Shown here in pieces: positions 1 through 64,000 of a DNA stretch of 64,000 bases. Below the pieces are notes generated by a model. That model saw only the letters and a program-made list of their open reading frames with translations, ran no database searches and was not told where the DNA came from. Both the position numbers and the translations under genes were made by a program. Source of the DNA: Gemmatimonas groenlandica (GTDB lineage Bacteria; Gemmatimonadota; Gemmatimonadetes; Gemmatimonadales; Gemmatimonadaceae); NCBI RefSeq assembly GCF_013004105.1, contig NZ_CP053085.1:3968001-4032000 (forward strand), in the 5' to 3' direction. The stretch's first letter is position 1. Every line of letters begins with the position of its first letter.

Positions 1-213
1 TCGCTGTCGGTGACGCTGTTGACGATCTTTCGTACGGTCGACCAGCTGTTCACGCAGGCGCGCGAGGGGCTGTCGCGCGAGGGGGTCGTGCAGTCGATGG
101 CGTTCGATGCCACGCTGGGTTATCCGACCACGCTGAGTCTGGATCCCGTCCGCGGCGCGATCGACGATGAGGTTACCTACATCACTTCGAACGTCGCGCC
201 ACTCGCGCCGTGA
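1..213 (+). CDS. C-terminal part of a DUF6174-like protein (5' truncated)
   Basis: The reading frame is open from the first base, so the gene begins before the window; 70 residues are visible. The segment FDATLGYPTTLSLDP followed by AIDDEVTYITSNV resembles the end of DUF6174 proteins, which are small secreted or lipoprotein-like proteins of unknown function. That assignment is from memory of the family pattern, not a search. The stop codon overlaps the GTG start of the next gene by four bases (GTGA), which suggests translational coupling with the hydrolase downstream. No signal peptide can be judged because the N-terminus is missing. Confidence 0.6.
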   Translation, partial: SLSVTLLTIFRTVDQLFTQAREGLSREGVVQSMAFDATLGYPTTLSLDPVRGAIDDEVTYITSNVAPLAP

Positions 214-920
214 CCGCGCGAGCGATGGTGCTCGCCGGCGTGCCACTGCTGATGGCGACGCCTCCGTCGTCGAAGGTTGAGCCGCGAGGGCGTGCTGCCG
301 TGCTCTGGATGCACGGGTTTCGTGCCGATGCGCTGGCCCACGCAGCGGAACTGGAGCGCTGTGCGGATCTCGGTTTCATCGCGGTCGGCGCCGATGCGGT
401 CGACCACGGGGCCCGCGCCAGTGCGCATTTGGCCGAGCGGCTGCGGCGCTCGACCGACGGCGCGCTGCCGGTCATGCTCGATGTGATGGAAGCGACGGTA
501 CGCGAACTGCCGGCGTTGATCGACGCGCTGGTGGTCGAGTGCGGCGTTGATCGTGACCGGGTCTCCCTCGTGGGGATCTCGATGGGCGCGTTCCTCGCCT
601 ATCGCGCGGTCACCGCTGGCGTGCCGCTGCGTGCGGTGGTGGCGCTGCTCGGTTCGCCGGAGTGGCCCCGCGACACCAGCGCGCATTTGGCGCTCTCCGC
701 TTTCGGCGACGTCGCGTTGCTCAGTATCACCGCTGAATACGACGCGAGTGTGCCACCGCACGGCGTGTTTCGTTTACACGACGCGCTGTCTGCGCAGCTA
801 CCGCACGCCGTCGCGCAGCACCATCACACGCTGCAGGGCGCCGGGCATCTGACCACGGCGCGCCAATGGGCCGAGGCGATGCAGACAACGTTGGCGTGGC
901 TGGTGCGACACGGCGGGTAG
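210..920 (+). CDS. alpha/beta hydrolase (dienelactone hydrolase/esterase-like)
   Basis: A 236-residue protein with an alpha/beta-hydrolase core. The oxyanion region LWMHGF lies near residue 32. The nucleophile elbow GISMG puts the catalytic Ser at about 124, a likely acid Asp is near 178 (EYDASVP) and the His near 213 (GAGHL). The order and spacing fit a complete catalytic triad. The start is GTG inside a GTGA overlap with the preceding gene, so the two are probably cotranslated. No clear signal peptide or membrane helix is seen, so a cytoplasmic esterase or peptidase-like role is likely, but the substrate cannot be told. A 447-bp repeat-rich gap follows. Confidence 0.85.
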   Translation: MTARAMVLAGVPLLMATPPSSKVEPRGRAAVLWMHGFRADALAHAAELERCADLGFIAVGADAVDHGARASAHLAERLRRSTDGALPVMLDVMEATVRELPALIDALVVECGVDRDRVSLVGISMGAFLAYRAVTAGVPLRAVVALLGSPEWPRDTSAHLALSAFGDVALLSITAEYDASVPPHGVFRLHDALSAQLPHAVAQHHHTLQGAGHLTTARQWAEAMQTTLAWLVRHGG

Positions 921-973
921 CGCGTCGTGAACGAGCTGCAACTGGTGGTCGTGGGAGAGCGGCAAACGGCTCC

Positions 974-1300
974 ACCGCGAATTGACGCGAATATCCACGA
1001 ATTGGCTCGCGTGTCGACGAGGGGCGCCAGCGGAGACGGATATTGTGTTGTTGCTGTCCATTCGCGGTCATTGGTGTAGATCCGCGGTAGGCAGTTTGTT
1101 TTGGGGAGCAACGAACAGCTTCACCGCGAATTGGCACGAATCACCACGGATTGATTGGCTCGCGTGTCGACGAGGGGCGTTGCCAGCACATACCCTCATT
1201 GTGTTGTTGCAGTTCATTCGCGGTCATTGGTGTAGATCCGCGGTAGGTAGTTTGTTTTGGGGAGCAACGAACAGCTTCACCGCGAATTGGCACGAATGGC
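974..1300. repeat. tandem array of a MITE-like intergenic repeat (two full copies plus a fragment)
   Basis: This is the main content of the 447-bp gap between the hydrolase and the next gene. Copy A runs 974-1088, copy B 1123-1244, and a third truncated start lies at 1279-1300. Each begins with ACCGCGAATTG and ends with a near-complementary GATCCGCGGT, so the ends form imperfect terminal inverted repeats of about 30 bp. The 34-bp linkers 1089-1122 and 1245-1278 (GTTTGTTTTGGGGAGCAACG and flanks) are almost identical, giving a period of about 150 bp. Copies A and B differ mostly in the middle. The terminal motif resembles that of the array at 17671-18094, suggesting one dispersed family. No coding content is apparent. 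Confidence 0.75.
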
Positions 1301-1412
1301 GGCGGATCAAATCAGCGCGCCTCTGATGGATGGGCCCTCGGCGTGACTTCTCGCGACATCCGCTCGTATGCAGGTATCCGGCTCTCGCCCCCTTTCTCCA
1401 GTCCGAATCCTC

Positions 1413-2750
1413 ATGAGCGACATCATGTCGCACAAGCAGTGGATGAGTCTCACCCACGGCGGCTACACATCCGTTCGCAGCAGCCAGCTGAAAGCCGTCG
1501 ATACCGCACTCGCGAAGTATGACGGCAAGCCGACGGATGCGAACAAGGCGGCCGTCACGGCGGCGCTGCTCAAGTGGATTCAGTCGAAGGGGGCAGCTTG
1601 GAAGTCGAGTGAGCGGAACAAGAAGCAGGGTGTGGAGATCCTGCACCATCAGCTGATGGGCACGGGCGGCGTGAAGTTGAGTGGCGCCGAGATGGTGGGT
1701 TTGTCACACGTGCGTGATGAGTCCAGAGCCATCGTGCATGACCTCTTCGCCGGCAAGCAGCTGCAGTGGCGATCGGAGTTCAAGGCGAAGCTTGGCCAGC
1801 AGAAGATCGGCGTCACGCTGGGGGTCGGTGGTGCGCTCTATGGGGCGAACACCCTCAGCAACGGTGCAATCCGCAACGCGCCGTCCACGATCAAGACCGC
1901 GGTGTTGGGATCTTCAGGGGGCCCGTCGATGGCGGAGGAGATCTACCGCACGGTGGTCCCGCCGGAGATCCTGGCGGACGTGACGTTTGAAGTCACGAAG
2001 CTCATGCCGACGTTCATGAAAGACCTCGCGGCGTCGGTCACGCCGTGGGTGGGACTGATTACAACCGGCGGCGGCGTGGTGCTGAGTGGCGTGAAGGCGC
2101 TGCGCGGACAGTGGAGGGCGCAATGGGCGGAGTACCACATCGAGGGCAGTCTGGCGCGAGCCGAGCCGTCGGTGGCGCTCCGGCAGATTCACCTCATTCT
2201 GGAGCGGGAGCGCAATCTCGAAGTGACCGGTATGGGCATCGGGCTTGCGGAGTTCGGCGGTAAGCTGGCCGGCGTGCTAGCGGACGGCGGCACCGCCACG
2301 AACGTCGCCATCGGACTCGCGGCGAGCGTGACCAAGCTGCTGAACATCGTACGCATCATCGTACGCGATGTGCTGGAGCGGAACGCGGCCAATGCGAAAA
2401 TGAAAGGACAGGTCGACGTGTCGGTGTTCGAAGCGTGCCCGATCGTGGGTGCCTATCTGCTTTGCTGCGCGCCTACGAGTGTGATCGTCAATTCCATCTT
2501 CGACAACCAGTTCGGTGCGAAGGGCTGGCAAAGTCAGGTGGAGAACGCCGTGACCCGTCACTTGGTGCCGCTCAAGGTGCAGGCGCAGCGCCTGGTCACG
2601 GAGCATCGCTTCTGGATTCCCGAGCTCTACCGTCACCACGGCGTGCTCGAGGTGAACAGCAAGAAGCTCAAAGAAATGATGGAGCGGAAAGGAAAGACGG
2701 GCATGGTCGGATTCGGCTCCGACAACATGCCCGCCTCGCTGCGCAGCTAA
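1413..2750 (+). CDS. hypothetical protein, 445 aa, with several hydrophobic segments
   Basis: I do not recognise this protein. An in-frame ATG at 1368 would add 15 residues; the ATG at 1413 was preferred because the protein then starts MSDIMSHKQWM, but neither has a clear Shine-Dalgarno. The N-terminal third is Lys-rich and soluble (motif IQSKGAAWKSSERNKK). Beyond it are several Gly/Ala/Val-rich segments that could be membrane-associated (LGVGGALYGANTL, VGLITTGGGVVLSGV, GLAEFGGKLAGVLADGG, and CPIVGAYLLCCAP near the C-terminus). There is no signal peptide. It stands alone next to a repeat array and has no operon partner. A pore-forming or effector-like role is conceivable but unsupported. Confidence 0.7.
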   Translation: MSDIMSHKQWMSLTHGGYTSVRSSQLKAVDTALAKYDGKPTDANKAAVTAALLKWIQSKGAAWKSSERNKKQGVEILHHQLMGTGGVKLSGAEMVGLSHVRDESRAIVHDLFAGKQLQWRSEFKAKLGQQKIGVTLGVGGALYGANTLSNGAIRNAPSTIKTAVLGSSGGPSMAEEIYRTVVPPEILADVTFEVTKLMPTFMKDLAASVTPWVGLITTGGGVVLSGVKALRGQWRAQWAEYHIEGSLARAEPSVALRQIHLILERERNLEVTGMGIGLAEFGGKLAGVLADGGTATNVAIGLAASVTKLLNIVRIIVRDVLERNAANAKMKGQVDVSVFEACPIVGAYLLCCAPTSVIVNSIFDNQFGAKGWQSQVENAVTRHLVPLKVQAQRLVTEHRFWIPELYRHHGVLEVNSKKLKEMMERKGKTGMVGFGSDNMPASLRS

Positions 2751-2771
2751 CTCGGAGCGCTGGCCGGCGCA

Positions 2772-3005
2772 CTACGCCAGAAAGCGTCGAGCCAATTGTT
2801 CGAGCCGGTCGTCGCCCTGCTGCTCGGCTTCCACGCGCAGCTCTTCGACGTACGGCTTGAGCAGCGGTTCACCCCAGTAGTAGCCGGTGGCGCGCTCGGC
2901 CAACTGCGTTTCGTTCACCCGCGCGGCTTCCAGCAGCGCCCGCGCGCAGGCGCGATCGTAGCCTGCGTCCGTGCGCTCAGGCAGGTGGTAATTGCGGCGG
3001 GGCAT
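2772..3005 (-). CDS. small hypothetical protein, 77 aa
   Basis: A short, charged, probably all-helical protein starting MPRRNYHLPERTDAGYDRA and ending LEQLARRFLA. An ATG 13 codons upstream (at 3044) is possible; the inner start was chosen because the residues before it look less protein-like. There is no signal peptide or cysteine, and no family I recognise. It sits between the unknown 445-residue gene on the plus strand and the EEP-domain gene on the minus strand. It is downstream of the latter's promoter direction only by strand, with about 136 bp between them, so cotranscription is not obvious. Confidence 0.5.
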   Translation of the reverse strand: MPRRNYHLPERTDAGYDRACARALLEAARVNETQLAERATGYYWGEPLLKPYVEELRVEAEQQGDDRLEQLARRFLA

Positions 3006-3141
3006 TTCGCCTTCCGCATCATCTCGTAGAAACGCCCGCGACATACCCGCCTCATCCGCTCATCGTGATTCCGCACGGGCCCGTCCCGCGCGTGGTGAAA
3101 GATAACGGGTCGTCGTGAGGGATATGCCCCGGAGGCGGAGT

Positions 3142-4770
3142 CTACCGCTTGCGCCGTAGGTCGGTCACCATGATCAGGTGGTCCGCGGTGCGCGCGGATG
3201 TCTCCTGTGTCAGGCCGAGTGACGTGGCGTACGCGGACGTGAGATCGACACTCGACAACGCAAAGCCACCCGTGCGCTCGAACGCCGCGTCGGAGAACAG
3301 CGTGAGATCGAGACGCCCGGGGAGAAACTGACCAACTTTCGGGTCGGTCCACGTCACTAGCGTGCGTTCGCCGAGCCGCCATGAGTCGCTTATCGCAAGG
3401 TCCGACCCGTCGACATCGAGCCCCCGCTGCAACGTCTGAATCGATTCGAACGATCCGATGGCGTTGAAGTCGCCGGCAATCACCAACGCGGCGCGCGGTG
3501 CACGCGAGGCGAGTTCGCGCTGCAGATGAGCGCGAATGGCACGACTCTGCAGCACACGCAGCTGGTCTTGTGGACTGCGAAAGAATCCGCCGCTCTGTAA
3601 GTCGAGCGGCACGAACAGCGTCTCAATGCCATCGACGGTGATCCACGCGCCGGTACTCGAGAGCTGCGCCGTCGCTTCGATATCGAACAGATGCTGCGCG
3701 GCAGGCGGCGCCGTCGTGCGCACGCTGTCGAGCACACCGGTGGGGTACTCCACCCGCACCATCGACTCGGCCTGACGGATATCGCGATCACGCGTGGCGA
3801 CCACGGTATGCTGTCGGCCGCCACTACGCGAATACACGAAACGCCAGCGCCCGAGCGCGGCCAACTCCGGACGCGCGAAGAACTCGCTCAACGTGGAGTC
3901 CGACGTTTCGGCATACGCCTCGTCGAGCATGATTACATCGGGCTGTACGGCGGCCAACAGTTTGGCGTGATTCGCCGGCGAGCGGAACGATCCTTCGGAC
4001 ACGTTCCACTGTACGACGCGTACGGCGCCAGCGGACTTGCGCGGAATCTGCGACACAAGGTTGGCGTTCGTGCGTGGGGCGGCTGCCGAGGAGAACTGAT
4101 AGCGGGTCGCTGGAAGCGCGGTCACCGCGCCTGTCGATGCCTCGAACACCAGTCGCGCACGCACCGCCTTCCCGAGACGTGCGAAGCCGTCGGGCGCGCC
4201 GTCGCGAGAAATGCGCAGCTCGAAGCGTGTCGCACTCCACGTGGGGAGTGCGGCCACACCCAGGTCATAGGCACTGCGGTACTCGCCGAGGGTGGTGCTG
4301 GAAACCGTGCGCAGTGCCGCGCCGGCCCCGATACCGTTACCCTGTGGCTTGTCGGTGCGCGAGAAATCGAGCGAGACGTCGACGCCAGCCATTCCCGTTG
4401 CGGCGTCGAACACCGTGCCGCCGGTTTGCGCGTTGTCGTCGGCGTCGATGAGCAGATGCAGCGTGCCCGGCATCGTAGAGTGGCTCACGCTGTCACGCAC
4501 TGCAAACGACAGGTACCACCATTGCGCGTCGTCGGTGGCCCACGCGCTCTGCAACGGTCCCTTCGCATTCGAGGCGTTCACCGCTTGCGACCAAACCGGA
4601 ACGCCGGCCCAGTCGTCGAGGTGGCCGTCCAACCAGATAGCCGAACGGGGAGCGGACACGGTGGTGCCCGTCGCGATCGGTCGACCGGATGCGGCGCGAC
4701 ACGCCGCGAAGGCAACGAGCATACCGACCCCGAGCAGGCGTCGGCCGGGGTACGACAGGAATGAGCGCAT
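3142..4770 (-). CDS. secreted endonuclease/exonuclease/phosphatase-family protein with N-terminal CBM9-like domain
   Basis: A 542-residue protein. The N-terminus is a signal sequence ending FAAC, giving a possible lipoprotein cysteine at residue 24, although Phe at -3 is not ideal. Residues from about 40 to 210 resemble a CBM9/DOMON-type beta-sandwich (IWLDGHLDDWAGVPVW, then LLIDADDN). The C-terminal part is an EEP fold: VRVVQWNVSEG, then IAGDFNAIGS near 433, and TADHL with the probable catalytic His near 531. EEP enzymes hydrolyse phosphodiesters or phosphoesters using a divalent metal; the substrate is unknown. The reading frame stays open far upstream, but the ATG at 4770 is where the signal sequence starts. 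It diverges from the ABC transporter gene. Confidence 0.85.
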   Translation of the reverse strand: MRSFLSYPGRRLLGVGMLVAFAACRAASGRPIATGTTVSAPRSAIWLDGHLDDWAGVPVWSQAVNASNAKGPLQSAWATDDAQWWYLSFAVRDSVSHSTMPGTLHLLIDADDNAQTGGTVFDAATGMAGVDVSLDFSRTDKPQGNGIGAGAALRTVSSTTLGEYRSAYDLGVAALPTWSATRFELRISRDGAPDGFARLGKAVRARLVFEASTGAVTALPATRYQFSSAAAPRTNANLVSQIPRKSAGAVRVVQWNVSEGSFRSPANHAKLLAAVQPDVIMLDEAYAETSDSTLSEFFARPELAALGRWRFVYSRSGGRQHTVVATRDRDIRQAESMVRVEYPTGVLDSVRTTAPPAAQHLFDIEATAQLSSTGAWITVDGIETLFVPLDLQSGGFFRSPQDQLRVLQSRAIRAHLQRELASRAPRAALVIAGDFNAIGSFESIQTLQRGLDVDGSDLAISDSWRLGERTLVTWTDPKVGQFLPGRLDLTLFSDAAFERTGGFALSSVDLTSAYATSLGLTQETSARTADHLIMVTDLRRKR

Positions 4771-4830
4771 ACGGGAAATTATCCACTGGTCACGATGGCC
4801 GGCGCGGGGGCGCTCACCCAAATTCACGGG

Positions 4831-6693
4831 ATGGCCCGACCGAGACAGTCCCCACCACCAATCAAGTCGTTCCGCGAACGGCTTGGCGCGCTCCGGCATG
4901 TCGGGCCGCTGTTCCTGCTGGTGTGGGGCACCAGCGCGCCGCTCACGATCGCCACCATCGGCATCCGGCTCATCCGCTCGCTGCTGCCGGTAAGTACGCT
5001 GTATGTAGGCAAGCTGATCATCGACGAAGTGATCCGCACGGCAGCGCTGCCGGGGCATCCGGACACGTGGAGCGCCTGGGTGGCCAGCGGACTGCTGGAT
5101 CGCACGATGCAGCTCATCCTGCTCGAGTTCGCGCTGGCGATCGGCGCTGATGCGCTCTCGCGCGGCGGATCGCTTGTGGATCGCATTCTCGGCATCAAGT
5201 TCTCGATCAGTACCACGATCCGCCTCATGGAGCATTCGGCTACGCTCGATCTCGAACAGTTCGAGGACAGCGAGGTGCAGGACCGTCTGGAGCGGGCGCG
5301 CACGCAGACGTTTCAGGGACTCGGTGTGATGGGGCAGGTGTTCGGTCAGGTACAGACGCTGATCACCATCATCAGCTTCGCGGCCGGGCTCGTGGTGTAC
5401 GCGCCGTGGCTGATCGTGCTGCTGCTGGTCGCGTTGGTGCCGGCGTTTGTGGGCGAGGCGCACTTCAATGCGCTCGAGTACGCGCTGCAATGGTCGCGCA
5501 CGCAGCAGCGTCGGCTGCTGGAGTATCTGCGACAGACCGGTGCGAGCGTGGAAACGGCCAAGGAAGTGAAGATTTTCGGGCTCAACCGATTTCTGATCGA
5601 CCGCTTCCGCGACATCTCGCTCGATACGTACCGGGCTAATCGCGCCCTCGCGATCAAGCGCGAAGGCACGATGGGACTGCTCACCGCGATCGGTACCGCC
5701 GGTTACTACACGGCGTACGGGTACATCGCGTGGCGCACGCTCACCGGCCAGTTCAGCATCGGCGATCTCACCTTCCTGGCCGGTTCGTTCCGTCGGCTCG
5801 GTGATTTGCTGGCGAGCTTGCTGGTGGGATTCTCGAGCACGGCCAGTCAGGCGCTGTATCTCGACGATCTCTTCTCGTTCTTCACGATCACGTCGCGCAT
5901 TCACTCACCGGAGCATCCACGCGATGTGCCGAGGCCGATCGCCATCGGCTTCGAGTTTCAGGACGTCGGCTTTCAGTATCCCGGCACCGAGCGATGGGCC
6001 GTGCGCCATTTGTCGTTCACGCTGCACGCCGGTGAAACGTTGGCGTTGGTGGGTGAGAACGGTGCCGGTAAGACCACGATCGTGAAGCTGTTGGCGCGCC
6101 TGTACGAGCCCACCGAAGGACGCATTCTGCTGGACGGACACGACCTGCGGGAGTACGACCTCGATGCGCTGCGCGCGAACGTGGGCGTGATCTTCCAGGA
6201 CTTCGTACGCTACAGTCTCACGGCCGGTGAGAATATCGCCGTCGGTCGGATCGATGAACGCGAGGACAAAGCACGCATCGTGCAGTCGGCCGAGCAGAGC
6301 CTGGCGGCGGAGATGATCGCGCGGCTGCCGGCCACGTATGATCAGCCCATCGGCAAGCGATTCTCCACCGGCGTGGAATTGTCAGGCGGCGAGTGGCAGA
6401 AGCTGGCGATCGCCCGCGCGTACATGCGCGACGCCCAGTTGCTCGTGCTCGACGAACCCACCGCCGCGCTCGACGCGCGCGCGGAGTTCGAGGTGTTCCA
6501 GCGCTTCAAGGCGTTGAGCGCGGGGCGCACGAGCATGCTGATTTCGCATCGCTTCTCGAGCGTGCGTATGGCCGATCGCATTCTCGTGCTGAACGAAGGC
6601 ACAGTGGATTCGATGGGCACGCACGAAGAGCTGCTGGCGCGGAAGGGGCGATATGCGGAGCTGTTCGAGCTGCAGGCGCAGGGGTACCGGTAG
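4831..6693 (+). CDS. ABC transporter, fused permease and ATP-binding protein
   Basis: About 620 residues, with an N-terminal six-helix exporter-type membrane domain followed by a nucleotide-binding domain. Walker A is GENGAGKTT near residue 408, the Q-loop is FQDFVRYS, the signature motif is SGGEWQ near 518, Walker B is LLVLDEPTAALD near 541 and the H-loop is SHRFSS. This is the half-transporter layout of MsbA/LmrA-like exporters, which work as dimers in the inner membrane. An ATG at 4795 would add 12 residues; the start at 4831 was chosen since the added segment is not typical. The cargo cannot be inferred: no processing peptidase or biosynthetic genes lie nearby. It converges with the TlpA-like gene. 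Confidence 0.92.
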   Translation: MARPRQSPPPIKSFRERLGALRHVGPLFLLVWGTSAPLTIATIGIRLIRSLLPVSTLYVGKLIIDEVIRTAALPGHPDTWSAWVASGLLDRTMQLILLEFALAIGADALSRGGSLVDRILGIKFSISTTIRLMEHSATLDLEQFEDSEVQDRLERARTQTFQGLGVMGQVFGQVQTLITIISFAAGLVVYAPWLIVLLLVALVPAFVGEAHFNALEYALQWSRTQQRRLLEYLRQTGASVETAKEVKIFGLNRFLIDRFRDISLDTYRANRALAIKREGTMGLLTAIGTAGYYTAYGYIAWRTLTGQFSIGDLTFLAGSFRRLGDLLASLLVGFSSTASQALYLDDLFSFFTITSRIHSPEHPRDVPRPIAIGFEFQDVGFQYPGTERWAVRHLSFTLHAGETLALVGENGAGKTTIVKLLARLYEPTEGRILLDGHDLREYDLDALRANVGVIFQDFVRYSLTAGENIAVGRIDEREDKARIVQSAEQSLAAEMIARLPATYDQPIGKRFSTGVELSGGEWQKLAIARAYMRDAQLLVLDEPTAALDARAEFEVFQRFKALSAGRTSMLISHRFSSVRMADRILVLNEGTVDSMGTHEELLARKGRYAELFELQAQGYR

Positions 6694-6712
6694 GGTTGCA
6701 GCGTGCCTTGTA

Positions 6713-6792
6713 ACTCACGACCCGGAACTTGCACTCATAACCCACCACTCACGTGAGTCTTGAGTTGTGAGTCGAAGTTTGGGGTCGTGAGT
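6713..6792. repeat. 80-bp imperfect inverted repeat (40-bp arms) between convergent genes
   Basis: Arms 6713-6752 and 6753-6792 match at about 32 of 40 positions by eye, centred on the perfect palindrome ACTCACGTGAGT (6747-6758). The arms are built from short repeated words such as ACTCACGAC and ACTCA. The repeat starts 20 bases after the ABC transporter stop and contains the last codons and stop of the TlpA-like gene on the other strand. It could act as a bidirectional transcription terminator; there is no T-tract. Confidence 0.7.
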
Positions 6793-7355
6793 CTCTCCGC
6801 CAACGCTCTTCTGATCGCCGGCTCCAGCGTCAGCGGTCCAATCGGCCCCATCACGCGATGTCGCACGCGGCCGTCGCGCCCGATGAGAATCGACGTAGGA
6901 TATCCGCGCACGCCGCCCAGTTCGCCGATCACATCGGGGCCGACGATGGCGATCGGATAGCTGATCCCGCGTTCGCTGATGAAATCACGAACCGACTGCG
7001 GATCGCCTTTGTCGACCGACGCCCCGAGCACCACGAGCCCGGCCGCCTTGTGCCGGTTCCAGGTGGCCTCGAGCAGCGGCATTTCCGCTCGACACGGCAG
7101 GCACCACGTCGCCCACACATTCACCAGCACGACGCGCCCACGCAGCGACGGCGACGCAATCACGGAGTCGGCCAGCGTGCGCACCGTAAACACCGGCGTG
7201 CTGCGGTCGCGCGCGGTGACATTCACGAGCGCGCCCACATGCGGCAGCAGGCGCGGCAAGGCCCAGATGCCGAGGGCCAGCATGAACCACGTGGTCCAGT
7301 GGAATCTGGCGAGCAGCCGCTTGAGGCGGGGTAGATCGGAGGAGCGGAACGCCAT
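6735..7355 (-). CDS. TlpA-like thiol-disulfide oxidoreductase, membrane anchored
   Basis: A 206-residue thioredoxin-fold protein. Residues about 21-40 form a single transmembrane anchor (WFMLALGIWALPRLL), so the catalytic domain should face the periplasm. The active site is WATWCLPC with Cys85 and Cys88, followed by the family features VLGASVDKGD and a conserved cis-proline region GVRGYPTSILI. Proteins of this type (TlpA, ResA, CcmG) reduce disulfides in apocytochrome c or other envelope proteins; no cytochrome maturation gene is visible here, so the partner is unknown. The last residues (about DSQLKTHVSGGL) are encoded by one arm of a long inverted repeat, so the C-terminus may have been remodelled by that element. 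Confidence 0.88.
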   Translation of the reverse strand: MAFRSSDLPRLKRLLARFHWTTWFMLALGIWALPRLLPHVGALVNVTARDRSTPVFTVRTLADSVIASPSLRGRVVLVNVWATWCLPCRAEMPLLEATWNRHKAAGLVVLGASVDKGDPQSVRDFISERGISYPIAIVGPDVIGELGGVRGYPTSILIGRDGRVRHRVMGPIGPLTLEPAIRRALAERLTTPNFDSQLKTHVSGGL

Positions 7356-7403
7356 GGGGGGAACTTAGCACGAGCGGTTCGCTGGCGGCCGTTCACGGCG
7401 GCC

Positions 7404-7427
7404 GTTCAACGACTCTGACCCCTTGAA
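7404..7427. repeat. half-copy of the REP-like palindrome found at 50816-50870
   Basis: The 24 bases starting GTTCAACGACTCTGACCCC are identical to one arm of the perfect palindrome at 50816-50870. Only one arm is present here, followed by TTTGAACC. The core GGGGTCAGAG (reverse strand) resembles cores of REP elements linked to RAYT transposases; that link is from general knowledge and no transposase is in this window. Confidence 0.65.
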
Positions 7428-7437
7428 CTTTGAACCG

Positions 7438-7563
7438 ATCACGCTGAGGCGCAGAGAGCGCAGGGCACGCGGAGAACGACATCAAGATTGAGAAATGCAA
7501 ACCGCGCAAACCCGCTCGTGCGCGACTCTGCGTGCTCTGCGCCCTCTGCCTCCCTGCGTGATC
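7438..7563. repeat. long imperfect hairpin between the TlpA-like and VanZ-like genes
   Basis: Arms 7438-7475 and 7526-7563 pair at about 31 of 38 positions. Both ends carry GATCACGC and both arms are made of GCGCAG/CACGC/AGAG words. The loop of about 50 bases is A-rich. It lies between the start of the TlpA-like gene and the stop of the VanZ-like gene, both read on the minus strand, so it may terminate or process the upstream transcript. Confidence 0.65.
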
Positions 7564-7583
7564 AGTTCCCTGCAAGTCACACG

Positions 7584-8852
7584 CTACGCCGCCCGTGCGA
7601 CTCCTGCCTTGGCAGCCGCGAGCGATGCCAGTAGTCGGCGCCGCTCCACGAGTGCGCGCACGTGATCACGCTGCAGTAGATACAGCCAGCCGCCGAAGAG
7701 CGCGGCGACGACGGTGAACATCCACAGCAGCACGCTGGCGCCGGTGTCGGGATACCATCCCCGCGCCACTTCCAGCAACAGTGAAATCCCGCCGGCCCAC
7801 ACGGCCACGCGCGGTGCGGCTTCACGCAGTCCGCGCGCGTCGCGTCCGTGGAACTCGGCGATCACATAACCCGCCAGAGTAAACGCGGCGACGTGTTCGA
7901 GCAGTCGATACACCACCGGCTGCGTGAGCTCTACCTGCGCCGGCGCGAGGGCGATGATCCAGTGCCACGTCGGCGTGACGGCGTCGAGTGGCCAGAGCGA
8001 CGACAGCGCCAGATACGCCGCAAACAGCGGCAGTACCAATCGCAGGGTGGGCAGCTCGAATCGACGATGGGCGCTCGCGGCGAGGTCGCGCGTGGTGGCG
8101 ATACTGCGCAGCAGCGCGATGCCGACGGTCAGCGTGGCACCGGCGCAGATCAGGTCGATGTCACCGCGCGCACCGGGCACCACCGCCACGATCACCCAAC
8201 CCAGCGCCAGCGCGACCAGCCAACGTCGATCCTGATAACCGGACCGATTCCGCGAAGGCGCAAGATACGCCGCGTGCACCGTGCCGAGAATCGCCCCGGC
8301 GAACGCGGCCACCGGCAGCACGAAGATCCGCCGCGCCCCGCCTTCGCTCCCCAGTCCGATCAGCCAGCAGAGGGGGATCAGCTGATATACCAACCCCATG
8401 AGCGGTAGCTCGAGGGCCAGCGACTGCACGGCGGTGTCGTCTTCCAGATGACGGGCCAGACGGGTGAACGCCCACGCCCCGAGCGCCGCGCCGGCGGTGT
8501 TGGTGGCCAGGTCCAGCAGCGACGTGTACCGCGTGGGCGAGAAGAGCTGCAACGTCTCGATGGTGCCACTGAGCGCCGCCCCCAAAATGACCACGCGCGG
8601 CCAGTCGGGTGGGGCGCCGCGGGGGCGCGTGAGCTGATAGACGAACCCGAACGGTACGAACATCAGCACGTTCATCACGAGGTCTGACCAGTTCCAGATG
8701 TTGGTCAGGCCGTGCGCCGGCGTCCACTGAAAGCGAAAGGGCGCCATCGTGATGATCGACGTGACCAGCGCGAGATAGCCGAGGACCGCCCGGCCGAGCC
8801 GGAGGGCGGTGAAATCGGCGGTGCGCCGGAATCGGAAGCGGGTGGCAGGCAT
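7584..8852 (-). CDS. VanZ-like family integral membrane protein
   Basis: A 422-residue, very hydrophobic protein. The first third matches the VanZ-like pattern: a first helix (LGYLALVTSIITM), then NVLMFVPFGFVYQL, then GTIETLQLFSPTRY and DLATNTAGAALGAW. VanZ-like proteins are poorly understood; VanZ itself gives low-level teicoplanin resistance, but most homologues are not resistance genes. The remaining 280 residues add about six to eight more hydrophobic segments, longer than the roughly 160 residues of minimal VanZ proteins, so this is an extended form. It lies divergently from the giant BNR gene, with only 68 bp between the starts, so the two promoters must be close or overlapping. Confidence 0.8.
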   Translation of the reverse strand: MPATRFRFRRTADFTALRLGRAVLGYLALVTSIITMAPFRFQWTPAHGLTNIWNWSDLVMNVLMFVPFGFVYQLTRPRGAPPDWPRVVILGAALSGTIETLQLFSPTRYTSLLDLATNTAGAALGAWAFTRLARHLEDDTAVQSLALELPLMGLVYQLIPLCWLIGLGSEGGARRIFVLPVAAFAGAILGTVHAAYLAPSRNRSGYQDRRWLVALALGWVIVAVVPGARGDIDLICAGATLTVGIALLRSIATTRDLAASAHRRFELPTLRLVLPLFAAYLALSSLWPLDAVTPTWHWIIALAPAQVELTQPVVYRLLEHVAAFTLAGYVIAEFHGRDARGLREAAPRVAVWAGGISLLLEVARGWYPDTGASVLLWMFTVVAALFGGWLYLLQRDHVRALVERRRLLASLAAAKAGVARAA

Positions 8853-8920
8853 GCTCCGGGGAGTATCGGCAGGTGGTAGCTTTTCACGGTCCCTCTTCCA
8901 CCCCTGCCAGGCGTATTCCG

Positions 8921-11900
8921 ATGCGTTTCCCCGCTCTTCTGACCCCGCTCGCCTGCGGCGTCCTCTTCCAGACCGCGCTCAGTCCGTCGGTGGCGAGCGC
9001 CCAGGCCCCGCGCGCGGCGGCTGGCCTCCCGGCACTCGACTCGACCACGTTTGCGGCCCTGTCGTGGCGCAATATCGGTCCGTTCCGGGGAGGCCGGTCG
9101 GTGGCGGCGGTGGGCCTGCCGTCGCAGCCACTCACGTACTTCGCGGGCTATACGGGCGGCGGACTGTGGCGCACCGACGATGCCGGCAACAACTGGCGCA
9201 ACATCTCCGACGGTTTTTTCAAGACGGGATCGGTGGGGGCCATTGCCGTGGCGCCGAGCGACGAGAACGTGATCTACGTGGGCATGGGTGAGCACGCGAT
9301 CCGTGGCCAGTCGTCGACGTACGGCGACGGCATGTACAAGAGCACCGATCAGGGGCGTACGTGGACGCACATCGGACTCGCCACGTCGCGGCAAATCTCG
9401 GCCGTGCGTGTGCACCCGAGCAATCCCGACGTGGTGTACGTCGCGGTGCAGGGCGATCGCTGGAAGGGCACGAGCGACCGCGGCATCTATCGCACGACCG
9501 ATGGCGGCAAGACGTGGACGCAGCTGCTGAAGGGCGAGAACGCCTTCAGCGGTGCGAGCGACCTGTCGATGGACGCCACGAACCCGCGCATTTTGTACGC
9601 GGCGATGTGGGATCACCAGCGCACGCCGTGGATGGTGCGCAGCGGTGGTGCCGGTAGCGGTATCTGGAAGTCGGTGGACGGCGGCGACACGTGGAAGCGC
9701 AGTCAGGAAGGACTGCCGAAGCTGGTGGGCAAGATCGGTGTGTCAGTATCGCCGGCCAACCCCGATCGCGTGTACGCGATTGTGGAAGCGGAGAACGGTG
9801 GTGTATTCCGTAGCGACGATGCGGGCAAGACCTGGCGCCAGCAGTCGGGCGACCGTCTGATTCAGACGCGCTCGTGGTACTACATGAACGTCACGGCCGA
9901 CCCGAAGAACGCCGATGTGGTGTGGGTGATGAACGCGCCGGTGATGAAGTCGATCGACGGCGGCCGCACCTTCGCGAATGTATCGGCCACGCACGGTGAC
10001 AATCATCAGTTGTGGATCAATCCGACCAATCCGAACTATCTGATCAACGCAAACGATGGCGGCGCGTCGATCTCGCTGGACGGCGGCAAGAGCTGGAGCA
10101 CGCAGGACAATCAGCCCACGTCGCAGTTCTATCACGTGGCGGTGGACGACGGCTTCCCGTACAAGCTGTACGGCGGTCAGCAGGACAACAGTTCGGTGAT
10201 CATTCAGTCGCAGAGTGACGGTGGAAGCATCGGCATTCGCGAGTGGAATGAAGGCCCCGGCTGCGAGAGCGCCAACATGGGTGTGAGCGCCAAGAACCCG
10301 CGCTACATCTACGGCGGCTGCTATCAGGGACTGATCGACGAGATGGATGCGACGAACGGTTTGTCGCGCACGATCATGCCGTGGCCCGAGATGAATCTCA
10401 CCGAGCCCACCGACAAGACGAAGTATCGGTTCAACTGGACGGCACCGATCGAAGTGTCGATGCACGACGACAAGGTCGTGTACCACGGCGGCAATGTGCT
10501 GTTCAAGACGACGACGCGCGGACAGAGCTGGACGCCGATCTCGGGCGACCTCACGCGCAACGACAAGACGCGCCAGGGTTGGGGCGGTGGTCCGATCACG
10601 AACGAAGGTGCCGGCGGCGAAGTGTACGCCACGATCGTCGTGATCGAAGAGTCTCCGCACGATGCCAACACGATGTACGTGGGCACCGACGACGGCCTCA
10701 TTCAGCGCACGCGCGACGGCGGCAAGACGTGGACGAACATCACGCCGGCCTCGTGGGGCGATGGACTGGTGAACGAGATCGCGATCTCGCCGCACGATGC
10801 CGGCACGATCTATGTGTCGTTCCGAAAGGATCGCTTGGGTGATCCCACGCCGCACATCTTCGTGTCGAAGGACTACGGTACCACGTTCACGCGCATCGTG
10901 AACGGCTTGCGCGACGGCGAGCCGGTGCGCGTGGTGCGTGAAGACACGGAGCGGAAGGGACTGCTGTACGCTGGCACCGAAACAGGTGTGTATGTTTCGT
11001 ACGACGCCGGCGCGCAGTGGCTGCCGTTCCGCGGCAATTTCCCCGTCGTCCCCGTCACGGACTTGCAGGTGAAGCACGGCGACTTGATCGCGGCCACCGA
11101 AGGTCGCGCGTTCTGGATTCTCGACGATCTCTCGGTGCTGCGTCAGCGCGCGGATGCGATCGAGAAGGCGGCGATGCACCTGTATGCACCGCGCGCGGCG
11201 GTGCTGGCTGGCGGCGGTGGGTTCGGCACGCCTCGCAACGCGGGCAAGAACGCGTCGTATGGTGCGGTGATCAACTTCCGCCTGGCCGCGGCGCCCGATA
11301 CGGCAAGCACACTGCTGCTTGAATTCGTGGACGCCAAGAACGCCGTAGTGAGATCCTTCGCCACCAAGGGCGATAGTGTGAACAAGCTCACCGTGAAGCC
11401 AGGGCTCAACTCGTTCAACTGGAACCTGCGTCGTGCGGCTCCGGCGCGACTGGCTGGTGTCCTGCTGTTCGGCGCGCCGGGCGATGGTGGCGCGCGCGTG
11501 GTGCCTGGCACGTACACGGTGCGTCTCACGATGGGCAGCACGGTGCAGTCGCAGAAGCTCGAAGTGAAGCAGGATCCGCGGCTCGACGTGCCGGCGCGTG
11601 TGGTGGCCGAGCGGGACTCGGTGGCGAACCTGCTGTCGAACCGGATCAACGAGATTCACGAAGCTGTGCTGCGCGTGCGCGACCTGAAAAGCCAAGTGCA
11701 GGGTTACGTGACACGCGCCAAGGAAACGTCCGCACCGGACACCATCGCCAAGGCGGGTCGTACGCTCACCGGCAAGCTGGGCGCGCTCGATCCGAAGATG
11801 ACGACGAAAGCCGGCAACGGGCAGGACATCATCAACTACGCCAACGGCATCAACGGCCAGTTCGGCTTCCTCCTCGGTCAGGTCGAGGGCAACAGCGAAC

Positions 11901-12073
11901 TCACGCAGCCGGTGAAGGATCGGTTGGTGGAGCTCGAGAAGCTGTGGCAGACGCTCAAGGCCGAAGTGGAGCAGGTGGAGACGGTGGACGTGAACGCCTT
12001 CAACGCACTGCTGCAGAAGTACAACGTGCCGGGTGTGATCGGCGCGGCGAAGAAGAAGGGGCCGATTGCATGA
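8921..12073 (+). CDS. giant secreted BNR/VPS10-like beta-propeller protein
   Basis: A 1050-residue exported protein; the signal peptide ends near SVASAQA. The ATG at 8921 was chosen because it begins the signal sequence, although the frame is open further upstream. Many Asp-box (BNR) motifs occur, including KSTDQGRTWT, RTTDGGKTWT, KSVDGGDTWK, RSDDAGKTWR, SLDGGKSWS and RTRDGGKTWT. They indicate one or two sortilin/sialidase-like beta-propellers over roughly the first 750 residues. The final 200 residues are mainly helical. Such proteins are often annotated as glycosyl hydrolases, but I see no catalytic residues that prove this; binding or scaffolding is equally possible. It is translationally coupled (ATGA) to the serine hydrolase gene downstream. 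A paralogue is at 41804-45082. Confidence 0.88.
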   Translation: MRFPALLTPLACGVLFQTALSPSVASAQAPRAAAGLPALDSTTFAALSWRNIGPFRGGRSVAAVGLPSQPLTYFAGYTGGGLWRTDDAGNNWRNISDGFFKTGSVGAIAVAPSDENVIYVGMGEHAIRGQSSTYGDGMYKSTDQGRTWTHIGLATSRQISAVRVHPSNPDVVYVAVQGDRWKGTSDRGIYRTTDGGKTWTQLLKGENAFSGASDLSMDATNPRILYAAMWDHQRTPWMVRSGGAGSGIWKSVDGGDTWKRSQEGLPKLVGKIGVSVSPANPDRVYAIVEAENGGVFRSDDAGKTWRQQSGDRLIQTRSWYYMNVTADPKNADVVWVMNAPVMKSIDGGRTFANVSATHGDNHQLWINPTNPNYLINANDGGASISLDGGKSWSTQDNQPTSQFYHVAVDDGFPYKLYGGQQDNSSVIIQSQSDGGSIGIREWNEGPGCESANMGVSAKNPRYIYGGCYQGLIDEMDATNGLSRTIMPWPEMNLTEPTDKTKYRFNWTAPIEVSMHDDKVVYHGGNVLFKTTTRGQSWTPISGDLTRNDKTRQGWGGGPITNEGAGGEVYATIVVIEESPHDANTMYVGTDDGLIQRTRDGGKTWTNITPASWGDGLVNEIAISPHDAGTIYVSFRKDRLGDPTPHIFVSKDYGTTFTRIVNGLRDGEPVRVVREDTERKGLLYAGTETGVYVSYDAGAQWLPFRGNFPVVPVTDLQVKHGDLIAATEGRAFWILDDLSVLRQRADAIEKAAMHLYAPRAAVLAGGGGFGTPRNAGKNASYGAVINFRLAAAPDTASTLLLEFVDAKNAVVRSFATKGDSVNKLTVKPGLNSFNWNLRRAAPARLAGVLLFGAPGDGGARVVPGTYTVRLTMGSTVQSQKLEVKQDPRLDVPARVVAERDSVANLLSNRINEIHEAVLRVRDLKSQVQGYVTRAKETSAPDTIAKAGRTLTGKLGALDPKMTTKAGNGQDIINYANGINGQFGFLLGQVEGNSELTQPVKDRLVELEKLWQTLKAEVEQVETVDVNAFNALLQKYNVPGVIGAAKKKGPIA

Positions 12074-13323
12074 AAGCAGTTTTGGGTTTTGGGTTTCGGG
12101 TTTTGAGTGTGACGGCGCTGGCGGTCGGGTTGGCGACACCGGCTTTGGCGCAGAAGAAGGGTGTGGTGGCGGCGCCGTATGTGCCGCCGGCGGGGGCGTG
12201 GGAACGTCGTTCGCCCTCGGCGATGGGGATGGATTCGGTCAAGCTGGCCGAAGCGATTGCGTACGCCATCGAGAAGGAGAGCAAGACGCCGCGCGATCTC
12301 GAGCTCAATCACTACCAGACGTTTGGTCGCGAGCCCTTTGGGGCCGCGATCGGACCGCTGGCGCCGCGTGGTGGCGCCACGGGCGTGATTCTGCGCAAAG
12401 GCTACGTGGTAGCCACGTGGGGGGATCCCAACGCGGTCGAGATCACTAACAGTGTGACCAAGAGTTTCCTGAGCACCGTGGTCGGCTTGGCGTTCGATGC
12501 GGGTCGCATTCGAAGCGTGGACGATACGGTGTCGCAGGTGATGCCGCCGATCTTGCGCGCGTATCCCAACGGCACCGGACTCGGCGCCGACTGGCCGGGT
12601 GACGCGAAGTGGTTGCGTCCGTTCGACAGTCCGCACAACAAGCGCCTCACCTGGGATCACCTGCTGCGGCAGGTGAGCGACTGGGAAGGCACGCTGTGGG
12701 GCAAGCCGGAGTGGGCTGACCGTCCGGCGCAGCAGGTGAACACGTGGACCACGCGCCCGCGCGTGGAGCCGGGCACGGCCTACGAGTACAACGACACGCG
12801 CGTGAATGTGCTGGCGCTGGCGGCGTTGCAGGTGTGGCGCGAGCCACTGCCGGACATTCTTCGTGACAAAATCATGGAGCCGATCGGCGCGTCGAACACG
12901 TGGCGCTGGTACGGCTACGACAACTCGTGGATCGTGCTCGACGGCAAGTTGGTGCAGTCGGTAAGCGGTGGCGGACACTGGGGCGGCGGCATGATGATCA
13001 ACGCCTGGGACCTGGCGCGCTTTGGCCTGCTCACGCAGCGTCGGGGCGTGTGGGGCGGCAAGCAGCTGCTCTCCGAGGCGTGGGTGACGAAAGCGCTCAC
13101 GCCCACGCCGGCGCAGCCCACGTACGGCTACATGAACTGGTTCGTGAATACCGACCGGAAGTACGTGCCCGCCGCACCGGCGCAGGCATTCGTGCATGTA
13201 GGCGCCGGGAATAACATCATCTACGTCGACCCGGTGAACGATGTGGTCGCGGTGGTCCGTTGGATCGACACGAATGCGTCGGTAAACGGGTTCGTGGAGC
13301 GGCTCTTGTCCTCCCTGAAATAG
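12070..13323 (+). CDS. secreted serine beta-lactamase-like hydrolase
   Basis: A 417-residue protein with a signal peptide ending TPALAQ and a class C beta-lactamase / penicillin-binding-protein-like fold. The SxxK motif is SVTK with Ser128 and Lys131, the second motif is PGTAYEYND (Tyr239) and a third-motif equivalent HVGAGNN is near the C-terminus. Family members include esterases, D-aminopeptidases and lactamases, so resistance should not be assumed. The start ATG overlaps the BNR gene stop (ATGA). Unusually, the signal peptide is encoded by a run of TTTTGGG-like repeats at 12079-12108, which spells LGFGFRVL; this looks like low-complexity DNA captured into the coding sequence. Confidence 0.87.
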   Translation: MKAVLGFGFRVLSVTALAVGLATPALAQKKGVVAAPYVPPAGAWERRSPSAMGMDSVKLAEAIAYAIEKESKTPRDLELNHYQTFGREPFGAAIGPLAPRGGATGVILRKGYVVATWGDPNAVEITNSVTKSFLSTVVGLAFDAGRIRSVDDTVSQVMPPILRAYPNGTGLGADWPGDAKWLRPFDSPHNKRLTWDHLLRQVSDWEGTLWGKPEWADRPAQQVNTWTTRPRVEPGTAYEYNDTRVNVLALAALQVWREPLPDILRDKIMEPIGASNTWRWYGYDNSWIVLDGKLVQSVSGGGHWGGGMMINAWDLARFGLLTQRRGVWGGKQLLSEAWVTKALTPTPAQPTYGYMNWFVNTDRKYVPAAPAQAFVHVGAGNNIIYVDPVNDVVAVVRWIDTNASVNGFVERLLSSLK

Positions 13324-13369
13324 TCGCAGTATCGTAGTGTAGTGATGTGCTGTAAGGGGGAATTCAATC

Positions 13370-15088
13370 GTGTGGAGTGATATGCCGACCGATTCAGACG
13401 GAGATGCGGAGCAGGCGCGTTTGCGATCCTTGACGCAGAGTATCGCCAGCGTGCTCCGCACGTTCGTGCGCGCGAATCGCGCGACGCAGATGTATCTCCC
13501 GAATAGTGCGATGCGACCGAAGGCTCGAGATGATGCCCGTGAGGCGTTTCGGGCTTTCTGGTTGCAGGAGAGTGAACTGTCGCTGACGATTACGGAGCAG
13601 TCGCTCCTGGCCGGCGATCGCGAGGTCTATCGCGAAGACGAGCGAACCAGTGCAGCGCTGCCGTGGCTGTTGTATCGCGATGGCCTCCGCCGCCTCGATC
13701 TCCACCCGGGCTTCGAGGATGCGGAGCTCGACACGCTGCTCGATATCTTGCAGCAGGCGCGTGATGCCAGCTCGGACGATGATGACTTGGTCACGCAGCT
13801 GTGGCTGGCCGATTTCCAGAAGCTCACGTTTCGCAACGTCGAATTATTGACGGATTTCGACGCCGCTTACGTCGAGCGTGACCCTGGCGAGGTCGCGTCT
13901 GGCGGATATGCCGGGGTGCCCTCGGCGGTACAACTTATTGAGTCGCCGCCACTCGGCGATGGCCCGCCGCCACGGCTCATTCACCTCGACGACGACGCGT
14001 CGACCCTCCACTTTCTCGATCCACAGGAGGCCATCGCCTTGCAGGCGGCCATCCGGCGCGAGTATGCGAACGACGGGTTGCCGACGGTCCTCGACAGCCT
14101 GTTCGACATCGTCGAGGTACAAGAGGATGACGAGGTGCGCGCCGAGGTGTGCGATATCCTCGATCGTCTGCTGCTCAATGCCTTATCGGCCGAAGAGTAT
14201 CCGGTCGTTGCCTGCATTCTGCGCGATACCCGGGCCGCCTTGGCCCGGGCCGATTGGTCCGATGAGATACGACGCGCCCTCTCCGCACTGGCTGCCCGAC
14301 TGAATGCCGCGTCGGCGATCGACGGACTGATCAGCGCCGTTGAGCGAGGCGCCTTCGCGGCGGCTCCCGTAACGCTCGAGCCCCTCCTCGAAGGTTTGGG
14401 GTACGACGCGCTGGTCCCGCTCGTGGCATGGTTCGCTGATGCACCGTTGAACTCGTCGCGCCAGACCGTCGAGGGTATCGTCACACGGCAGCTCGCTGCC
14501 CGACTCTCGCTCCTCCAGCGACTCCTCGAGGATCCGCGTGAGCCGGTCGTACGTGGTGCCATCCTTTTCGCGCGGCAGGTCGCCAGTCCCGCACTGGTCG
14601 CGCCTTTGGCGAAGCTGTTCCGGGAGGGCGCCGACTCCACGCGGAGCGGAGCGGCGTCGGCGCTTGCCGCGATCGCGTCGCCGACGGCCATGGACGTGCT
14701 GCAAAGTGCCATTGCGCACGAGCTTCGTGACGTGCGCCTCGCGGCATTGAAAGCGATCGCCGCAACACGCTATCGCCAAGCGTTTCCACGCCTCGTTCGG
14801 GATCTTGATGCGAAGGCGCTTCGCCGAGTCGACCTGAGTGAGAAGCGTGCCTTTGTCGAGGCCCTCGCGGCGGCCGGTGGAGACGATGCCACCGCCCCCC
14901 TCGATGCGATGCTCAACGGGCGTGGTCTGCTTGGTTACAAGGAGGCTCCCGAGCTGCGAATGTGTGCGGCCTACGGACTCGGGATGATCGGTACTGAACG
15001 GGCCACCCGCAGTTTGCAGCGTGCCGCTGATACGTCGGATCCAATGGTACGTCGGGCCATCAGCCAAGCCATGCGAGGCACGCCGTGA
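13370..15088 (+). CDS. HEAT-repeat protein paired with an HD-GYP protein
   Basis: A 572-residue soluble protein. The GTG start at 13370 is supported by an AAGGGGG ribosome-binding site ending nine bases upstream; ATG at 13382 is the alternative. Residues about 1-170 form a helical domain that includes an acidic stretch (ASSDDDD). From about 230 onwards the sequence breaks into helical pairs typical of HEAT or armadillo repeats (for example ALAAIASPTAMDVLQSAI, VRLAALKAIAATR, MCAAYGLGMIGTERATR). HEAT repeats bind proteins. Its stop overlaps the start of the HD-GYP gene (GTGA), so the two products are probably made in a fixed ratio and may form a complex. Confidence 0.8.
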   Translation: MWSDMPTDSDGDAEQARLRSLTQSIASVLRTFVRANRATQMYLPNSAMRPKARDDAREAFRAFWLQESELSLTITEQSLLAGDREVYREDERTSAALPWLLYRDGLRRLDLHPGFEDAELDTLLDILQQARDASSDDDDLVTQLWLADFQKLTFRNVELLTDFDAAYVERDPGEVASGGYAGVPSAVQLIESPPLGDGPPPRLIHLDDDASTLHFLDPQEAIALQAAIRREYANDGLPTVLDSLFDIVEVQEDDEVRAEVCDILDRLLLNALSAEEYPVVACILRDTRAALARADWSDEIRRALSALAARLNAASAIDGLISAVERGAFAAAPVTLEPLLEGLGYDALVPLVAWFADAPLNSSRQTVEGIVTRQLAARLSLLQRLLEDPREPVVRGAILFARQVASPALVAPLAKLFREGADSTRSGAASALAAIASPTAMDVLQSAIAHELRDVRLAALKAIAATRYRQAFPRLVRDLDAKALRRVDLSEKRAFVEALAAAGGDDATAPLDAMLNGRGLLGYKEAPELRMCAAYGLGMIGTERATRSLQRAADTSDPMVRRAISQAMRGTP

Positions 15089-16551
15089 CCTCGACCGGAA
15101 GCCGTACGCCGCCGCCCAGACCCATGGTCCAGGAGAGCGCCGTTACGCAGCTCGAGGCGCGCAACGTGCTCCAGGCGTTCCATCGCGCGTTGCGGGCGAT
15201 CAGACTGTATCCTCGGGAAAACACGATGGTGAAGGCCGCCCTCGTTGCACTGGACGGTGCCGTCGTATCGCTCATCGCGTCGACCGGCCAGTGTGATATC
15301 CGCTCTGTCGGCGACTACGTCTTCGTGTGCGGCATCCGGCTGCGCATTCAACTCGACACGTACGCCGCGATCTCGCACGTCGCGGGCCGCTTTCGTCACG
15401 CTGGCATCGGTGGCATCCTCGTGCTGAGTGCGCCAGATGGTGCCGCGTGGGTGACGCTGATCTCGGCGCTACTCGCACCGACGCCGGGACTCCAAAGCGA
15501 TGAACGGCGAGCGCATATCACCGCGCAACTCGAGCGCGAGAACGTGTCCGACTTCAAGATCGAGCCGGCCGTCGACGAGTTGGCCGATCTGGAGGAAGGG
15601 TCGTCTCAGGAGCGAACGCGCCAGACCTTCATGCAGTCACTGTCGGCAACACGGCAGCTGATGACGGATGTCCGCATGGGCCGTACTCCCGCGCTCCGTC
15701 AGGCAAAGCGCGCCGTGCAGGGCATCGTCGATCAAATCATGATCGACGATACGTCTTTGATCGGGATGACGACACTGCGCGATTTCGACGAGTACACCTT
15801 TGTCCACAGCGTGAATGTCTGCATTCTCGCGGTCGCTCTGGGTCGCCGTATCGGGCTGTCCAAGCTCCAGTTGCTCGACCTCGGCCTCGCGGCGCTGCTG
15901 CACGACATCGGCAAGTCCCGCATTCCGATTGAGATTCTGAACAAGCGCGGTCAGCTCTCGGAGGATGAATTCAGGGTGTTACAGGGGCATACGTGGCATG
16001 GTGTGCTCGCTCTCTTCGCGCTCAGCGGGTCCACGGCGCGCGCGTGGAGGTCGATGACCGTGGCCTACGAGCATCATCTCCGTCTCGATCGCAGTGGGTA
16101 CCCGCGCACGGTGCGTTCGAGAGAGCTCTCGCTCTTCAGCCGGATCGTCTCCATCGTTGATGGCTTTGACGCGGCGACGTCGACGCGTGTCTATCAGCCG
16201 AACCCCTGGTCACCGGCTGATGTCATCCGCGGCATGCGCGACAACCCGCGTCTTGGGTTAGACCCGGTGTTGGTGCGGGCCTTTACCGGACTGATGGGGA
16301 TCTATCCGATCGGAACGGTCGTCCTGCTCGACAGCCATGAGATCGCGCTCGTTGTCGCGGCGAGCCGTGAGGGTCAGCCGCCCTCACGGCCACAGATCCG
16401 GCTGCTGTTCGACGAGCGTGGAAACCCTTCGTACGAGGCAACCGTGCTCGATCTCACAGAAAAGGATTCGTCGGGTCAGCATCTCCGCACCATCGTTCGA
16501 ACCGAGGACGCCGACCGCCTCGGGATTCAGGTGAGCGACTACCTCACCTGA
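15085..16551 (+). CDS. HD-GYP domain protein with degenerate GYP motif
   Basis: A 488-residue protein with the HD-GYP domain in the C-terminal half. The HD motif is LLHDIGK near residue 273, preceded by HSVNVCILAVALG. The GYP region reads HHLRLDRSGYP near 330, whereas active enzymes usually have HHExxDGxGYP; the Glu is replaced by Leu and a Gly by Arg. HD-GYP proteins hydrolyse cyclic di-GMP or related dinucleotides using two or three metals, so activity may be altered or lost here. The N-terminal 200 residues have no receiver domain or membrane helix and are of unknown function. The gene is coupled to the HEAT-repeat gene by a GTGA overlap, suggesting the HEAT protein is its partner. Confidence 0.85.
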   Translation: MTSTGSRTPPPRPMVQESAVTQLEARNVLQAFHRALRAIRLYPRENTMVKAALVALDGAVVSLIASTGQCDIRSVGDYVFVCGIRLRIQLDTYAAISHVAGRFRHAGIGGILVLSAPDGAAWVTLISALLAPTPGLQSDERRAHITAQLERENVSDFKIEPAVDELADLEEGSSQERTRQTFMQSLSATRQLMTDVRMGRTPALRQAKRAVQGIVDQIMIDDTSLIGMTTLRDFDEYTFVHSVNVCILAVALGRRIGLSKLQLLDLGLAALLHDIGKSRIPIEILNKRGQLSEDEFRVLQGHTWHGVLALFALSGSTARAWRSMTVAYEHHLRLDRSGYPRTVRSRELSLFSRIVSIVDGFDAATSTRVYQPNPWSPADVIRGMRDNPRLGLDPVLVRAFTGLMGIYPIGTVVLLDSHEIALVVAASREGQPPSRPQIRLLFDERGNPSYEATVLDLTEKDSSGQHLRTIVRTEDADRLGIQVSDYLT

Positions 16552-16600
16552 GTCTGGTGCAGGTCGAAGCGCAAAGAGATCGACCGAACGGAGCCTGATC

Positions 16601-17263
16601 GTGTTAGAATCACACATGGGTACCAGGGTCGTGAGTCTCCGTGAAGAATTCGCCAACGCCGTCACGCACGGCGTTGGTCTCGTGCTCAGTCTCATCGGGA
16701 TGCCGATCCTGATCCTCGCCGCGATGAATCACGGCGAACGCGCGACGGTGATCGGCGCCAGCGTGTTCGGCGCCACGTTGATCGCCCTCTATTCGGCGAG
16801 TACGCTGTACCACGCGATCCCGCATCCCACCCTCAAGCAGAAGCTGCGCGTAGTCGACCACTCCGCGATCTACTTGCTCATTGCCGGCACGTATACCCCG
16901 TTCACACTAGGCGTACTACGCGGCACCTGGGGCTGGACGTTGTTCGGTATCGTGTGGACGTTGGCCGCGCTCGGCGTGCTGTTCAAAGTAGTGTTCGGCA
17001 GCGGCGCGATGGCCAAACTGTCCACGGCGATCTACGTAGCGATGGGCTGGGTGATCATCATCGCGATCAAACCGCTGATGGCCTCCATGGAGCACGCGGG
17101 ATTGATGCTGTTGGTGGCCGGTGGGCTGTGCTATACGGGCGGTGTGATCTTCTATGTGGACCGCCGCCGCGCCTGGACGCATCCCGTGTGGCATCTGTTC
17201 GTGATGGGTGGCAGCATCTGCCACTATTTCGCGGTGCTCTGGTACGCCGCTCCTGCGCGATAG
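16601..17263 (+). CDS. hemolysin III (HlyIII/YqfA) family membrane protein
   Basis: A 220-residue protein with about seven transmembrane helices. Family hallmarks are EEFANAVTHGVG near the start, STLYHAIPH, VDHSAIYLLIAGTYTPF and the C-terminal HPVWHLFVMGGSICHYFAV. These include the Ser, Asp and His residues that form a zinc-like site in the related PAQR receptors. The GTG start at 16601 has GGAG seven bases upstream; ATG at 16616 is an alternative. The real function of bacterial members is unclear; they are more likely membrane hydrolases or homeostasis proteins than haemolysins. It lies 14 bases before the DoxX-like gene and probably shares its transcript. Confidence 0.92.
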   Translation: MLESHMGTRVVSLREEFANAVTHGVGLVLSLIGMPILILAAMNHGERATVIGASVFGATLIALYSASTLYHAIPHPTLKQKLRVVDHSAIYLLIAGTYTPFTLGVLRGTWGWTLFGIVWTLAALGVLFKVVFGSGAMAKLSTAIYVAMGWVIIIAIKPLMASMEHAGLMLLVAGGLCYTGGVIFYVDRRRAWTHPVWHLFVMGGSICHYFAVLWYAAPAR

Positions 17264-17276
17264 CCGCGTGTTACCC

Positions 17277-17633
17277 ATGGCGGTGCTCGGCCCGGCGGCG
17301 CTCTTCCTCGTCGCCGGCATGCTGCACTTTGTTATGCCGGCGTTCTTCGACCGCATCGTGCCACCGTGGGTGCCCAACGCGCGACTCGCGACCTACGTGA
17401 GTGGCGTATTCGAAATAGCAGGCGCCATCGGCTTGCTGATCCCCGCGACGCGAGTGGCGGCCGCCTGGGGGCTTATTGCGCTGCTCGCCGCGGTGCTGCC
17501 GGCCAACATTCACATGCTGAACCAAGCACGCGCCGCCGATGCGTCGGCCGGGTACATCGCCGGGCTCTGGCTGCGGTTACCGCTGCAGCCGCTGCTAATG
17601 TGGTGGGTATGGCGTGTGGCGATCCGCCGCTGA
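17277..17633 (+). CDS. DoxX-like small membrane protein
   Basis: About 118 residues with four hydrophobic segments. The pattern LFLVAGMLHFVMPAFFDRIVPPWVPN, then SGVFEIAGAIGLLIPATR and LPANIHM, is characteristic of DoxX-like proteins of the YphA/MauE-type group (the first motif is quoted in parts here: HFVMPAFFDRIVPPW). Their role is poorly defined; some are linked to respiratory or redox stress. The ATG at 17277 was chosen because it starts the first helix; a GTG at 17268 is possible. It follows the hemolysin III gene closely, so the two are likely cotranscribed. Downstream lies a 517-bp gap that holds a tandem repeat. Confidence 0.82.
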   Translation: MAVLGPAALFLVAGMLHFVMPAFFDRIVPPWVPNARLATYVSGVFEIAGAIGLLIPATRVAAAWGLIALLAAVLPANIHMLNQARAADASAGYIAGLWLRLPLQPLLMWWVWRVAIRR

Positions 17634-17670
17634 GTGCAACGTACTGCTTTGTGTGATCGCTAAAAAACTG

Positions 17671-17856
17671 CAGACCGCGGATTTTCGCCGATCACGCACG
17701 AATTGGTGCCGTATGGGCCGCGCGCTCCGCATGCCGCGCTAGGCCTGCTGTTTGTTTTTCAAATACAAACAGCGACCTCGTGTACACCCCCGGTTTCCGA
17801 AGCGCGTGCGTGAGAATTCGTGTGTTATTCGTGTGAATCCGTGGTCAAAGCTGTTC
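17671..17856. repeat. MITE-like intergenic element, copy 1
   Basis: First of two 186-bp copies in the 517-bp gap between the DoxX-like gene and pdeM. The ends (ACCGCGGATT... and ...AATCCGTGGT) form imperfect terminal inverted repeats of about 31 bp, matching at about 23 of 31 positions. An internal hairpin has 9-bp arms, GCTGTTTGT and ACAAACAGC. Small frames through it are not convincing genes. Confidence 0.75.
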
Positions 17857-17908
17857 AGTCTTTTGCTGCGATTCCGAGCTGCGCTGGATGCTTCTGAACC
17901 AAAAAATA

Positions 17909-18094
17909 CAGACCGCGGATTTTCGCCGATCACGCACGAATTGGTGCCGTATAGACCGCGCGCTCCGCATGCCGCGCTAGGCCTGCCGTTTGTTTTTCAA
18001 ATACAAACAGCGACCTCGTGTACACTCCCGGTTTCCGAAGCGCGTGCGTGAGAATCCGTGTGTTGTCCGTGCCAATCCGCGGTCAAAGCTGTTC
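17909..18094. repeat. MITE-like intergenic element, copy 2
   Basis: Second copy, same 186-bp length and about 95 percent identical by eye to 17671-17856, at a period of 238 bp. The 52-bp spacer 17857-17908 is unique. One base change breaks a pair in the internal hairpin (CCGTTTGT for CTGTTTGT). The remainder of this gap, 18095-18150, shows nothing further. Its terminal motif resembles that of the array at 974-1300. Confidence 0.75.
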
Positions 18095-18150
18095 TGTGAA
18101 GATTGCGGCACAGGTCTGCTGCGCTCGGCGCACCAGAGGTGGCTAACGCG

Positions 18151-18822
18151 CTACGGCGCGATCACGTCGCGTTCGGCGATCACGAACAGCGTGTCCTGCT
18201 CCGACCGCTCGTACATTCCCGTGCCGGTGAAGCTGGAGAAGGCCGGTAGCACCCCGACACGGGGGCCGAACACGAATGCGGCGAGACGCGCGTGCTGACG
18301 GCCGCGGCCGAACACCGAGACGCACGGATGCAAATGTCCCGCCAGCACGTAGCCATCCGCGTGCTCTGCCGGCTCGTGCACGCCGATGAATGGTCCGATG
18401 GCAAACGGCGCATCCACGCAGACAATATCCAACGAAGCCGGTGGATCGCCGGCATGCGCGTCGTGATTGCCGCGCACCAATGTGATCGCGACCTCCGCAT
18501 GCACCTCACGCCATGCGCCGATCGTGGCCAGTGTATCGGCATGGCGTCCGGCGCGTGCGTGCAGCAGATCGCCAAGCACCACCAGATGGGTTGCGGCCGT
18601 GTCGTGCAGCACGCGGGACAATCGCGCCAGATCGCTGGCCGTGGTGCCAAAGGGCACCGGCACGAACGCGGCCCGAAATGCCGCCGCCTTGCCCCAATGG
18701 AGATCGGCGACGATGACCATGCGGCGCTCGGGAATCCAGATCGCACGGTCGGGCAAGAGCACCAGCTGCTCACCAGCAACGGAATGGATAACGGCGCCGG
18801 CGGGAATCGCGCTCCCCGTCAC
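18151..18822 (-). CDS. pdeM: ligase-associated DNA damage response phosphoesterase PdeM
   Basis: A 223-residue calcineurin-like metallophosphoesterase. Metal-binding motifs appear in family order: VADLHWGK, GDLLHAR, RGNHDAH and AGHLHP. The spacing and length fit the PdeM family, which accompanies a dedicated ATP-dependent ligase, an Lhr-like helicase and a beta-CASP/MBL exonuclease in a predicted bacterial DNA repair module. It is the last gene of that operon, and its start overlaps the helicase stop by four bases. It is predicted to act in the cytoplasm on DNA or nucleotide phosphodiesters; the true substrate is not established from sequence. Confidence 0.92.
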   Translation of the reverse strand: MTGSAIPAGAVIHSVAGEQLVLLPDRAIWIPERRMVIVADLHWGKAAAFRAAFVPVPFGTTASDLARLSRVLHDTAATHLVVLGDLLHARAGRHADTLATIGAWREVHAEVAITLVRGNHDAHAGDPPASLDIVCVDAPFAIGPFIGVHEPAEHADGYVLAGHLHPCVSVFGRGRQHARLAAFVFGPRVGVLPAFSSFTGTGMYERSEQDTLFVIAERDVIAP

Positions 18823-21356
18823 TTCACCACCTTCGTGGCACGGCCCTCGTGCGCACGGAACGTCATCGACGTGCCCGATCGCGTCGACTTCTCGGCCGAC
18901 ACCGTCATGCGACGCACGCGATCCGCCAGCTTCTCCGAGCTCACGCGCGACCGCGTGGAGTCGACCAGCAGCGGAAAGGCGAGCGGGGTCGGGCGATCGA
19001 CATCGATCACGCGCACGATGCTCTCGGACAGGCGCTGCAGCACACGGCCCAACCGGCTCGATTCGAGCTGCCGCTCGAGCACCTCTCGGCGGGCCTGCTG
19101 CACCAACAGGTTCTCGGGATCGTAGTTCACGAATACATCGTACAACAATCCACTTGACGCTTGCATCTGCTTCACCGATTTCGACTGTCCCGGATAGCCT
19201 CCGAAGATCAAACCGGCGACGCGCGCGATCTCCCGGAACTGACGACGTGCCAATTCGGCGGCATTGAGACTGTGCGTGATATCGTGCAGCAGGTGCTCCG
19301 TCGTCAGCAAGCCCGACTCCAATGCCTCCTCCAACGGTGCCGCGTCGGCGGTAAGCAGCTCGAATCCATAGTCGTTACAGGAGAACGAGAACGAGATCGG
19401 CGTCAGCTGCGCCATGCGATACGCAAAGAGCGCGGCGAGCCCCTCGTGCACCAAGCGGCCTTCGAACGGATACACGAACAGGTGATGACCATCGCGGGTT
19501 TCGCATCGCTCGATGAGCAGCTCATCCGGCCGCGGAATGATGCTGCGCTCGGCCTGCAGAGTGAGTACCGGCTGTACCGCCTGCATCTCGGGATCGCTGT
19601 ATACGCCCTGTCGCGCCTCCTCGAGCTTCGCCCGTACCGCGTGCGAGAGCTCGGTGCTGAGCGGCATGCGGGCGCCCTGCCAGCGCGGAATCGCCCCGGT
19701 GATGCCCTTCGCCTTGCGCACCCATGCCGTGAGATCGCGCAGCCGCACAAACTCCAATGGTGTGCCGGCGAAGATGAACTTATCGCCGGGGGAGAGTCGA
19801 GATACGAAAGACTCTTCGACGGTGCCGAGTCGGCCGCCTTTGAGATAGCGCACGGCGATGGCCGCGTCACTCACGATGGTGCCGATGTTGAGCACATGTC
19901 GCATTGCGACACGGCGATCGGTCACCACGTAGCGATCCCCCACGAGTTGAACCCGCGCATACTCGGGATACGCCTTCAGGGCATTGCCGCCGTGCGTGAC
20001 GAAGTCGATGACCCAATCGAGCTCCACATCGGTCAGCAGCCGATAGGCCCGAGTGGAACGCAGCTCCTGCAGCACTGCGTGGCGGGTGAATCCACCGCCC
20101 AGTGCGAGCGTGACGAGATGCTGCGCCAAGAGATCGAGCGGACGATCGAGCGGCTCGCGACTCTCGATGGCGCCGGCGCGCATCGCATCTCGGGCGGCGG
20201 CCACTTCGACCAGCTCGAAGGCATGCGTGGGCACGCACAGAATGCGCGAGACGCGGCCCGGCGAGTGCCCCGATCGGCCGGCGCGCTGCATCAACCGCGC
20301 GACGCCTTTGGGGCTGCCGATCTGCATCACCAGATCGACGGGTGAGAAGTCCACGCCAAGATCCAGCGAGCTGGTGGCCACCACGACGCGATAGCGCCCC
20401 GTCTTGAGTCCGTCTTCCACGTCTTCACGCTGCGCGCGTGAAAGTGAACCGTGATGGATTGCGGTGAACTCGAACCATGCCGGGTTCGCGGCGATGATGG
20501 ATTGAAACCAGATCTCACATTGCGAGCGCGTGTTCGTGAACACGATCGCACTCTGCGCCGACTCGAGGCGTTGCATCACCTCGGGCAACAGTTTGGTGTT
20601 CAGGTGCCCCGCCCACGGGAATCGGTCCATGGTGTCGGGTGTGAGCGCCTCGACCTGCGTATCCTTGGGTACGATACCGCGTACGAGCCGACGGGCATGC
20701 GGCGCACCATCGGCGCGATACCCGAGGAGCGTATCCGCTGCGGTGTCGAGATTGCCGAGCGTGGCCGACACACCCCACGTGCGGAGCTGCGGACAGATGC
20801 GTCGCAGACGCGCCAGCGCCAACTCCACCTGCGCGCCGCGCTTGGTGGAGAGCAGCTCGTGCCACTCGTCGACCACGATGCAGCGCACGTCCGAAAAGAT
20901 CGCCTCGTGATCCTTGCGACAGAGCAGCAACGAGAGTGATTCCGGTGTGGTCACGAGCGCAGACGGCAACCGGTCGCGCTGTCGCGCACGTCGAGCGGCG
21001 CTGGTATCTCCGGTGCGCGATTCGACGGTCCATGGCAGGCCCATCGCTTCGATAGGCTCGCGCAATGCCTGCTCGGTGTCGGCGGCAAGCGCACGCAGTG
21101 GCGTAATCCAGAGCACGCGCAGCGGTGCTCCATCGGCACGACGACGCAAAGTGCGCGGCGCCTCATGCTCAGCCAGCGCTTCGAGCACGGGCCCCATCCA
21201 CGCGGCGTATGTCTTGCCGGTGCCGGTCGCGGCGTGAATCAGCCCAGACTCGCCGTTGGCATAGGCGCTCCACACTTCACGCTGAAAGGCGAACGGACTC
21301 CAGCCGCGCGCCGCAAACCACTGTTCGAGCCGCCCCTCAGCATCACTCACCGGCAT
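18819..21356 (-). CDS. ligase-associated Lhr-like DEXH-box DNA helicase
   Basis: An 845-residue superfamily 2 helicase. Walker A is ATGTGKT (residues about 43-49), motif II is the DEXH-type DEWH within CIVVDEWHELL, motif III is SATL, and C-terminal helicase motifs include VVATSSLDLGVDF and QRAGRSGH. The long C-terminal region is typical of Lhr and its ligase-associated relatives. The start at 21356 (MPVSDAEGRL) was chosen over an upstream in-frame start inside the ligase gene because the family begins this way; even so it overlaps the ligase stop by 14 bp. It works with the ligase, exonuclease and PdeM in the same operon, presumably unwinding or remodelling damaged DNA. Confidence 0.93.
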   Translation of the reverse strand: MPVSDAEGRLEQWFAARGWSPFAFQREVWSAYANGESGLIHAATGTGKTYAAWMGPVLEALAEHEAPRTLRRRADGAPLRVLWITPLRALAADTEQALREPIEAMGLPWTVESRTGDTSAARRARQRDRLPSALVTTPESLSLLLCRKDHEAIFSDVRCIVVDEWHELLSTKRGAQVELALARLRRICPQLRTWGVSATLGNLDTAADTLLGYRADGAPHARRLVRGIVPKDTQVEALTPDTMDRFPWAGHLNTKLLPEVMQRLESAQSAIVFTNTRSQCEIWFQSIIAANPAWFEFTAIHHGSLSRAQREDVEDGLKTGRYRVVVATSSLDLGVDFSPVDLVMQIGSPKGVARLMQRAGRSGHSPGRVSRILCVPTHAFELVEVAAARDAMRAGAIESREPLDRPLDLLAQHLVTLALGGGFTRHAVLQELRSTRAYRLLTDVELDWVIDFVTHGGNALKAYPEYARVQLVGDRYVVTDRRVAMRHVLNIGTIVSDAAIAVRYLKGGRLGTVEESFVSRLSPGDKFIFAGTPLEFVRLRDLTAWVRKAKGITGAIPRWQGARMPLSTELSHAVRAKLEEARQGVYSDPEMQAVQPVLTLQAERSIIPRPDELLIERCETRDGHHLFVYPFEGRLVHEGLAALFAYRMAQLTPISFSFSCNDYGFELLTADAAPLEEALESGLLTTEHLLHDITHSLNAAELARRQFREIARVAGLIFGGYPGQSKSVKQMQASSGLLYDVFVNYDPENLLVQQARREVLERQLESSRLGRVLQRLSESIVRVIDVDRPTPLAFPLLVDSTRSRVSSEKLADRVRRMTVSAEKSTRSGTSMTFRAHEGRATKVVK

Positions 21357-22947
21357 GCCCCGCGGTGAGCAACGCCTTGACCGTTTCCAGCGTGTCCGCC
21401 TCGTTGGCCGGCTTGTCGCGACGCCACCGCGCCATGCGCGGAAAGCGCACCGCGATGCCACTCTTGTGGCGCGTGCTGCGCTGAATGCCCTCGAAGGCCA
21501 GTTCGAACACGAGCTCCGGCTTTACCGTACGCACGGGCCCGAATTTCTCGAGTGTGTTGCGACGCACGAAGGCGTCCACCTCGCGGATCTCGGCATCGGT
21601 GAGTCCTGAATACGCCTTCGCAAAGGGCACGAGCGCGTCACCGTCCCAGATGGCGAACGTGTAGTCGGTAAAGAGTCCGGCGCGGCGACCGTGACCGGCT
21701 TGTGCGTACACCAACACTGCATCGACCGTAAGCGGATTCACCTTCCACTTCCACCAGTCGCCGACCTTTCGACCCACCCCATAGGGCGACGAGCGACGCT
21801 TCAGCATCAACCCTTCAGCCACCATCTCGCGCGAGCGTTCGCGCGCATCCCGCGCGGCACTCCACGAGGACACGTCGACTACCGGTGACAGGCCCATCGA
21901 CGCACCGCCGGGCAGCCGCGACACGATGGATTCGGCCAGCGCGCGACGCTCGTGCATAGGCCGGTCACGCACATCAACGCCATCCGCTTCGAGACAATCG
22001 TACACGAGAAGATGACATGGCACGTCGGCGAGCAGTTTCTTGCCCACCGTCTTGCGACCGATGCGGCGCTGCAGCTCGCTGAACGGCATTGGTGCACCGT
22101 CACGCCACGCCAACAGTTCGCCGTCGAGCACGGTGCCATCAGGCAACCATGCGGCGCTCGCTTCGACCTCGGGAAAGCGATCGGCCAGCAGCTCCTCGCC
22201 GCGGCTCCACAGGAACGTGCGTCCGCGACGACGTACCAGCTGCGCGCGGATCCCGTCCCACTTCCACTCCAGCTGCCAGTCGTCGGGCGGGCCCAGTGAT
22301 TCGAGCTCGGCCTCGAGCGGATACGCGAGATAGAACGGGTATGGACGACTCCAGTCGGCGTCGGTGGTTTCAGTGGCGACCAGCTGCGTGAACCACGCCG
22401 CGCTCGGCTCCCATTGTCCCATGAGTCGATGCGCGATCGACTCGGCAGCGATCCCGCTCACCTGCGCGAGTGCGCGCACCACGAGGCCGTCGGACACGCC
22501 GACGCGAAAGGCGCCGGTGAGCAGTTTGTTGAAGAGGAAGCGTGAGGTGCCGTTGAGCTGCTGCCATGCGTGCAGCAGCGCGTCGCGTTGCACATCGCTG
22601 TCCATGTGGGCGAGTGGCAGCAGTCGCTCCTCCACCCACCAGGCAAGCGTCTGCTCGTCGTTGGCGTCGCTCTCGGGTACCAACAAGGAGATCGTTTCGG
22701 CCAGATCACCGGCCTGCGCGTAGCACTCTTCGAACAGCCACGCCGGAACATCGGCGGCTTGGGCGGCCCACGTGCGCAGATCGGGGGCGCGTACCAGTCG
22801 CTTTGGTCTGCGACCCAACAGAAACGCGACGGCCCATGCGGCATCCGGCGCTGATGCCGCGTGGAAGTACGCCACCAGAGCGGCGACCTTTTCGCTGGTC
22901 GCCGTGGTGGCATCGATCGCGTCGTACAGCGCGGCGAACTGTCTCAC
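21343..22947 (-). CDS. ATP-dependent DNA ligase (ligase-associated repair module)
   Basis: A 534-residue ATP-dependent DNA ligase. The nucleotidyltransferase motif I is EWKWDGIR with the adenylated Lys at about 229, preceded by an N-terminal helical DNA-binding domain (LFNKLLTGAFRVGVSD). Motifs LDGELLAW, LLVYDCLE and MLKRRSSPYGVGRK follow, then an OB-fold with DYTFAIWDGD and MARWRRDKPANEAD at the C-terminus. It seals nicks in DNA using ATP, in contrast to the housekeeping NAD-dependent LigA, and is predicted to serve repair. The start overlaps the exonuclease stop by four bases and the stop overlaps the helicase start. Confidence 0.95.
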   Translation of the reverse strand: MRQFAALYDAIDATTATSEKVAALVAYFHAASAPDAAWAVAFLLGRRPKRLVRAPDLRTWAAQAADVPAWLFEECYAQAGDLAETISLLVPESDANDEQTLAWWVEERLLPLAHMDSDVQRDALLHAWQQLNGTSRFLFNKLLTGAFRVGVSDGLVVRALAQVSGIAAESIAHRLMGQWEPSAAWFTQLVATETTDADWSRPYPFYLAYPLEAELESLGPPDDWQLEWKWDGIRAQLVRRRGRTFLWSRGEELLADRFPEVEASAAWLPDGTVLDGELLAWRDGAPMPFSELQRRIGRKTVGKKLLADVPCHLLVYDCLEADGVDVRDRPMHERRALAESIVSRLPGGASMGLSPVVDVSSWSAARDARERSREMVAEGLMLKRRSSPYGVGRKVGDWWKWKVNPLTVDAVLVYAQAGHGRRAGLFTDYTFAIWDGDALVPFAKAYSGLTDAEIREVDAFVRRNTLEKFGPVRTVKPELVFELAFEGIQRSTRHKSGIAVRFPRMARWRRDKPANEADTLETVKALLTAGHAGE

Positions 22948-23984
22948 GGCGCCACGTCCGCGGCCGAATCAATGGCGGTGTCGACGGCCGCATCATCGCG
23001 TTCCCCTTCGTAGCGTGTCGCGATGGCCCGCGCATCGAGTCCGTGGTCATTCAGCCACTTCACTACGGGGCCGGTGAACCCGTGTGTCACCCACACCCGT
23101 TCGGCGCCGGTCGCGCTGATCGCACTGAGCAACTGAGGCCAATCCACGTGATCGCTGAGCGTGAAGCCCATGTCGACGCCGCGCCGTCGTCGTGCGCCGC
23201 GCACTTGCATCCAGCCGCTGGCGAAGGCGGCGCGTGTGCTGCCGAAGCGACGCGCCCATGCCGACCCGTCGACGCTGGGTGGCGCCACCACGATCGCCCG
23301 CGAGGTGGCGGACGCCTTCGTCGCGGTGAGCGCATAGATCGTGCTGGGCATCGCAATGCCACCGTCGCGGTACACCTGCGTCATCCGTTCCACGGCGCCG
23401 TGCGTGAGGATCGGCCCGATGGAAGGGTCGAGACCGGCCAGCATGCGCTGCGCCTTGCCCAACGCGTAGCCGTACAGCAACGACACCTGTCCGTCACTCG
23501 CGTTCCTGGCCCACCACGCGTTGATGTCGGCGAACACTTGCTGCTGCGACGGCCACCGGTATATCGGCAATCCGAACGTGCTTTCCGTGATGAACGTGTG
23601 ACAGCGTACCGGCTCCCACGCGGCGCAGGTGGGATCGGGGTCGGTCTTGTAATCGCCGGACACCACCCAGACCTCACCGCCATACTCGAGGCGGATCTGG
23701 GCTGAGCCCAGAATATGTCCGGCCGGATGAAACGACACCGTGACGCCGTTGATATCGCGCCTTTCGCCATAGGCGATCGATTCGAGGCCGGACGCCGATG
23801 CGCCGAGTCGTTCGCGCGACACGCCTTCGCCATCGCGCGCCACGAGGTAGCGCTCACATCCCCAGGTGAGGTGATCGCCGTGCGCGTGCGTGATGAGCGC
23901 GCGCGGTACGGGAGCCCACGGGTCGATGTAACAGTCGGCGGCGGTACAGTAGAGCCCGCGCGCGGTCTCGGTGAGCAGGGACAT
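22944..23984 (-). CDS. ligase-associated DNA exonuclease (MBL/beta-CASP fold)
   Basis: A 346-residue metallo-beta-lactamase-fold nuclease. The metal-binding signature is THAHGDHL (His33, His35, Asp37, His38), followed by FHPAGHILGSAQIRL and VVSGDYKTDPDPT. The sequence VWVTHGFTGPVVKWL lies toward the end. Homologues resemble SNM1/Artemis nucleases and are always found beside the dedicated ligase. It is the first gene of the four-gene minus-strand operon, so the promoter should be just upstream of 23984. The substrate, probably damaged or cross-linked DNA ends, is inferred from the family. Confidence 0.93.
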   Translation of the reverse strand: MSLLTETARGLYCTAADCYIDPWAPVPRALITHAHGDHLTWGCERYLVARDGEGVSRERLGASASGLESIAYGERRDINGVTVSFHPAGHILGSAQIRLEYGGEVWVVSGDYKTDPDPTCAAWEPVRCHTFITESTFGLPIYRWPSQQQVFADINAWWARNASDGQVSLLYGYALGKAQRMLAGLDPSIGPILTHGAVERMTQVYRDGGIAMPSTIYALTATKASATSRAIVVAPPSVDGSAWARRFGSTRAAFASGWMQVRGARRRRGVDMGFTLSDHVDWPQLLSAISATGAERVWVTHGFTGPVVKWLNDHGLDARAIATRYEGERDDAAVDTAIDSAADVAP

Positions 23985-24068
23985 GATCTTCTGAGTGTCC
24001 GACTGCTCGCCGAGGTTCCCGGTCCTCGGAGAAGGCCGTCGGGAACCGAGGGCTGCCTCGACGCACCC

Positions 24069-24163
24069 TCAGAAACTCAGCGTGAGCCCGCTCGAGAAGA
24101 ACGAACCGCCCAGCGCCACGTGGCGCTGGGTCTGCTGAACAGACGGACGGCGGCTCAGCGCAT
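24069..24163 (-). pseudogene. remnant of an outer-membrane beta-barrel C-terminus
   Basis: Read on the minus strand, this stretch encodes QTQRHVALGGSFFSSGL then TLSF and a stop. Alternating hydrophobic residues with a terminal Phe are typical of the last strand of an outer-membrane protein recognised by the Bam machinery. No start codon or barrel precedes it; the upstream frame runs into the 3' end of the pirin gene. I read it as the surviving tail of a lost gene, but a short chance match is possible. Confidence 0.35.
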
Positions 24164-25069
24164 TCAGTGTTTGATAAAGGTCCCCGCCTGCAATTCGCGC
24201 ATCGCGACCTGCAGCTCAGCCTGCGTGTTCATCACGATCGGACCATACCACGCCACCGGCTCCTTGATCGGGGCGCCAGAAACGAGCAAGAAACGAATAC
24301 CCTGCTCGCCGGCCCGAACCACGACCTCATCGCCGCTGTCGAAGAGCACGAGCGACCGATTGCCGGACATGTCCCGCACGAGGTCGTCGTCGTTGCCCGC
24401 CGTCCGCTCCGTCAGCACGCCCATCGGGTCCGAGGCATGACGGAACGTTCCAGTCCCTTCAAAAATGTAGGCGAAGGTACTGCGATATGCGTCGACCGGC
24501 AGCGACTTCGTGCGACCCGCCGGGACGAACACATCGAGATAGCTGGGATCAGCCGCAATGCCGTCCACCGGACCACGCTTTCCCCAGAACTCGCCGCAGA
24601 TCACGCGGACCGTGGTGCCGTCGTCGTCCACGATTTCGGCGATCTCCTTCGACTGCACATCCTGATAGCGCGGGGCCGTCATCTTGAGCGACGAGGGCAG
24701 GTTGGCCCACAGCTGGAAGCCGTGCATGCGTCCCTGCGAGTCGCCCTGCGGCATCTCATGGTGCACGATACCGCTGCCGGCGGTCATCCACTGCACGTCG
24801 CCGGCGCCCAGCATGCCGCGGTTTCCTAGCGAGTCGGCGTGCTCGACGTTGCCGGCGAGGACGTACGTGATCGTTTCGATGCCGCGATGCGGGTGCCAGG
24901 GAAAGCCCGCCTGGTACTGCCGAGGCACGTCGTTGCGGAAATCATCGAACAGGAGGAACGGGTCGGTTTCGGACGTTTCACCGAACCCGAAGGCACGGTG
25001 GAGGTGTACGCCGGCGCCTTCCATGGTCGGTTGGGCCTGAACGATTCGCTTGACGGGACGGATAGACAT
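24164..25069 (-). CDS. pirin family protein
   Basis: A 301-residue bicupin. The N-terminal cupin carries the pirin signature HPHRGIETITYVL with metal-binding histidines, then SGIVHHEMP with further ligands. The C-terminal cupin is more divergent. Pirins bind Fe or other metals; some are quercetin 2,3-dioxygenases, others act in regulation, so no substrate is assigned. The start at 25069 gives the typical opening RPVKRIVQAQPTMEGAG. It lies alone between the repair operon and the kinase; a small palindrome (25104-25117) is just upstream and could be an operator. Confidence 0.93.
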   Translation of the reverse strand: MSIRPVKRIVQAQPTMEGAGVHLHRAFGFGETSETDPFLLFDDFRNDVPRQYQAGFPWHPHRGIETITYVLAGNVEHADSLGNRGMLGAGDVQWMTAGSGIVHHEMPQGDSQGRMHGFQLWANLPSSLKMTAPRYQDVQSKEIAEIVDDDGTTVRVICGEFWGKRGPVDGIAADPSYLDVFVPAGRTKSLPVDAYRSTFAYIFEGTGTFRHASDPMGVLTERTAGNDDDLVRDMSGNRSLVLFDSGDEVVVRAGEQGIRFLLVSGAPIKEPVAWYGPIVMNTQAELQVAMRELQAGTFIKH

Positions 25070-25103
25070 TGCGTTCTCTCGGTGTTGGGATGCTCTTAAT
25101 GTA

Positions 25104-25117
25104 TCTCAGTAATGAGA
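25104..25117. promoter_or_regulatory. small palindrome upstream of pirin gene, possible operator
   Basis: TCTCA GTAA TGAGA has perfect 5-bp arms and lies 35 bases upstream of the pirin start on the minus strand. The position would suit a repressor site. No adjacent regulator gene is seen, and such short palindromes can occur by chance. Confidence 0.25.
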
Positions 25118-25134
25118 GAAAACAAGCTGCTTCT

Positions 25135-27030
25135 TCAGAAGCCGAACGAATCCATGCCCGAGCTGATCGGCCGAGGCGGAGGCGGCGTCGGCGCCTCCCC
25201 GAAGATGTCGATCGACCGCATCGCGACGTCGATGGTCGCCAATGCGGCCTGCAGCTCGGCCTCGGTTTTCCGGATCTCCCAGCGGTACAGCGGGCCGGCC
25301 GTTGCCAGTACCGCGACACCAGCCAACAGGGCGCCGGCCAGTGCCGGCCCCCCGATGGCGGCTCCGGCGAGCAGCAACGCCTTCTTGCCGATCGCCGCAC
25401 CAATCAGGCCACCGAAGGCGCTGCCACCGCCGGCGATGATCCCGTAGCCGGCGATGTTGGCCGTGAGCCCCTCTCTCAGGCTGACGTGGATGGTGACCTC
25501 GCAGGCCTTCGTACTGCCCGGCGCGGCAGCGAGCGACACACGAAGCTCGGGCACGTACACGCCGTAGCGAGTCCACGTCCACTTGTAGTTCCCATCGACC
25601 ATCGCCGGAAGATCGAACACCAACACGCCACCATCGAGAGGGTGTCCCCCCAGTGTATCGCGTAGCGCCAGTGACCACGGCGCTGCCTGGAGTGACCGGC
25701 CCAGCACCTGAAGTACTGCGCGAGGTGCGGCCGCGAAACGGCGGGTGACGGACAGGGTGCGTTGCGAGGTGCCGAACAGGCGTGTGGCGAGACTCTCCTT
25801 CCACCGCGGCATCGGCTGCGCGCGCTGCACAGCATTGGGCGACGCCCGGAGCTCATCGAGGGCCAACGCGACGTATCGTTGTGAGATGCCGGCCTCAACC
25901 GCGGCGGCCTCGACATCGCGCAATCGGTACGCATCGGTCGGTAATGACGCATCACTGGTCGAATTCTGACCAGCTGCTGTCGCGCCATCTTGTGCCTCGA
26001 CCGGCACCATCGAGGTCGCAACGAGCTGCTTCGAACCCGCCGTCGCCCGCATTCTCGACTCCAGACGCGCCGCTGCCTCAGCCTGCAATTCCGCTGCGCG
26101 ACGCCAGATCAGCATGGCGTCGTCGCTCGAGAGCGCGGTCTGACCGTTGTCGTCACGGGCCGCGCTTTCGACCGCTTGTAGTGCCTTGCCCAGCGCGTCG
26201 GCCAGCTCCTCGCCGTTGGCGAAGCGGTCGTCGGCCCGCTTCCGCAGGCATTGGTCGATCACGGCGGCCAAGGCTGGCGGCACCGACGGCGCGACCGATC
26301 GGAGCGCCGGTGGCTCCTTGGTGGCGTGAGCGACCAGGATCGCCTGCGGTGCCGATCCCTCGAAGGGGAGGCGGCCGCTGAGCGCCAGAAAGCCGATGCA
26401 CCCCAGTGCGTACAGATCGCTGCGGCCGTCGAGCGGCTCCCCGCTGGCCTGCTCCGGGCTCATGAAGTGGACCGTGCCCAGCACATAGCCATCTTGCGTC
26501 AGCGCCGGGTTGAAGTCCGATCGGGCGATGCCGAAGTCGGTCACCACCGACCGGCCGCTGCCGCGCTCGAGCAGGATGTTGTCGGGCTTCACATCCCGGT
26601 GCACGATGCCGCGGGCGTGCGCGTAGGCCAGCGCCCAAGCGACTTCGCGCAGCACCCGGACCACGTCGGCGGCGGGCAGGGCGCCCCGGTCGCGGATCCG
26701 TTCGCCCAACGTCTCGCCTTCCACGAATCCCATCGCGAAGAAGGCGAAGCCGTTGATCTCGTCGGCCCGGTACACCGGCACGATGTTGGGATGCGACAGC
26801 TGCGCCGCCATCCGCGCTTCCCGAAGAAAGCGCTCCTTGGTCTCCGCATGCTCGGCCAGTTGCGGTGGCAGCACCTTGAGCGCGACCAATCGATCGAGCC
26901 GTTCGTCGCGCGCCAGCAGCACGATACCCATGCCGCCGCGTCCAAGCTCCCGCTGGATTTCGTACTGGCCGCGCAGGGCGGATCGGACCGGGGCGACATC
27001 GCCGGGGGCGGATTCAGCGTGCAATGACAT
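25135..27030 (-). CDS. serine/threonine protein kinase with unassigned C-terminal region
   Basis: A 631-residue protein. The first 280 residues are a PknB-type kinase: glycine loop LGRGGMGIV, ATP-binding Lys in VALKVLPPQ, catalytic loop HRDVKPDN, DFG in VTDFGIARS, and SPEQASGEPLD at the activation segment end. All key residues are present. Residues about 300-440 are helical, and the remainder contains a beta-rich part (YKWTWTRYGVYVPELRVSL) plus Gly/Ala-rich hydrophobic segments around GIIAGGGSAFGGLIGAAIG that may insert in a membrane. I do not recognise this C-terminal architecture; there are no PASTA repeats. It is downstream of the metalloprotease gene on the same strand, 128 bp away. Confidence 0.9.
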   Translation of the reverse strand: MSLHAESAPGDVAPVRSALRGQYEIQRELGRGGMGIVLLARDERLDRLVALKVLPPQLAEHAETKERFLREARMAAQLSHPNIVPVYRADEINGFAFFAMGFVEGETLGERIRDRGALPAADVVRVLREVAWALAYAHARGIVHRDVKPDNILLERGSGRSVVTDFGIARSDFNPALTQDGYVLGTVHFMSPEQASGEPLDGRSDLYALGCIGFLALSGRLPFEGSAPQAILVAHATKEPPALRSVAPSVPPALAAVIDQCLRKRADDRFANGEELADALGKALQAVESAARDDNGQTALSSDDAMLIWRRAAELQAEAAARLESRMRATAGSKQLVATSMVPVEAQDGATAAGQNSTSDASLPTDAYRLRDVEAAAVEAGISQRYVALALDELRASPNAVQRAQPMPRWKESLATRLFGTSQRTLSVTRRFAAAPRAVLQVLGRSLQAAPWSLALRDTLGGHPLDGGVLVFDLPAMVDGNYKWTWTRYGVYVPELRVSLAAAPGSTKACEVTIHVSLREGLTANIAGYGIIAGGGSAFGGLIGAAIGKKALLLAGAAIGGPALAGALLAGVAVLATAGPLYRWEIRKTEAELQAALATIDVAMRSIDIFGEAPTPPPPRPISSGMDSFGF

Positions 27031-27158
27031 GTGCGGAAAATTACGTGCGCGCGCACTGTCCGGTTACACGGGAGGGTCCTGCGGCTCGAAAAACGGGGCG
27101 GCCACGCTGTTCGCGCGACCGCCCCGACTCTCGACCCTGCAGACCTGGTGGTGCCGGA

Positions 27159-29738
27159 CTACTTCTCCGTGTCCAACATCGCCTTGATCTGGTCGCGTGC
27201 GTCCAGCAGGTGGGCGCGGGTGTTCCGATCACCGGCGCGGCCCACGGCCGCTGCCAGCTCACGATCGAGCGTGCGCATCTCGTCCTTGAGCAGCGGGCGG
27301 AAGTCGCGGGTATTCACGACCGCCTGCCCGAACAGGGCGGCCAGCACCGCGTCCTGCGGATTCGCGGCGGGCGGCTTGATCTTGGACGCCATGGCTTCGA
27401 GATAGGTGGCCTGCAGACGACGACGGTACGCGTCGATCGGCTTACCCACGTAGATCTCGCTGAAGAGACCGCGGCGGAGGTCGGTGAGCATCTCACCCAG
27501 CGTGTACACCTGCGCCTTGTTCGTGGCGATCGCTTCGAACTCCACCATGCGCTGCAGCTTGGCGTTCTGCACCAGCGACGACAGGGTGCGGGCCTGGGCA
27601 CCGCTGACGCGGTTGATGTTGCCGTCCGACTCGATCTTGCGGAGGATGTCCGGCTTGATCATCGCGGTCGGCGTGGTGAACACCTCGTCGTTCAGGAAAT
27701 TCATCGCGGCCTTCTGACGGGCACGCGGCACCATCGTCCACACCGGCCCGCTCTGGCTGACGGCCTTTTCCTGTTTGTCGAGGCCACCGACCACTCGCGT
27801 CACGTGCTGCGCTTCGGTCGCCCACTGATTGAGCACGCCGCCATACGTGGCGCGCAGCAGCGAGTAGTCGGCCGTCTTGTCGGTCGTCGAGGCGGGCACG
27901 ACCAGATCCACGATGCGACGCAGGTTCTTGAAGCCGAGGCGCGTGGACTTCACGGCGTCGGCGTCACCGATCGCTTCCGACTGCTCGCCGGGATCGACCT
28001 GCCCGCCGCCGTAGCGGTACCACGGCACGGTGTCCTGCATGCGGGCCCAGCTGTCGAGCGTGGACTTCTCGTCTTCCGGGCGCTTCGCGTTCGCGATGGG
28101 CGTGTAGCCCCATTTCACCGCGAACATGTCGTAGGGGCCGACTTTCGGCACCAGATCGCCGAGCGGGATGCCGTCTTCGGGCTGGGCGACGTAGTTGAAC
28201 CGCGCGTAGTCCATGATCGACGGCGAATGGCCCATCTTCGCGACCCACGTCTTGCTGCGGACCGAGTCGACGGGGTACATCGAGCTACTCTTGAAGTTGT
28301 GCGGGAAGCCGAGGGTGTGGCCGACTTCGTGGGCCGCAACGAACTGCACCAGACGTCCCATCAGTGAATCGGGGAACGGGAACGTCTGCGCGCGCTTGTC
28401 GAGATGGCCCACCTGCGAGAAGTACCACTCGCGCTGGAGGTCCATGATGTTGTGATACATCTGCACGTCGGCATCGATGATCTCGCCGCTGCGCGGATCG
28501 ACCGTGCTCGGTCCCACGGCATTGGCCACCGGAGACGGCAGCCAGCGCACCATCGCGACCGACGCGTCTTCACCGGAGAAGTCGGGATCGGAGGGCACGA
28601 CGCCCGCCACGATACCCTTGGCGAAGCCGGCCTGTTCGAACGCGCCCTGCCACTCCTCGATGCCGGCCTTGATCCACGGCTTGAGCCACTCGGGCGTGGC
28701 CGGGTCGACGTAGTAGGTGATCGGCTTCTTCGGCACGCAAAGATTGCCGACCTTCTGGTCGGAGCACTCGAGACGCCAGCGTGAGATGTACCGGCGCGGC
28801 AGCACGCGCTGCTCGGGCGAACCGAAATCGGTTTTGTTCGGGCCGAAGAACCCGACGCGCGCGTCATTGAAGCGCGGCATCATCGGCACGTCGGGGAGAC
28901 GGACGACCGAGAAGGTGTACGCTTCGGTGGTCGCTTGCGCGCCGCCGAGGTTTAGCCCCGGAATGGCGATGCCACCGGCGCCCTGCGGTGTGAAGGTCTG
29001 CGTCGCGGTGACGTTCACGTTGCGGGTGAAGGCCGCGAACTTCTCGATGTAGGAACGCGTGGGGTCCACGGCGGCACGACGTCCGCCGGCGGCGAACTCC
29101 TGGATGCCTCCGGTGAACATGCGCGTCACTTCGATGACGGCCGCGCTGTCCTTGCCGTACGCTTCCACGTTCAGGGCGGCGATGATCGGATAGAACTCGA
29201 TCAGCGACATCGCGCGACGCGTGGAGAGCATGCTATCGGTCGCGACGTTGTTGTAGTTGATGTCGCGAATGAGGATCCGATTATCGCGGCGCTCGAAGCG
29301 CACCACGCGATCGGGTCCGAGCGTGCCGTTGATGCCGATGCCGGCGGGCGTGCCGGCGAGCACCGTCGTGATCACGAAATCCTTGCCCACTTCGGCGGCC
29401 GGGATCTCGAAATACAGACGCGAGCCAACCTGGTGCACACCGAAGACGCCGGTCTTGGTCTTGGCGCGCGGGGTGATGACCGTGGCGTACGGACGCGGCA
29501 CGGGGTCAGCTCCACCGCCTCCGATACCGGCAAGGCCCGCCGCGAGTCCAGCAGGGAGACCGCCAGCGGGCGGCTGGCCCGGTGTCGGTTGGCCCGGAGT
29601 CGGCTGTCCGGGCGTCGGCGTGCCATTCTGGCCAGCGGGGCGAGCGGCAGGCGTCGGAGCGGGCGTCGGCTTCTTGGCCGGCTGACACGCTGCGAGCGCG
29701 AGCCCTGCCGCGGCCAGCGGGAGAGAGCGAAAGCGCAT
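27159..29738 (-). CDS. zinc-dependent metalloprotease lipoprotein (DUF5117/DUF5118 type), copy 1
   Basis: An 859-residue exported protein. The start at 29738 gives a textbook lipoprotein signal, with LALAAC placing the lipidated Cys at about 18, then a Pro/Ala/Gly-rich linker. The zinc site is HEVGHTLGFPHNF near residue 470, an extended HExxHxxGxxH motif of metzincin-like proteases. The flanking regions correspond to the DUF5117/DUF5118/DUF4953 architecture, common in Gemmatimonadota and Bacteroidota. The predicted job is cleavage of proteins at the cell surface or in the periplasm; the substrate is unknown. It follows the TonB receptor gene on the same strand with a 57-bp gap, so the two may be cotranscribed. 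A close paralogue is at 35882-38459. Confidence 0.9.
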   Translation of the reverse strand: MRFRSLPLAAAGLALAACQPAKKPTPAPTPAARPAGQNGTPTPGQPTPGQPTPGQPPAGGLPAGLAAGLAGIGGGGADPVPRPYATVITPRAKTKTGVFGVHQVGSRLYFEIPAAEVGKDFVITTVLAGTPAGIGINGTLGPDRVVRFERRDNRILIRDINYNNVATDSMLSTRRAMSLIEFYPIIAALNVEAYGKDSAAVIEVTRMFTGGIQEFAAGGRRAAVDPTRSYIEKFAAFTRNVNVTATQTFTPQGAGGIAIPGLNLGGAQATTEAYTFSVVRLPDVPMMPRFNDARVGFFGPNKTDFGSPEQRVLPRRYISRWRLECSDQKVGNLCVPKKPITYYVDPATPEWLKPWIKAGIEEWQGAFEQAGFAKGIVAGVVPSDPDFSGEDASVAMVRWLPSPVANAVGPSTVDPRSGEIIDADVQMYHNIMDLQREWYFSQVGHLDKRAQTFPFPDSLMGRLVQFVAAHEVGHTLGFPHNFKSSSMYPVDSVRSKTWVAKMGHSPSIMDYARFNYVAQPEDGIPLGDLVPKVGPYDMFAVKWGYTPIANAKRPEDEKSTLDSWARMQDTVPWYRYGGGQVDPGEQSEAIGDADAVKSTRLGFKNLRRIVDLVVPASTTDKTADYSLLRATYGGVLNQWATEAQHVTRVVGGLDKQEKAVSQSGPVWTMVPRARQKAAMNFLNDEVFTTPTAMIKPDILRKIESDGNINRVSGAQARTLSSLVQNAKLQRMVEFEAIATNKAQVYTLGEMLTDLRRGLFSEIYVGKPIDAYRRRLQATYLEAMASKIKPPAANPQDAVLAALFGQAVVNTRDFRPLLKDEMRTLDRELAAAVGRAGDRNTRAHLLDARDQIKAMLDTEK

Positions 29739-29795
29739 TGGACCTGATCGGAAAAGGGGGCACCCGCACATTTGACGGGCTCACCTTGAGTCTAG

Positions 29796-31901
29796 CTAAA
29801 AGCCGCGTGAGAGGCCAACGCGCAGCATGCGCGGTTCGACGGGATGGAAATGCACGTCCGCCACGCCCGCTCCTGACTCTCCGGCCAGCCGAGACGCGTA
29901 GAAATACTGCACGTCACTCGACCGGGCATTGCTCGCGTTCAGCATGCTGGCTGTGAGTCGGGTGCCGCGGATGGTACCACCAACACTCAGATTCAGCAGC
30001 GTGGTGGGTGTACCGCGCACACGGTTGTCCTCCGTGAGCGCACTCGATCCGAAGTGACGCACACGAGCGACGGCGTGCACGCCCCGACGCGGCTCCCAGG
30101 TGGCACCGGCCGTGATCACACGTTCGAGTGCACCGGGAATGCGATCGGCATCGCGACCGACATCGGCGAAGCGTGCGCGCGTGAACGACACGTCGGTGTC
30201 GAGACTGAGCGTGCTCACTGGCTTCACGAAGTTCGCCATGGTGACTCCCACGCGATGCGTTCCCCCCAAGGCCTCGGTGGTGCCCGCGTCGCCGACGAAC
30301 AACAACTCGCTATCCAGGTTCAATGCCCAGAGCGATGCGGTCGTACGCAACCATTCGCCACGCGATGTCCGGAGGCCCAATTCTGCCGCGCGAGAACGCA
30401 CCAGCGGGTTGACCGGTGTCGCGGGGTCGCCGCTGACCGGGTCGAAGCGAATGGTGGTGCCGCGTGCGTCGTTGCTGTGAAATCCGAGGCCGCCTCCCAA
30501 ATACAGCTCGGTACCACTGACCGGCGAAAAAACCAAGGATGCCTTCGGACTTCCAATCGTTGCCAGGCGCGTGCCGCTGTTGCGTGAGTCGTTGCTCTGC
30601 ACGTGGAAGTCATACCAATCTTGCCGCACCCCAAGCACGGTGCGCACGCGCGGGCTCCAATGCGACTCGAGACTGGCATACGCTCCGGCGCTCCCTTGGC
30701 GAATATTGTCACGGCGTACCGTGTCACCACGTACGCGCCGATCGCTGCGATACAGTCCCACCGCGATATCGTCGCCGCGCAATTGCACACCGGTGCGGAG
30801 CGCGTGTGCAACACCGGACACGATGCCAACTCGGGTCAACTCGAGGTTCACGCCGCCAATCGTGCGACGATCGGTCTGATTGATCTGATCACCACGTCCT
30901 GCGTTGTCGAGGAAGTAGGTGAAATTCGAAAACAGATTGAGGTCGTGACGCACGACAAACGCATCGATGGCGAGTTTGCCACGCCGCTGTGTGCGCGTCC
31001 ATGACAGCGAGAGGCTGTTGCGCGAGGCGTCGCCGCCGAGCGTGGGGTCGACCTGTCCAAACCGACCGATAGCTCCGGACGCGAACGCGCGCGCCGGAAT
31101 CTGGTCGGTGGCGTTCCATTTATTCGCATAGCCCAAGGCCAACACCGAGATCTCGTCGCGCTGGCCCGTGTACGTCCATCGCGCGAGGCCACTGAACTTC
31201 CCCAGCCGCTGGGGCTGCTCCCACGGTCCATCGTACTGCTTCGCTTCGCCGCCGACGATGAACTGGTTGCGGCGCGTTGATGCGCCGGCGCCCAGTACGG
31301 CACGTCGGAAGCCAAAGGCCCCGGACTCGAGCAAGGCAACCGGCTTGAGGAGTGATCGCGTGAGGTGCAGCGTGGCACCGCCGGCGCTGCCGAAGTCTCC
31401 GAGTTCGGCGTACATCGGCCCGAGCTTGTACTCGAGGTGATCCACGAACTCAGGAATGAGCGGATTCAGATAGGTGTAGCCGTGCCCGTGGCCGTGCGTG
31501 GGAAGATTGAGCGGCATCGACTCGAGACGGGTCTGGAAGTCGGTCCCGTGATCGAGGTTGAATCCGCGCACGACCATTTGATTGGCTTTGCCGTCTCCGC
31601 TGTGCTGCGTGAGGATCATGCCGGGCACGGCTTCGAGAATCTCGCCCTCACGCTGCAGCGGACGCAGGCGAAGGTCGGCGCGACCGATGCGCCCTTGAGA
31701 CGCGCTGGAGGCAATGCCAATCAGGTTATCCGCGCGTCCGCGTACCTGTACGGCGCGCAGTGTGGTTGAGGCGGCCGAGTCAGTCCGCTGCTTCCGCGCG
31801 GCGCTGCTGTCTGTCTGCTGTGCCAAGAGCGGTGCTGCAGCGACGAGTCCGCTGAGCGCGACGGCGAGCAGTCGGCAGGATGCATCGCGAGAATCGCGCA
31901 T
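29796..31901 (-). CDS. TonB-dependent receptor with His/Gly motif
   Basis: A 701-residue outer-membrane receptor. It has a signal peptide ending PLLAQQ, a plug domain (EAVPGMILTQHSGDGKANQ and MVVRGFNLDHGTDFQTRL), then a beta-barrel ending RMLRVGLSRGF with the terminal Phe needed for insertion. The plug contains THGHGHGYTY, a cluster of histidines and glycines that could bind a metal ion. These receptors use TonB and the proton motive force to import scarce ligands. It is divergent from the DUF4331/TPR/HupE/DUF6702 operon, whose HupE-like member suggests a nickel, cobalt or related metal; this is inference. The next gene on this strand is a metalloprotease. Confidence 0.9.
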   Translation of the reverse strand: MRDSRDASCRLLAVALSGLVAAAPLLAQQTDSSAARKQRTDSAASTTLRAVQVRGRADNLIGIASSASQGRIGRADLRLRPLQREGEILEAVPGMILTQHSGDGKANQMVVRGFNLDHGTDFQTRLESMPLNLPTHGHGHGYTYLNPLIPEFVDHLEYKLGPMYAELGDFGSAGGATLHLTRSLLKPVALLESGAFGFRRAVLGAGASTRRNQFIVGGEAKQYDGPWEQPQRLGKFSGLARWTYTGQRDEISVLALGYANKWNATDQIPARAFASGAIGRFGQVDPTLGGDASRNSLSLSWTRTQRRGKLAIDAFVVRHDLNLFSNFTYFLDNAGRGDQINQTDRRTIGGVNLELTRVGIVSGVAHALRTGVQLRGDDIAVGLYRSDRRVRGDTVRRDNIRQGSAGAYASLESHWSPRVRTVLGVRQDWYDFHVQSNDSRNSGTRLATIGSPKASLVFSPVSGTELYLGGGLGFHSNDARGTTIRFDPVSGDPATPVNPLVRSRAAELGLRTSRGEWLRTTASLWALNLDSELLFVGDAGTTEALGGTHRVGVTMANFVKPVSTLSLDTDVSFTRARFADVGRDADRIPGALERVITAGATWEPRRGVHAVARVRHFGSSALTEDNRVRGTPTTLLNLSVGGTIRGTRLTASMLNASNARSSDVQYFYASRLAGESGAGVADVHFHPVEPRMLRVGLSRGF

Positions 31902-32158
31902 ATGGAAGGCAAGGGTAGATGAGAGGTACCAAATGGACCCAAGGTTCGCAAACCCGTTGCAATACGCCGGCCGCGATCCGCTGGATGGTGGAGGGGGGGC
32001 GAGGGGTGCTGGCGCACGATGTGCAATGGTTCATACATCCAAGACGCCGTCAGCGTCGTAGTCCTCGGGTCGGGCAGTCAGGCACTGCACCTCCTCTCCG
32101 TTCTCGCGTCGATCGCGAGCGGCTCGGACTCTACCCTTCCCACACATAGGAATTCTCT
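31902..32158. promoter_or_regulatory. divergent promoter region for the receptor and the DUF4331 operon
   Basis: These 257 bp separate two divergent starts, so both promoters must lie here. A perfect inverted repeat with 6-bp arms, CTCGCG TCGAT CGCGAG, sits at 32103-32119, 40 bases before the operon start. An AGG lies eight bases before the GTG at 32159. I do not see a recognisable riboswitch or a known metal-regulator operator (Zur, Fur or NikR type). Confidence 0.35.
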
Positions 32159-32878
32159 GTGGACATCTCCTTTCTCTCACGACGCGCCTCGCGCGTCGTC
32201 GCGCTGGTCGCCGCCGTCGGCTCGATCGGTGTGGCCGGCGCGGTATACGCATCGGATCACCAGGATACGCCCGAAGTCGAGCTGAATCCGCGCATGGACA
32301 TCAATGATGTGTATGCGTTCCCCGGCTCCTCGGCCGATCGCATTGCGCTCATCATGACCACGTCGAGCCCGATTGCCGGCACGACGGCGTCGTTCGATCC
32401 GGATCTGCTGTACCAGCTCAAGGTCGACAACAGCGGCGACGCGATCGAAGACTTGGTGTTCCAGGTCACGTTCGACAATGGCGTCGGTGCAGCGCAGAAG
32501 TACACGGTGCGTGGCCCCGTTGCCCCGACGATGACCGGCACGAAGTCGTCTCTCGTCACCACCGGCCCGGTGCTCACGGGCACGGTCGGCAGCATCGGCG
32601 GCTCGGCCACCGGCACGCAGGTGTTCACGGGCGTGCGCGCGGATCCGTTCGTGATCGATCTCGAGCAGTTCTTCAACATCATTCCGGACCGTCGTCCGTC
32701 GACCGGCGCGCTGTCCGGCCCGGCCACGCCGACCGCTACGGCATTCCGTACGCCTGGCATCGACTTCCTGCGTCCGTTCAACACGCTCGCGATCGCCATC
32801 GAACTCCCGAAGGCCCTGCTGCAGTCGAACACGGCCGCGACCGCCAACTTCGGCGTCTGGGGCACGATCAGCCGATGA
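32159..32878 (+). CDS. DUF4331-like protein, N-terminal half
   Basis: A 239-residue exported protein. The signal peptide spans about the first 31 residues (VALVAAVGSIGVAGAVYA). The mature start ASDHQDTPEVELNPRMD followed by INDVYAFPG is the hallmark opening of DUF4331 proteins. The family is usually well over 400 residues, but this one ends after the conserved LRPFNTLAIAIELPKALL-like block. The next gene supplies what looks like the missing second half. The GTG start has an AGG eight bases upstream. DUF4331 has no known function. It is the first gene of a coupled five-gene operon divergent from the TonB receptor. Confidence 0.82.
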   Translation: MDISFLSRRASRVVALVAAVGSIGVAGAVYASDHQDTPEVELNPRMDINDVYAFPGSSADRIALIMTTSSPIAGTTASFDPDLLYQLKVDNSGDAIEDLVFQVTFDNGVGAAQKYTVRGPVAPTMTGTKSSLVTTGPVLTGTVGSIGGSATGTQVFTGVRADPFVIDLEQFFNIIPDRRPSTGALSGPATPTATAFRTPGIDFLRPFNTLAIAIELPKALLQSNTAATANFGVWGTISR

Positions 32879-32910
32879 ACGCCAATCTCAACTCTCACGG
32901 AGCCCTGCGC

Positions 32911-33471
32911 ATGCGCCGCTCACTCGCTACTCGTCTGTTCACCGTCGCGCTTGCCCTTCCGTTGTTCGCTGCGTGCAGCGATGACGACAACGGGGGCACC
33001 ATCACTGACCCAGTCGTCACCACCCCGCGGGTATACTCGCAGGTCGAACGCCTCGGCAATCCGCTGGTGAGCGAAGTGTTCTTCGCCAAGCGCGATCACG
33101 GCTTGCACAACACGACTGCGCCGGCCACCGACATCACGAACGGCTTCCGCACCAAGATCAAGGCGTTCACCGATGCCTTCAATCGTGGCAACACGATCGG
33201 CACGACGCTGGGTGCGGTGCTGGTTCCCGACATGCTCATGGTGTATCCGAATCGTGCGGGCACGACCTCGGGTTGGCTGAGCTGGGCGCTGGCCAGTGGC
33301 TACGGCGGCCGCAATCTGAAGGACGATGTGGTCGATGCCGGTCTCACGGCGACATTCGGCAACCTGCTCGACCCCGCTGCCACGGTATTGCCCGGCCTGA
33401 CGTCGGACAACATCAGCACGTCGGTGCGCACGTACGGCACGGCGTTCCCGTATCTCGAAGCGGCGCGATGA
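32911..33471 (+). CDS. DUF4331-like lipoprotein, C-terminal half
   Basis: A 186-residue lipoprotein candidate with the signal MRRSLATRLFTVALALPLF and AAC, then an acidic SDDDNGG that is typical after a lipidated Cys. The ATG at 32911 has a strong GGAG eight bases upstream; an ATG at 32875 overlaps the previous stop and would add 12 residues. The mature part begins YSQVERLGNPLVSEVFF and has LKDDVVDAGLTATFG and a final FPYLEAAR. These match my recollection of the second half of DUF4331. The split from the first half, each with its own signal, suggests two interacting envelope proteins. Its stop overlaps the TPR gene start. Confidence 0.75.
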   Translation: MRRSLATRLFTVALALPLFAACSDDDNGGTITDPVVTTPRVYSQVERLGNPLVSEVFFAKRDHGLHNTTAPATDITNGFRTKIKAFTDAFNRGNTIGTTLGAVLVPDMLMVYPNRAGTTSGWLSWALASGYGGRNLKDDVVDAGLTATFGNLLDPAATVLPGLTSDNISTSVRTYGTAFPYLEAAR

Positions 33472-34745
33472 ATCCCCGGCTGATGATGTGGCCGGCGGTG
33501 ATTGGTCTCACGATCGCCGGTCTTGGCGGAGTGGCCTACCACCAGGCGATGGCCGTAGATCTTACGGTGCCATCGGCAGTGGGCACCGCGGCCACATCAT
33601 CAGCAGTCGCCTCGCGCGAGTCAAAGCGTGAGGCGGAGCGGGCGCAACGCGATGTGCAGATCCGCGTTTGGAATGAAGCGCTGGCGGCTGATCCCGTCAG
33701 CGCGGTCTCAATGGGACAACTCGCCGCGCTGCACCTGCAACGCGCCCGGGAAAGTGGTGTGTTTGATGAATATCTCACGTCCGAAGCGTTGGCGCGTCGC
33801 TCCTTGTCGACGCGCACACGACGCAATGCGGCTACGGCGGTCACGCTGACGAATAGTTTGCTGGCGCAACATCGCTTTACCGACGCGATGGACGTGGCAC
33901 GTACACTGGTGTCGTGGGAACCCGAGCAGCCGGCCTATCGGGCCTTGCTCGGCGAAGTCGCCATGGAACTCGGTGATGATTCCACAGCCGCGACCATGTT
34001 CAACTCGGTATGGACGGCCCGCTCCGGACTGTCGATCGCTCCGCGCGTGGCGCGATGGCTGGAACTGACGAATCACGTCGAGAAGGCACGCCGCGTGTTG
34101 AACGCGGCGCGCACGGAGGCATTGGCCCGTCGCGATCTGAGTACCGAGACGAAGGCCTGGTTTCATCTGCGCGTCGGAGATCTCGAGCTGCGTGCGGGTC
34201 GTGCCCGGGATGCCGCCACGGCATACCGCGCCGGACTCGCGCTCGATGACCAGGATCCCCGCCTGCTGGCAGCCATGGCGCGACTCGCGGAGCAGCAAGA
34301 GCAGCCCGCGGCGGTCATCGCCTGGGGGGAACGTGCCATCGCCGTGCGCATGGACCCGGCCACCCTCGGACTGCTGTCGAAGGCCTACACGACGCTCGGC
34401 GACCACGCGAAGGGGCGCGAGTATGCGCAAACGCTGGCGGTGGTCGCATCGGCCCAACAGGGGCCGTATGATCGCGCGTGGAGTCTGTACCTGCTGGATC
34501 AGCGGGAGCAGGTCAACACCGTGCTGGAAAAGGCGAAGGCCGAGCTGGAGACGCGACGCGATGTGTACGGGTATGACCTGACGGCGTGGGCGCTGTATCG
34601 GGCCGGCCGCTTCAGCGAGGCGCGTGAGATGATGGCGCAGGCGATGCGGCTGAACACGCCGGATCCGCTGCTGCAGCATCACGCCGCGATGATCGCCGCC
34701 GCTCCAACGGTCGTGTCGGCGAGCCGCGAGACGGCGGGCCGATAG
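33468..34745 (+). CDS. TPR-repeat protein, membrane anchored or exported
   Basis: A 425-residue protein starting with a hydrophobic segment (MMWPAVIGLTIAGLGGVAY) that is a signal anchor or uncleaved signal. From about residue 100 it is a series of tetratricopeptide-like helical pairs (for example AYRALLGEVAMELGDDSTAA, GDLELRAGRARDAATAYRAG and TAWALYRAGRFSEAREMM). TPRs mediate protein-protein contacts, so it may organise the other envelope proteins of this operon. The start ATG overlaps the stop of the DUF4331-like lipoprotein (ATGA), and the HupE-like gene begins directly after its stop with no gap. Confidence 0.85.
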   Translation: MNPRLMMWPAVIGLTIAGLGGVAYHQAMAVDLTVPSAVGTAATSSAVASRESKREAERAQRDVQIRVWNEALAADPVSAVSMGQLAALHLQRARESGVFDEYLTSEALARRSLSTRTRRNAATAVTLTNSLLAQHRFTDAMDVARTLVSWEPEQPAYRALLGEVAMELGDDSTAATMFNSVWTARSGLSIAPRVARWLELTNHVEKARRVLNAARTEALARRDLSTETKAWFHLRVGDLELRAGRARDAATAYRAGLALDDQDPRLLAAMARLAEQQEQPAAVIAWGERAIAVRMDPATLGLLSKAYTTLGDHAKGREYAQTLAVVASAQQGPYDRAWSLYLLDQREQVNTVLEKAKAELETRRDVYGYDLTAWALYRAGRFSEAREMMAQAMRLNTPDPLLQHHAAMIAAAPTVVSASRETAGR

Positions 34746-35345
34746 ATGCTCTCTGAACTCGTCAGCTTCGCGGCTCTCGGCTTTCAGCACATCGTCGCCA
34801 TCGACGCGTTCGATCACATCCTGTTTCTGCTGGTACTGGCGGCGATCTATCGTGGTCGTGACTGGCGCCAAGTGCTCTGGGTGATCAGCGCATTCACGAT
34901 TGGGCACTCGATCACGCTGGCGCTGGCGGTCACGAACGTGCTGGTACTTCCGCCGCGCCTCGTCGAGTTCCTGATACCGCTGACCATCGTCGCCACTGGC
35001 ATCGAGAATATCGTGCAGCGCTCCCGCGCCGCCCAGGGCACGTTCTCACGGCATCGCGTGCTGTTCGCCGCGGGGTTCGGCCTGGTGCACGGCGCCGGCT
35101 TTGCGGGATACCTGCGCAGTCTGTTTCTCGACTCGATCGCGGTGCCGCTGGTGGGATTCAACCTCGGCATCGAGGCTGGGCAAATCGTCGTGCTCGCCGC
35201 GACGGCGGTGCTCTTTCGCCTCGTTGACGGCGGATTGTCGGTCGCTCTGCCGTCGCGCGATCCATTTCCGCTGCGCCTCACTGCAGTGTCACTGGGCGTC
35301 ACGGTCATCGCCACGGGCTGGGCGTGGCAGCGGTTTCCGCAATGA
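34746..35345 (+). CDS. HupE/UreJ-like integral membrane protein
   Basis: A 199-residue protein with about six transmembrane helices. Conserved features are GFQHIVAIDAFDHILFLL, TIGHSITLALAV (containing GHS) and GFGLVHGAGFAGYL, all carrying polar His and Asp residues within helices. This is the HupE/UreJ type, linked elsewhere to uptake of nickel or cobalt for hydrogenase or urease. Neither enzyme is encoded nearby, so the metal is uncertain. The start follows the TPR stop directly and the stop overlaps the next gene (ATGA). The likely role is to move a metal ion across the inner membrane, with the TonB receptor handling the outer membrane. Confidence 0.85.
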   Translation: MLSELVSFAALGFQHIVAIDAFDHILFLLVLAAIYRGRDWRQVLWVISAFTIGHSITLALAVTNVLVLPPRLVEFLIPLTIVATGIENIVQRSRAAQGTFSRHRVLFAAGFGLVHGAGFAGYLRSLFLDSIAVPLVGFNLGIEAGQIVVLAATAVLFRLVDGGLSVALPSRDPFPLRLTAVSLGVTVIATGWAWQRFPQ

Positions 35346-35845
35346 AACGCGTGGCCGTGGTGCTCCTGATGAGCCTCGCGCTGGCTTCGCCGGCGCGGGC
35401 GCATGCCATTCATACCACGCATACCACCGTGACGGCCGACGCGCAGGGCTATACGCTCACGGTGCGAGCCTTCGCTGACGACTTGTCGGCGTCGGTGGCG
35501 CGTTTCAGCGGGCGCACGCCGCCGGCTGATTCGTCAGTGCGGGTGCCCGAGTTGGTCGCCTATGCGACGGCGCGATTGACGCCGACGACCGCGGCGGGCA
35601 AACCGCTGATCATGCAGTCGTGCGGCGTGAAGCGAATGCAGGATGCGTACGTCCTGTGTTTCCGCCTTGTCACGGCGACACGCACCGCGCCGCTACGGCT
35701 GGGCAATCAGATGCTGTCGGAGCTGCACGCCGATCAGGTCAATATTGTGCAATGCGACGTGGCGGGCAGTCGCCGCACCAATCTGTTCACGCGCGGTCGC
35801 GCGGCAACGGCCATTGTAGAACGTGGGGTGTGCGCGGCGTCATAA
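35342..35845 (+). CDS. DUF6702-like exported protein
   Basis: A 167-residue protein with a signal peptide ending ASPARAHA. The mature part opens HAIHTTHTTVTADAQGYTL, rich in His near the N-terminus, then DLSASVARFSG and QSCGVKRMQDAYVLCFR with a Cys pair. This fits DUF6702, small periplasmic proteins of unknown function that are found next to HupE/UreJ-like genes. The N-terminal His cluster could bind metal. It is the last gene of the operon, coupled by an ATGA overlap, and ends 37 bp before the convergent metalloprotease gene. Confidence 0.8.
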   Translation: MKRVAVVLLMSLALASPARAHAIHTTHTTVTADAQGYTLTVRAFADDLSASVARFSGRTPPADSSVRVPELVAYATARLTPTTAAGKPLIMQSCGVKRMQDAYVLCFRLVTATRTAPLRLGNQMLSELHADQVNIVQCDVAGSRRTNLFTRGRAATAIVERGVCAAS

Positions 35846-35881
35846 CGACGGTCCGCACACACCCCACGCCTTACTCCCTAC

Positions 35882-38459
35882 TTAGTTTTTCGGGTCGAGC
35901 ATCTTGGCGATCTGATCGCGGGCATCTTCGAGATGCGCCTTGCTCATGCGATCGCTGGTCTTGGCGATGGCTGCAGCGAGATCGGCGTCGAGTGCCCGCA
36001 TCTCACTCTTTAGGATCGGACGGAAATCCGCCGTGGTGACCGGAGCCGGTGCACCACGGGCGCCAGCTGGCGCCTGCTGAGCCGCCGACGCGGCGGGCGG
36101 GTTGATCTTGCTCGCCATCGCTTCGAGGTACACGCGCTGCAGACGACGACGGAAGGCGTCGATCGGTGCGCCCGTTTCGATTTCCTTCCACAGGCCGCGA
36201 CGGAGATCGGTGAGCATGTCGGCCACCGGATACACTTCACTCTTCGACTTGGCCATCGCTTCCAGCTCGACCATGCGAGCGAGGCGGTCGTTGCTGACCA
36301 CCGACGCCAGCGAACGCGCTTGTGCGTTGCCGACACGGCTCAAGCTGCCGTTCGACTCGATCTTGCGCGTGATGTTCTCGTCGAGCAGCCACGTGGGCGT
36401 GGTGTACGCGTTGTCGAGCAGGAACTGGAGCGCGTCCTTCTGGCGCTTGGGCTCCACGTTCTGCCAGACGACGCCCTTCTGACCCACCAGCTTTTCCTGC
36501 TTGTACTCCGAGCCGATGATGCGGGCCACGTGGCCCATCTCGGTGGCCCACTGACCAACGGTGCGGCCGTAGATCTCTTCGAGGTCGTCGTACGTGCTGC
36601 CGTCCTTCCACGCCGTGGCCGACTCCAAAATGGCCATCGTGCGCTTGAGGTTCTTCACGCCGAGCGTCGTGGCTTTCACGGCATCGGCATCACCGACCGC
36701 TTCCGACTGCTCACCCGGATCTGCACCCTGCGCGCCGCCGTCGTTGGCGAACCGGTACCAGGGGATCGTGTCCTGCATCTTCGACCACTTGTCGAGCGTG
36801 GCCTTCTCCGCTTCCGGCGTCTTGGCGTTCGGAATCGGCGAGTAGCCCCACATCACCGCGTACTTGTCGTACGGACCGACCTTCGGGATCAGGTCGTCGA
36901 GCGCGATCCCGTCTTCCGGCTGCGCCACGTAGTTGAAGCGTGAGTAGTCCATCAGCGTGGGCGTGTGGCCATTCTTGGCGACCCACGTCTTCGAGCGCAC
37001 CGAGTCCAGCGGATACATCGAGCTGGCCTTGAAGTTGTGCGGGAAGCCGAGCGTGTGTCCCACTTCGTGCGCCGTCACGTACTCGAGCAAACGGCCGGCG
37101 AGTGAGTCGGGGAACGGGAACTTCTGCGCGCGCTTGTCGAGATGGCCGACCTGCGTGAAGTACCACGAGCGACCGAGGTTCATGACGTTGAGATACGTCT
37201 GCACGTCGGCGTCGATGATCTCACCGGTGCGCGGATCCTTGAGCGACGGACCGACGGCGTTTTCGGTGGCCGACGGGAGCCAGCGCACCATGGCGACGGT
37301 GGCGTCTTCGCCGGAGAAGTCGGGATCGTTGGCCGGTGCTTCGGCGGCGATGATGCCCTTGTAGAAGCCGGCGGCTTCGAAGGCCACCTGCCAGTCTTCG
37401 ATGCCCTTCTTGATCCACGGCTTCAACCACGCCGGCGTAGCGGGGTCGAGGTAATACGTGATCGGCTTCTTGGGGACGCAGAGATTGCCGACCTTCTTGT
37501 CGGAGCACTCAAGGCGCCAGCGCGAGATGTATCGCTTGGTTTCCACGCGCTGTGTGGCGCCGGAGAAGTCACGCTGATTCACGCCGAAGTAGCCCACGCG
37601 CTCGTCGAGCAGGCGCGGCTGCATCGGCACGTCGGGCAGCTTGGCGATCGAGAAGGTGTACTTCTCGGTCGTTGGTGCCGTCGCGGCGGCACCTGCACCC
37701 GGCGGGCCACCTGCACCGGGCGCTCCGCCCTGCGGCGTGAAGCTCTGTACGGCGGTGACGTTCACGTTGCGCGAATACGCGGCGAAGCGATCGATGTACG
37801 AGCGCGCGGCATCGACCGTGGCGCGACGACCGAGTGCGGTGTATTCGGCCACGCCGCCGGTGAACATGCGCGTGACTTCAACGACGGCCGAGCTGTCGGG
37901 GCCGTACGCTTCGATGTTGAGCGCGGCGAGAATCTTGGTGACGCCGATCAACTCGGCGGCCATGCGCTGCGACGACGCGGTGTCGGCGATGATGTCGCGG
38001 TAATCGGCTTCGCGCACGAAGATGCGATTGTCGCGACGCTCGAAGCGCACGAGGTTGTTGCCGCCCTGCGTGCCACGAATGCCGATCTCGTCGGGCGTGC
38101 CGGCGAGCGTGGTGACGATGACGTAATCCTTGCCGAGCTCAGCGCGCGGGATCTCGAAGTAGAGACGGCTGCCGACGGAGTGGACCTTGAACACGCCACT
38201 CTTGGTGACGGCGCGCGGCGTGATGACGGTGCCGTAGGGGCGCGGCTGGGGGTCCTGCGCGGCGTTGGCGCCGCCCTGGCCGCCGGGCTGACCACCGCCC
38301 TGGGCTCCGCCCTGATTCGGGGCGCCGGCGGGACGACCGCCCGGTGCTGCGGTGGGGGGGGCGGCGTCGGCGCGGGGGGGGGGGCGCGGGGGTCGGCTTC
38401 GGGGCGCAGGCGCCGAGCACGAGGCCGGCGGCGGCGATCGACAGTGAAGCGTGTCGCAT
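35882..38459 (-). CDS. zinc-dependent metalloprotease lipoprotein, copy 2, frameshifted at a poly-G tract
   Basis: A close paralogue of the 27159-29738 protease; blocks such as VGNLCVPKKPITYY are shared exactly. The zinc site is HEVGHTLGFPHNF. The lipoprotein signal starts at 38459 (AAAGLVLGAC, then APKPTPAPPPP), but as written it is out of frame with the protease body by one base. The mismatch falls at an 11-G run at 38374-38384. Removing one G joins the frames through a Gly/Gln/Pro linker and gives 858 residues, almost the same as copy 1. Without correction the longest frame starts at 38194 and lacks the signal. The gene is therefore either phase-variable or affected by a sequencing error. 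Confidence 0.85.
38374..38384. repeat. 11-G homopolymer inside the metalloprotease signal/linker region
   Basis: Eleven G on the plus strand (C on the coding strand). A further 8-G run is at 38354-38361 and a 5-G run at 38388-38392. A change of one base here switches the downstream protease between in frame and out of frame. In the given sequence it is out of frame. Confidence 0.8.
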
Positions 38460-38586
38460 GCAGTTCAGTTCTCTGGGAGGGGACGTTGCCCGGGGGCGCG
38501 TTGTGGCGCACCGGCAGACGCAGTGTAACGCGCGGTGGTGGCGGGGTGCTGACGGGTGGTGGTCCCGGAACTGAAAACTGGCAACT

Positions 38587-38707
38587 GCCAACCCCTTAGG
38601 GAGCAGGGAGGAGGGTGTCAGGGAGGAGGGGGGGGGGGTGAGCCGCGTGCCGTTGCTACTTCCTCCCTCCTCCTGAGACCCTCCTCCCTGCCCCCTAAGC
38701 TGTTGGC
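38587..38707. repeat. long imperfect hairpin downstream of the alpha/beta hydrolase gene
   Basis: Arms of 36 bp, about 38587-38622 and 38672-38707, match at about 32 positions. They are made of GGGAGCAGGGAGGAGGG-type words, and the similarity extends a little past each end. A run of 11 or more G is in the loop. It begins two bases after the hydrolase stop on the minus strand and lies upstream of the metalloprotease gene, so it may end the SPFH operon transcript. Confidence 0.65.
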
Positions 38708-38709
38708 TG

Positions 38710-40350
38710 TTATCGCATCACCTGCACCATCCAATCCGCCAACGCGCCCAGCACGTCGCGCCGCACCCGCGTGTCCTTGAGCGCGGTGTAGCCGCCCGGC
38801 GCGCCGGAGGGATCAACCAGGAACAGATGATTCGTGGCAGGGAAGTGGCGCAGCGTGACGCGCGTATTGCCGCTCGCCTTGAGAATGGTCGCGATGGAGT
38901 CGGCTTGCTCGGGGGTAACCTGCTGATCGGTGTTCCCCTGCAGGATCAGCGTGGGCTGCTTCACGCCACGCAGCGCGGCCGAGGGCTCGGTCCGCATGAA
39001 ATAGCCCATCCACGGATTGGTGGCGGCGATGGAATCGAGCCCCTTGGGAACGGTGCGGCGAATCGAATCGCGCTGCGCCTCGGTGATCTGCGTAGCCGAC
39101 TTGATGGCGTTCTCGTTCTGGAATTCTAGGATGCGACGGCCGTTGTAGGCGGGGCCTGCCAACAGCACGACGGCGCGGAGCGTGGGATCCTTGGCGGCCA
39201 CGAGCGGCGCGATGAGTCCCCCTTCGCTATGTCCGGCGAGCGCGATGCGGGTGCCGTCGACGTCGGAGCGCGTGCGCAGATATGCCACGACGGCCGCCAC
39301 GTCATCGGCGAAGTCGGCGCTGGTGGCGTTGGCGCGTGATGACGCGCCGCCGCTGGCGCCGACGCCACGATCATCGAAGCGCAGCACGGCGATGCCGCGG
39401 CGGCCGAGCGTGTCGGCGATATCGCGGAACGGTGCGTAGTTGCGCACGATGCTGATGCGCGAGTCGCGGTCCTGCGGGCCGCTGCCGCTGATGGTGATTA
39501 CCACCGGCAGCTTGGCGGCGCCTTTCGGACGCGTGAGCGTGCCGGCCAGCGTGTAACCGCGCGGCGTGGGGATGACCACGTCTTCGGCGGTGTACGGCGC
39601 ACCGGCCGGCGCACTGTAGTCGATCTTCACTGGCGCTGTCGTCGCGCTGGCGGTGCCAGTGGCGGCGCCACCCGAAACGCCGCTGGCGCGCACCACGCGC
39701 AGATTCTGCGCGGGAATGCTCATCTCGCGTGGTCCGCCGTTGGGGTCCCACAGAATGCGCACGTCCATCCCCGCAATCGAGAACACCGTGGTGTCTCCCT
39801 GCTCGGTGACGGACGCCGTCATGGTGCGGCCGCCGTTGGTGAGAAACACCGGCAGCGAGGTCTTCTTGGCGCCGCGGGCGTGATCGGCCATCAGCGCACT
39901 GTGCAACACCGAGTTGCCCACGAGCGCCACCGCCCCGATGGCACTCGCCAGAGTCTGCTCGCTCGTAGTGCCATTCGCTGAGATGGTGAGCTTGGCGCTG
40001 TCACCGACCATGTTGACCACGACGTTCTGGGTCGGGAGCCCGGACGTCGGCGCGCCGGGTGCAAACACGGACAATGTGAGGCGCCCGGGCGTGGTGTTCA
40101 CGTGCTGCTGCTCCCAGCGAATCACCGGTGCCCCGCGCATGGTGAGCAGCCCCACGATCGATGATGGACCGGGTGTGACCACTTCCGTGCCGAGCGTGTC
40201 GATGCTGCGCAGATACACGAAGTGGAAGGCGGGCGCGGGTTGGGCGCGCAGCGAGGTGGCCAGGACGGCGCCAAGCACGAGCGCCACCGCCGCGGCCAGC
40301 AGTGCGATGATGCCGGCGCGACGCGAGCGATTGAAGATGACGTGCAGCAT
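38710..40350 (-). CDS. exported alpha/beta hydrolase, prolyl oligopeptidase-like
   Basis: A 546-residue protein with an N-terminal membrane anchor or signal ([18 protein letters not shown]). The first 260 residues are beta-rich and of unknown function. The catalytic domain begins around [19 protein letters not shown]; the oxyanion region is [10 protein letters not shown], the nucleophile elbow is GHSEGG, the acid is in LQGNTDQQV and the His is in FPATNHLFL. It is close to the family often named acyl-peptidase or dienelactone hydrolase-like proteins in Gram-negative bacteria. It is the third gene of the SPFH / ribbon-helix-helix operon with an 18-bp gap, which may indicate envelope stress or lipid function, but the substrate is unknown. 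Confidence 0.88.
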
Positions 40351-40368
40351 TGAGGAGTACCGTGCGAG

Positions 40369-40575
40369 TTATGAGGACTCGTGGTCGATATCGTCGACCG
40401 GGGTGTTGCGATCAGCCGGCGCCTGCTTCGACACGCGTCCGGCATCCCGGAGCGCGCGCCGCAGCAGAAATTCGATCTGTCCGTTGAGACTGCGCAGGTC
40501 ATCGTTGGCCCAACGCTGGACTGCGTCGAGCACATCGCGGTCCACGCGAATGAGGAATGACTTGCGTTCAGCCAT
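40369..40575 (-). CDS. Arc-like ribbon-helix-helix DNA-binding protein
   Basis: A 68-residue protein. The N-terminal half, [19 protein letters not shown] followed by [16 protein letters not shown], has the ribbon-helix-helix layout of Arc and related repressors: a short beta strand then two helices. The tail is acidic and flexible. RHH proteins bind as dimers to palindromic operators. It lies 18 bp downstream of the SPFH gene and probably regulates its own operon; a perfect palindrome upstream of the SPFH gene (41494-41511) is the obvious candidate site. It is not accompanied by a toxin gene, so an antitoxin role is unlikely. Confidence 0.8.
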
Positions 40576-40593
40576 GAGACGTCGCTCCCGTGC

Positions 40594-41463
40594 TCAGGAG
40601 TACAGTGTCCCGGTGTTGACCACCGGATGTACTGAACGATCGGAGCAGAGCACGACGAGCAAATTGCTGACCATCGCCGCTTTGCGTTCGTCGTCGAGCG
40701 TGACGATCTGGCGAGACGACAGCGCGTCGAGCGCCATTTCGACCATGCCCACGGCGCCCTCCACGATCGTCTGTCGCGCCGCCACGATTGCGCTGGCCTG
40801 CTGGCGTTGCAGCATGGCCGCCGCGATCTCGGGAGAGTAGGCCAAGTGGCTGATGCGCGCTTCGATCACTTCGACGCCGGCCGTGGCGAGCCGGTCGTGC
40901 AACGCTTCGAGCAGGCCCTTGGAGATTTCCGTCGGGTGCGTACTGAGGGCGATCGCGTCGTCGCCATGGTGGTCATAGGGATACGACGACGCCAAGGCGC
41001 GCACCGCTGATTCGCTCTGCACGGCGACGTACTGCACGTAGTCGTTCACCTCGAAGATGGCCTCGGCGGTGTCGATCACCTTCCAGACCACGATGGCACC
41101 GATCTCGACGGGATTCGAGCGCGCGTCGTTCACCTTGAGCTTGTTGGTCTCGAAGTTCCGGATGCGCAGCGAGACGGCCTTCTTGCTCATGAACGGGTTC
41201 GTGAACCAGAGCCCCGGCGTCTTGACGGTGCCTTTGTAATTGCCGAACAGCGTGAGGACCTTGCCTTCGTTGGGCGCGACCGTGAACAGGCCGGGCATGC
41301 AGAGAAACGCGAAGAGCAGAATGACCAAGCCGATGGCGACCTCGAACCCGCTGTCACCGCGTGCGCCATTGGCGAAGACATAGCCGCCGGCGATGACGGC
41401 GACGACGAGCAGGAGCGCCATGAGGATGCCAGGGGATGGCTTGGCCTGGATTTCGCGGAACAT
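40594..41463 (-). CDS. SPFH/band 7 domain membrane protein
   Basis: A 289-residue protein. Two hydrophobic segments at about residues 13-32 and 42-62 are followed by a band 7 domain beginning [16 protein letters not shown], with [18 protein letters not shown] and [20 protein letters not shown], and a coiled-coil-like helix. SPFH proteins form oligomeric scaffolds on membranes and often interact with FtsH or other proteases. It is the first gene of a three-gene operon with an RHH regulator and an exported hydrolase. The palindrome at 41494-41511 is 31 bases upstream of its start and may be a regulatory operator. Confidence 0.92.
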
Positions 41464-41493
41464 TATGTAAACCTCTGTGGAGGGGTTTGGTAT

Positions 41494-41511
41494 TGAAGTG
41501 ATATCACTTCA
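41494..41511. promoter_or_regulatory. 18-bp perfect palindrome upstream of the SPFH operon, probable operator
   Basis: TGAAGTGATATCACTTCA is a perfect dyad, 31 bases upstream of the SPFH start on the minus strand. The RHH protein encoded in the operon is the likely binder. An 18-bp perfect palindrome in GC-rich DNA that is itself AT-rich is unlikely by chance. Confidence 0.55.
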
Positions 41512-41542
41512 GTATCGCCGTACGCAATGAGGAGGGAGCGGG

Positions 41543-41702
41543 TTTCAACGTTGGGGCTGGGGGCTGTGGGCCATCGGCCATGGGCCATCGGCCATGGGGT
41601 TCCTTCAGTACTCAGCTCTGAGTTCTCAGGGAGGCCCACAGCCCACAGCCCAAGGCCCAAGGCCCATGGCCCCCATGGCCCATGGCCCATGGCCCACCGT
41701 CC
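41543..41702. repeat. word-repeat hairpin rich in GGCCATGG between divergent genes
   Basis: This fills most of the 340-bp gap between the SPFH and BNR gene starts. The left half repeats GGGCCATC / GGCCATGGG and the right half repeats GCCCA / GGCCCATGG words, so the two halves can pair. The centre is a palindrome, ACTCAG CT CTGAGT, at 41610-41623. Beyond it, 41703-41791 contains a C-rich stretch and an A-run but no gene. Confidence 0.55.
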
Positions 41703-41803
41703 CCCTCCCCCCGCCGTCCGAAAAAAAACCAGTCTTGCTTCCGACGGAATGCGGAGCAATAGTCGCGAGGATAGCCCCGTCCCCCGTACTCGGAGAGCAT
41801 GTC

Positions 41804-44800
41804 GTGAAACGATTTAGCCCACGGATGGCACTGGCTGCCGCCGTCTTCATTCCTAGTGTCACCGCCGGTGCGCAAGCCGCGCGTCCCGTCGCCCGCGCCA
41901 CCGCACGTCCTGCGGCGATTGCGCCACTGGCTGCCCCCTTCGACACGGGCGCCCTTTCGGCCGTCAAGTGGCGCGAGATCGGTCCCTATCGCGGCGGCCG
42001 CTCGGCGGCGGTGGCCGGAAGCGTGGCCCGTCCCAACGAATACTGGATGGGAACCGTCGGCGCCGGCGTCTTCAAGACGGTCGACGGCGGTGATACGTGG
42101 GTGCCGATGAGCGACAAATATTTCGGCGGCACGATCGGCAGCATCGGCGTGGCCCCCAGCAATCCCGATGTCGTGTACGTGGGCGGCGGCGAGTTCACGA
42201 TTCGCGGCAACGTGTCGCATGGTGACGGTGTGTGGAAGACCACCGACGGTGGCCGTAGCTGGACGAACATCGGCCTGAACGACACGCGGCAGATTTCTCG
42301 CGTGCTGGTGCACCCCACCAATCCCGAGGTCGCCTATGTCGCGGCACAGGGGCATGCGTGGGGCCCGAATGCCGAACGTGGCGTGTTCCGCACCAAGGAC
42401 GGCGGGAAAAACTGGACGAAGGTGCTGTTCCGCGACGACTCGACCGGCGCGGCGGACCTCGCGATGGATCCCAGCAATCCGAACGTGCTCTACGCCGGCT
42501 TCTGGCAGATGCATCGCAAGCCGTGGATGCTGGTGTCGGGCGGCAAGGGCTCCGGGCTCTTCAAGAGCACCGACGGTGGCGACACATGGACCGACATCAC
42601 CAAGCACAAGGGTCTGCCGGCCGGGCTGTGGGGCAACATCGGTATCACGGTGAGCGGGGCGAATACGCAGCGCATTTACGCGCTTATCGAAGCCGATGAG
42701 GGCGGCGTGTTCCGCAGCGACGACGGCGGTGGCACGTGGGCGCGCGTGAACGATGAACGCAAGCTGCGTCAGCGCGCGTGGTACTACTCCAAGATCTACG
42801 CCGATCCGAAGAACGCCGACATCGTGTACGCCAGTAACGTGCAGTTTCAGGTGTCGCGCGATGGTGGCAAGACGTGGAGCAACATCAATGCGCCGCACGG
42901 TGACTCGCACAATCTCTGGATCGCGGGCGACAACGGCGATCGTATGATCGAAGCGAACGACGGCGGTGCCAACGTGAGCACCGACGGCGCGAAGACGTGG
43001 ACGGCGCAGGACTTTGCTACCGCGCAGTTCTATCATGTCACCACCACGAACCACTTCCCGTACAAGATCTGTGGTGCGCAGCAGGACAACAGCACGCTCT
43101 GCGGACCGTCGCGGGCAGCGGGTGGCATTACGATGGATATGTGGCAGGATGCGGGTGGTGGCGAGTCGGGCTTCATTGCGGCGCTGCCGAACAATCCGGA
43201 CATCGTGTTCGCCGGCAGCTACGGCGGCTTCCTCACGCGCAAGGATATGCGCACCGGACTCGCACGTGACGTCAATCCATGGCCGCTCAATCCGATGGGT
43301 CACTCGGCCATCGACTCGAAGTACCGCATGCAGTGGACCTTCCCGATCGCCGTAAGCCCGCACGACGCGAAGACGATCTACGTGGGTTCGAACGTGCTGT
43401 TCAAGACCACGAATGAAGGCGACAGCTACACCGCGATCAGCCCCGACTTGTCGCGCAACGATCCGCGCACGCTCGGTCCGTCGGGCGGCCCGATCACGAA
43501 GGACCAGACGGGCGTGGAAACGTATGGCACCGTGTTCGCGATTTCGGAGTCGCCGGTGACGAAGGGTGTCATCTGGGCCGGTACCGACGACGGCACGGTG
43601 CACATCACGCGGAACGGCGGTGTGTCATGGACGAACGTCACGCCACCGCTGCTCAAGGAGCGCGAGTGGTCGCGCATCTCGATCATCGATGCGTCGCACT
43701 TCAATGCCGGTGTGGCGTATGTGGCCGCGAACCGCTTCCAGATGGACGACAACGAGCCGTACCTGTTCAAGACCGCCGACTTCGGCAAGACGTGGTCGCG
43801 CATCGACAACAGCGGCAAGGCCAACGGGATTCCGGCGACCGAGTTCACGCGCGTGATCCGCGAAGACGAAGTGCGTCCGGGGCTGCTGTTCGCCGGCACC
43901 GAGCGCGGCATCTACGGGTCGCTCGATGACGGGGCGACGTGGTTCTCGATGCGTCGCAACATGCCGATCGTGCCGGTGCACGATCTGGCCATCAAGGAAG
44001 GCGACCTCATTGCCGCCACGCATGGTCGCTCGTTCTACGTGATCGACGACATCACCCTGCTGCGTCAGCTCACGGCGAGTGCGATGGCCGAGCGCGCGCA
44101 CCTGTTCACGCCGCGCGCGGCGTACCGCATCAACTGGGGCGGCGGCTTCAACCCGGGTGGTGGCAACGGCTCACCGGTCGGCGCCAACCCGCCCAACGGC
44201 GCGATCGTGTACTACTGGCTCAAGTCGCCGGCCAACAAGGTCACAATCGAGTTCAAGGATTCCACGGGTCGCACCGTGCGTACGTTCTCGAGCGACACGG
44301 CGGGCGCGGGCGCAGCGGGCGCCCCGGCTGGCGGCCGACGCGGCGTGGCGGCCGATGCGGCACCCACGAACAAGGTGGGCATGAACACGTTTTCGTGGAA
44401 TCTGCGTGAGAGTGATGCGACCACGTTCAACGGCCTGATCATGTGGGCTGGCGTGCTCACCGGTCCGTTGGTGCTGCCGGGTAACTACTCGGTGCGTTTG
44501 CTCGTGGATGGTGCACCGGTGTCCGAGACGAAGCTGTTGGTGAAGAAGGACCCGCGCAGCGATGCGACGGCGGCCGATCTGGTGGCGCAGTACAAGATGT
44601 TGATGCAGATCCGTGACCGGACCACCGATGCCAACGACGCCGTGCGCACCGTTCGCTATGTGCGTAGCCAAGCCGTGTCGCGCTCGAAGGAAGTGGGTGC
44701 CGACTCCGCGCAGTACGCGCAGCTGGTGAAGTCGCTCGACACCAAGATCAGCGAGATGGAAGCGCAGATCTATCAGGTGAAGAACCAGAGCGGTCAGGAT

Positions 44801-45082
44801 CCGCTCAACTACCCGATCAAGGTGAACAACCAGATCGCGGCGTTGGCGGGCGTGGTGGGCAGCACCGAAGCGCGTCCCACCAAGCAGTCGGTGGTCGTGT
44901 ACGACACGCTGTCGAAGGAGCTCGAGGTGTATCTCGTGGAGCTCCGCAAGGCGTACAAGGAGCTGCTGCCGCCGATCGACGAGATCCTCAAGAAGCACGG
45001 CCTGCCGGCGATCGAAGTTAAGGCTGGCGACGTGCAGACCCCGCGCCGCATCGGCGCCGAGGAAGAAACGACAGGGATGTAA
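41804..45082 (+). CDS. giant secreted BNR/VPS10-like beta-propeller protein, second copy
   Basis: A 1092-residue exported protein. The GTG at 41804 has GGAG eight bases upstream and starts a signal peptide (MALAAAVFIPSVTAGAQA); the frame is open further upstream through the hairpin, but that part is not protein-like. Asp-box motifs include KTVDGGDTWV, KTTDGGRSWT, RTKDGGKNWT, KSTDGGDTWT, RSDDGGGTWA and HITRNGGVSWT. The overall layout, including SPSNPDV-type linkers and a helical C-terminal region, matches the 8921-12073 protein. A Gly/Ala-rich segment (AGAAGAPAGGRRG) interrupts the part after the propeller. A glycosidase or binding function is possible; nothing proves catalysis. Confidence 0.88.
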   Translation: MKRFSPRMALAAAVFIPSVTAGAQAARPVARATARPAAIAPLAAPFDTGALSAVKWREIGPYRGGRSAAVAGSVARPNEYWMGTVGAGVFKTVDGGDTWVPMSDKYFGGTIGSIGVAPSNPDVVYVGGGEFTIRGNVSHGDGVWKTTDGGRSWTNIGLNDTRQISRVLVHPTNPEVAYVAAQGHAWGPNAERGVFRTKDGGKNWTKVLFRDDSTGAADLAMDPSNPNVLYAGFWQMHRKPWMLVSGGKGSGLFKSTDGGDTWTDITKHKGLPAGLWGNIGITVSGANTQRIYALIEADEGGVFRSDDGGGTWARVNDERKLRQRAWYYSKIYADPKNADIVYASNVQFQVSRDGGKTWSNINAPHGDSHNLWIAGDNGDRMIEANDGGANVSTDGAKTWTAQDFATAQFYHVTTTNHFPYKICGAQQDNSTLCGPSRAAGGITMDMWQDAGGGESGFIAALPNNPDIVFAGSYGGFLTRKDMRTGLARDVNPWPLNPMGHSAIDSKYRMQWTFPIAVSPHDAKTIYVGSNVLFKTTNEGDSYTAISPDLSRNDPRTLGPSGGPITKDQTGVETYGTVFAISESPVTKGVIWAGTDDGTVHITRNGGVSWTNVTPPLLKEREWSRISIIDASHFNAGVAYVAANRFQMDDNEPYLFKTADFGKTWSRIDNSGKANGIPATEFTRVIREDEVRPGLLFAGTERGIYGSLDDGATWFSMRRNMPIVPVHDLAIKEGDLIAATHGRSFYVIDDITLLRQLTASAMAERAHLFTPRAAYRINWGGGFNPGGGNGSPVGANPPNGAIVYYWLKSPANKVTIEFKDSTGRTVRTFSSDTAGAGAAGAPAGGRRGVAADAAPTNKVGMNTFSWNLRESDATTFNGLIMWAGVLTGPLVLPGNYSVRLLVDGAPVSETKLLVKKDPRSDATAADLVAQYKMLMQIRDRTTDANDAVRTVRYVRSQAVSRSKEVGADSAQYAQLVKSLDTKISEMEAQIYQVKNQSGQDPLNYPIKVNNQIAALAGVVGSTEARPTKQSVVVYDTLSKELEVYLVELRKAYKELLPPIDEILKKHGLPAIEVKAGDVQTPRRIGAEEETTGM

Positions 45083-45129
45083 GCCGTCGCGCTCGCGACG
45101 CGTATCGTGACAACACGGCGGGTCGTTGC

Positions 45130-45146
45130 AGGAACCCCCGGTTCCT
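45130..45146. terminator. short GC-rich stem-loop between convergent genes
   Basis: AGGAACC CCC GGTTCCT has perfect 7-bp arms with a 3-base loop. It lies after the BNR gene and touches the MFS gene stop on the other strand. No T-tract follows, so termination is only a possibility. Confidence 0.3.
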
Positions 45147-46389
45147 AGCGGCGGCCCGCCGTACTGCGTACCAACCGCGATATACTCGCGATCCCGAACA
45201 CCGGCCCCAACGACAACACTGCGAACGCCCACTGCCACCCGACACGTGCCGCGAGCGGTGGCACGAGTTGAATCACCACCGCGGTGAGCAGAAAGCCGAG
45301 TGAGGTTTGCAGCGTGAGCGCGGTGCCCACCGCGTGCGGCGGCACGCTCTCGGTGACCAGCACCGAGAACTGCGCGCTGTCGGCGATCACGAAGAAGCCC
45401 CACACCAGGGCGATGGGCACCAGCAGCCAGAGCGAGCGCCCGAACGCGAAACCGATCAGTACCGAGCAGGCGCCGCTGATGGCCATGGCTCGCGTAACAA
45501 GCCAGGCGCGCCCACGACGGTCGGCGACGAGGCCGCCCCAGATGCACCCGGCGCCACCGATCGCGAGAGCGGCGAAGGCGATGGCAGACGCGATCGAGGC
45601 GCCGCGCGCGCCAGCGGTGGGATCATGCGCGGCGATGCTGGCGGCGATGAAGACAGGCAACCACGTCCATGCCGCGTACAACTCGAACATGTGGCCCAGA
45701 TAGCCGCTGGTGGACAGGCGCCACGCCGGCGAACCAACCACATCGCGCACGAGATGCCACGAGAACGGTCGCGCGGGAAACGGATACGGTCCTTCGCGAT
45801 AGCCGAACCATACCAGCAGCGCGGCGATGCAGGCGCCCACCGAGGCGCTGAACACCACCGGCGTGATGCCGGCGCCGGGGATCGCGTGCACGAGATACGG
45901 CAGCGCTTTGCCCACGGTGAGCGCGCCCACGATGGTGCCCACGGCGAGGCCTCGTCGCGCGCGAAACCAGGTGGCGATCATCTTCATGGCCGGTGGATAC
46001 ACGCCGGCGAGCGCGAGCCCGGTCACGAACCGCCACACCAGCGCGCCCGACAAACCATCCGCGGTGAGCAGCATCGTGTTGGCGACCGCGCCGACCATCG
46101 CGCAACGGGCGAACAGCACGCGCGCCGGAACGATATCGGCAATGTTCAGCAGCGCCGAGATCGCAGTGCCGGTCACGAAGCCCAGTTGGACGATGGTGGT
46201 GAGCCACGCCGCCTCGCTGCTGCTCAGTGTCCACTGCGCGCTGTACTGCACCGACACGGCGCTGGCGGCAAACCACAAGGTCATACCCAACAGCTCGGCG
46301 ACGGTGAGAATGCCGAGCATGCGCCAGCGATCCGGATGCGAATCGCCTTCTGGAGAGACGTTTGAGAGATCGCCGGGCGGCGCGTGCAC
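45145..46389 (-). CDS. MFS transporter
   Basis: A 414-residue protein with about 12 transmembrane helices. Features of the major facilitator superfamily include the loop GGLVADRRGRAWLVTRA between central helices and GLALAGVYPPAMKMIATWF near helix 5, with FRARRGLAVGTIVGALTVG. This is similar to the group of nitrate/cyanate-type and phenyl-propionate-type permeases, but the substrate cannot be assigned. It is the last gene of a minus-strand run, 14 bp after the SRPBCC gene. The start at 46389 gives a short hydrophilic N-terminus before helix 1. Confidence 0.88.
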   Translation of the reverse strand: MHAPPGDLSNVSPEGDSHPDRWRMLGILTVAELLGMTLWFAASAVSVQYSAQWTLSSSEAAWLTTIVQLGFVTGTAISALLNIADIVPARVLFARCAMVGAVANTMLLTADGLSGALVWRFVTGLALAGVYPPAMKMIATWFRARRGLAVGTIVGALTVGKALPYLVHAIPGAGITPVVFSASVGACIAALLVWFGYREGPYPFPARPFSWHLVRDVVGSPAWRLSTSGYLGHMFELYAAWTWLPVFIAASIAAHDPTAGARGASIASAIAFAALAIGGAGCIWGGLVADRRGRAWLVTRAMAISGACSVLIGFAFGRSLWLLVPIALVWGFFVIADSAQFSVLVTESVPPHAVGTALTLQTSLGFLLTAVVIQLVPPLAARVGWQWAFAVLSLGPVFGIASISRLVRSTAGRR

Positions 46390-46403
46390 CGGGAGTGCGC
46401 CGG

Positions 46404-46856
46404 CTAGAGACGTTCGACCGACACGCCGAACTCGTTGTAATGCTCCGCCAGCGCACGGAGCGTGCGTTCGGCGTTACCACCGTGTCCACGGAGCGCCGCA
46501 AAGAAACGAATCACGGGATTGCCCACGCGGCCGGACTCGGTAAGCGTGACCACACTGTGCGCGTCATCGCCTTCAACGCGCCATTCCCATCGCAGCTGCG
46601 ATTCCGTGTCGTCGTCGGTCACGTGTAGCGCGATCGTCTGGGCGTCACGGGACTCCTGCCGTTCGATCGTGGTCGGTGACGGGGCCCACTGTTCGTAGGC
46701 GGCGAGGTCGGTGAGCAGCGCGCGCACGTCGTCGGCACGGCGCTGAAGATGCATTCGACGCACCACTCGGTATTCGGCCGGCGTAACCAGGCCACCAACG
46801 ACCAGTGCGATCAGGCTCGCCGCGATCGCGGCCATGATGACGAGAATCCAGTACAT
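46404..46856 (-). CDS. SRPBCC-family protein with N-terminal membrane anchor
   Basis: A 150-residue protein. Residues about 3-23 form a transmembrane helix (ILVIMAAIAASLIALVVGG). The rest fits the SRPBCC (START-like) fold: YRVVRRMHLQRRADDVRALL, then YEQWAPS, LRWEWRVEG and a C-terminal helix. This fold makes a hydrophobic pocket for lipids or aromatic ligands. The anchor points to a role at the membrane face. It lies between the hybrid histidine kinase and MFS genes on the same strand, 12 bp after the kinase gene. Confidence 0.8.
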   Translation of the reverse strand: MYWILVIMAAIAASLIALVVGGLVTPAEYRVVRRMHLQRRADDVRALLTDLAAYEQWAPSPTTIERQESRDAQTIALHVTDDDTESQLRWEWRVEGDDAHSVVTLTESGRVGNPVIRFFAALRGHGGNAERTLRALAEHYNEFGVSVERL

Positions 46857-46868
46857 GGCCGCCGGCGC

Positions 46869-48782
46869 TCAGCTCACGCGCGGCGACTGATCGAGCACCA
46901 CGCGGACGCGCTTGGCGAGTTGGAGCGAGGTGAACGGCTTCTGGAGGAAGGTGCGCTCGTCGAGCGACACGCCTTTCAGCAACACGGCGTCGTCGGTGTA
47001 GCCTGACACGAAGAGTACGCGCAAGCCGGGTCGCATAATCTCGAGCTGTTCGGCCAGCTCGCGACCATTCATGCCGGGCATCACGACGTCGGTAACCAGC
47101 AGGTCAATACGTCCCGGGAAGGCGCGCGAGATCGCAATCGCAGAGTCACCGTCGGCGGCGGCGAGCACGCGATAGCCGCGACGCTCGAGAGCCGCCGTGG
47201 CGACAGCGCGCACACTGTCTTCGTCTTCGGTGAGCAGGACGGTTTCTTGTCCGGTGAGCACCTCGGGCACTTCTTCCTCGACCGTCAGATCGGTGGGAAG
47301 CTCGCCAAGACGGGGCAGCAACAAATGAAACGTGGTGCCGTGTCCGGGGGCGCTGTTCACGCGGATCTCGCCGCCGGCTTGATCGATCATACCGTACGCC
47401 AGCGGCAAGCCGAGTCCCGTGCCCTTGCCGCGCTCCTTCGTCGTGAAAAACGGTTCGAAGATGTGCTCGAGCACGGCATCGGTCATGCCAACGCCGGAGT
47501 CGGCCACGCGGATCACGATCCACTCGCGATGTGCGTCGAGTCCGAAGGTCTGCACTTCCGCCTCGCTGACCCGTGCGGTGGAGACACGCAGTGTTCCACC
47601 CGAGGGCATCGCGTCACGCGCGTTGCTGGCCAAGTTGAGCATGACCTGCTCGAGCTGTGCCGCGTCGATGCGAATGGTGCCGAGGTCACCGCCGAGCGTG
47701 GTGCTGACTTCGATGTGCTCGCCCATGAGCCGGCGGAGCAAACGGTCGAGCCCCATGATGACCGTATTGGGATCGAGCACCGTGGGCTGGACGACCAGTT
47801 TGCGGCTGACGGCGAGGATCTGCTTGGAGAGATCGGTGCCGCGTACGGCAAGTGCGCGGATCTCACTGACGTCGCGCCGCACAGGATCGTCGGCGGACAT
47901 CATGGCGAGGGCGAGATCGCAGTAGCCCAGCATGCCCGTGAGCAAGTTGCTGAAGTCGTGCGAGATACCGCCGGCGAACGTGCCGATGGCTTCCATCTTC
48001 TGCGACTGCCGCAGCTGATCTTCGCTGCGGGCCAGCGCGCGCTCAGCTTCGCGCCGCGCCGTGACATCGATACCCACCGACAGCCAGCTGGCGCGCCCGA
48101 GTCGGCGCGACGACGTGGTGATCACTTCCATTTCGAGCTGACGGCCGGTCGCGGTGCGATGGAGCCACGTGCCGGCGCTTTGCTTGGACTCGGAGAAGGG
48201 CAGTCGGGCGCCGCTGAATCGCGCGTGTTCGGCGGGATCGAGCAGGTCGAGAATGCGCAGCGACAGGAACGCATCGCGATCGTAGCCGTACTTCTCGACT
48301 GCGGCTTCGTTCACGGCCAGCACGAGCATGGTGTCCGCGTCCCACGCCCACATAGGCAGCGGATTGGAATCGAACAAGAAGCGATAGCGACGTTCGCTGT
48401 CGGCCAGCGCGGCATTGCGGCGCTCGACCGTCTCGGCCATCTGGTTGAGGGCCGTCGCGAGCGAACCGATCTCGTCGCTGGACCTGATGCGCGAGCGGTG
48501 TCCGGCCACACCCACCGCCAGCGCATGCGCATCGTCGATGAGCGCCTGCACCGGCCGTGAGATCTTGGTGCCGAAATACACGGCGAGGGCGATCGACACG
48601 ATCAGCGCCCCGCCGAACAGCAACACGCCCCGCCAGCCGCTGTTCGGCATCGGCGTGAGCAGACTGACGAGCAGCGGCGGCGTGGACACGATCAACGCCA
48701 TGCCGAGCAGTCGCGTGCGGAGACCCGTTCCCCGTTGTACTGGTGGAACGTCGTCCTGCTCGGGTGGCGTGCGGTCGGGCAC
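46869..48782 (-). CDS. hybrid sensor histidine kinase (HAMP-PAS-HisKA-HATPase-REC)
   Basis: A 637-residue protein starting with GTG. Two membrane segments at about 27-45 and 50-70 (GVLLFGGALIVSIALAVYFG) are followed by a HAMP domain (ISRPVQALIDDAHALA), a PAS domain around FLFDSNPLPMWAWD, the phospho-acceptor His in GGISHDFSNLL, and an ATPase with VMLNLASNARDAM, DSGVGM and GKGTGLGLPL. A receiver at the end has the phospho-Asp in LLVTDVVMPGM and Lys in FLQKPF. The periplasmic part is almost absent, so sensing is probably by the PAS domain. It lies three bases after the FabI gene. Confidence 0.93.
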   Translation of the reverse strand: MPDRTPPEQDDVPPVQRGTGLRTRLLGMALIVSTPPLLVSLLTPMPNSGWRGVLLFGGALIVSIALAVYFGTKISRPVQALIDDAHALAVGVAGHRSRIRSSDEIGSLATALNQMAETVERRNAALADSERRYRFLFDSNPLPMWAWDADTMLVLAVNEAAVEKYGYDRDAFLSLRILDLLDPAEHARFSGARLPFSESKQSAGTWLHRTATGRQLEMEVITTSSRRLGRASWLSVGIDVTARREAERALARSEDQLRQSQKMEAIGTFAGGISHDFSNLLTGMLGYCDLALAMMSADDPVRRDVSEIRALAVRGTDLSKQILAVSRKLVVQPTVLDPNTVIMGLDRLLRRLMGEHIEVSTTLGGDLGTIRIDAAQLEQVMLNLASNARDAMPSGGTLRVSTARVSEAEVQTFGLDAHREWIVIRVADSGVGMTDAVLEHIFEPFFTTKERGKGTGLGLPLAYGMIDQAGGEIRVNSAPGHGTTFHLLLPRLGELPTDLTVEEEVPEVLTGQETVLLTEDEDSVRAVATAALERRGYRVLAAADGDSAIAISRAFPGRIDLLVTDVVMPGMNGRELAEQLEIMRPGLRVLFVSGYTDDAVLLKGVSLDERTFLQKPFTSLQLAKRVRVVLDQSPRVS

Positions 48783-48785
48783 CTG

Positions 48786-49703
48786 CTACGCGCCGAGCGG
48801 CTCTACGCCCGGTGGCATCGTGACGGCCATCCCCATCGCGTGGTATCCCTTATCGACGTACACCGTGGAGCCGGTGATGCCGCTGGCCAACGCGCTGGAG
48901 AGAAACGCCGCCGTGTTGCCGACTTCTGTGGCGGTGAGTTCTTCGGCGAGCGGTGCGTTCGCGGCGCAGTACTTCACCATCTTGTCGATGATGCCGATGG
49001 CGCTGGCCGCGCGCGACGCAAACGGGCCGGCGCTGATCGTATTGACACGCAAGCCATACTTGCGACCTGCTTCGAACGACAGCACCCGCGTATCGCTCTC
49101 GAGCGCAGCCTTCGCCGATGACATGCCGCCGCCGTAGCCGGGAATGGCGCGTTCACTGGCCATGTACGTGAGCGAGCAGACCGAGCCGCCCGGACGCATG
49201 AGCGGCGCGAGCCGCTGCACCATGGACACGAGCGAATACGCGCTGGCGCTGGACGCCGCGAGGTAGCCGGCGCGACTGACCTCCAGCAGCGGCTTCTTCA
49301 CTTCAGGGCCGTTGGCGAGCGAATGGAAGACAATGTCGAGTGACTGGTCGCCGAAGTCGGCCGCGATGCGCTGGGCGAGTCCGCCGATCGAGAAGTCGCC
49401 GACATCCTTGTAGCGCTTCGAGCTGCGCACGTCGTCCGGCGCATCCTCGAGCGAGTCGTAGATGGCGTCGAGTGGATAGATGCGCTCGAAGGTGAGCAGC
49501 GATCCATCGCGCAGTTTGCGGGATTCATCCATCTTCCCGCGTTCGAGCAGGTTGAGGAAGATGTTGAGCGCAGGCGGCCACGTGGCGACGCAGACAGAGG
49601 CGCCGGCCTCCGCGAAGGCCTTTGCAACGGCGAACCCGAAGCCGCCGTCGTCGGCGACGCCCGCCACGAGGGCGCGCTTGCCGGAAAGATCGATGGGTAG
49701 CAT
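48786..49703 (-). CDS. fabI: enoyl-[acyl-carrier-protein] reductase, FabI-like
   Basis: A 305-residue short-chain reductase. It catalyses the last step of fatty-acid elongation, reducing trans-2-enoyl-ACP with NAD(P)H. The nucleotide-binding segment is [19 protein letters not shown]. The catalytic region is [19 protein letters not shown], with Tyr and Lys separated by seven residues as in the plant and apicomplexan-type ENR, rather than six as in E. coli FabI. A longer insertion ([17 protein letters not shown]) also fits that subfamily. The longer length, about 300 against 260 residues, agrees. It shares a strand with the tsaC-like gene upstream, separated by a 14-bp tandem repeat. Confidence 0.93.
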
Positions 49704-49718
49704 CTGGGCAAGATAGCA

Positions 49719-49756
49719 GCGAAGCGCGTCTTGCGAAGCGCGTCTTGCGAAGCGCG
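49719..49756. repeat. 14-bp direct tandem repeat, about 2.7 copies
   Basis: The unit GCGAAGCGCGTCTT occurs at 49719-49732 and 49733-49746, then a partial copy (GCGAAGCGCG) at 49747-49756. It lies between the stop of the Sua5-type gene and the start of fabI, upstream of the fabI start. Confidence 0.85.
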
Positions 49757-49757
49757 A

Positions 49758-50798
49758 CTACCGCGCCGCGCGGGTGAGTCGATCGCGGAGGCCGGCCCAG
49801 CGGTCGTCATCGGGCGGACGCTCAATCACGATGAGCGAGGCGCCGGTGGCGTCGGCCGCGTGCAGAGCGGCGTAGAGCGCTCGCGCATAGGCCGCCGGAT
49901 CGTCGGGCATGCGAACGATCGTGTCATCCGGCACCGACAGCGTGGTCGTTCTGAGGAGCGCCGTTACGGTGCCGGTTCCTGCACGTCGGTCGGCGAGCGC
50001 GGCGTCGATCTCCGAACACTGCTCGGCGTCGAAGAGCCAGACATCGGCGCGCGGGGCGTAATGGCGATCGGCCATGCCGGGCGAGCGTTGAGGCGCCGCC
50101 GTCGCCGTCGGCGCGTCGTGCGACACCGTGACGGTCGCCATGCGGACCGCGACGCCCGAGCCACGCAGGGCGAGTTCGAGATCGGCGGCGGAGATCATGC
50201 CAGGCCGTAGCACGACCGCGTCCGGGCCGGTGAGGTCGACCACCGTACTTTCGATGCCCACCGAACTCGGGCCCCCGTCGAGAATGAGGCCCACGCGGTC
50301 GCCGAGCGACGCCTGCACGTGCTGGGCGGTGGTGGGACTGATCTGGGTGAATCGGTTGGCGCTGGGGGCTGCGATGGGCACGCCGGCGGCCCGGAGCAGG
50401 GCCAGCGCCACCGGATGCGCCGGAATCCGTAGAGCGACGGCGTCGAGCCCGGCCGTGGCCACGTCGGGCACCTGAGGGGCCTTGGGCAGCACCATGGTGA
50501 GCGGACCCGGCCAGAACGCGGCGGCCAAGCGGTCGGCGGCTGGCGGCCAGTAGCGGGTGAGCACGCGGGCGGCCGCCACGTCGGGCACGTGGGCGATCAC
50601 CGGGTTCCAGGCGGGACGCCCCTTCGCCGTGTAGATGGCCACCACGGCGTCGGGGTCGAGCGCATTGGCCCCCAAGCCGTACACCGTTTCGGTCGGGAAG
50701 GCGACGAGCCCACCGCGCCGAAGCAGGGCGGCCGCGTGCTCGACGACCACGGGATCCGGGTTGTCGGGGTCAAGCGTGAGAATGGGAGCGCCAGCCAT
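49758..50798 (-). CDS. L-threonylcarbamoyladenylate synthase, Sua5 type
   Basis: A 346-residue protein. The YrdC domain has FPTETVYGLGANA, KGRPAWNPVIAHV, WPGPLTMVLPK and APSANRFTQISPTTAQHV. It makes threonylcarbamoyl-AMP from threonine, bicarbonate and ATP, the first step of t6A modification at position 37 of ANN-decoding tRNAs. The C-terminal Sua5 domain (from about 220: SPGMADRHYAPRADVWLF) distinguishes it from the short TsaC. KxR and SxN motifs of the family are visible. It is the gene upstream of fabI on the same strand. Confidence 0.93.
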   Translation of the reverse strand: MAGAPILTLDPDNPDPVVVEHAAALLRRGGLVAFPTETVYGLGANALDPDAVVAIYTAKGRPAWNPVIAHVPDVAAARVLTRYWPPAADRLAAAFWPGPLTMVLPKAPQVPDVATAGLDAVALRIPAHPVALALLRAAGVPIAAPSANRFTQISPTTAQHVQASLGDRVGLILDGGPSSVGIESTVVDLTGPDAVVLRPGMISAADLELALRGSGVAVRMATVTVSHDAPTATAAPQRSPGMADRHYAPRADVWLFDAEQCSEIDAALADRRAGTGTVTALLRTTTLSVPDDTIVRMPDDPAAYARALYAALHAADATGASLIVIERPPDDDRWAGLRDRLTRAAR

Positions 50799-50815
50799 AC
50801 CGGAATCTAGCGGTG

Positions 50816-50870
50816 TTCAAGGGGTCAGAGTCGTTGAACGCTGGGCGTTCAACGACTCTGACCCCTTGAA
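50816..50870. repeat. perfect REP-like palindrome, 26-bp arms
   Basis: Arms 50816-50841 and 50845-50870 are perfectly complementary with a 3-base loop TGG. The arm contains AAGGGGTCAGAGTCGTTGAA. It lies between the Sua5-type gene start and the SDR gene stop, both on the minus strand. A 24-base match to one arm recurs at 7404-7427. The GGGGTCAGAG core is reminiscent of RAYT-linked REP sequences. Confidence 0.8.
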
Positions 50871-50877
50871 ACGACGC

Positions 50878-51690
50878 CTACTGCCGCGACTCGATCACAC
50901 CGCGGGCAATCCGGTCCACCAGCGCGGGCGACATCAGTTTGAGCAGGCGGCCGATCTTGCCGCGCCAGGTCATCACGAGATCGCGATCGCGCGCCGCCAC
51001 GGCCGCGAGAATGAGGCGACCGCACTCGTCGGTTTCCATCGTTTCGCCCTTCCGGCGCTTGTAGCCGCGATCGCCGAACGGGGTGCCATCGGGGGACAGC
51101 GCCCGCTGATTGATCTCCGAAAACACGAACCCGGGATAGATCATCGTGACGGATACGCCGGTGCCGTCGAGCTCGATACGAAGCGAGTCGAAGAAGCCTG
51201 CCATCGCGTGCTTGGTGGCGGCGTACGCGGTGCGCTTGGGGACGCCGGTGAGCCCGGTGAGACTCGAGATCGCTACGATGCGGCCCTTCGAGCGCTTGAG
51301 ATGCGGCAAGGCATGGGCGGTGCACCACACGCTGCCGAGGTAGTTCACTCGCATCAGCGTGTCGAAAATCGTGAGATCAGTGACGTCTTCGAATAGTCCG
51401 CTCGAGCCCATGCCGGCGTTGTTCACCAGCACGTCGAGCTGTCCGAAGTGTGCGACAGTGCGCTCGACCATCGACGCGCATGACGACTCGACGCCCACGT
51501 CACCATGCACCACCAACGCCTCGGCTCCCAACGCCCGGCAGTCGGCGGCTACGGATTCCAGTCGCGCGACATCACGAGCGGCGAGCGCCACACGGGCGCC
51601 GTCCGCGGCAAACTGTCGTGCCAACTCCGCGCCGATCCCACTCGAGGCGCCGGTGATCAGCACGACCTGCCCGGTGAAGCGACCGCTCAC
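50878..51690 (-). CDS. short-chain dehydrogenase/reductase (SDR family)
   Basis: A 270-residue classical SDR. The cofactor motif is TGASSGIGAELARQFA, the structural motif is NNAGMGSSG, the catalytic Ser is in AISSLTGLTG and the Tyr/Lys are in YAATKHAM. All active-site residues are present. The Arg in AARDVAR after strand 2 suggests NADP(H). The substrate is unknown. The start is GTG, overlapping the stop of the upstream DUF2007-like gene by four bases (GTGA). The coding end lies seven bases from the REP-like palindrome. Confidence 0.92.
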   Translation of the reverse strand: MSGRFTGQVVLITGASSGIGAELARQFAADGARVALAARDVARLESVAADCRALGAEALVVHGDVGVESSCASMVERTVAHFGQLDVLVNNAGMGSSGLFEDVTDLTIFDTLMRVNYLGSVWCTAHALPHLKRSKGRIVAISSLTGLTGVPKRTAYAATKHAMAGFFDSLRIELDGTGVSVTMIYPGFVFSEINQRALSPDGTPFGDRGYKRRKGETMETDECGRLILAAVAARDRDLVMTWRGKIGRLLKLMSPALVDRIARGVIESRQ

Positions 51691-51947
51691 GGATGTCCGG
51701 CCGCGTCGTCCGGGCCGAGCAGGTCATCGATGTAGGGGTCGCCCTCGAAGGGCGCATCGAGAATGCGCAGCGCGTGCGTGGCGTCACCGACCCGCACGGC
51801 GAGACGAACCGGATACACGAGATGCATGGCGGGCAGCATGCCGCCCGCATCGTCGCGCAGCACCACGGCTGGAATGTGATGTGCTTCCAGCACGCTCCGT
51901 GCAACGAGCGCTTCCATCTCGTTCACGTACTCCCGGATGACCTTCAT
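51687..51947 (-). CDS. DUF2007-like small protein
   Basis: An 86-residue protein. The N-terminus MKVIREYVNEMEALVARSVL then EAHHIPAVVL fits the DUF2007 family of putative signal-transducing proteins: a ferredoxin-like fold in which a strand is followed by a helix that selects between conformations. The pattern PVRLAVRVGDATHALRIL also fits. The ATG at 51947 has GGAG five bases upstream; another ATG at 51959 would add four residues. It is coupled to the SDR gene by a GTGA overlap, so the two may act together. Confidence 0.78.
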   Translation of the reverse strand: MKVIREYVNEMEALVARSVLEAHHIPAVVLRDDAGGMLPAMHLVYPVRLAVRVGDATHALRILDAPFEGDPYIDDLLGPDDAAGHP

Positions 51948-52025
51948 GGCGGCTCCCATAGGGCGAACATATCGCACGGGTCGCGCCACCGTGAGGGTAG
52001 CGTGTACACCGACTAGATTTCTGGA

Positions 52026-52613
52026 ATGGCGGCGACCTTCGGCATTTTCGTACTGGCAGAGCTTCCTGGCGAAGCAGGTGCCATGGTGCGAGAGATTCAA
52101 CAGCGTTTCGATCCCAAGCTGGCCCGGCTCACGCCTCCACACGTGACGCTGGTCGGCTCTTCGGGCGTGGGCGCGATGCCCACGGATACCCCGGTCGCGC
52201 GCATTCGGGAGGCGCTGGAACCGATCGCAGCCAGCACGGCACCCATGGAACTCGCGCTGGGGCTGCCGCACCGGTTCATGCAGACGGATATCGTGTCGTT
52301 GCCGTTGGACCACAACGGGCCGCTGCGGGCGCTACACGAACGGATCGCGCGCAGCGGACTGCCGTTCAAGCAGGCGCGGTTCCGTTTCACGCCGCATTGC
52401 ACACTCAGCTTCTATCCCATGCTCACGCCGGCGCGCGAACGCGAGTTGCTGGCCATGCGCGTGAATGCCCCGGCGATCATCGAACGGCTGCAGGTCTATC
52501 TCACACGTGATCCGCAGCCGTCCAAGCTGTTGTTCGAGGTCGCGCTGACCGGCGAGCTTACGGGCAGCGGGTCTCTGGGCGCAGCTTCTGGTAGGTCGAC
52601 ATCGCGTGCTTGA
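52026..52613 (+). CDS. 2H phosphoesterase (2'-5' RNA ligase-like)
   Basis: A 195-residue protein with the two HxT motifs that define the superfamily: PPHVTLVG (residues about 38-45) and TPHCTLSF (about 122-129). Family members hydrolyse 2',3'-cyclic phosphates, including RNA ends and cyclic ADP-ribose products. Ligase activity is a side reaction in bacteria. The last residues (SGSLGAASGRSTSRA) look unstructured and overlap the 3' end of the opposite-strand gene by 56 bp, so the true stop region may differ. It is divergent from the DUF2007-like/SDR pair. Confidence 0.85.
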   Translation: MAATFGIFVLAELPGEAGAMVREIQQRFDPKLARLTPPHVTLVGSSGVGAMPTDTPVARIREALEPIAASTAPMELALGLPHRFMQTDIVSLPLDHNGPLRALHERIARSGLPFKQARFRFTPHCTLSFYPMLTPARERELLAMRVNAPAIIERLQVYLTRDPQPSKLLFEVALTGELTGSGSLGAASGRSTSRA

Positions 52614-53049
52614 GACCCAGTAGGGCCGACGCTTCGAGTTCATACTCGAGCTGCAGGTCGCCGAGTTTCTCGGCATCGTGCTGGGTGAGCTGACGCGAAG
52701 CCTTTTCGGCGATGCTGTGACGACGGAGGTACTCGCGGGCGGCGAGCCACATGGCGTTGGCCGCCTGCCGGATGTCGGCGTCGTCACTGATCGTGACCTT
52801 CGAGCAGGTCTTTTCGAAGTCGCGCACGCACTCGGCGAGCGCTAAATCGATGTTGTCCACCATGGCGTGGGCGGCTCCGAGCTCAGACTTTGCCACCGAC
52901 AATGCGTTCAGGCGGGCGAGTCGCTCATGCTGACGGCAGGTCTCCGACGCGGTACGCGCGAGGGCGTCGCAGCAGTACATCGGCCCCTGCTGCGCAGCGG
53001 TCGGGTCGTCGAGCATCATCGAGGAAGCAGCAGCGCGGGAGGGGGACAT
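52558..53049 (-). CDS. hypothetical protein, 163 aa, mostly helical
   Basis: I do not recognise a family. The protein is rich in Ala, Arg, Leu and Glu with heptad-like spacing (EKASRQLTQHDAEKLGDLQL and HAMVDNIDLALAECVRD), suggesting a helical bundle. It has several Cys (MYCCDALA, TCSKV). The ATG at 53049 was chosen because the residues further upstream look unlike protein; the frame stays open to 53250. It overlaps the 2H phosphoesterase gene by 56 bp tail to tail. It could be a DUF892-like or four-helix-bundle protein, but that is only a guess. Confidence 0.55.
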   Translation of the reverse strand: MSPSRAAASSMMLDDPTAAQQGPMYCCDALARTASETCRQHERLARLNALSVAKSELGAAHAMVDNIDLALAECVRDFEKTCSKVTISDDADIRQAANAMWLAAREYLRRHSIAEKASRQLTQHDAEKLGDLQLEYELEASALLGLKHAMSTYQKLRPETRCP

Positions 53050-53220
53050 GGTGGGGGCAAGAGTGGCCAGCGGGTCCGTGCGCCTGATAACCGGTTCGAA
53101 CAGGCACACCATGTGATCTAGCGAACGCACCCATACGCGTGGTAGTGGGTGTGCGAAGGCTGATACGTGAATCGACACAAGTCGGACCCGTATCTCCGGC
53201 GCGTCCTGTATGCTTGGTAG

Positions 53221-54027
53221 ATGACTGCCCACATCGATTCCTTCGAGCATCTGCTCATCGACACGACGGCCGCCGGCGTGCGGACGATCACGCTGAACCG
53301 CCCCGAGCGACTGAATGCGGTGAATCCGCGACTCGCCACCGAACTGCCGATCGCGATGGCGAATGCGGCGCGCGAAGACGCGGTCCGTGTGGTGGTGATC
53401 ACCGGAGCGGGACGGGGCTTCTGTGCCGGTCTCGATCTAGGCGAGCCGGGTCTGCGCGAGGATGCCGACCGTGCCACACGATTGGATCCGTACTACTGGG
53501 TGGGGCGGTGGGTGCAGTCGATCACGTCCTGCGAGAAGCCGGTACTCGCGGCGGTGAATGGCGCGGCGGCCGGCGCCGGATTCGGTCTGGCGCTGGCCTG
53601 TGATCTCCGACTGGTGAGTGCGAGTGCCACGGTCACGGCGGGCTACGTACGACGCGGGTTGTCACCCGACGCCGGCGTCACCTGGTTTCTGCCGCGACTG
53701 ATCGGTCACGCGCGCGCCACCGACATCATTCTCACCGGTCGTGACGTGCGCGCCGACGAAGCCGAACGTATCGGACTCGCCACCTCGGTGCTGGCGGATG
53801 ATGCCTTTGCCGATGGTGTGCAGCGTTACGCGGCGCAGCTGGCGGCTGGTCCACCGCTCGCGCTGGCGCTGTCGAAACGCCTGCTGCTGGCGAGTCCCGA
53901 CGCGACGCTCGACGCGCAACTACGCGAGGAGCTCACGCACATCAAGAGCTGCTTCGCGAGTGCCGATGTGCGCGAAGCGATGGTCGCGTTCAAGGAAAAG
54001 CGTGTCCCGACGTTCGAGGGACGCTGA
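53221..54027 (+). CDS. enoyl-CoA hydratase/isomerase family protein
   Basis: A 268-residue crotonase-fold protein. The oxyanion loop is RGFCAGLDLGEPG and the second is AAAGAGFGLALACDLRL. The residue at the first catalytic Glu position lies in ASATVTAGYVRRGLSPDAG; the second position has DAG as in many hydratases, so catalytic competence for hydration is uncertain. Crotonases hydrate enoyl-CoA in beta-oxidation or catalyse related rearrangements. It stands alone on the plus strand between two minus-strand genes; no thiolase or dehydrogenase neighbours are seen. Confidence 0.9.
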   Translation: MTAHIDSFEHLLIDTTAAGVRTITLNRPERLNAVNPRLATELPIAMANAAREDAVRVVVITGAGRGFCAGLDLGEPGLREDADRATRLDPYYWVGRWVQSITSCEKPVLAAVNGAAAGAGFGLALACDLRLVSASATVTAGYVRRGLSPDAGVTWFLPRLIGHARATDIILTGRDVRADEAERIGLATSVLADDAFADGVQRYAAQLAAGPPLALALSKRLLLASPDATLDAQLREELTHIKSCFASADVREAMVAFKEKRVPTFEGR

Positions 54028-54039
54028 CCGCGACGTGAA

Positions 54040-55230
54040 TCAGCTCGTGGTGTTGCGGCCGGGGTTGTAGCGCAGACTGCCGGGCAGGGAATTGAGCAGC
54101 GGTCCGAGTTCGGTGGCGCGCTCGAGGGTGGTCACGAAGGTGAGTCCGTCGAGTGACACGACCAACAGTCCGGAAATGCCGTAGGCCACGACGCAGCAGC
54201 CGTCGGCGTGAATCACGTTGCCGGACGCGTCGACGCAGTGCACGTGGCCCATCACGCCATTGCCGGTGTCGTCGAGATCCCGTACGCGGCGCAGCGAGGC
54301 CCAGGTGCCGACGTCATCCCACGCACACTCGGTGGGGAGCACCACCAGATGGCGGCTGCGCTCGAGCAACCCGCGGTCGATCGAGACTGACGTGACCAGC
54401 TCGGCGAAGCTGGTCATGTCGCCGGTGGCCAGTTTGGGCAATCCATGCTGCAGCTCACCGGTATTGGCTTCGAGCTCGTCGAGCACGACCCGCGCGCGCC
54501 ACACGAAAATGCCGGTGTTCCAGAGCGCGCCCTTGTCGATGAGCGTGTCGGCCAGCGCGGCCGTGGGCTTCTCGACGAAGTGCTCCACGTGGCACGCGCC
54601 ACCCTCGGCCCGTGAGATGAACGGATCGAACGGGGTACTGGGCTGCAGATACCCGAAGCCGGTTTCACAGCGCGTCGGGGTGGCACCGAGCGCCACCAGC
54701 ACCGGCTCCGATGACGCAATCGTGGCGGCTCGTCGCAGCGCGTCGCGGAAAACCCCGGGAAACCCGACCGACAGATCGGCGTGCAGGGCGCAGAACACGG
54801 TGTCGGGTCCGGCGCGTTTGGCGACTTCATGGGCGCCCCAGGCCAGCGCGGCCGCAGTGCCGAGCGGCCGCGGCTCAATGAGCATATTCGCGCGCGGGAC
54901 TTCCGGAATGGCTTCGTGGAGCGCGTCCGCGATATCCGCGCTGGTGACGACGAGCACGCGTTCGGCGGGCACCAGCGGCGAGAGGCGCTCGATGGTGTCG
55001 ACAATGAGCGGGCGCTCGTTGACGAGGGCCAGCAGCTGCTTGGGGCGCTTGGGCGTACTCAGCGGCCAGAAGCGGGTGCCGATGCCACCGGCAAAGACCA
55101 CGGCCCAGAGCGCGGTCTGCGTCTCGAGCAGGGGCTCGAGTTCGAACTCCTCCATGGTATCCGCGATCGGCGATGATTCGACGATCACGGGAGGTGCGAC
55201 GTGAGGAGCGACAGCGCGGGGCTCTGGCAT
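54040..55230 (-). CDS. mannose-1-phosphate guanylyltransferase
   Basis: About a 396-residue nucleotidyltransferase. The pyrophosphorylase signature is AGGIGTRFWPLSTPKRPKQL near the start. Other family features are EPRPLGTAAALAWGAH, HVEHFVEKP with the sugar-binding Glu/Lys, GIFVWRA and AWDDVGTWASL. It makes GDP-mannose from mannose-1-phosphate and GTP for polysaccharide and glycan synthesis. The isomerase domain of longer ManC-type enzymes is absent. The start is uncertain (55230 chosen; 55275 and 55155 are also in frame), none with a strong ribosome-binding site. It is divergent from the DUF1835 gene. Confidence 0.92.
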   Translation of the reverse strand: MPEPRAVAPHVAPPVIVESSPIADTMEEFELEPLLETQTALWAVVFAGGIGTRFWPLSTPKRPKQLLALVNERPLIVDTIERLSPLVPAERVLVVTSADIADALHEAIPEVPRANMLIEPRPLGTAAALAWGAHEVAKRAGPDTVFCALHADLSVGFPGVFRDALRRAATIASSEPVLVALGATPTRCETGFGYLQPSTPFDPFISRAEGGACHVEHFVEKPTAALADTLIDKGALWNTGIFVWRARVVLDELEANTGELQHGLPKLATGDMTSFAELVTSVSIDRGLLERSRHLVVLPTECAWDDVGTWASLRRVRDLDDTGNGVMGHVHCVDASGNVIHADGCCVVAYGISGLLVVSLDGLTFVTTLERATELGPLLNSLPGSLRYNPGRNTTS

Positions 55231-55327
55231 CGTGGCAGCGGAGTGGAGAACACGAAGGGCGGGCTGCGAATGCAAACGCCCGTGGCAACTGGCGCATCTG
55301 CTCGGCTACGGACAACATACCTAAGCC

Positions 55328-56359
55328 ATGCTCACCCTGCACCTCACCAACGGCGACTCGGCCGCGAGCGCGCTCGCGCGCTCCGGCCTTCCCGGGGACA
55401 TTGTCTCCTGGCGCGACCTGTTGCACGACGGTCCCGTGCCACCTGATGACGACCTCGGCGCGTTTCACCGCGTCCGCGCCGAATTTCTGGCGAGCCGCGG
55501 GTGGTCGAACATCGCGGCGGCGGTCACCGACTTCGAGCAACGCGATGCTCGACTGGAAGATGTGGGGGCGGGCGACGAGGTGGTGTTGTGGTTCGAGCCC
55601 GACCTGTACGATCAACTGCAGCTGATCCAGATTCTCGCGCGATTCGAGCGTCGGGCACCGAGTGAGCGACCACGCCTCACGATCGTCCCTGCCGACTGCT
55701 ACCTCGGACCGATGCTGCCGGAGAAGTTCGCGCCACTGTACGCGGCACGTCGCGCGATCACGTCGGACGACCTCGTGCACGGCGGCGTCGCGTGGCGCGC
55801 GTTTACGTCGACTACGCCCGACGACCTGCTCGACGTGACCAACCGGCTCGACCGCGAGGTGACCGCGCGCACCTACACCTCCGATGATCGTGTGCGGTTG
55901 CCGCATCTGGTGGCGGCGTTGCGTCGGCAGCTCGAGGAGTATCCGGATACCGACGCCGGATTGTCGCGCAGCGAACGACAGCTGTGTGAGGCACTGTCGC
56001 CGGGCACGATCACGCTGGGCAAGCTGTTCGCGGCACATCAGGCCACGGAGTCGTGGGTGTGGCTCGGTGATTTGAGCTTCGCGTGGTACGCCGAGCGTCT
56101 CAGTGATTGCGCGCATCCGATCGTAGTGCATACCAACGGCTCGCGCGTGATTGCGCCGCTGCGTGACACCGACGGCCGGGCATTCTGGGAGCGCGCCGTG
56201 CAGCTGACGCCGTTCGGACAGGATGTGGTTCGCGCCCGCGCTGATGTTGTTCGGGCCAACGGCATCGACCGCTGGATCGGCGGCACGCACTGCACGAATG
56301 CGCAGTACTGGCGTTGGGATGCGCGCACGCAACGAACCGAACTCTTTCCCCGCCCATGA
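55328..56359 (+). CDS. DUF1835 domain protein
   Basis: A 343-residue protein. The N-terminus LTLHLTNGDSAASALARSGL then DIVSWRDLLHDGPVP is the typical DUF1835 opening. This family, with DUF3658 elsewhere, is of unknown function. LWFEPDLYDQLQLIQIL and a later helical region follow. It has no signal peptide. It is coupled to the PLP-enzyme gene by an ATGA overlap, so the pair may work together. The gene lies 97 bp from the divergent guanylyltransferase start. Confidence 0.85.
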   Translation: MLTLHLTNGDSAASALARSGLPGDIVSWRDLLHDGPVPPDDDLGAFHRVRAEFLASRGWSNIAAAVTDFEQRDARLEDVGAGDEVVLWFEPDLYDQLQLIQILARFERRAPSERPRLTIVPADCYLGPMLPEKFAPLYAARRAITSDDLVHGGVAWRAFTSTTPDDLLDVTNRLDREVTARTYTSDDRVRLPHLVAALRRQLEEYPDTDAGLSRSERQLCEALSPGTITLGKLFAAHQATESWVWLGDLSFAWYAERLSDCAHPIVVHTNGSRVIAPLRDTDGRAFWERAVQLTPFGQDVVRARADVVRANGIDRWIGGTHCTNAQYWRWDARTQRTELFPRP

Positions 56360-57840
56360 TGGACCCCAGCGCCGACGTTGACGCCGAACTGCTGGCGATG
56401 CTCGAAGCAGACATGACACTCGAGGCGGCGCGTCCGATTCTCGAGCTGGCGGCCGGCTACTTCGCCGACACGCGACGGGGCGAGGGCCCGGTGTCCACGT
56501 GGCACAGTGCGCAGGTGATCGCCGACCGCATCGCCGGGCCGATGCCGCGCGGTGCGCGGGCGCTGCCGGATGTGGCGCGCCGCTTGTCGTCGCTGCTGTT
56601 GGAGGACGTGAACCGACTGGCGCACCCGATGTACATCGGGCATCAGGTGTCGGCCCCGCTGCCGGCGGCCGTGTGGACCGATGCGCTGATCAGCGCGCTC
56701 AATCAGTCGCAGGCCGTGCGCGAGATGTCGCCGTCGTTCACGCCGCTGGAGCATCAGGTGATCGCGTGGATGACCGATCTCGTGGGGTGGGATGAGCAGG
56801 CGGGTGGCACGATGACGTCAGGTGGTACCGAAGCGACGTTCACCGCGCTGTTGGCGGCGCGCAGTCGCGCGGTGCCCGACGTCTGGACGAACGGGCTCGG
56901 AGCGAACCCGCCGGTGGTGGTGTGCGGCGAGCATGCGCATTACGCCGTGTCGCGGGCGGCGGGTGAGATGGGAATTGGCCTCGCTCGGGTCATCGTGATT
57001 CCGTCGCGCGCGTTGCGCATGGATACCGACGCCCTGCGCGCGCGTTTGGCGGCGTTGCGGGCCACCGGCACGCGGGTGATGGCCGTGGTGGCTACGGCAG
57101 GGTGTACCGCGACGGGCAGCTTCGATGATCTCGACGCAGTGGCCGACCTCTGCGACGAGTTCGCGGACGATCATGGTCCGTTGTGGCTACATGTCGACGC
57201 GGCGCATGGCGGTGCCGCGATCCTGTCAGCGCAGCATCGCCATCGGGTGAAGGGGATCGTGCGGGCGCGGTCGTTCGCGTGGGACCCGCACAAGACGCTG
57301 TTGCTGCCGCTGTCGGCCGGCATGGTGCTGGTGCGCGATCAGGACGATCTCACGCGCGCCTTCACGCAGGAGGCACCGTATCTCTTCAGCTCCGGATCCG
57401 ACGCGCAGATCTGGGATATGGGTCCGCGCTCCTTCCAGTGTTCGCGTCGCGCCGATGTGCTGAAGCTCTGGGTGGCGATCGAGCGCTATGGATCCGACAA
57501 TCTGGCGCGGTTGTACGATCGGCTCTGCCGGATGGCGCAGACACTGCATGGCCTGCTCAGCGCCCGCAGCGACTTCACACCGCTGCACGAGCCGATGTCG
57601 AACATTCTGTGCTTCGCCTGGACGCCGTCGGGAGTGGCCGCGGCCGATCTCGATATGTTGACCGATGCGCTGCGCGAGCGCTACAACCGCTCGGGTCGTG
57701 GTTGGATCACCGCGACCACGCTGGACGGTCGTCGCGTGCTCCGCATTACCGTGATGAACGCGCGCACCAACGAAACGCACCTCGCCACACTGGTGGACGG
57801 ACTGTCGGCGGAGGCCGCGCTGCTGCTGCATAAGCGTTAG
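56356..57840 (+). CDS. PLP-dependent group II decarboxylase-like enzyme, copy 1
   Basis: A 494-residue fold-type I PLP enzyme of the glutamate/aromatic decarboxylase group. Features: MTSGGTEATFTALLAAR at the phosphate-binding site, WLHVDAAHGGAA with the PLP Asp, and the Schiff-base Lys in WDPHKTLLLP. The substrate could be an aromatic amino acid, glutamate, aspartate or 2,4-diaminobutyrate. The substrate pocket cannot be read reliably here. It is coupled to the DUF1835 gene (ATGA). A second homologue is at 60900-62339; the two are diverged and not recent duplicates. Confidence 0.88.
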   Translation: MMDPSADVDAELLAMLEADMTLEAARPILELAAGYFADTRRGEGPVSTWHSAQVIADRIAGPMPRGARALPDVARRLSSLLLEDVNRLAHPMYIGHQVSAPLPAAVWTDALISALNQSQAVREMSPSFTPLEHQVIAWMTDLVGWDEQAGGTMTSGGTEATFTALLAARSRAVPDVWTNGLGANPPVVVCGEHAHYAVSRAAGEMGIGLARVIVIPSRALRMDTDALRARLAALRATGTRVMAVVATAGCTATGSFDDLDAVADLCDEFADDHGPLWLHVDAAHGGAAILSAQHRHRVKGIVRARSFAWDPHKTLLLPLSAGMVLVRDQDDLTRAFTQEAPYLFSSGSDAQIWDMGPRSFQCSRRADVLKLWVAIERYGSDNLARLYDRLCRMAQTLHGLLSARSDFTPLHEPMSNILCFAWTPSGVAAADLDMLTDALRERYNRSGRGWITATTLDGRRVLRITVMNARTNETHLATLVDGLSAEAALLLHKR

Positions 57841-57944
57841 CACACGCGTCGGCACACGCGCTAGCACTAGCGCATCGCGGCGCGAGGGCGCATCTGTGTT
57901 CTGATGCGAAGCCTCCCCTCCCCTCGGTTCATGAGACTCCCGAC

Positions 57945-58424
57945 ATGCGCAACACCCTGCTGACGCGCGGTGGCGCCGCGGCGTTCGGACTGCTGCTGAT
58001 CAGCGGCTGCTCGCCGACCACGCTCGCCCGGCGCACGATCAATCCACCGGGCATCTCGCCGCTGGTGCCGGCGTACTCGGTGGCGATTCGATCCGGCTCT
58101 CAGGTGTTTGTGTCGGGCATGACCGGCATCAAACCGGGCACGCAGGATATCATCGAGGGGGGCGTCGAGATTCAGACGCGTCAGACACTCGAGAACATCC
58201 GCACCGCCCTGCAGTCGGCTGGTGCGAGCATGGCCGATGTCGGCGAGTGCACGGTATTCCTGACCGACATGCGCGACTACGCCGCGATGAATGGTGTATA
58301 TACCGAGTACTTCCGCGTCGATCCCCCGGCGCGCGCGACGGTCGCCGTGACCGCCCTCCCGCGTCCCGCCGCGCGCGTGGAAATCAAGTGCAGCGCACAG
58401 ATCCGTTCTCCGGAGACGCCGTGA
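57945..58424 (+). CDS. RidA-family lipoprotein
   Basis: A 159-residue protein. A lipoprotein signal (GLLLISGC, Cys about 22) precedes a RidA/YjgF domain: SGMTGIKPGTQDIIEGG, TLENIRTALQSAGASMADV, and VYTEYFRVDPPARATVAVTAL with the family Arg near PPARATV. RidA enzymes hydrolyse reactive enamine/imine intermediates in the cytoplasm; exported versions are less common. Here the imine role is unproven. The malic enzyme gene begins inside the stop (GTGA), so the two are coupled. That pairing has no obvious metabolic reason and may be chance. Confidence 0.85.
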   Translation: MRNTLLTRGGAAAFGLLLISGCSPTTLARRTINPPGISPLVPAYSVAIRSGSQVFVSGMTGIKPGTQDIIEGGVEIQTRQTLENIRTALQSAGASMADVGECTVFLTDMRDYAAMNGVYTEYFRVDPPARATVAVTALPRPAARVEIKCSAQIRSPETP

Positions 58425-60058
58425 CGACCCCGCTCCACTCCAAGCGTGGTGCAGACCTTCTGCACGACCCCTTCCTGAACAAGGGCACCGCCTTCACCGA
58501 CGCCGAGCGCGATGCGTTTGGATTGCGCGGGCTGTTGCCGCCGCGGGTGATGTCGCAGGACGAGCAGATGGAGCGCATTCTGCCTGGCGTACGCTCCAAG
58601 CCGTCGCCGCTCGAGCAGTACGTGTACCTCGTTGCGCTGCACGATCGCAACGTCACGCTCTTCTATCGATTGGTGATGGATCACCTCGAAGAGCTGATGC
58701 CGATCCTGTACACGCCGACGGTCGGTCAGGCCTGCCAGGAGTTCGGCCGCATTTTCCGTCGCAGTCGCGGCATGTACATCACGGCCGCCGACAAGGGACA
58801 CGTGGCGGAGGTCCTCGCCAACTGGCCGCAGGACGATATCCGCATGATCGTCGTGACCGACGGCGAACGCATTCTCGGTCTGGGTGATCTCGGCGCCAAT
58901 GGCATGGGCATCCCGATCGGTAAACTCACGTTGTATACGGCGTGCGCGGGTGTGGCTCCGAATCAGTGTTTGCCAATCACGATCGATGTGGGCACGAACA
59001 ACACCACGCTGCGGGAGAGTCATTCGTACGTGGGGCTGCGTCAGCCGCGGTTGCGCGGTGCCGAGTACGACGAGCTGCTGGATGAATTCGTCGAGGCGGT
59101 GCAGGCGCGCTTTCCGATGGCCTGTCTGCAGTTCGAGGACTTCGGCAACCACAATGCGTTCTCGCTGCTCGAACGATGGCGCGACCGAATCTGCACGTTC
59201 AACGACGACATTCAGGGCACCGCGTCGGTCGCCCTCGCCGGGTTGTATTCCGCGGCACGCATCAGTGGTACGCCGCTGCGTGATATGCGCCTCCTGTTTC
59301 TTGGCGCCGGCGAGGCCGGCATCGGCATCGGCGATCTCGTGGTCGAGGCGCTCTGCTCGGAGGGCCTGTCGCTCGCCGAGGCGCGGCGTCACTGCTGGTT
59401 CGTGGATTCGAAGGGACTCGTGGAGCACTCGCGCACCGACCTGGCGGAGCACAAGAAGCCCTTCGCGCACGATCATGCACCGGTGAAGACGCTACTGGAG
59501 GCGGTGGAATCGCTCAAGCCGCACGCCATCATCGGCGTCTCGGGCACGCCGAACACGTTCACTAAGGACGTGTTGGAGGCGATGGCGAGGGAGCGTGCGC
59601 GGCCGATCGTGCTCGCGCTGTCGAATCCCACGTCGAAGGCCGAGTGCACGGCGCTGCAGGCGTATTCGGCCACCGATGGTCGCGCCATTTTTGCCAGCGG
59701 CAGTCCGTTTGCGCCGGTCACGTACAAGGGCAAGACCCACGTGCCGGGACAGGGCAACAATGCGTACATCTTCCCCGGCGTCGGCCTTGGCGTCACCGTG
59801 AGTGCGTCGTCCCGCGTGACGGAAGCGATGTTCGCGTCGGCGGCGCGCACACTGGCGTCGATGGTGACCGACGATGACCTGGCGATAGGACGCATCTATC
59901 CAAGTTTGTCGCGCATTCGCGAAGTGTCACGCGCCATCGCGATCGAAGTGGCCACGTTGGCCTTCGACCGCGGGTTGGCGCGGGTGGAGCGGCCGGCTGA
60001 CATCGCGGCCGCCGTGACGGACGCGATGTTCGAGCCGCACTACGTGTCGCTGATCTAG
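58421..60058 (+). CDS. NAD(P)-dependent malic enzyme
   Basis: A 545-residue enzyme. It decarboxylates malate to pyruvate with NAD(P). Conserved parts are YTPTVGQACQEFGRIFRR, VTDGERILGLGDLGANGMG, FEDFGNHNAFSLLERWR, the motif with catalytic Asp FNDDIQGTASVALAGL, the dinucleotide site FLGAGEAGIGIGDLV, and ALSNPTSKAECT. Length and order match the large (SfcA/MaeA-type) malic enzymes rather than the short form. The GTG start at 58421 lies within the RidA stop; the ATG at 58247 would be far too long. It is cytoplasmic and provides pyruvate or reducing power. Confidence 0.95.
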   Translation: MTTPLHSKRGADLLHDPFLNKGTAFTDAERDAFGLRGLLPPRVMSQDEQMERILPGVRSKPSPLEQYVYLVALHDRNVTLFYRLVMDHLEELMPILYTPTVGQACQEFGRIFRRSRGMYITAADKGHVAEVLANWPQDDIRMIVVTDGERILGLGDLGANGMGIPIGKLTLYTACAGVAPNQCLPITIDVGTNNTTLRESHSYVGLRQPRLRGAEYDELLDEFVEAVQARFPMACLQFEDFGNHNAFSLLERWRDRICTFNDDIQGTASVALAGLYSAARISGTPLRDMRLLFLGAGEAGIGIGDLVVEALCSEGLSLAEARRHCWFVDSKGLVEHSRTDLAEHKKPFAHDHAPVKTLLEAVESLKPHAIIGVSGTPNTFTKDVLEAMARERARPIVLALSNPTSKAECTALQAYSATDGRAIFASGSPFAPVTYKGKTHVPGQGNNAYIFPGVGLGVTVSASSRVTEAMFASAARTLASMVTDDDLAIGRIYPSLSRIREVSRAIAIEVATLAFDRGLARVERPADIAAAVTDAMFEPHYVSLI

Positions 60059-60070
60059 TGTTGAGCTAAG

Positions 60071-60853
60071 TCAGAATCGCAACGAGAGGCAGCTCAGTCC
60101 CCCGTCCATCTTGGCAAACTCGCTCATCGCCAACGGTTCCAGCGTGTAACCGGCCGCACGCAGCATCGCGTGCGTGCCGGGGAAGTCGTCGGCCACGAAG
60201 ATCGCATCATTCACCCGCACACAATTCGCGGCGTACTCCTCGCCGGCCGGCACTCGCAGCACTGTCCGGTCGGCAAATGCCTCGTGCGCCGCGAGCGACT
60301 CGATACAGAGCAGGCGATCGGCGTCGAGGGCCACGACACCGCTCTTGAGATGCAGGATGCCAGGCGTCTGGCGGATATCGACGAGCCGCGATGCGACACC
60401 GTGCTTCGACAACCACTCGGCCAACTGTCGGGCGCCCTCGTGATTGGTGCGCAGCGAAATGCCGATGAACGCCGTGTCGCCAGCCTCGCAGACGTCGCCC
60501 GCATCGAGCGTCCCGGGACTCGTGATCTCCGGTAGCTCCGCAAAGAACCCAGCGAGGGCGTCGCGGATGGCGTGGACCTCACCGGCGCGACTTTCCGCGC
60601 CTGGACGGGTGATAATGGCGCCCTGGCCGGGGAGAATGAGTGCGGTGTCCTCGACGAACGTGGAGTCGGGATGCGCGTCGTCAGTGGGAAGGGCGATGAC
60701 GTCGCAACCGTGCCGCTCGAGCGCCGCGCAATACGCGGCGTGCTGCGCGAGGGCCAGCTCGACGTCGGGAAGGCCGAGATCGACGGTGGTGAGTCCGTCG
60801 GCGAAGTTGCGCGCGGGTGGGCGGACAATCGCCTGTGTGAAGCGTGAGAACAT
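60071..60853 (-). CDS. dimethylarginine dimethylaminohydrolase (DDAH-like)
   Basis: A 260-residue guanidino-modifying enzyme. The substrate-binding motif is TFVEDTALILPG, the catalytic His is in TPGILHLKSGV and the catalytic Cys is in GGLSCLSLRF at the very C-terminus. DDAHs hydrolyse NG,NG-dimethyl-L-arginine to citrulline and dimethylamine. The alternative, arginine deiminase, is longer. The ATG at 60853 is the likely start; the frame stays open upstream into the neighbour. It is divergent from the second PLP enzyme with only 46 bp between them. Confidence 0.9.
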   Translation of the reverse strand: MFSRFTQAIVRPPARNFADGLTTVDLGLPDVELALAQHAAYCAALERHGCDVIALPTDDAHPDSTFVEDTALILPGQGAIITRPGAESRAGEVHAIRDALAGFFAELPEITSPGTLDAGDVCEAGDTAFIGISLRTNHEGARQLAEWLSKHGVASRLVDIRQTPGILHLKSGVVALDADRLLCIESLAAHEAFADRTVLRVPAGEEYAANCVRVNDAIFVADDFPGTHAMLRAAGYTLEPLAMSEFAKMDGGLSCLSLRF

Positions 60854-60899
60854 ACGCAGAGTATGGCGCTTCGCGTGTCGCGGCGGAATACTTCCGCAC

Positions 60900-62339
60900 G
60901 TGGAACTCATCGATCTCGAATTCAGCGCGCACGAGATGCGCACAATGGCCGACCAGGTGGTGGCGCGGTGTGTGGAGCACATCACCACGCTGCCGCGCCA
61001 ACCGCTGTACGGGGTGCACGACGCGGAGGCGCTCTGCGAGCGCATGCGCGAGTCGTCGCCAGACTCCGGCACGCCGTTGACCGCGCTGCTCGACGACTTG
61101 TTCACGACGTACATCCCGCAGTCGTTCAATACGCCATCGCCTGGGTATCTCGCGTACATCCCGGGCGGCGGCCTGTTTCCGGCGGCGTTAGCTGATTTCA
61201 TCGCGGATACGACCAATCGCTACACGGGCATCTGGCAAGCGGCTCCGGCGCTGGTGCAGCTGGAGGCCAATGCGCTGGAGTGGCTGCGCGAATGGATGGG
61301 ATTTCCCATCGGCACGCGCGGCGTGTTCACCACCGGTGGATCGATGGCCACGTTCAACGCCGTACTCTGCGCGCGTGAACGGCACCTGGGCGTCGATATT
61401 CGTCGCGGCGTACTGTACACGTCGGATCAGGCGCACCATTGCGTGATCAAGTCGGCGAAGCTGGCCGGCATCATGCCCGATCGCGTGCGCTCCATTCCCT
61501 GCGACGCGCAGTTCCACGTGGCCGTCGACGCGTTGCGCGAGGCGATCGCGCAGGACCGCCGTGACGGGCTGCTGCCATTCATGGTGGTATCGAACGCCGG
61601 CACCACCAACACGGGTGCCGTGGATCCGCTCGATGCCGTCGCCGACCTCTGCGTCGCTGAACAGCTCTGGCATCATGTGGACGGGGCTTACGGCGCGTTC
61701 TTCCAGCTGTGCGACGACACGCGCGCGGTGCTTCGTGGTATCGAGCGCGCAGATTCGCTCACGCTCGATCCGCACAAGGGCATGTTCATGCCGTATGGCA
61801 CGGGTGCGCTACTGGTGCGCGATGGCGCGGCGCTGCGGGCGGCGCATGGAGCCACGGCCGACTATCTGCCCGATATGCCCAGTGCATCGGAGTTCTATGA
61901 CCCGAGTCAGCATGGGCCGGACCTGTCACGCGGATTTCCCGGGCTACGCATGTGGCTCACGATCAAGCTGTATGGCGCCGATGCCTTCCGGGCGGCGATC
62001 AACGAGAAGCGTGCGCTGGCGCTCGACGCGGCGGCTCGCGTCGCGCAGTTGCCGCATGTGGTGCTCGACGCGCCGCCGGAGCTTTCGCTGTTTCCGTTTC
62101 ATCTCACGTGGCCCAATGCTACGTTGGCGCAGGAGGACGCGGCCACTCGCGAGCTGATGGCGGCTGTGTCGCAGCGGGGACGCGTGATGATCAGCGGCGC
62201 GGTGGCCGGTGGTCGTTACGTGGGCCGGGTCTGTGTGCTGAGCTTCCGGACGCATGCGGCGCAGATCGATCATCTCGTCGAGGACATGGACGCCGCGATC
62301 TCGGAGGTCGTGGCGAAGCACCGGACCCTATCGCAGTAG
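60900..62339 (+). CDS. PLP-dependent group II decarboxylase-like enzyme, copy 2
   Basis: A 479-residue aromatic-L-amino-acid decarboxylase-like protein. Features: FTTGGSMATFNAVLCAR, VVSNAGTTNTGAVDPLDAV, HHVDGAYGAFFQL with the PLP Asp, and the Schiff-base Lys in LDPHKGMFMPYGTGALL. GTG at 60900 (VELIDLEFSAHEMRTMADQV) was chosen because the family begins here; the frame stays open upstream. The His just before the Lys and the SPGYLAYIPGGGLFPAAL segment match tyrosine/tryptophan/DOPA decarboxylases. The exact amine product is not known. It ends 12 bp inside the convergent lipoprotein gene. Confidence 0.9.
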   Translation: MELIDLEFSAHEMRTMADQVVARCVEHITTLPRQPLYGVHDAEALCERMRESSPDSGTPLTALLDDLFTTYIPQSFNTPSPGYLAYIPGGGLFPAALADFIADTTNRYTGIWQAAPALVQLEANALEWLREWMGFPIGTRGVFTTGGSMATFNAVLCARERHLGVDIRRGVLYTSDQAHHCVIKSAKLAGIMPDRVRSIPCDAQFHVAVDALREAIAQDRRDGLLPFMVVSNAGTTNTGAVDPLDAVADLCVAEQLWHHVDGAYGAFFQLCDDTRAVLRGIERADSLTLDPHKGMFMPYGTGALLVRDGAALRAAHGATADYLPDMPSASEFYDPSQHGPDLSRGFPGLRMWLTIKLYGADAFRAAINEKRALALDAAARVAQLPHVVLDAPPELSLFPFHLTWPNATLAQEDAATRELMAAVSQRGRVMISGAVAGGRYVGRVCVLSFRTHAAQIDHLVEDMDAAISEVVAKHRTLSQ

Positions 62340-63473
62340 CCCCAACGCCTCGGCGTCGCCGCGCAGGTAAATCGGCGCGCGCTCGGTGTAGACCGCCGCA
62401 TTCGACGAGATGGAGGCGGGATATCCAGCGAGCCTCCACTCCATCGTGAGTGTGGCGCGCCCGCCCGATTCGCTCACTGCGTAAAGTGCATACCACGGAA
62501 CGCCGCGCTCCGGGGTGAAGATCGCCTTGCCCGGACCATCGTTCGCCGTCCACGTCCCGGTGATATGCTGCTTGTTGCCGGGCGCCGCCCAGTCGTGGTC
62601 CATGAGTTCGACGCGCTGGAAATGGCCGTAGCTGTTCGTTTCATCGAAGAGCGCCATGACGTCGAAGTACAACGGGTCGGGCGCACTCCAACTGCGGTTT
62701 CGCAGGATCCACTCGCCAACGAACGTGCCCCGGTGCTGGGCGTGGTAGAGCATACGGTTCGTGAGCAGCGGCTCCCACGGACGACTGTTTCCGCTTTCAG
62801 CACCGGTGCGAAAGTACGGTTGAACGACTTCGGCGACGTGTCGTGCCACGAGCGCCGCCTTGAGGTCGTCGCGCAGATAGTCGAATGGCGACACGGGCGA
62901 GCCGGTCGTGCCCCCAGTGCGTTCGCCGTCGGTGCGGCGATTGTCGATGAGCATGAACTCGGCGCTGCCGCTCATGTTGCCCACCGGGTCGCCCTCGCGC
63001 ACCTTGGCGCCAAGCGACACCAACGGCAGGTCCGCATCGAGGTGCTTACCGACGAGCCCCTGACCATAGTCGATCGTGATGAAGTACTCGTGGCGCCCGT
63101 CGGCGGTACCGCGCAAGCCCATGTCTTCGATCTTGGACACGGTGCCGGCGGCCCAACTGCGCACGGGTATGCCGAGCCGTGTCGGAATCCAGACGTGATT
63201 GAGCCCCTCCACGTGGCCGCCCTGGTGGGCGCCGAAGGCACCGAGGCCCGCGCCAGGGCCGAAGCGGATGTCGGCCAGCGCAACTGGCAGTGCGAGACGA
63301 ACCGGGGAGCCCCAGCTTGGCACGGGCTGGGTGTACGCGCCGTCGACCCAGGGCACGTCGCGCACGGCCGCCGGCGCCTGCGTGCTGTCATTGCCCGTCG
63401 CGCCACCGTCGCCGCATCCGAGAGCTACGGCGGCGAAGAGGGTGAACGCGAGGGCGGTGCGAGGGTGGGACAT
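62328..63473 (-). CDS. M23-like (LytM/duplicated hybrid motif) lipoprotein, probably catalytically degenerate
   Basis: A 381-residue lipoprotein (AVALGC, Cys about 20). Residues about 70-170 resemble a peptidase M23/duplicated-hybrid-motif fold: HVWIPTRLGIPVRSWAAGTV, then YGQGLVGKHLDADLPLVSLG and AKVREGDPVGNMSG. The zinc-binding HxxxD and HxH pattern is not complete (only KHLDAD is present), so peptidoglycan hydrolysis is doubtful. The C-terminal 180 residues are beta-rich with several Trp residues and unassigned. It converges with the PLP decarboxylase gene (12-bp overlap) and is divergent from the LuxR-type gene. Confidence 0.75.
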   Translation of the reverse strand: MSHPRTALAFTLFAAVALGCGDGGATGNDSTQAPAAVRDVPWVDGAYTQPVPSWGSPVRLALPVALADIRFGPGAGLGAFGAHQGGHVEGLNHVWIPTRLGIPVRSWAAGTVSKIEDMGLRGTADGRHEYFITIDYGQGLVGKHLDADLPLVSLGAKVREGDPVGNMSGSAEFMLIDNRRTDGERTGGTTGSPVSPFDYLRDDLKAALVARHVAEVVQPYFRTGAESGNSRPWEPLLTNRMLYHAQHRGTFVGEWILRNRSWSAPDPLYFDVMALFDETNSYGHFQRVELMDHDWAAPGNKQHITGTWTANDGPGKAIFTPERGVPWYALYAVSESGGRATLTMEWRLAGYPASISSNAAVYTERAPIYLRGDAEALGLLR

Positions 63474-63590
63474 GGGTCGACTCCTGAGTAGAGCGCCTTC
63501 GGAGGTTGTACCCTTGCTGGTATCGGCCGCTCGACGCCGGTCGCCCAACGCCGGTCTTCGACGCATCTTTGGCCGTCCCGAGGATGCCGC

Positions 63591-64000
63591 GTGAAAAAGA
63601 CCGTTCTCCTGTACGGCCTCGTGGGTGGCGTGCTGATCGCCGGCCTGCGCTTGGTCGAATACCGTTTTCTCGTGCTCGAGCACTCGCTCGAGATCTACGG
63701 CGGGATCGTCGCCGCCCTCTTCGCGGCGCTCGGCCTCTGGCTCGGCCGCAAGCTGACGCGCCCGCGCGAGACCGTGGTCGTGCGCGAGGTGCCGGTCGAG
63801 GTGCCGGTCGAAGTGCGCGTAGAGGTTCCCGTAGAAGTGCCGGTCGGACCGTTCGAGCGCAACGCGACGCGGCTGGCATCGCTCGGCATTACGCCGCGGG
63901 AACTCGACATCCTGGAGGCGATGGCCGCCGGCCACAGCAATCGAGAGATCGCCGAACGGCTGTTCGTCAGTGAAAACACCGTGAAAACTCACGCGGCCCG
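63591..64000 (+). CDS. membrane-anchored LuxR-type HTH regulator (3' truncated by window end)
   Basis: 136 residues are visible before the window ends. Two hydrophobic helices (VLLYGLVGGVLIAGLRLV and YGGIVAALFAALGLWLG) are followed by a repeat-rich linker, residues about 65-82, of PVEV units (VPVEVPVEVRVEVPVEV). Then comes a LuxR/GerE-type helix-turn-helix: LGITPRELDILEAMAAGHS, NREIAERLFVSENTVKTHAA. The layout places the DNA-binding domain in the cytoplasm, tethered to the membrane. There is no receiver domain, so it may respond to a membrane signal. GTG at 63591 has a GAGG about seven bases upstream. Confidence 0.85.
   Translation, partial: MKKTVLLYGLVGGVLIAGLRLVEYRFLVLEHSLEIYGGIVAALFAALGLWLGRKLTRPRETVVVREVPVEVPVEVRVEVPVEVPVGPFERNATRLASLGITPRELDILEAMAAGHSNREIAERLFVSENTVKTHAA

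Follow-up and report, generated by a model that had tools for sequence, protein, structure and literature searches.

In nickel and cobalt uptake, the inner-membrane permeases are known, whereas capture at the outer membrane is poorly described. TonB-dependent receptors with NiCoT and CobW neighbours were predicted earlier to carry cobalt (PMC7689651), the TBDR-NiCoT-CobW cluster of Novosphingobium, as cited there, being a predicted TonB-dependent Ni/Co receptor system, and Bll6948 and Daro_3944 have likewise been named as predicted TonB-dependent Ni/Co receptors (PMC11247825). By description, these are among the known systems closest to the receptor described here, together with FrpB4/NikH of Helicobacter, which takes up nickel across the outer membrane in a TonB-dependent manner (PMC7689651). 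At the inner membrane, HupE/UreJ proteins are described in the literature as carriers of Ni or Co, and a published study describes DUF6702 as a "metal sequesterase" of the His1 kind that binds Ni (PMC12537917). Neither the main text of that study nor the rest of the literature searched mentions DUF4331.

The locus lies in a 64-kb stretch (the window) of the genome of the soil-type bacterium Gemmatimonas groenlandica (GCF_013004105.1, NZ_CP053085.1; 5.18 Mb, 99.3% complete) and comprises a receptor gene and a divergent five-gene operon, with the following features:

29796..31901, minus strand: TonB-dependent receptor, 701 residues, Pfam barrel and plug, sole genome copy
31488..31604, minus strand: receptor motif QHxGxGKAxQ...DHGTD...(S/T)HxHGxGY, residues 100-138, from the receptor alignment
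31902..32158, no strand: divergent intergenic region of 257 bp with the presumed promoters, no Rfam match
32159..32878, plus strand: DUF4331 N-half (D43N), predicted signal peptide, Pfam profile positions 1-236
32252..32260, plus strand: S-D-H, residues 32-34, predicted mature N-terminus after VYA/SDH cleavage by the (-3,-1) rule
32875..33471, plus strand: DUF4331 C-half (D43C), predicted lipoprotein, Pfam profile positions 251-420, lipobox
33468..34745, plus strand: TPR protein (Pfam TPR), 425 residues, predicted signal peptide
34746..35345, plus strand: HupE_UreJ_2 inner-membrane permease, 199 residues, Pfam PF13795
35342..35845 (ATG start) or 35324..35845 (GTG start), plus strand: DUF6702 protein with signal peptide, Pfam PF20420

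The open reading frames and families of the preliminary description are borne out by these positions and Pfam matches, as is its translational coupling of the plus-strand genes: ATGA overlaps join D43N to D43C and D43C to the TPR gene, the TPR and HupE genes abut as TAG-ATG, and HupE and DUF6702 overlap by ATGA if DUF6702 starts at ATG 35342 and not at GTG 35324. Riboswitch control was dropped, since neither the window nor 15 further loci yielded a riboswitch for Ni/Co or B12; an Rfam scan of the window was empty. The results support a conserved, probably co-expressed metal-handling system of receptor and operon, for which TonB-dependent nickel/cobalt acquisition is the favoured reading (probability roughly 0.6). 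The system was initially proposed as undescribed; the gene context upholds the metal reading and narrows it to Ni/Co as the most likely target, but DUF6702 and the link between TonB receptors and cobalt were already published. The locus is best filed as a variant form of TonB-dependent Ni/Co acquisition, in which the DUF4331 and TPR parts are undescribed.

The receptor and its Ni/Co-associated relatives

The receptor matches PF07715 (27.6 bits) and PF00593 (62.9 bits), both above cut-off, which gives a plug and a barrel; a sequence search found no known structure for it. The THGHGHGY cluster singled out earlier is real (residues 135-142) and falls inside a family-wide motif, in which H100, H118, H136, and H138 are invariant in 32 aligned receptors from Gemmatimonadota and Bacteroidota. 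Two proteobacterial family members have Asn instead of H136, and one member has S in place of the T of DHGTD. The window receptor has H100, D117, H118, D121, and H138 in common with nikR/hoxN-linked proteobacterial members, and H475 and D478 are also conserved between it and nikR/hoxN/cob-linked members, whereas the shared motif residues are missing from two unrelated TonB receptors. In a tree, 40 receptor rows fall on one side of a branch (support 97/94), opposite three long-branched outgroups, and the window receptor groups with hyp-linked receptors of congeners at 100/100 support. A close relative of the receptor adjoins hypE-hypD in five congeners, and the window receptor is 61% identical, where compared, to a congener receptor that abuts hyp genes. 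By motif and common descent, it is thus a member of a Ni/Co-associated TonB-receptor family.

Plasmid-borne members from 14 annotated proteobacterial genera were compared, and in 11 of these genera the receptor is accompanied by nikR, hoxN, hyp/hydrogenase, or cob genes, mostly no more than 6 kb away. The order TBDR-hoxN-cobW-cobN in Sphingopyxis agrees with the published TBDR-NiCoT-CobW description. By motif and tree, the window receptor belongs to the same family as the members analysed here that are linked to nikR, hoxN, or cob. The difference is in the partners, which are nikR, hoxN, or hyp for the known predicted receptors and DUF4331-TPR-HupE-DUF6702 here. The Methylocystis member has a CzcA-type gene in its vicinity.

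A split DUF4331 protein, its candidate metal site, and the permease partners

The preliminary description read two DUF4331 genes as two copies. The two frames cover separate parts of the 421-position PF14224 profile, 1-236 (110.5 bits) and 251-420 (47.6 bits), and match the whole profile only jointly; because they match different parts, they are by profile coverage a single protein in two halves, of which the N-terminal one is exported and the C-terminal one a lipoprotein. Two paralogues are excluded by these ranges and by the halves being separate genes in most relatives. A sequencing frameshift is excluded as well: D43C begins with a start codon and signal sequence of its own and carries a lipobox (LFAAC, Cys34, codon 32974-32976, also found in aligned relatives), and the split is kept in all 50 loci of Gemmatimonadota and Bacteroidota with flanks on both sides, which were fetched by an N-half query alone.

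An AF2 model of the N-half is an Ig-like beta-sandwich (pLDDT 89.8). Foldseek returned no match to it at E <= 0.001 and the fold search gave just a common Ig-like arrangement (Z ~6), so the N-half fold gives no clue to function. A sequence search found no known structure for the N-half profile, and the full-length DUF4331 model (mean pLDDT 61) is weak, chiefly in the C-half. By the (-3,-1) rule, predicted cleavage would leave His as the third mature residue in 76 of 80 exported DUF4331 copies; H34 is invariant in 64 aligned rows and is the sole His of the 239-residue N-half, and leaderless forms start with MSxH, which after removal of Met would leave the same X-X-His. This terminus is a predicted ATCUN-type Ni/Cu site, a new observation.

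The HupE of the window scores 148.3 bits against HupE_UreJ_2 (cut-off 24.5), and H15, D23, H24, H54, and H115 are invariant among 12 aligned operon copies; no known structure was found for it by sequence search. The DUF6702 protein (55.7 bits, cut-off 24) has a signal peptide whose predicted cleavage, ARA/HAIH, would expose His1 and His4 (codons 35402-35404 and 35411-35413), and a mature H-x-[ILV]-H is visible in 19/21 operon copies, likewise by predicted cleavage. Its role had been thought undescribed, a view overtaken by the published Ni-binding His1 family, another member of which binds Ni at pM and Co and Cu at nM (PMC12537917). Compared with the anglerase-HupE/UreJ_2 permeases of that study, the locus is alike in combining a His1-bearing DUF6702 with a HupE_UreJ_2 permease and differs in encoding the His1 protein by a gene of its own and in adding a TonB receptor, a split DUF4331, and a TPR protein. 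For DUF4331 and the TPR protein, no role is described in the literature searched, as had been supposed.

DUF4331 was met in five phyla (Gemmatimonadota, Bacteroidota, Cyanobacteriota, Actinomycetota, and Pseudomonadota). It adjoins HupE in Gemmatimonadota, Bacteroidota, and Pseudoalteromonas, NicO in Oscillatoriales, Nostoc, and Streptomyces, and HoxN in Rhizobium, usually with a TPR gene between it and the permease gene; around several DUF4331 genes, no metal gene is seen. Similar to the window, operons of Nostoc, Streptomyces, and Pseudoalteromonas plasmids encode DUF4331, TPR, and then a Ni/Co permease, but their DUF4331 is a single full-length gene, no window-type receptor is listed nearby, and the Streptomyces and Pseudoalteromonas permeases have their own exported N-terminal part. 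To our knowledge, FrpB4/NikH has no DUF4331 association. Judged by these neighbours, the permease differs and the metal class is the same. This exchange of HupE for NicO or HoxN, together with the nikR, hoxN, hydrogenase, hyp, and cob neighbours of the receptor family, makes Ni/Co the most likely target metal.

ATCUN sites bind Cu(II) tightly, and Cu as well or better. The same anatomy could serve copper import or buffering, with DUF4331 and DUF6702 binding Cu(II) through the ATCUN and His1 sites. Tested permease-linked His1 "anglerase" domains prefer Cu, some binding it as well or better, and DUF6702 binds Cu at nM (PMC12537917); the host genome, in which a Ni enzyme was not found, also fits. 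Copper is nonetheless unlikely as the physiological metal, given that members of the receptor family lie beside regulators, permeases, and enzymes of Ni/Co, that DUF4331 is paired with NicO and HoxN, and that the recurrent neighbour clusters that could be identified include no recognised copper gene.

Conservation of the operon

In the 50 two-sided loci, the DUF4331 C-half and TPR genes accompany the N-half in 50/50, HupE is nearby in 22, and a window-type receptor in 28; DUF6702 is nearby in 17 of the 23 Gemmatimonadota loci. The 5.18-Mb host genome holds just five HupE_UreJ_2 genes, two DUF6702 genes, and one copy of the receptor. These neighbour counts and low copy numbers indicate a grouping beyond chance, and the recurrence bears out the co-occurrence on which the earlier proposal was to stand or fall. 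In a set of 100 genomes, made up of the host and 99 relatives, 11 contain both receptor and DUF4331, above chance at P ~0.001 with shared ancestry uncorrected, but the two are adjacent in only 3 of those 11. This low adjacency counts against the Ni/Co reading, as do the loci with the core alone, the DUF4331 genes without metal neighbours, the lack of a Ni/Co or B12 riboswitch in the loci searched, and the Cu affinity of ATCUN sites and of some His1 domains.

The core of D43N, D43C, and TPR occurs without HupE, DUF6702, or window-type receptor nearby in 11/50 loci, as it might if it served the surface or envelope in general, controlled by SigK/RskA, with metal genes as frequent but optional passengers. 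An ECF sigma factor (22/50), an RskA anti-sigma factor (23/50), and a fasciclin gene (6/50) are found nearby, and the same sigma/anti-sigma pair adjoins DUF4331-TPR-HupE in Pseudoalteromonas. However, the X-X-His terminus is conserved in core-only copies too (e.g., L062 and L064), and in several phyla DUF4331 is repeatedly paired with Ni/Co permeases of different families, which leaves this reading improbable.

A proposed uptake pathway

In the proposed nickel/cobalt pathway, whose signal cleavage sites, transfer order, heterodimer, surface location, metal identity, and uptake direction are all inferred, the exported N-half, with its predicted X-D-His site, would pair at the outer membrane with the lipidated C-half, on a TPR scaffold. 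The paired halves would bind Ni(II) or Co(II) where these are scarce, whether as free ion or as chelate, and the metal would pass the outer membrane through the receptor with its His/Asp motif. Periplasmic DUF6702 (His1-x-x-His4) would take it up and offer it to HupE, which would move it into the cytoplasm. If true, this supplies nickel/cobalt uptake with a step outside the cell or at its surface that has been missing so far.

A broader and more tentative proposal is that DUF4331 proteins are widespread secreted or surface protein nickelophores, whose X-X-His terminus holds Ni/Co and hands it to receptors or permeases, the split two-subunit form docking at the TonB receptor in Gemmatimonadota and Bacteroidota; this would be a previously undescribed, protein-based route of metal capture. 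DUF4331, a large unexplained family, gains a first well-supported, testable role, its ties to Ni/Co permeases and conserved X-X-His leading to a one-protein test.

Export or detoxification, with excess Ni/Co sequestered in the envelope, is very unlikely, because a TonB receptor is an importer and its relatives adjoin genes for NikR and for hydrogenase maturation, contexts of metal demand. In favour of export, excess Ni strongly induced a HupE/UreJ gene in Sphingobium (PMC5557971), a CzcA-type gene accompanies the Methylocystis receptor, and a Ni enzyme was not found in the host. The Sphingobium transcriptome otherwise serves as general HupE/TonB background only. Urease alpha, NiFe-hydrogenase, and LarC had no match in the host genome, so no nickel user was identified there, which also counts against the Ni/Co reading; a Ni-SOD search was uninformative, as its controls gave no signal either. 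B12-dependent enzymes are present in the host, whose sole CobN-family match is BchH.

Gene organization and a two-part DUF4331 protein

The host genome, a single contig of 5.18 Mb, has Gemmatimonadaceae as its nearest named relatives. All six ORFs of the preliminary description are present, and each Pfam family named there scores above its cut-off:

29796-31901 (-), TonB receptor
32159-32878 (+), D43N, N-half of DUF4331
32875-33471 (+), D43C, C-half of DUF4331
33468-34745 (+), TPR protein
34746-35345 (+), HupE permease
35342-35845 (+), DUF6702 protein

The five plus-strand genes are coupled, as proposed, by ATGA overlaps or abutment, and DUF6702 probably starts at the ATG at 35342, overlapping the HupE stop. 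What had been taken for two DUF4331 genes is not a pair of copies. The ORFs align with positions 1-236 and 251-420, respectively, of a single 421-position Pfam model and, since they cover different parts of it, represent one protein split over two genes. D43N carries an export signal and D43C a lipobox, LFAAC. The AlphaFold2 model of D43N is a confident β-sandwich (pLDDT 89.8) with no significant Foldseek match; its VIA-align Z of ~6 against antibody domains reflects only the common Ig-like arrangement. The C-half gave a poor model.

Two paralogous Met-zincin-type genes, 27159-29771 (-), with DUF4953/5117/5118, and 35882-38194 (-), flank the receptor-operon unit. In the latter, the lipoprotein leader (within 38139-38591) is out of frame with the body, beside a run of 11 C; the frame break may be an assembly error, phase variation or the mark of a pseudogene.

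Conservation of the operon and its permeases

The window operon is conserved and is probably an acquisition operon of the Ni/Co type; the metal, the direction and the order of transfer are inferred. Its receptor, permease and DUF6702 protein belong to types already known or predicted; the DUF4331 and TPR parts are undescribed. A search of the host genome plus 99 relatives (100 in total) found DUF4331 in 25, in two parts in most of them. The co-occurrence of families that the preliminary description had suggested examining is observed: the order D43N-D43C-TPR-HupE-DUF6702 recurs in Gemmatimonadota. A GTDB genome scan with D43N alone as query gave 423 confirmed matches, the best 80 of which, a sample biased toward close relatives, lie in Gemmatimonadota, Bacteroidota and one cyanobacterium. 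Among 50 loci retrieved with this query that have both flanks, all in Gemmatimonadota and Bacteroidota, the C-half and TPR gene occur in 50, a receptor of the window's family in 28, HupE in 22, and DUF6702 in 17 of the 23 from Gemmatimonadota; 11 hold the D43N-D43C-TPR core without HupE, DUF6702 or receptor.

The permease encoded alongside DUF4331 is HupE_UreJ_2 in Gemmatimonadota, Bacteroidota and Pseudoalteromonas, NicO in Oscillatoriales, Nostoc and Streptomyces, and NiCoT (HoxN), without TPR, in Rhizobium; the TPR gene usually lies between DUF4331 and the permease. In Adhaeribacter, DUF4331 and TPR genes are paired and oriented divergently to the receptor gene. Because the permease types swap but the metal class stays common, DUF4331 appears to serve Ni/Co handling, this swap and the receptor family being the strongest arguments. 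As counter-examples, no metal gene is among the listed DUF4331 neighbours in Methylocystis, Aliiroseovarius and Mycobacteroides, and Miltoncostaea has TPR with no permease among the listed neighbours.

Two further DUF4331 loci are present in the host (L064 6663-9607 and L065 7423-8487): one is a split pair with TPR, with no HupE or DUF6702 found nearby, and the other a single leaderless ORF starting MSHH. By neighbour clustering, an ECF sigma factor lies near 32 of 81 loci, an RskA-type anti-sigma factor near 28 of 81 and a fasciclin gene near 10 of 81. SigK-like ECF sigma and RskA genes adjoin DUF4331 operons in three phyla (loci L081-L156, e.g. L147 8476-9791; L224 3588-4804), some with an adjoining fasciclin gene; no such pair is near the window operon.

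The TonB receptor family

The receptor is single-copy in the host, and the motif QHxGxGKAxQ...DHGTD...HxHGxGY is common to 32 Gemmatimonadota and Bacteroidota receptors. Proteobacterial members share H100, D117, H118, D121, H138, H475 and D478 with the window receptor; H136 is Asn in two. The plasmid-borne proteobacterial members were chosen from ranked lists, not randomly, and some records have no gene table. They lie near hoxN and hydrogenase genes in Cupriavidus and Bradyrhizobium, nikR-hoxN in Paraburkholderia, hoxN in Novosphingobium, hoxN-cobW-cobN in Sphingopyxis, cob genes in Methylorubrum, and nikR in Methylomagnum, Polymorphobacter, a Comamonadaceae strain, Methylocystis and Afipia, the last with hyp genes as well. 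No hoxN, nikR, hydrogenase, hyp or cob gene is among the listed neighbours in Indioceanicola, Methylobacterium XJLW and Sphingobium. The metal-handling role proposed earlier is supported for a conserved operon, with the receptor-family neighbours and the permease swap pointing to Ni/Co as the probable metal class.

In five genomes of the window's genus, hypE-hypD adjoins the receptor gene (HypC, HypD and HypE confirmed by NCBIfam in one, the other four assigned by clustering). The hyp-linked receptor is 61% identical to the window receptor, and in the receptor tree the window and hyp-linked receptors fall in one group of 10 rows with support of 100/100. DUF4331 has no match in any of these five congeners. 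Among the related genomes, 11 of the 20 with the receptor also contain DUF4331, more than expected by chance (P ~0.001, uncorrected for ancestry).

At one congener locus (L217 7945-15099), a receptor-hypE-hypD-hypC operon occurs together with an NHL-repeat gene and a NifU-Rieske fusion. At L209 3438-13998 and L163 4136-13663, DUF3500 genes lie with genes for a HupE permease and for a receptor of the window's family; this set, a second undescribed arrangement, is seen in Gemmatimonadota and in a plasmid of Hymenobacter. Several loci encode a small exported His-rich protein ahead of the receptor, immediately upstream at L137 12575-12970, L134 12552-12905 and L109 15467-16384, the last of these without a Pfam match.

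Candidate metal ligands and metal use in the host

The window D43N protein contains a single His, H34, which is also the only invariant His in a 64-row alignment. Cleavage that leaves His as mature residue 3 satisfies the (-3,-1) rule in 72 distinct exported N-halves, and in 37 of the 72 the rule also permits position 2; a looser cleavage pattern fits 76 of 80 N-halves. Full-length exported forms are mostly predicted to be cleaved between A and SSH or SDH. Leaderless forms (n = 4: Rhizobium, Mycobacteroides, Methylocystis and one in the host) start MSHH or MSNH, giving X-X-His once Met is removed. An X-X-His N terminus constitutes the ATCUN motif, which binds Cu(II) and Ni(II). The DUF4331 N terminus is predicted from sequence to be of this type; alternatively, H34 may be conserved for a structural reason.

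After predicted cleavage, 19 of 21 operon DUF6702 copies begin with H-x-[ILV]-H, and in the remaining 2 the called ORF start lies too far upstream for the motif to be visible. The P. aeruginosa DUF6702 protein binds Ni at 5.6 pM and Co and Cu at ~3 nM (PMC12537917), so the earlier view that the roles of DUF4331, TPR and DUF6702 are undescribed holds, in the literature searched, for the first two and not for DUF6702. The same paper describes Cu and Ni binding by anglerase domains that are fused to HupE_UreJ_2 (PMC12537917). Synechocystis HupE carries cobalt (PMC7689651). A second HupE and DUF6702 cluster in the host (L067 7235-10481), with a 695-aa ORF between them, resembles the published DUF6702-M1 peptidase neighbourhood.

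Some points do not fit the Ni/Co reading: the core-only loci, the adjacency of receptor and DUF4331 in only 3 of the 11 genomes having both, and the host's metal use, in which no Ni enzyme was found. The earlier observation of no urease or hydrogenase here agrees with searches of the whole genome, in which no urease, NiFe-hydrogenase or LarC was found; a Ni-SOD search was uninformative. The host has B12-dependent enzymes (MetH, a methylmalonyl-CoA-mutase-type B12 domain), but its only CobN-family match is BchH, the magnesium chelatase (L184 1438-5367 (-)), the presence of which indicates that the host probably makes bacteriochlorophyll.
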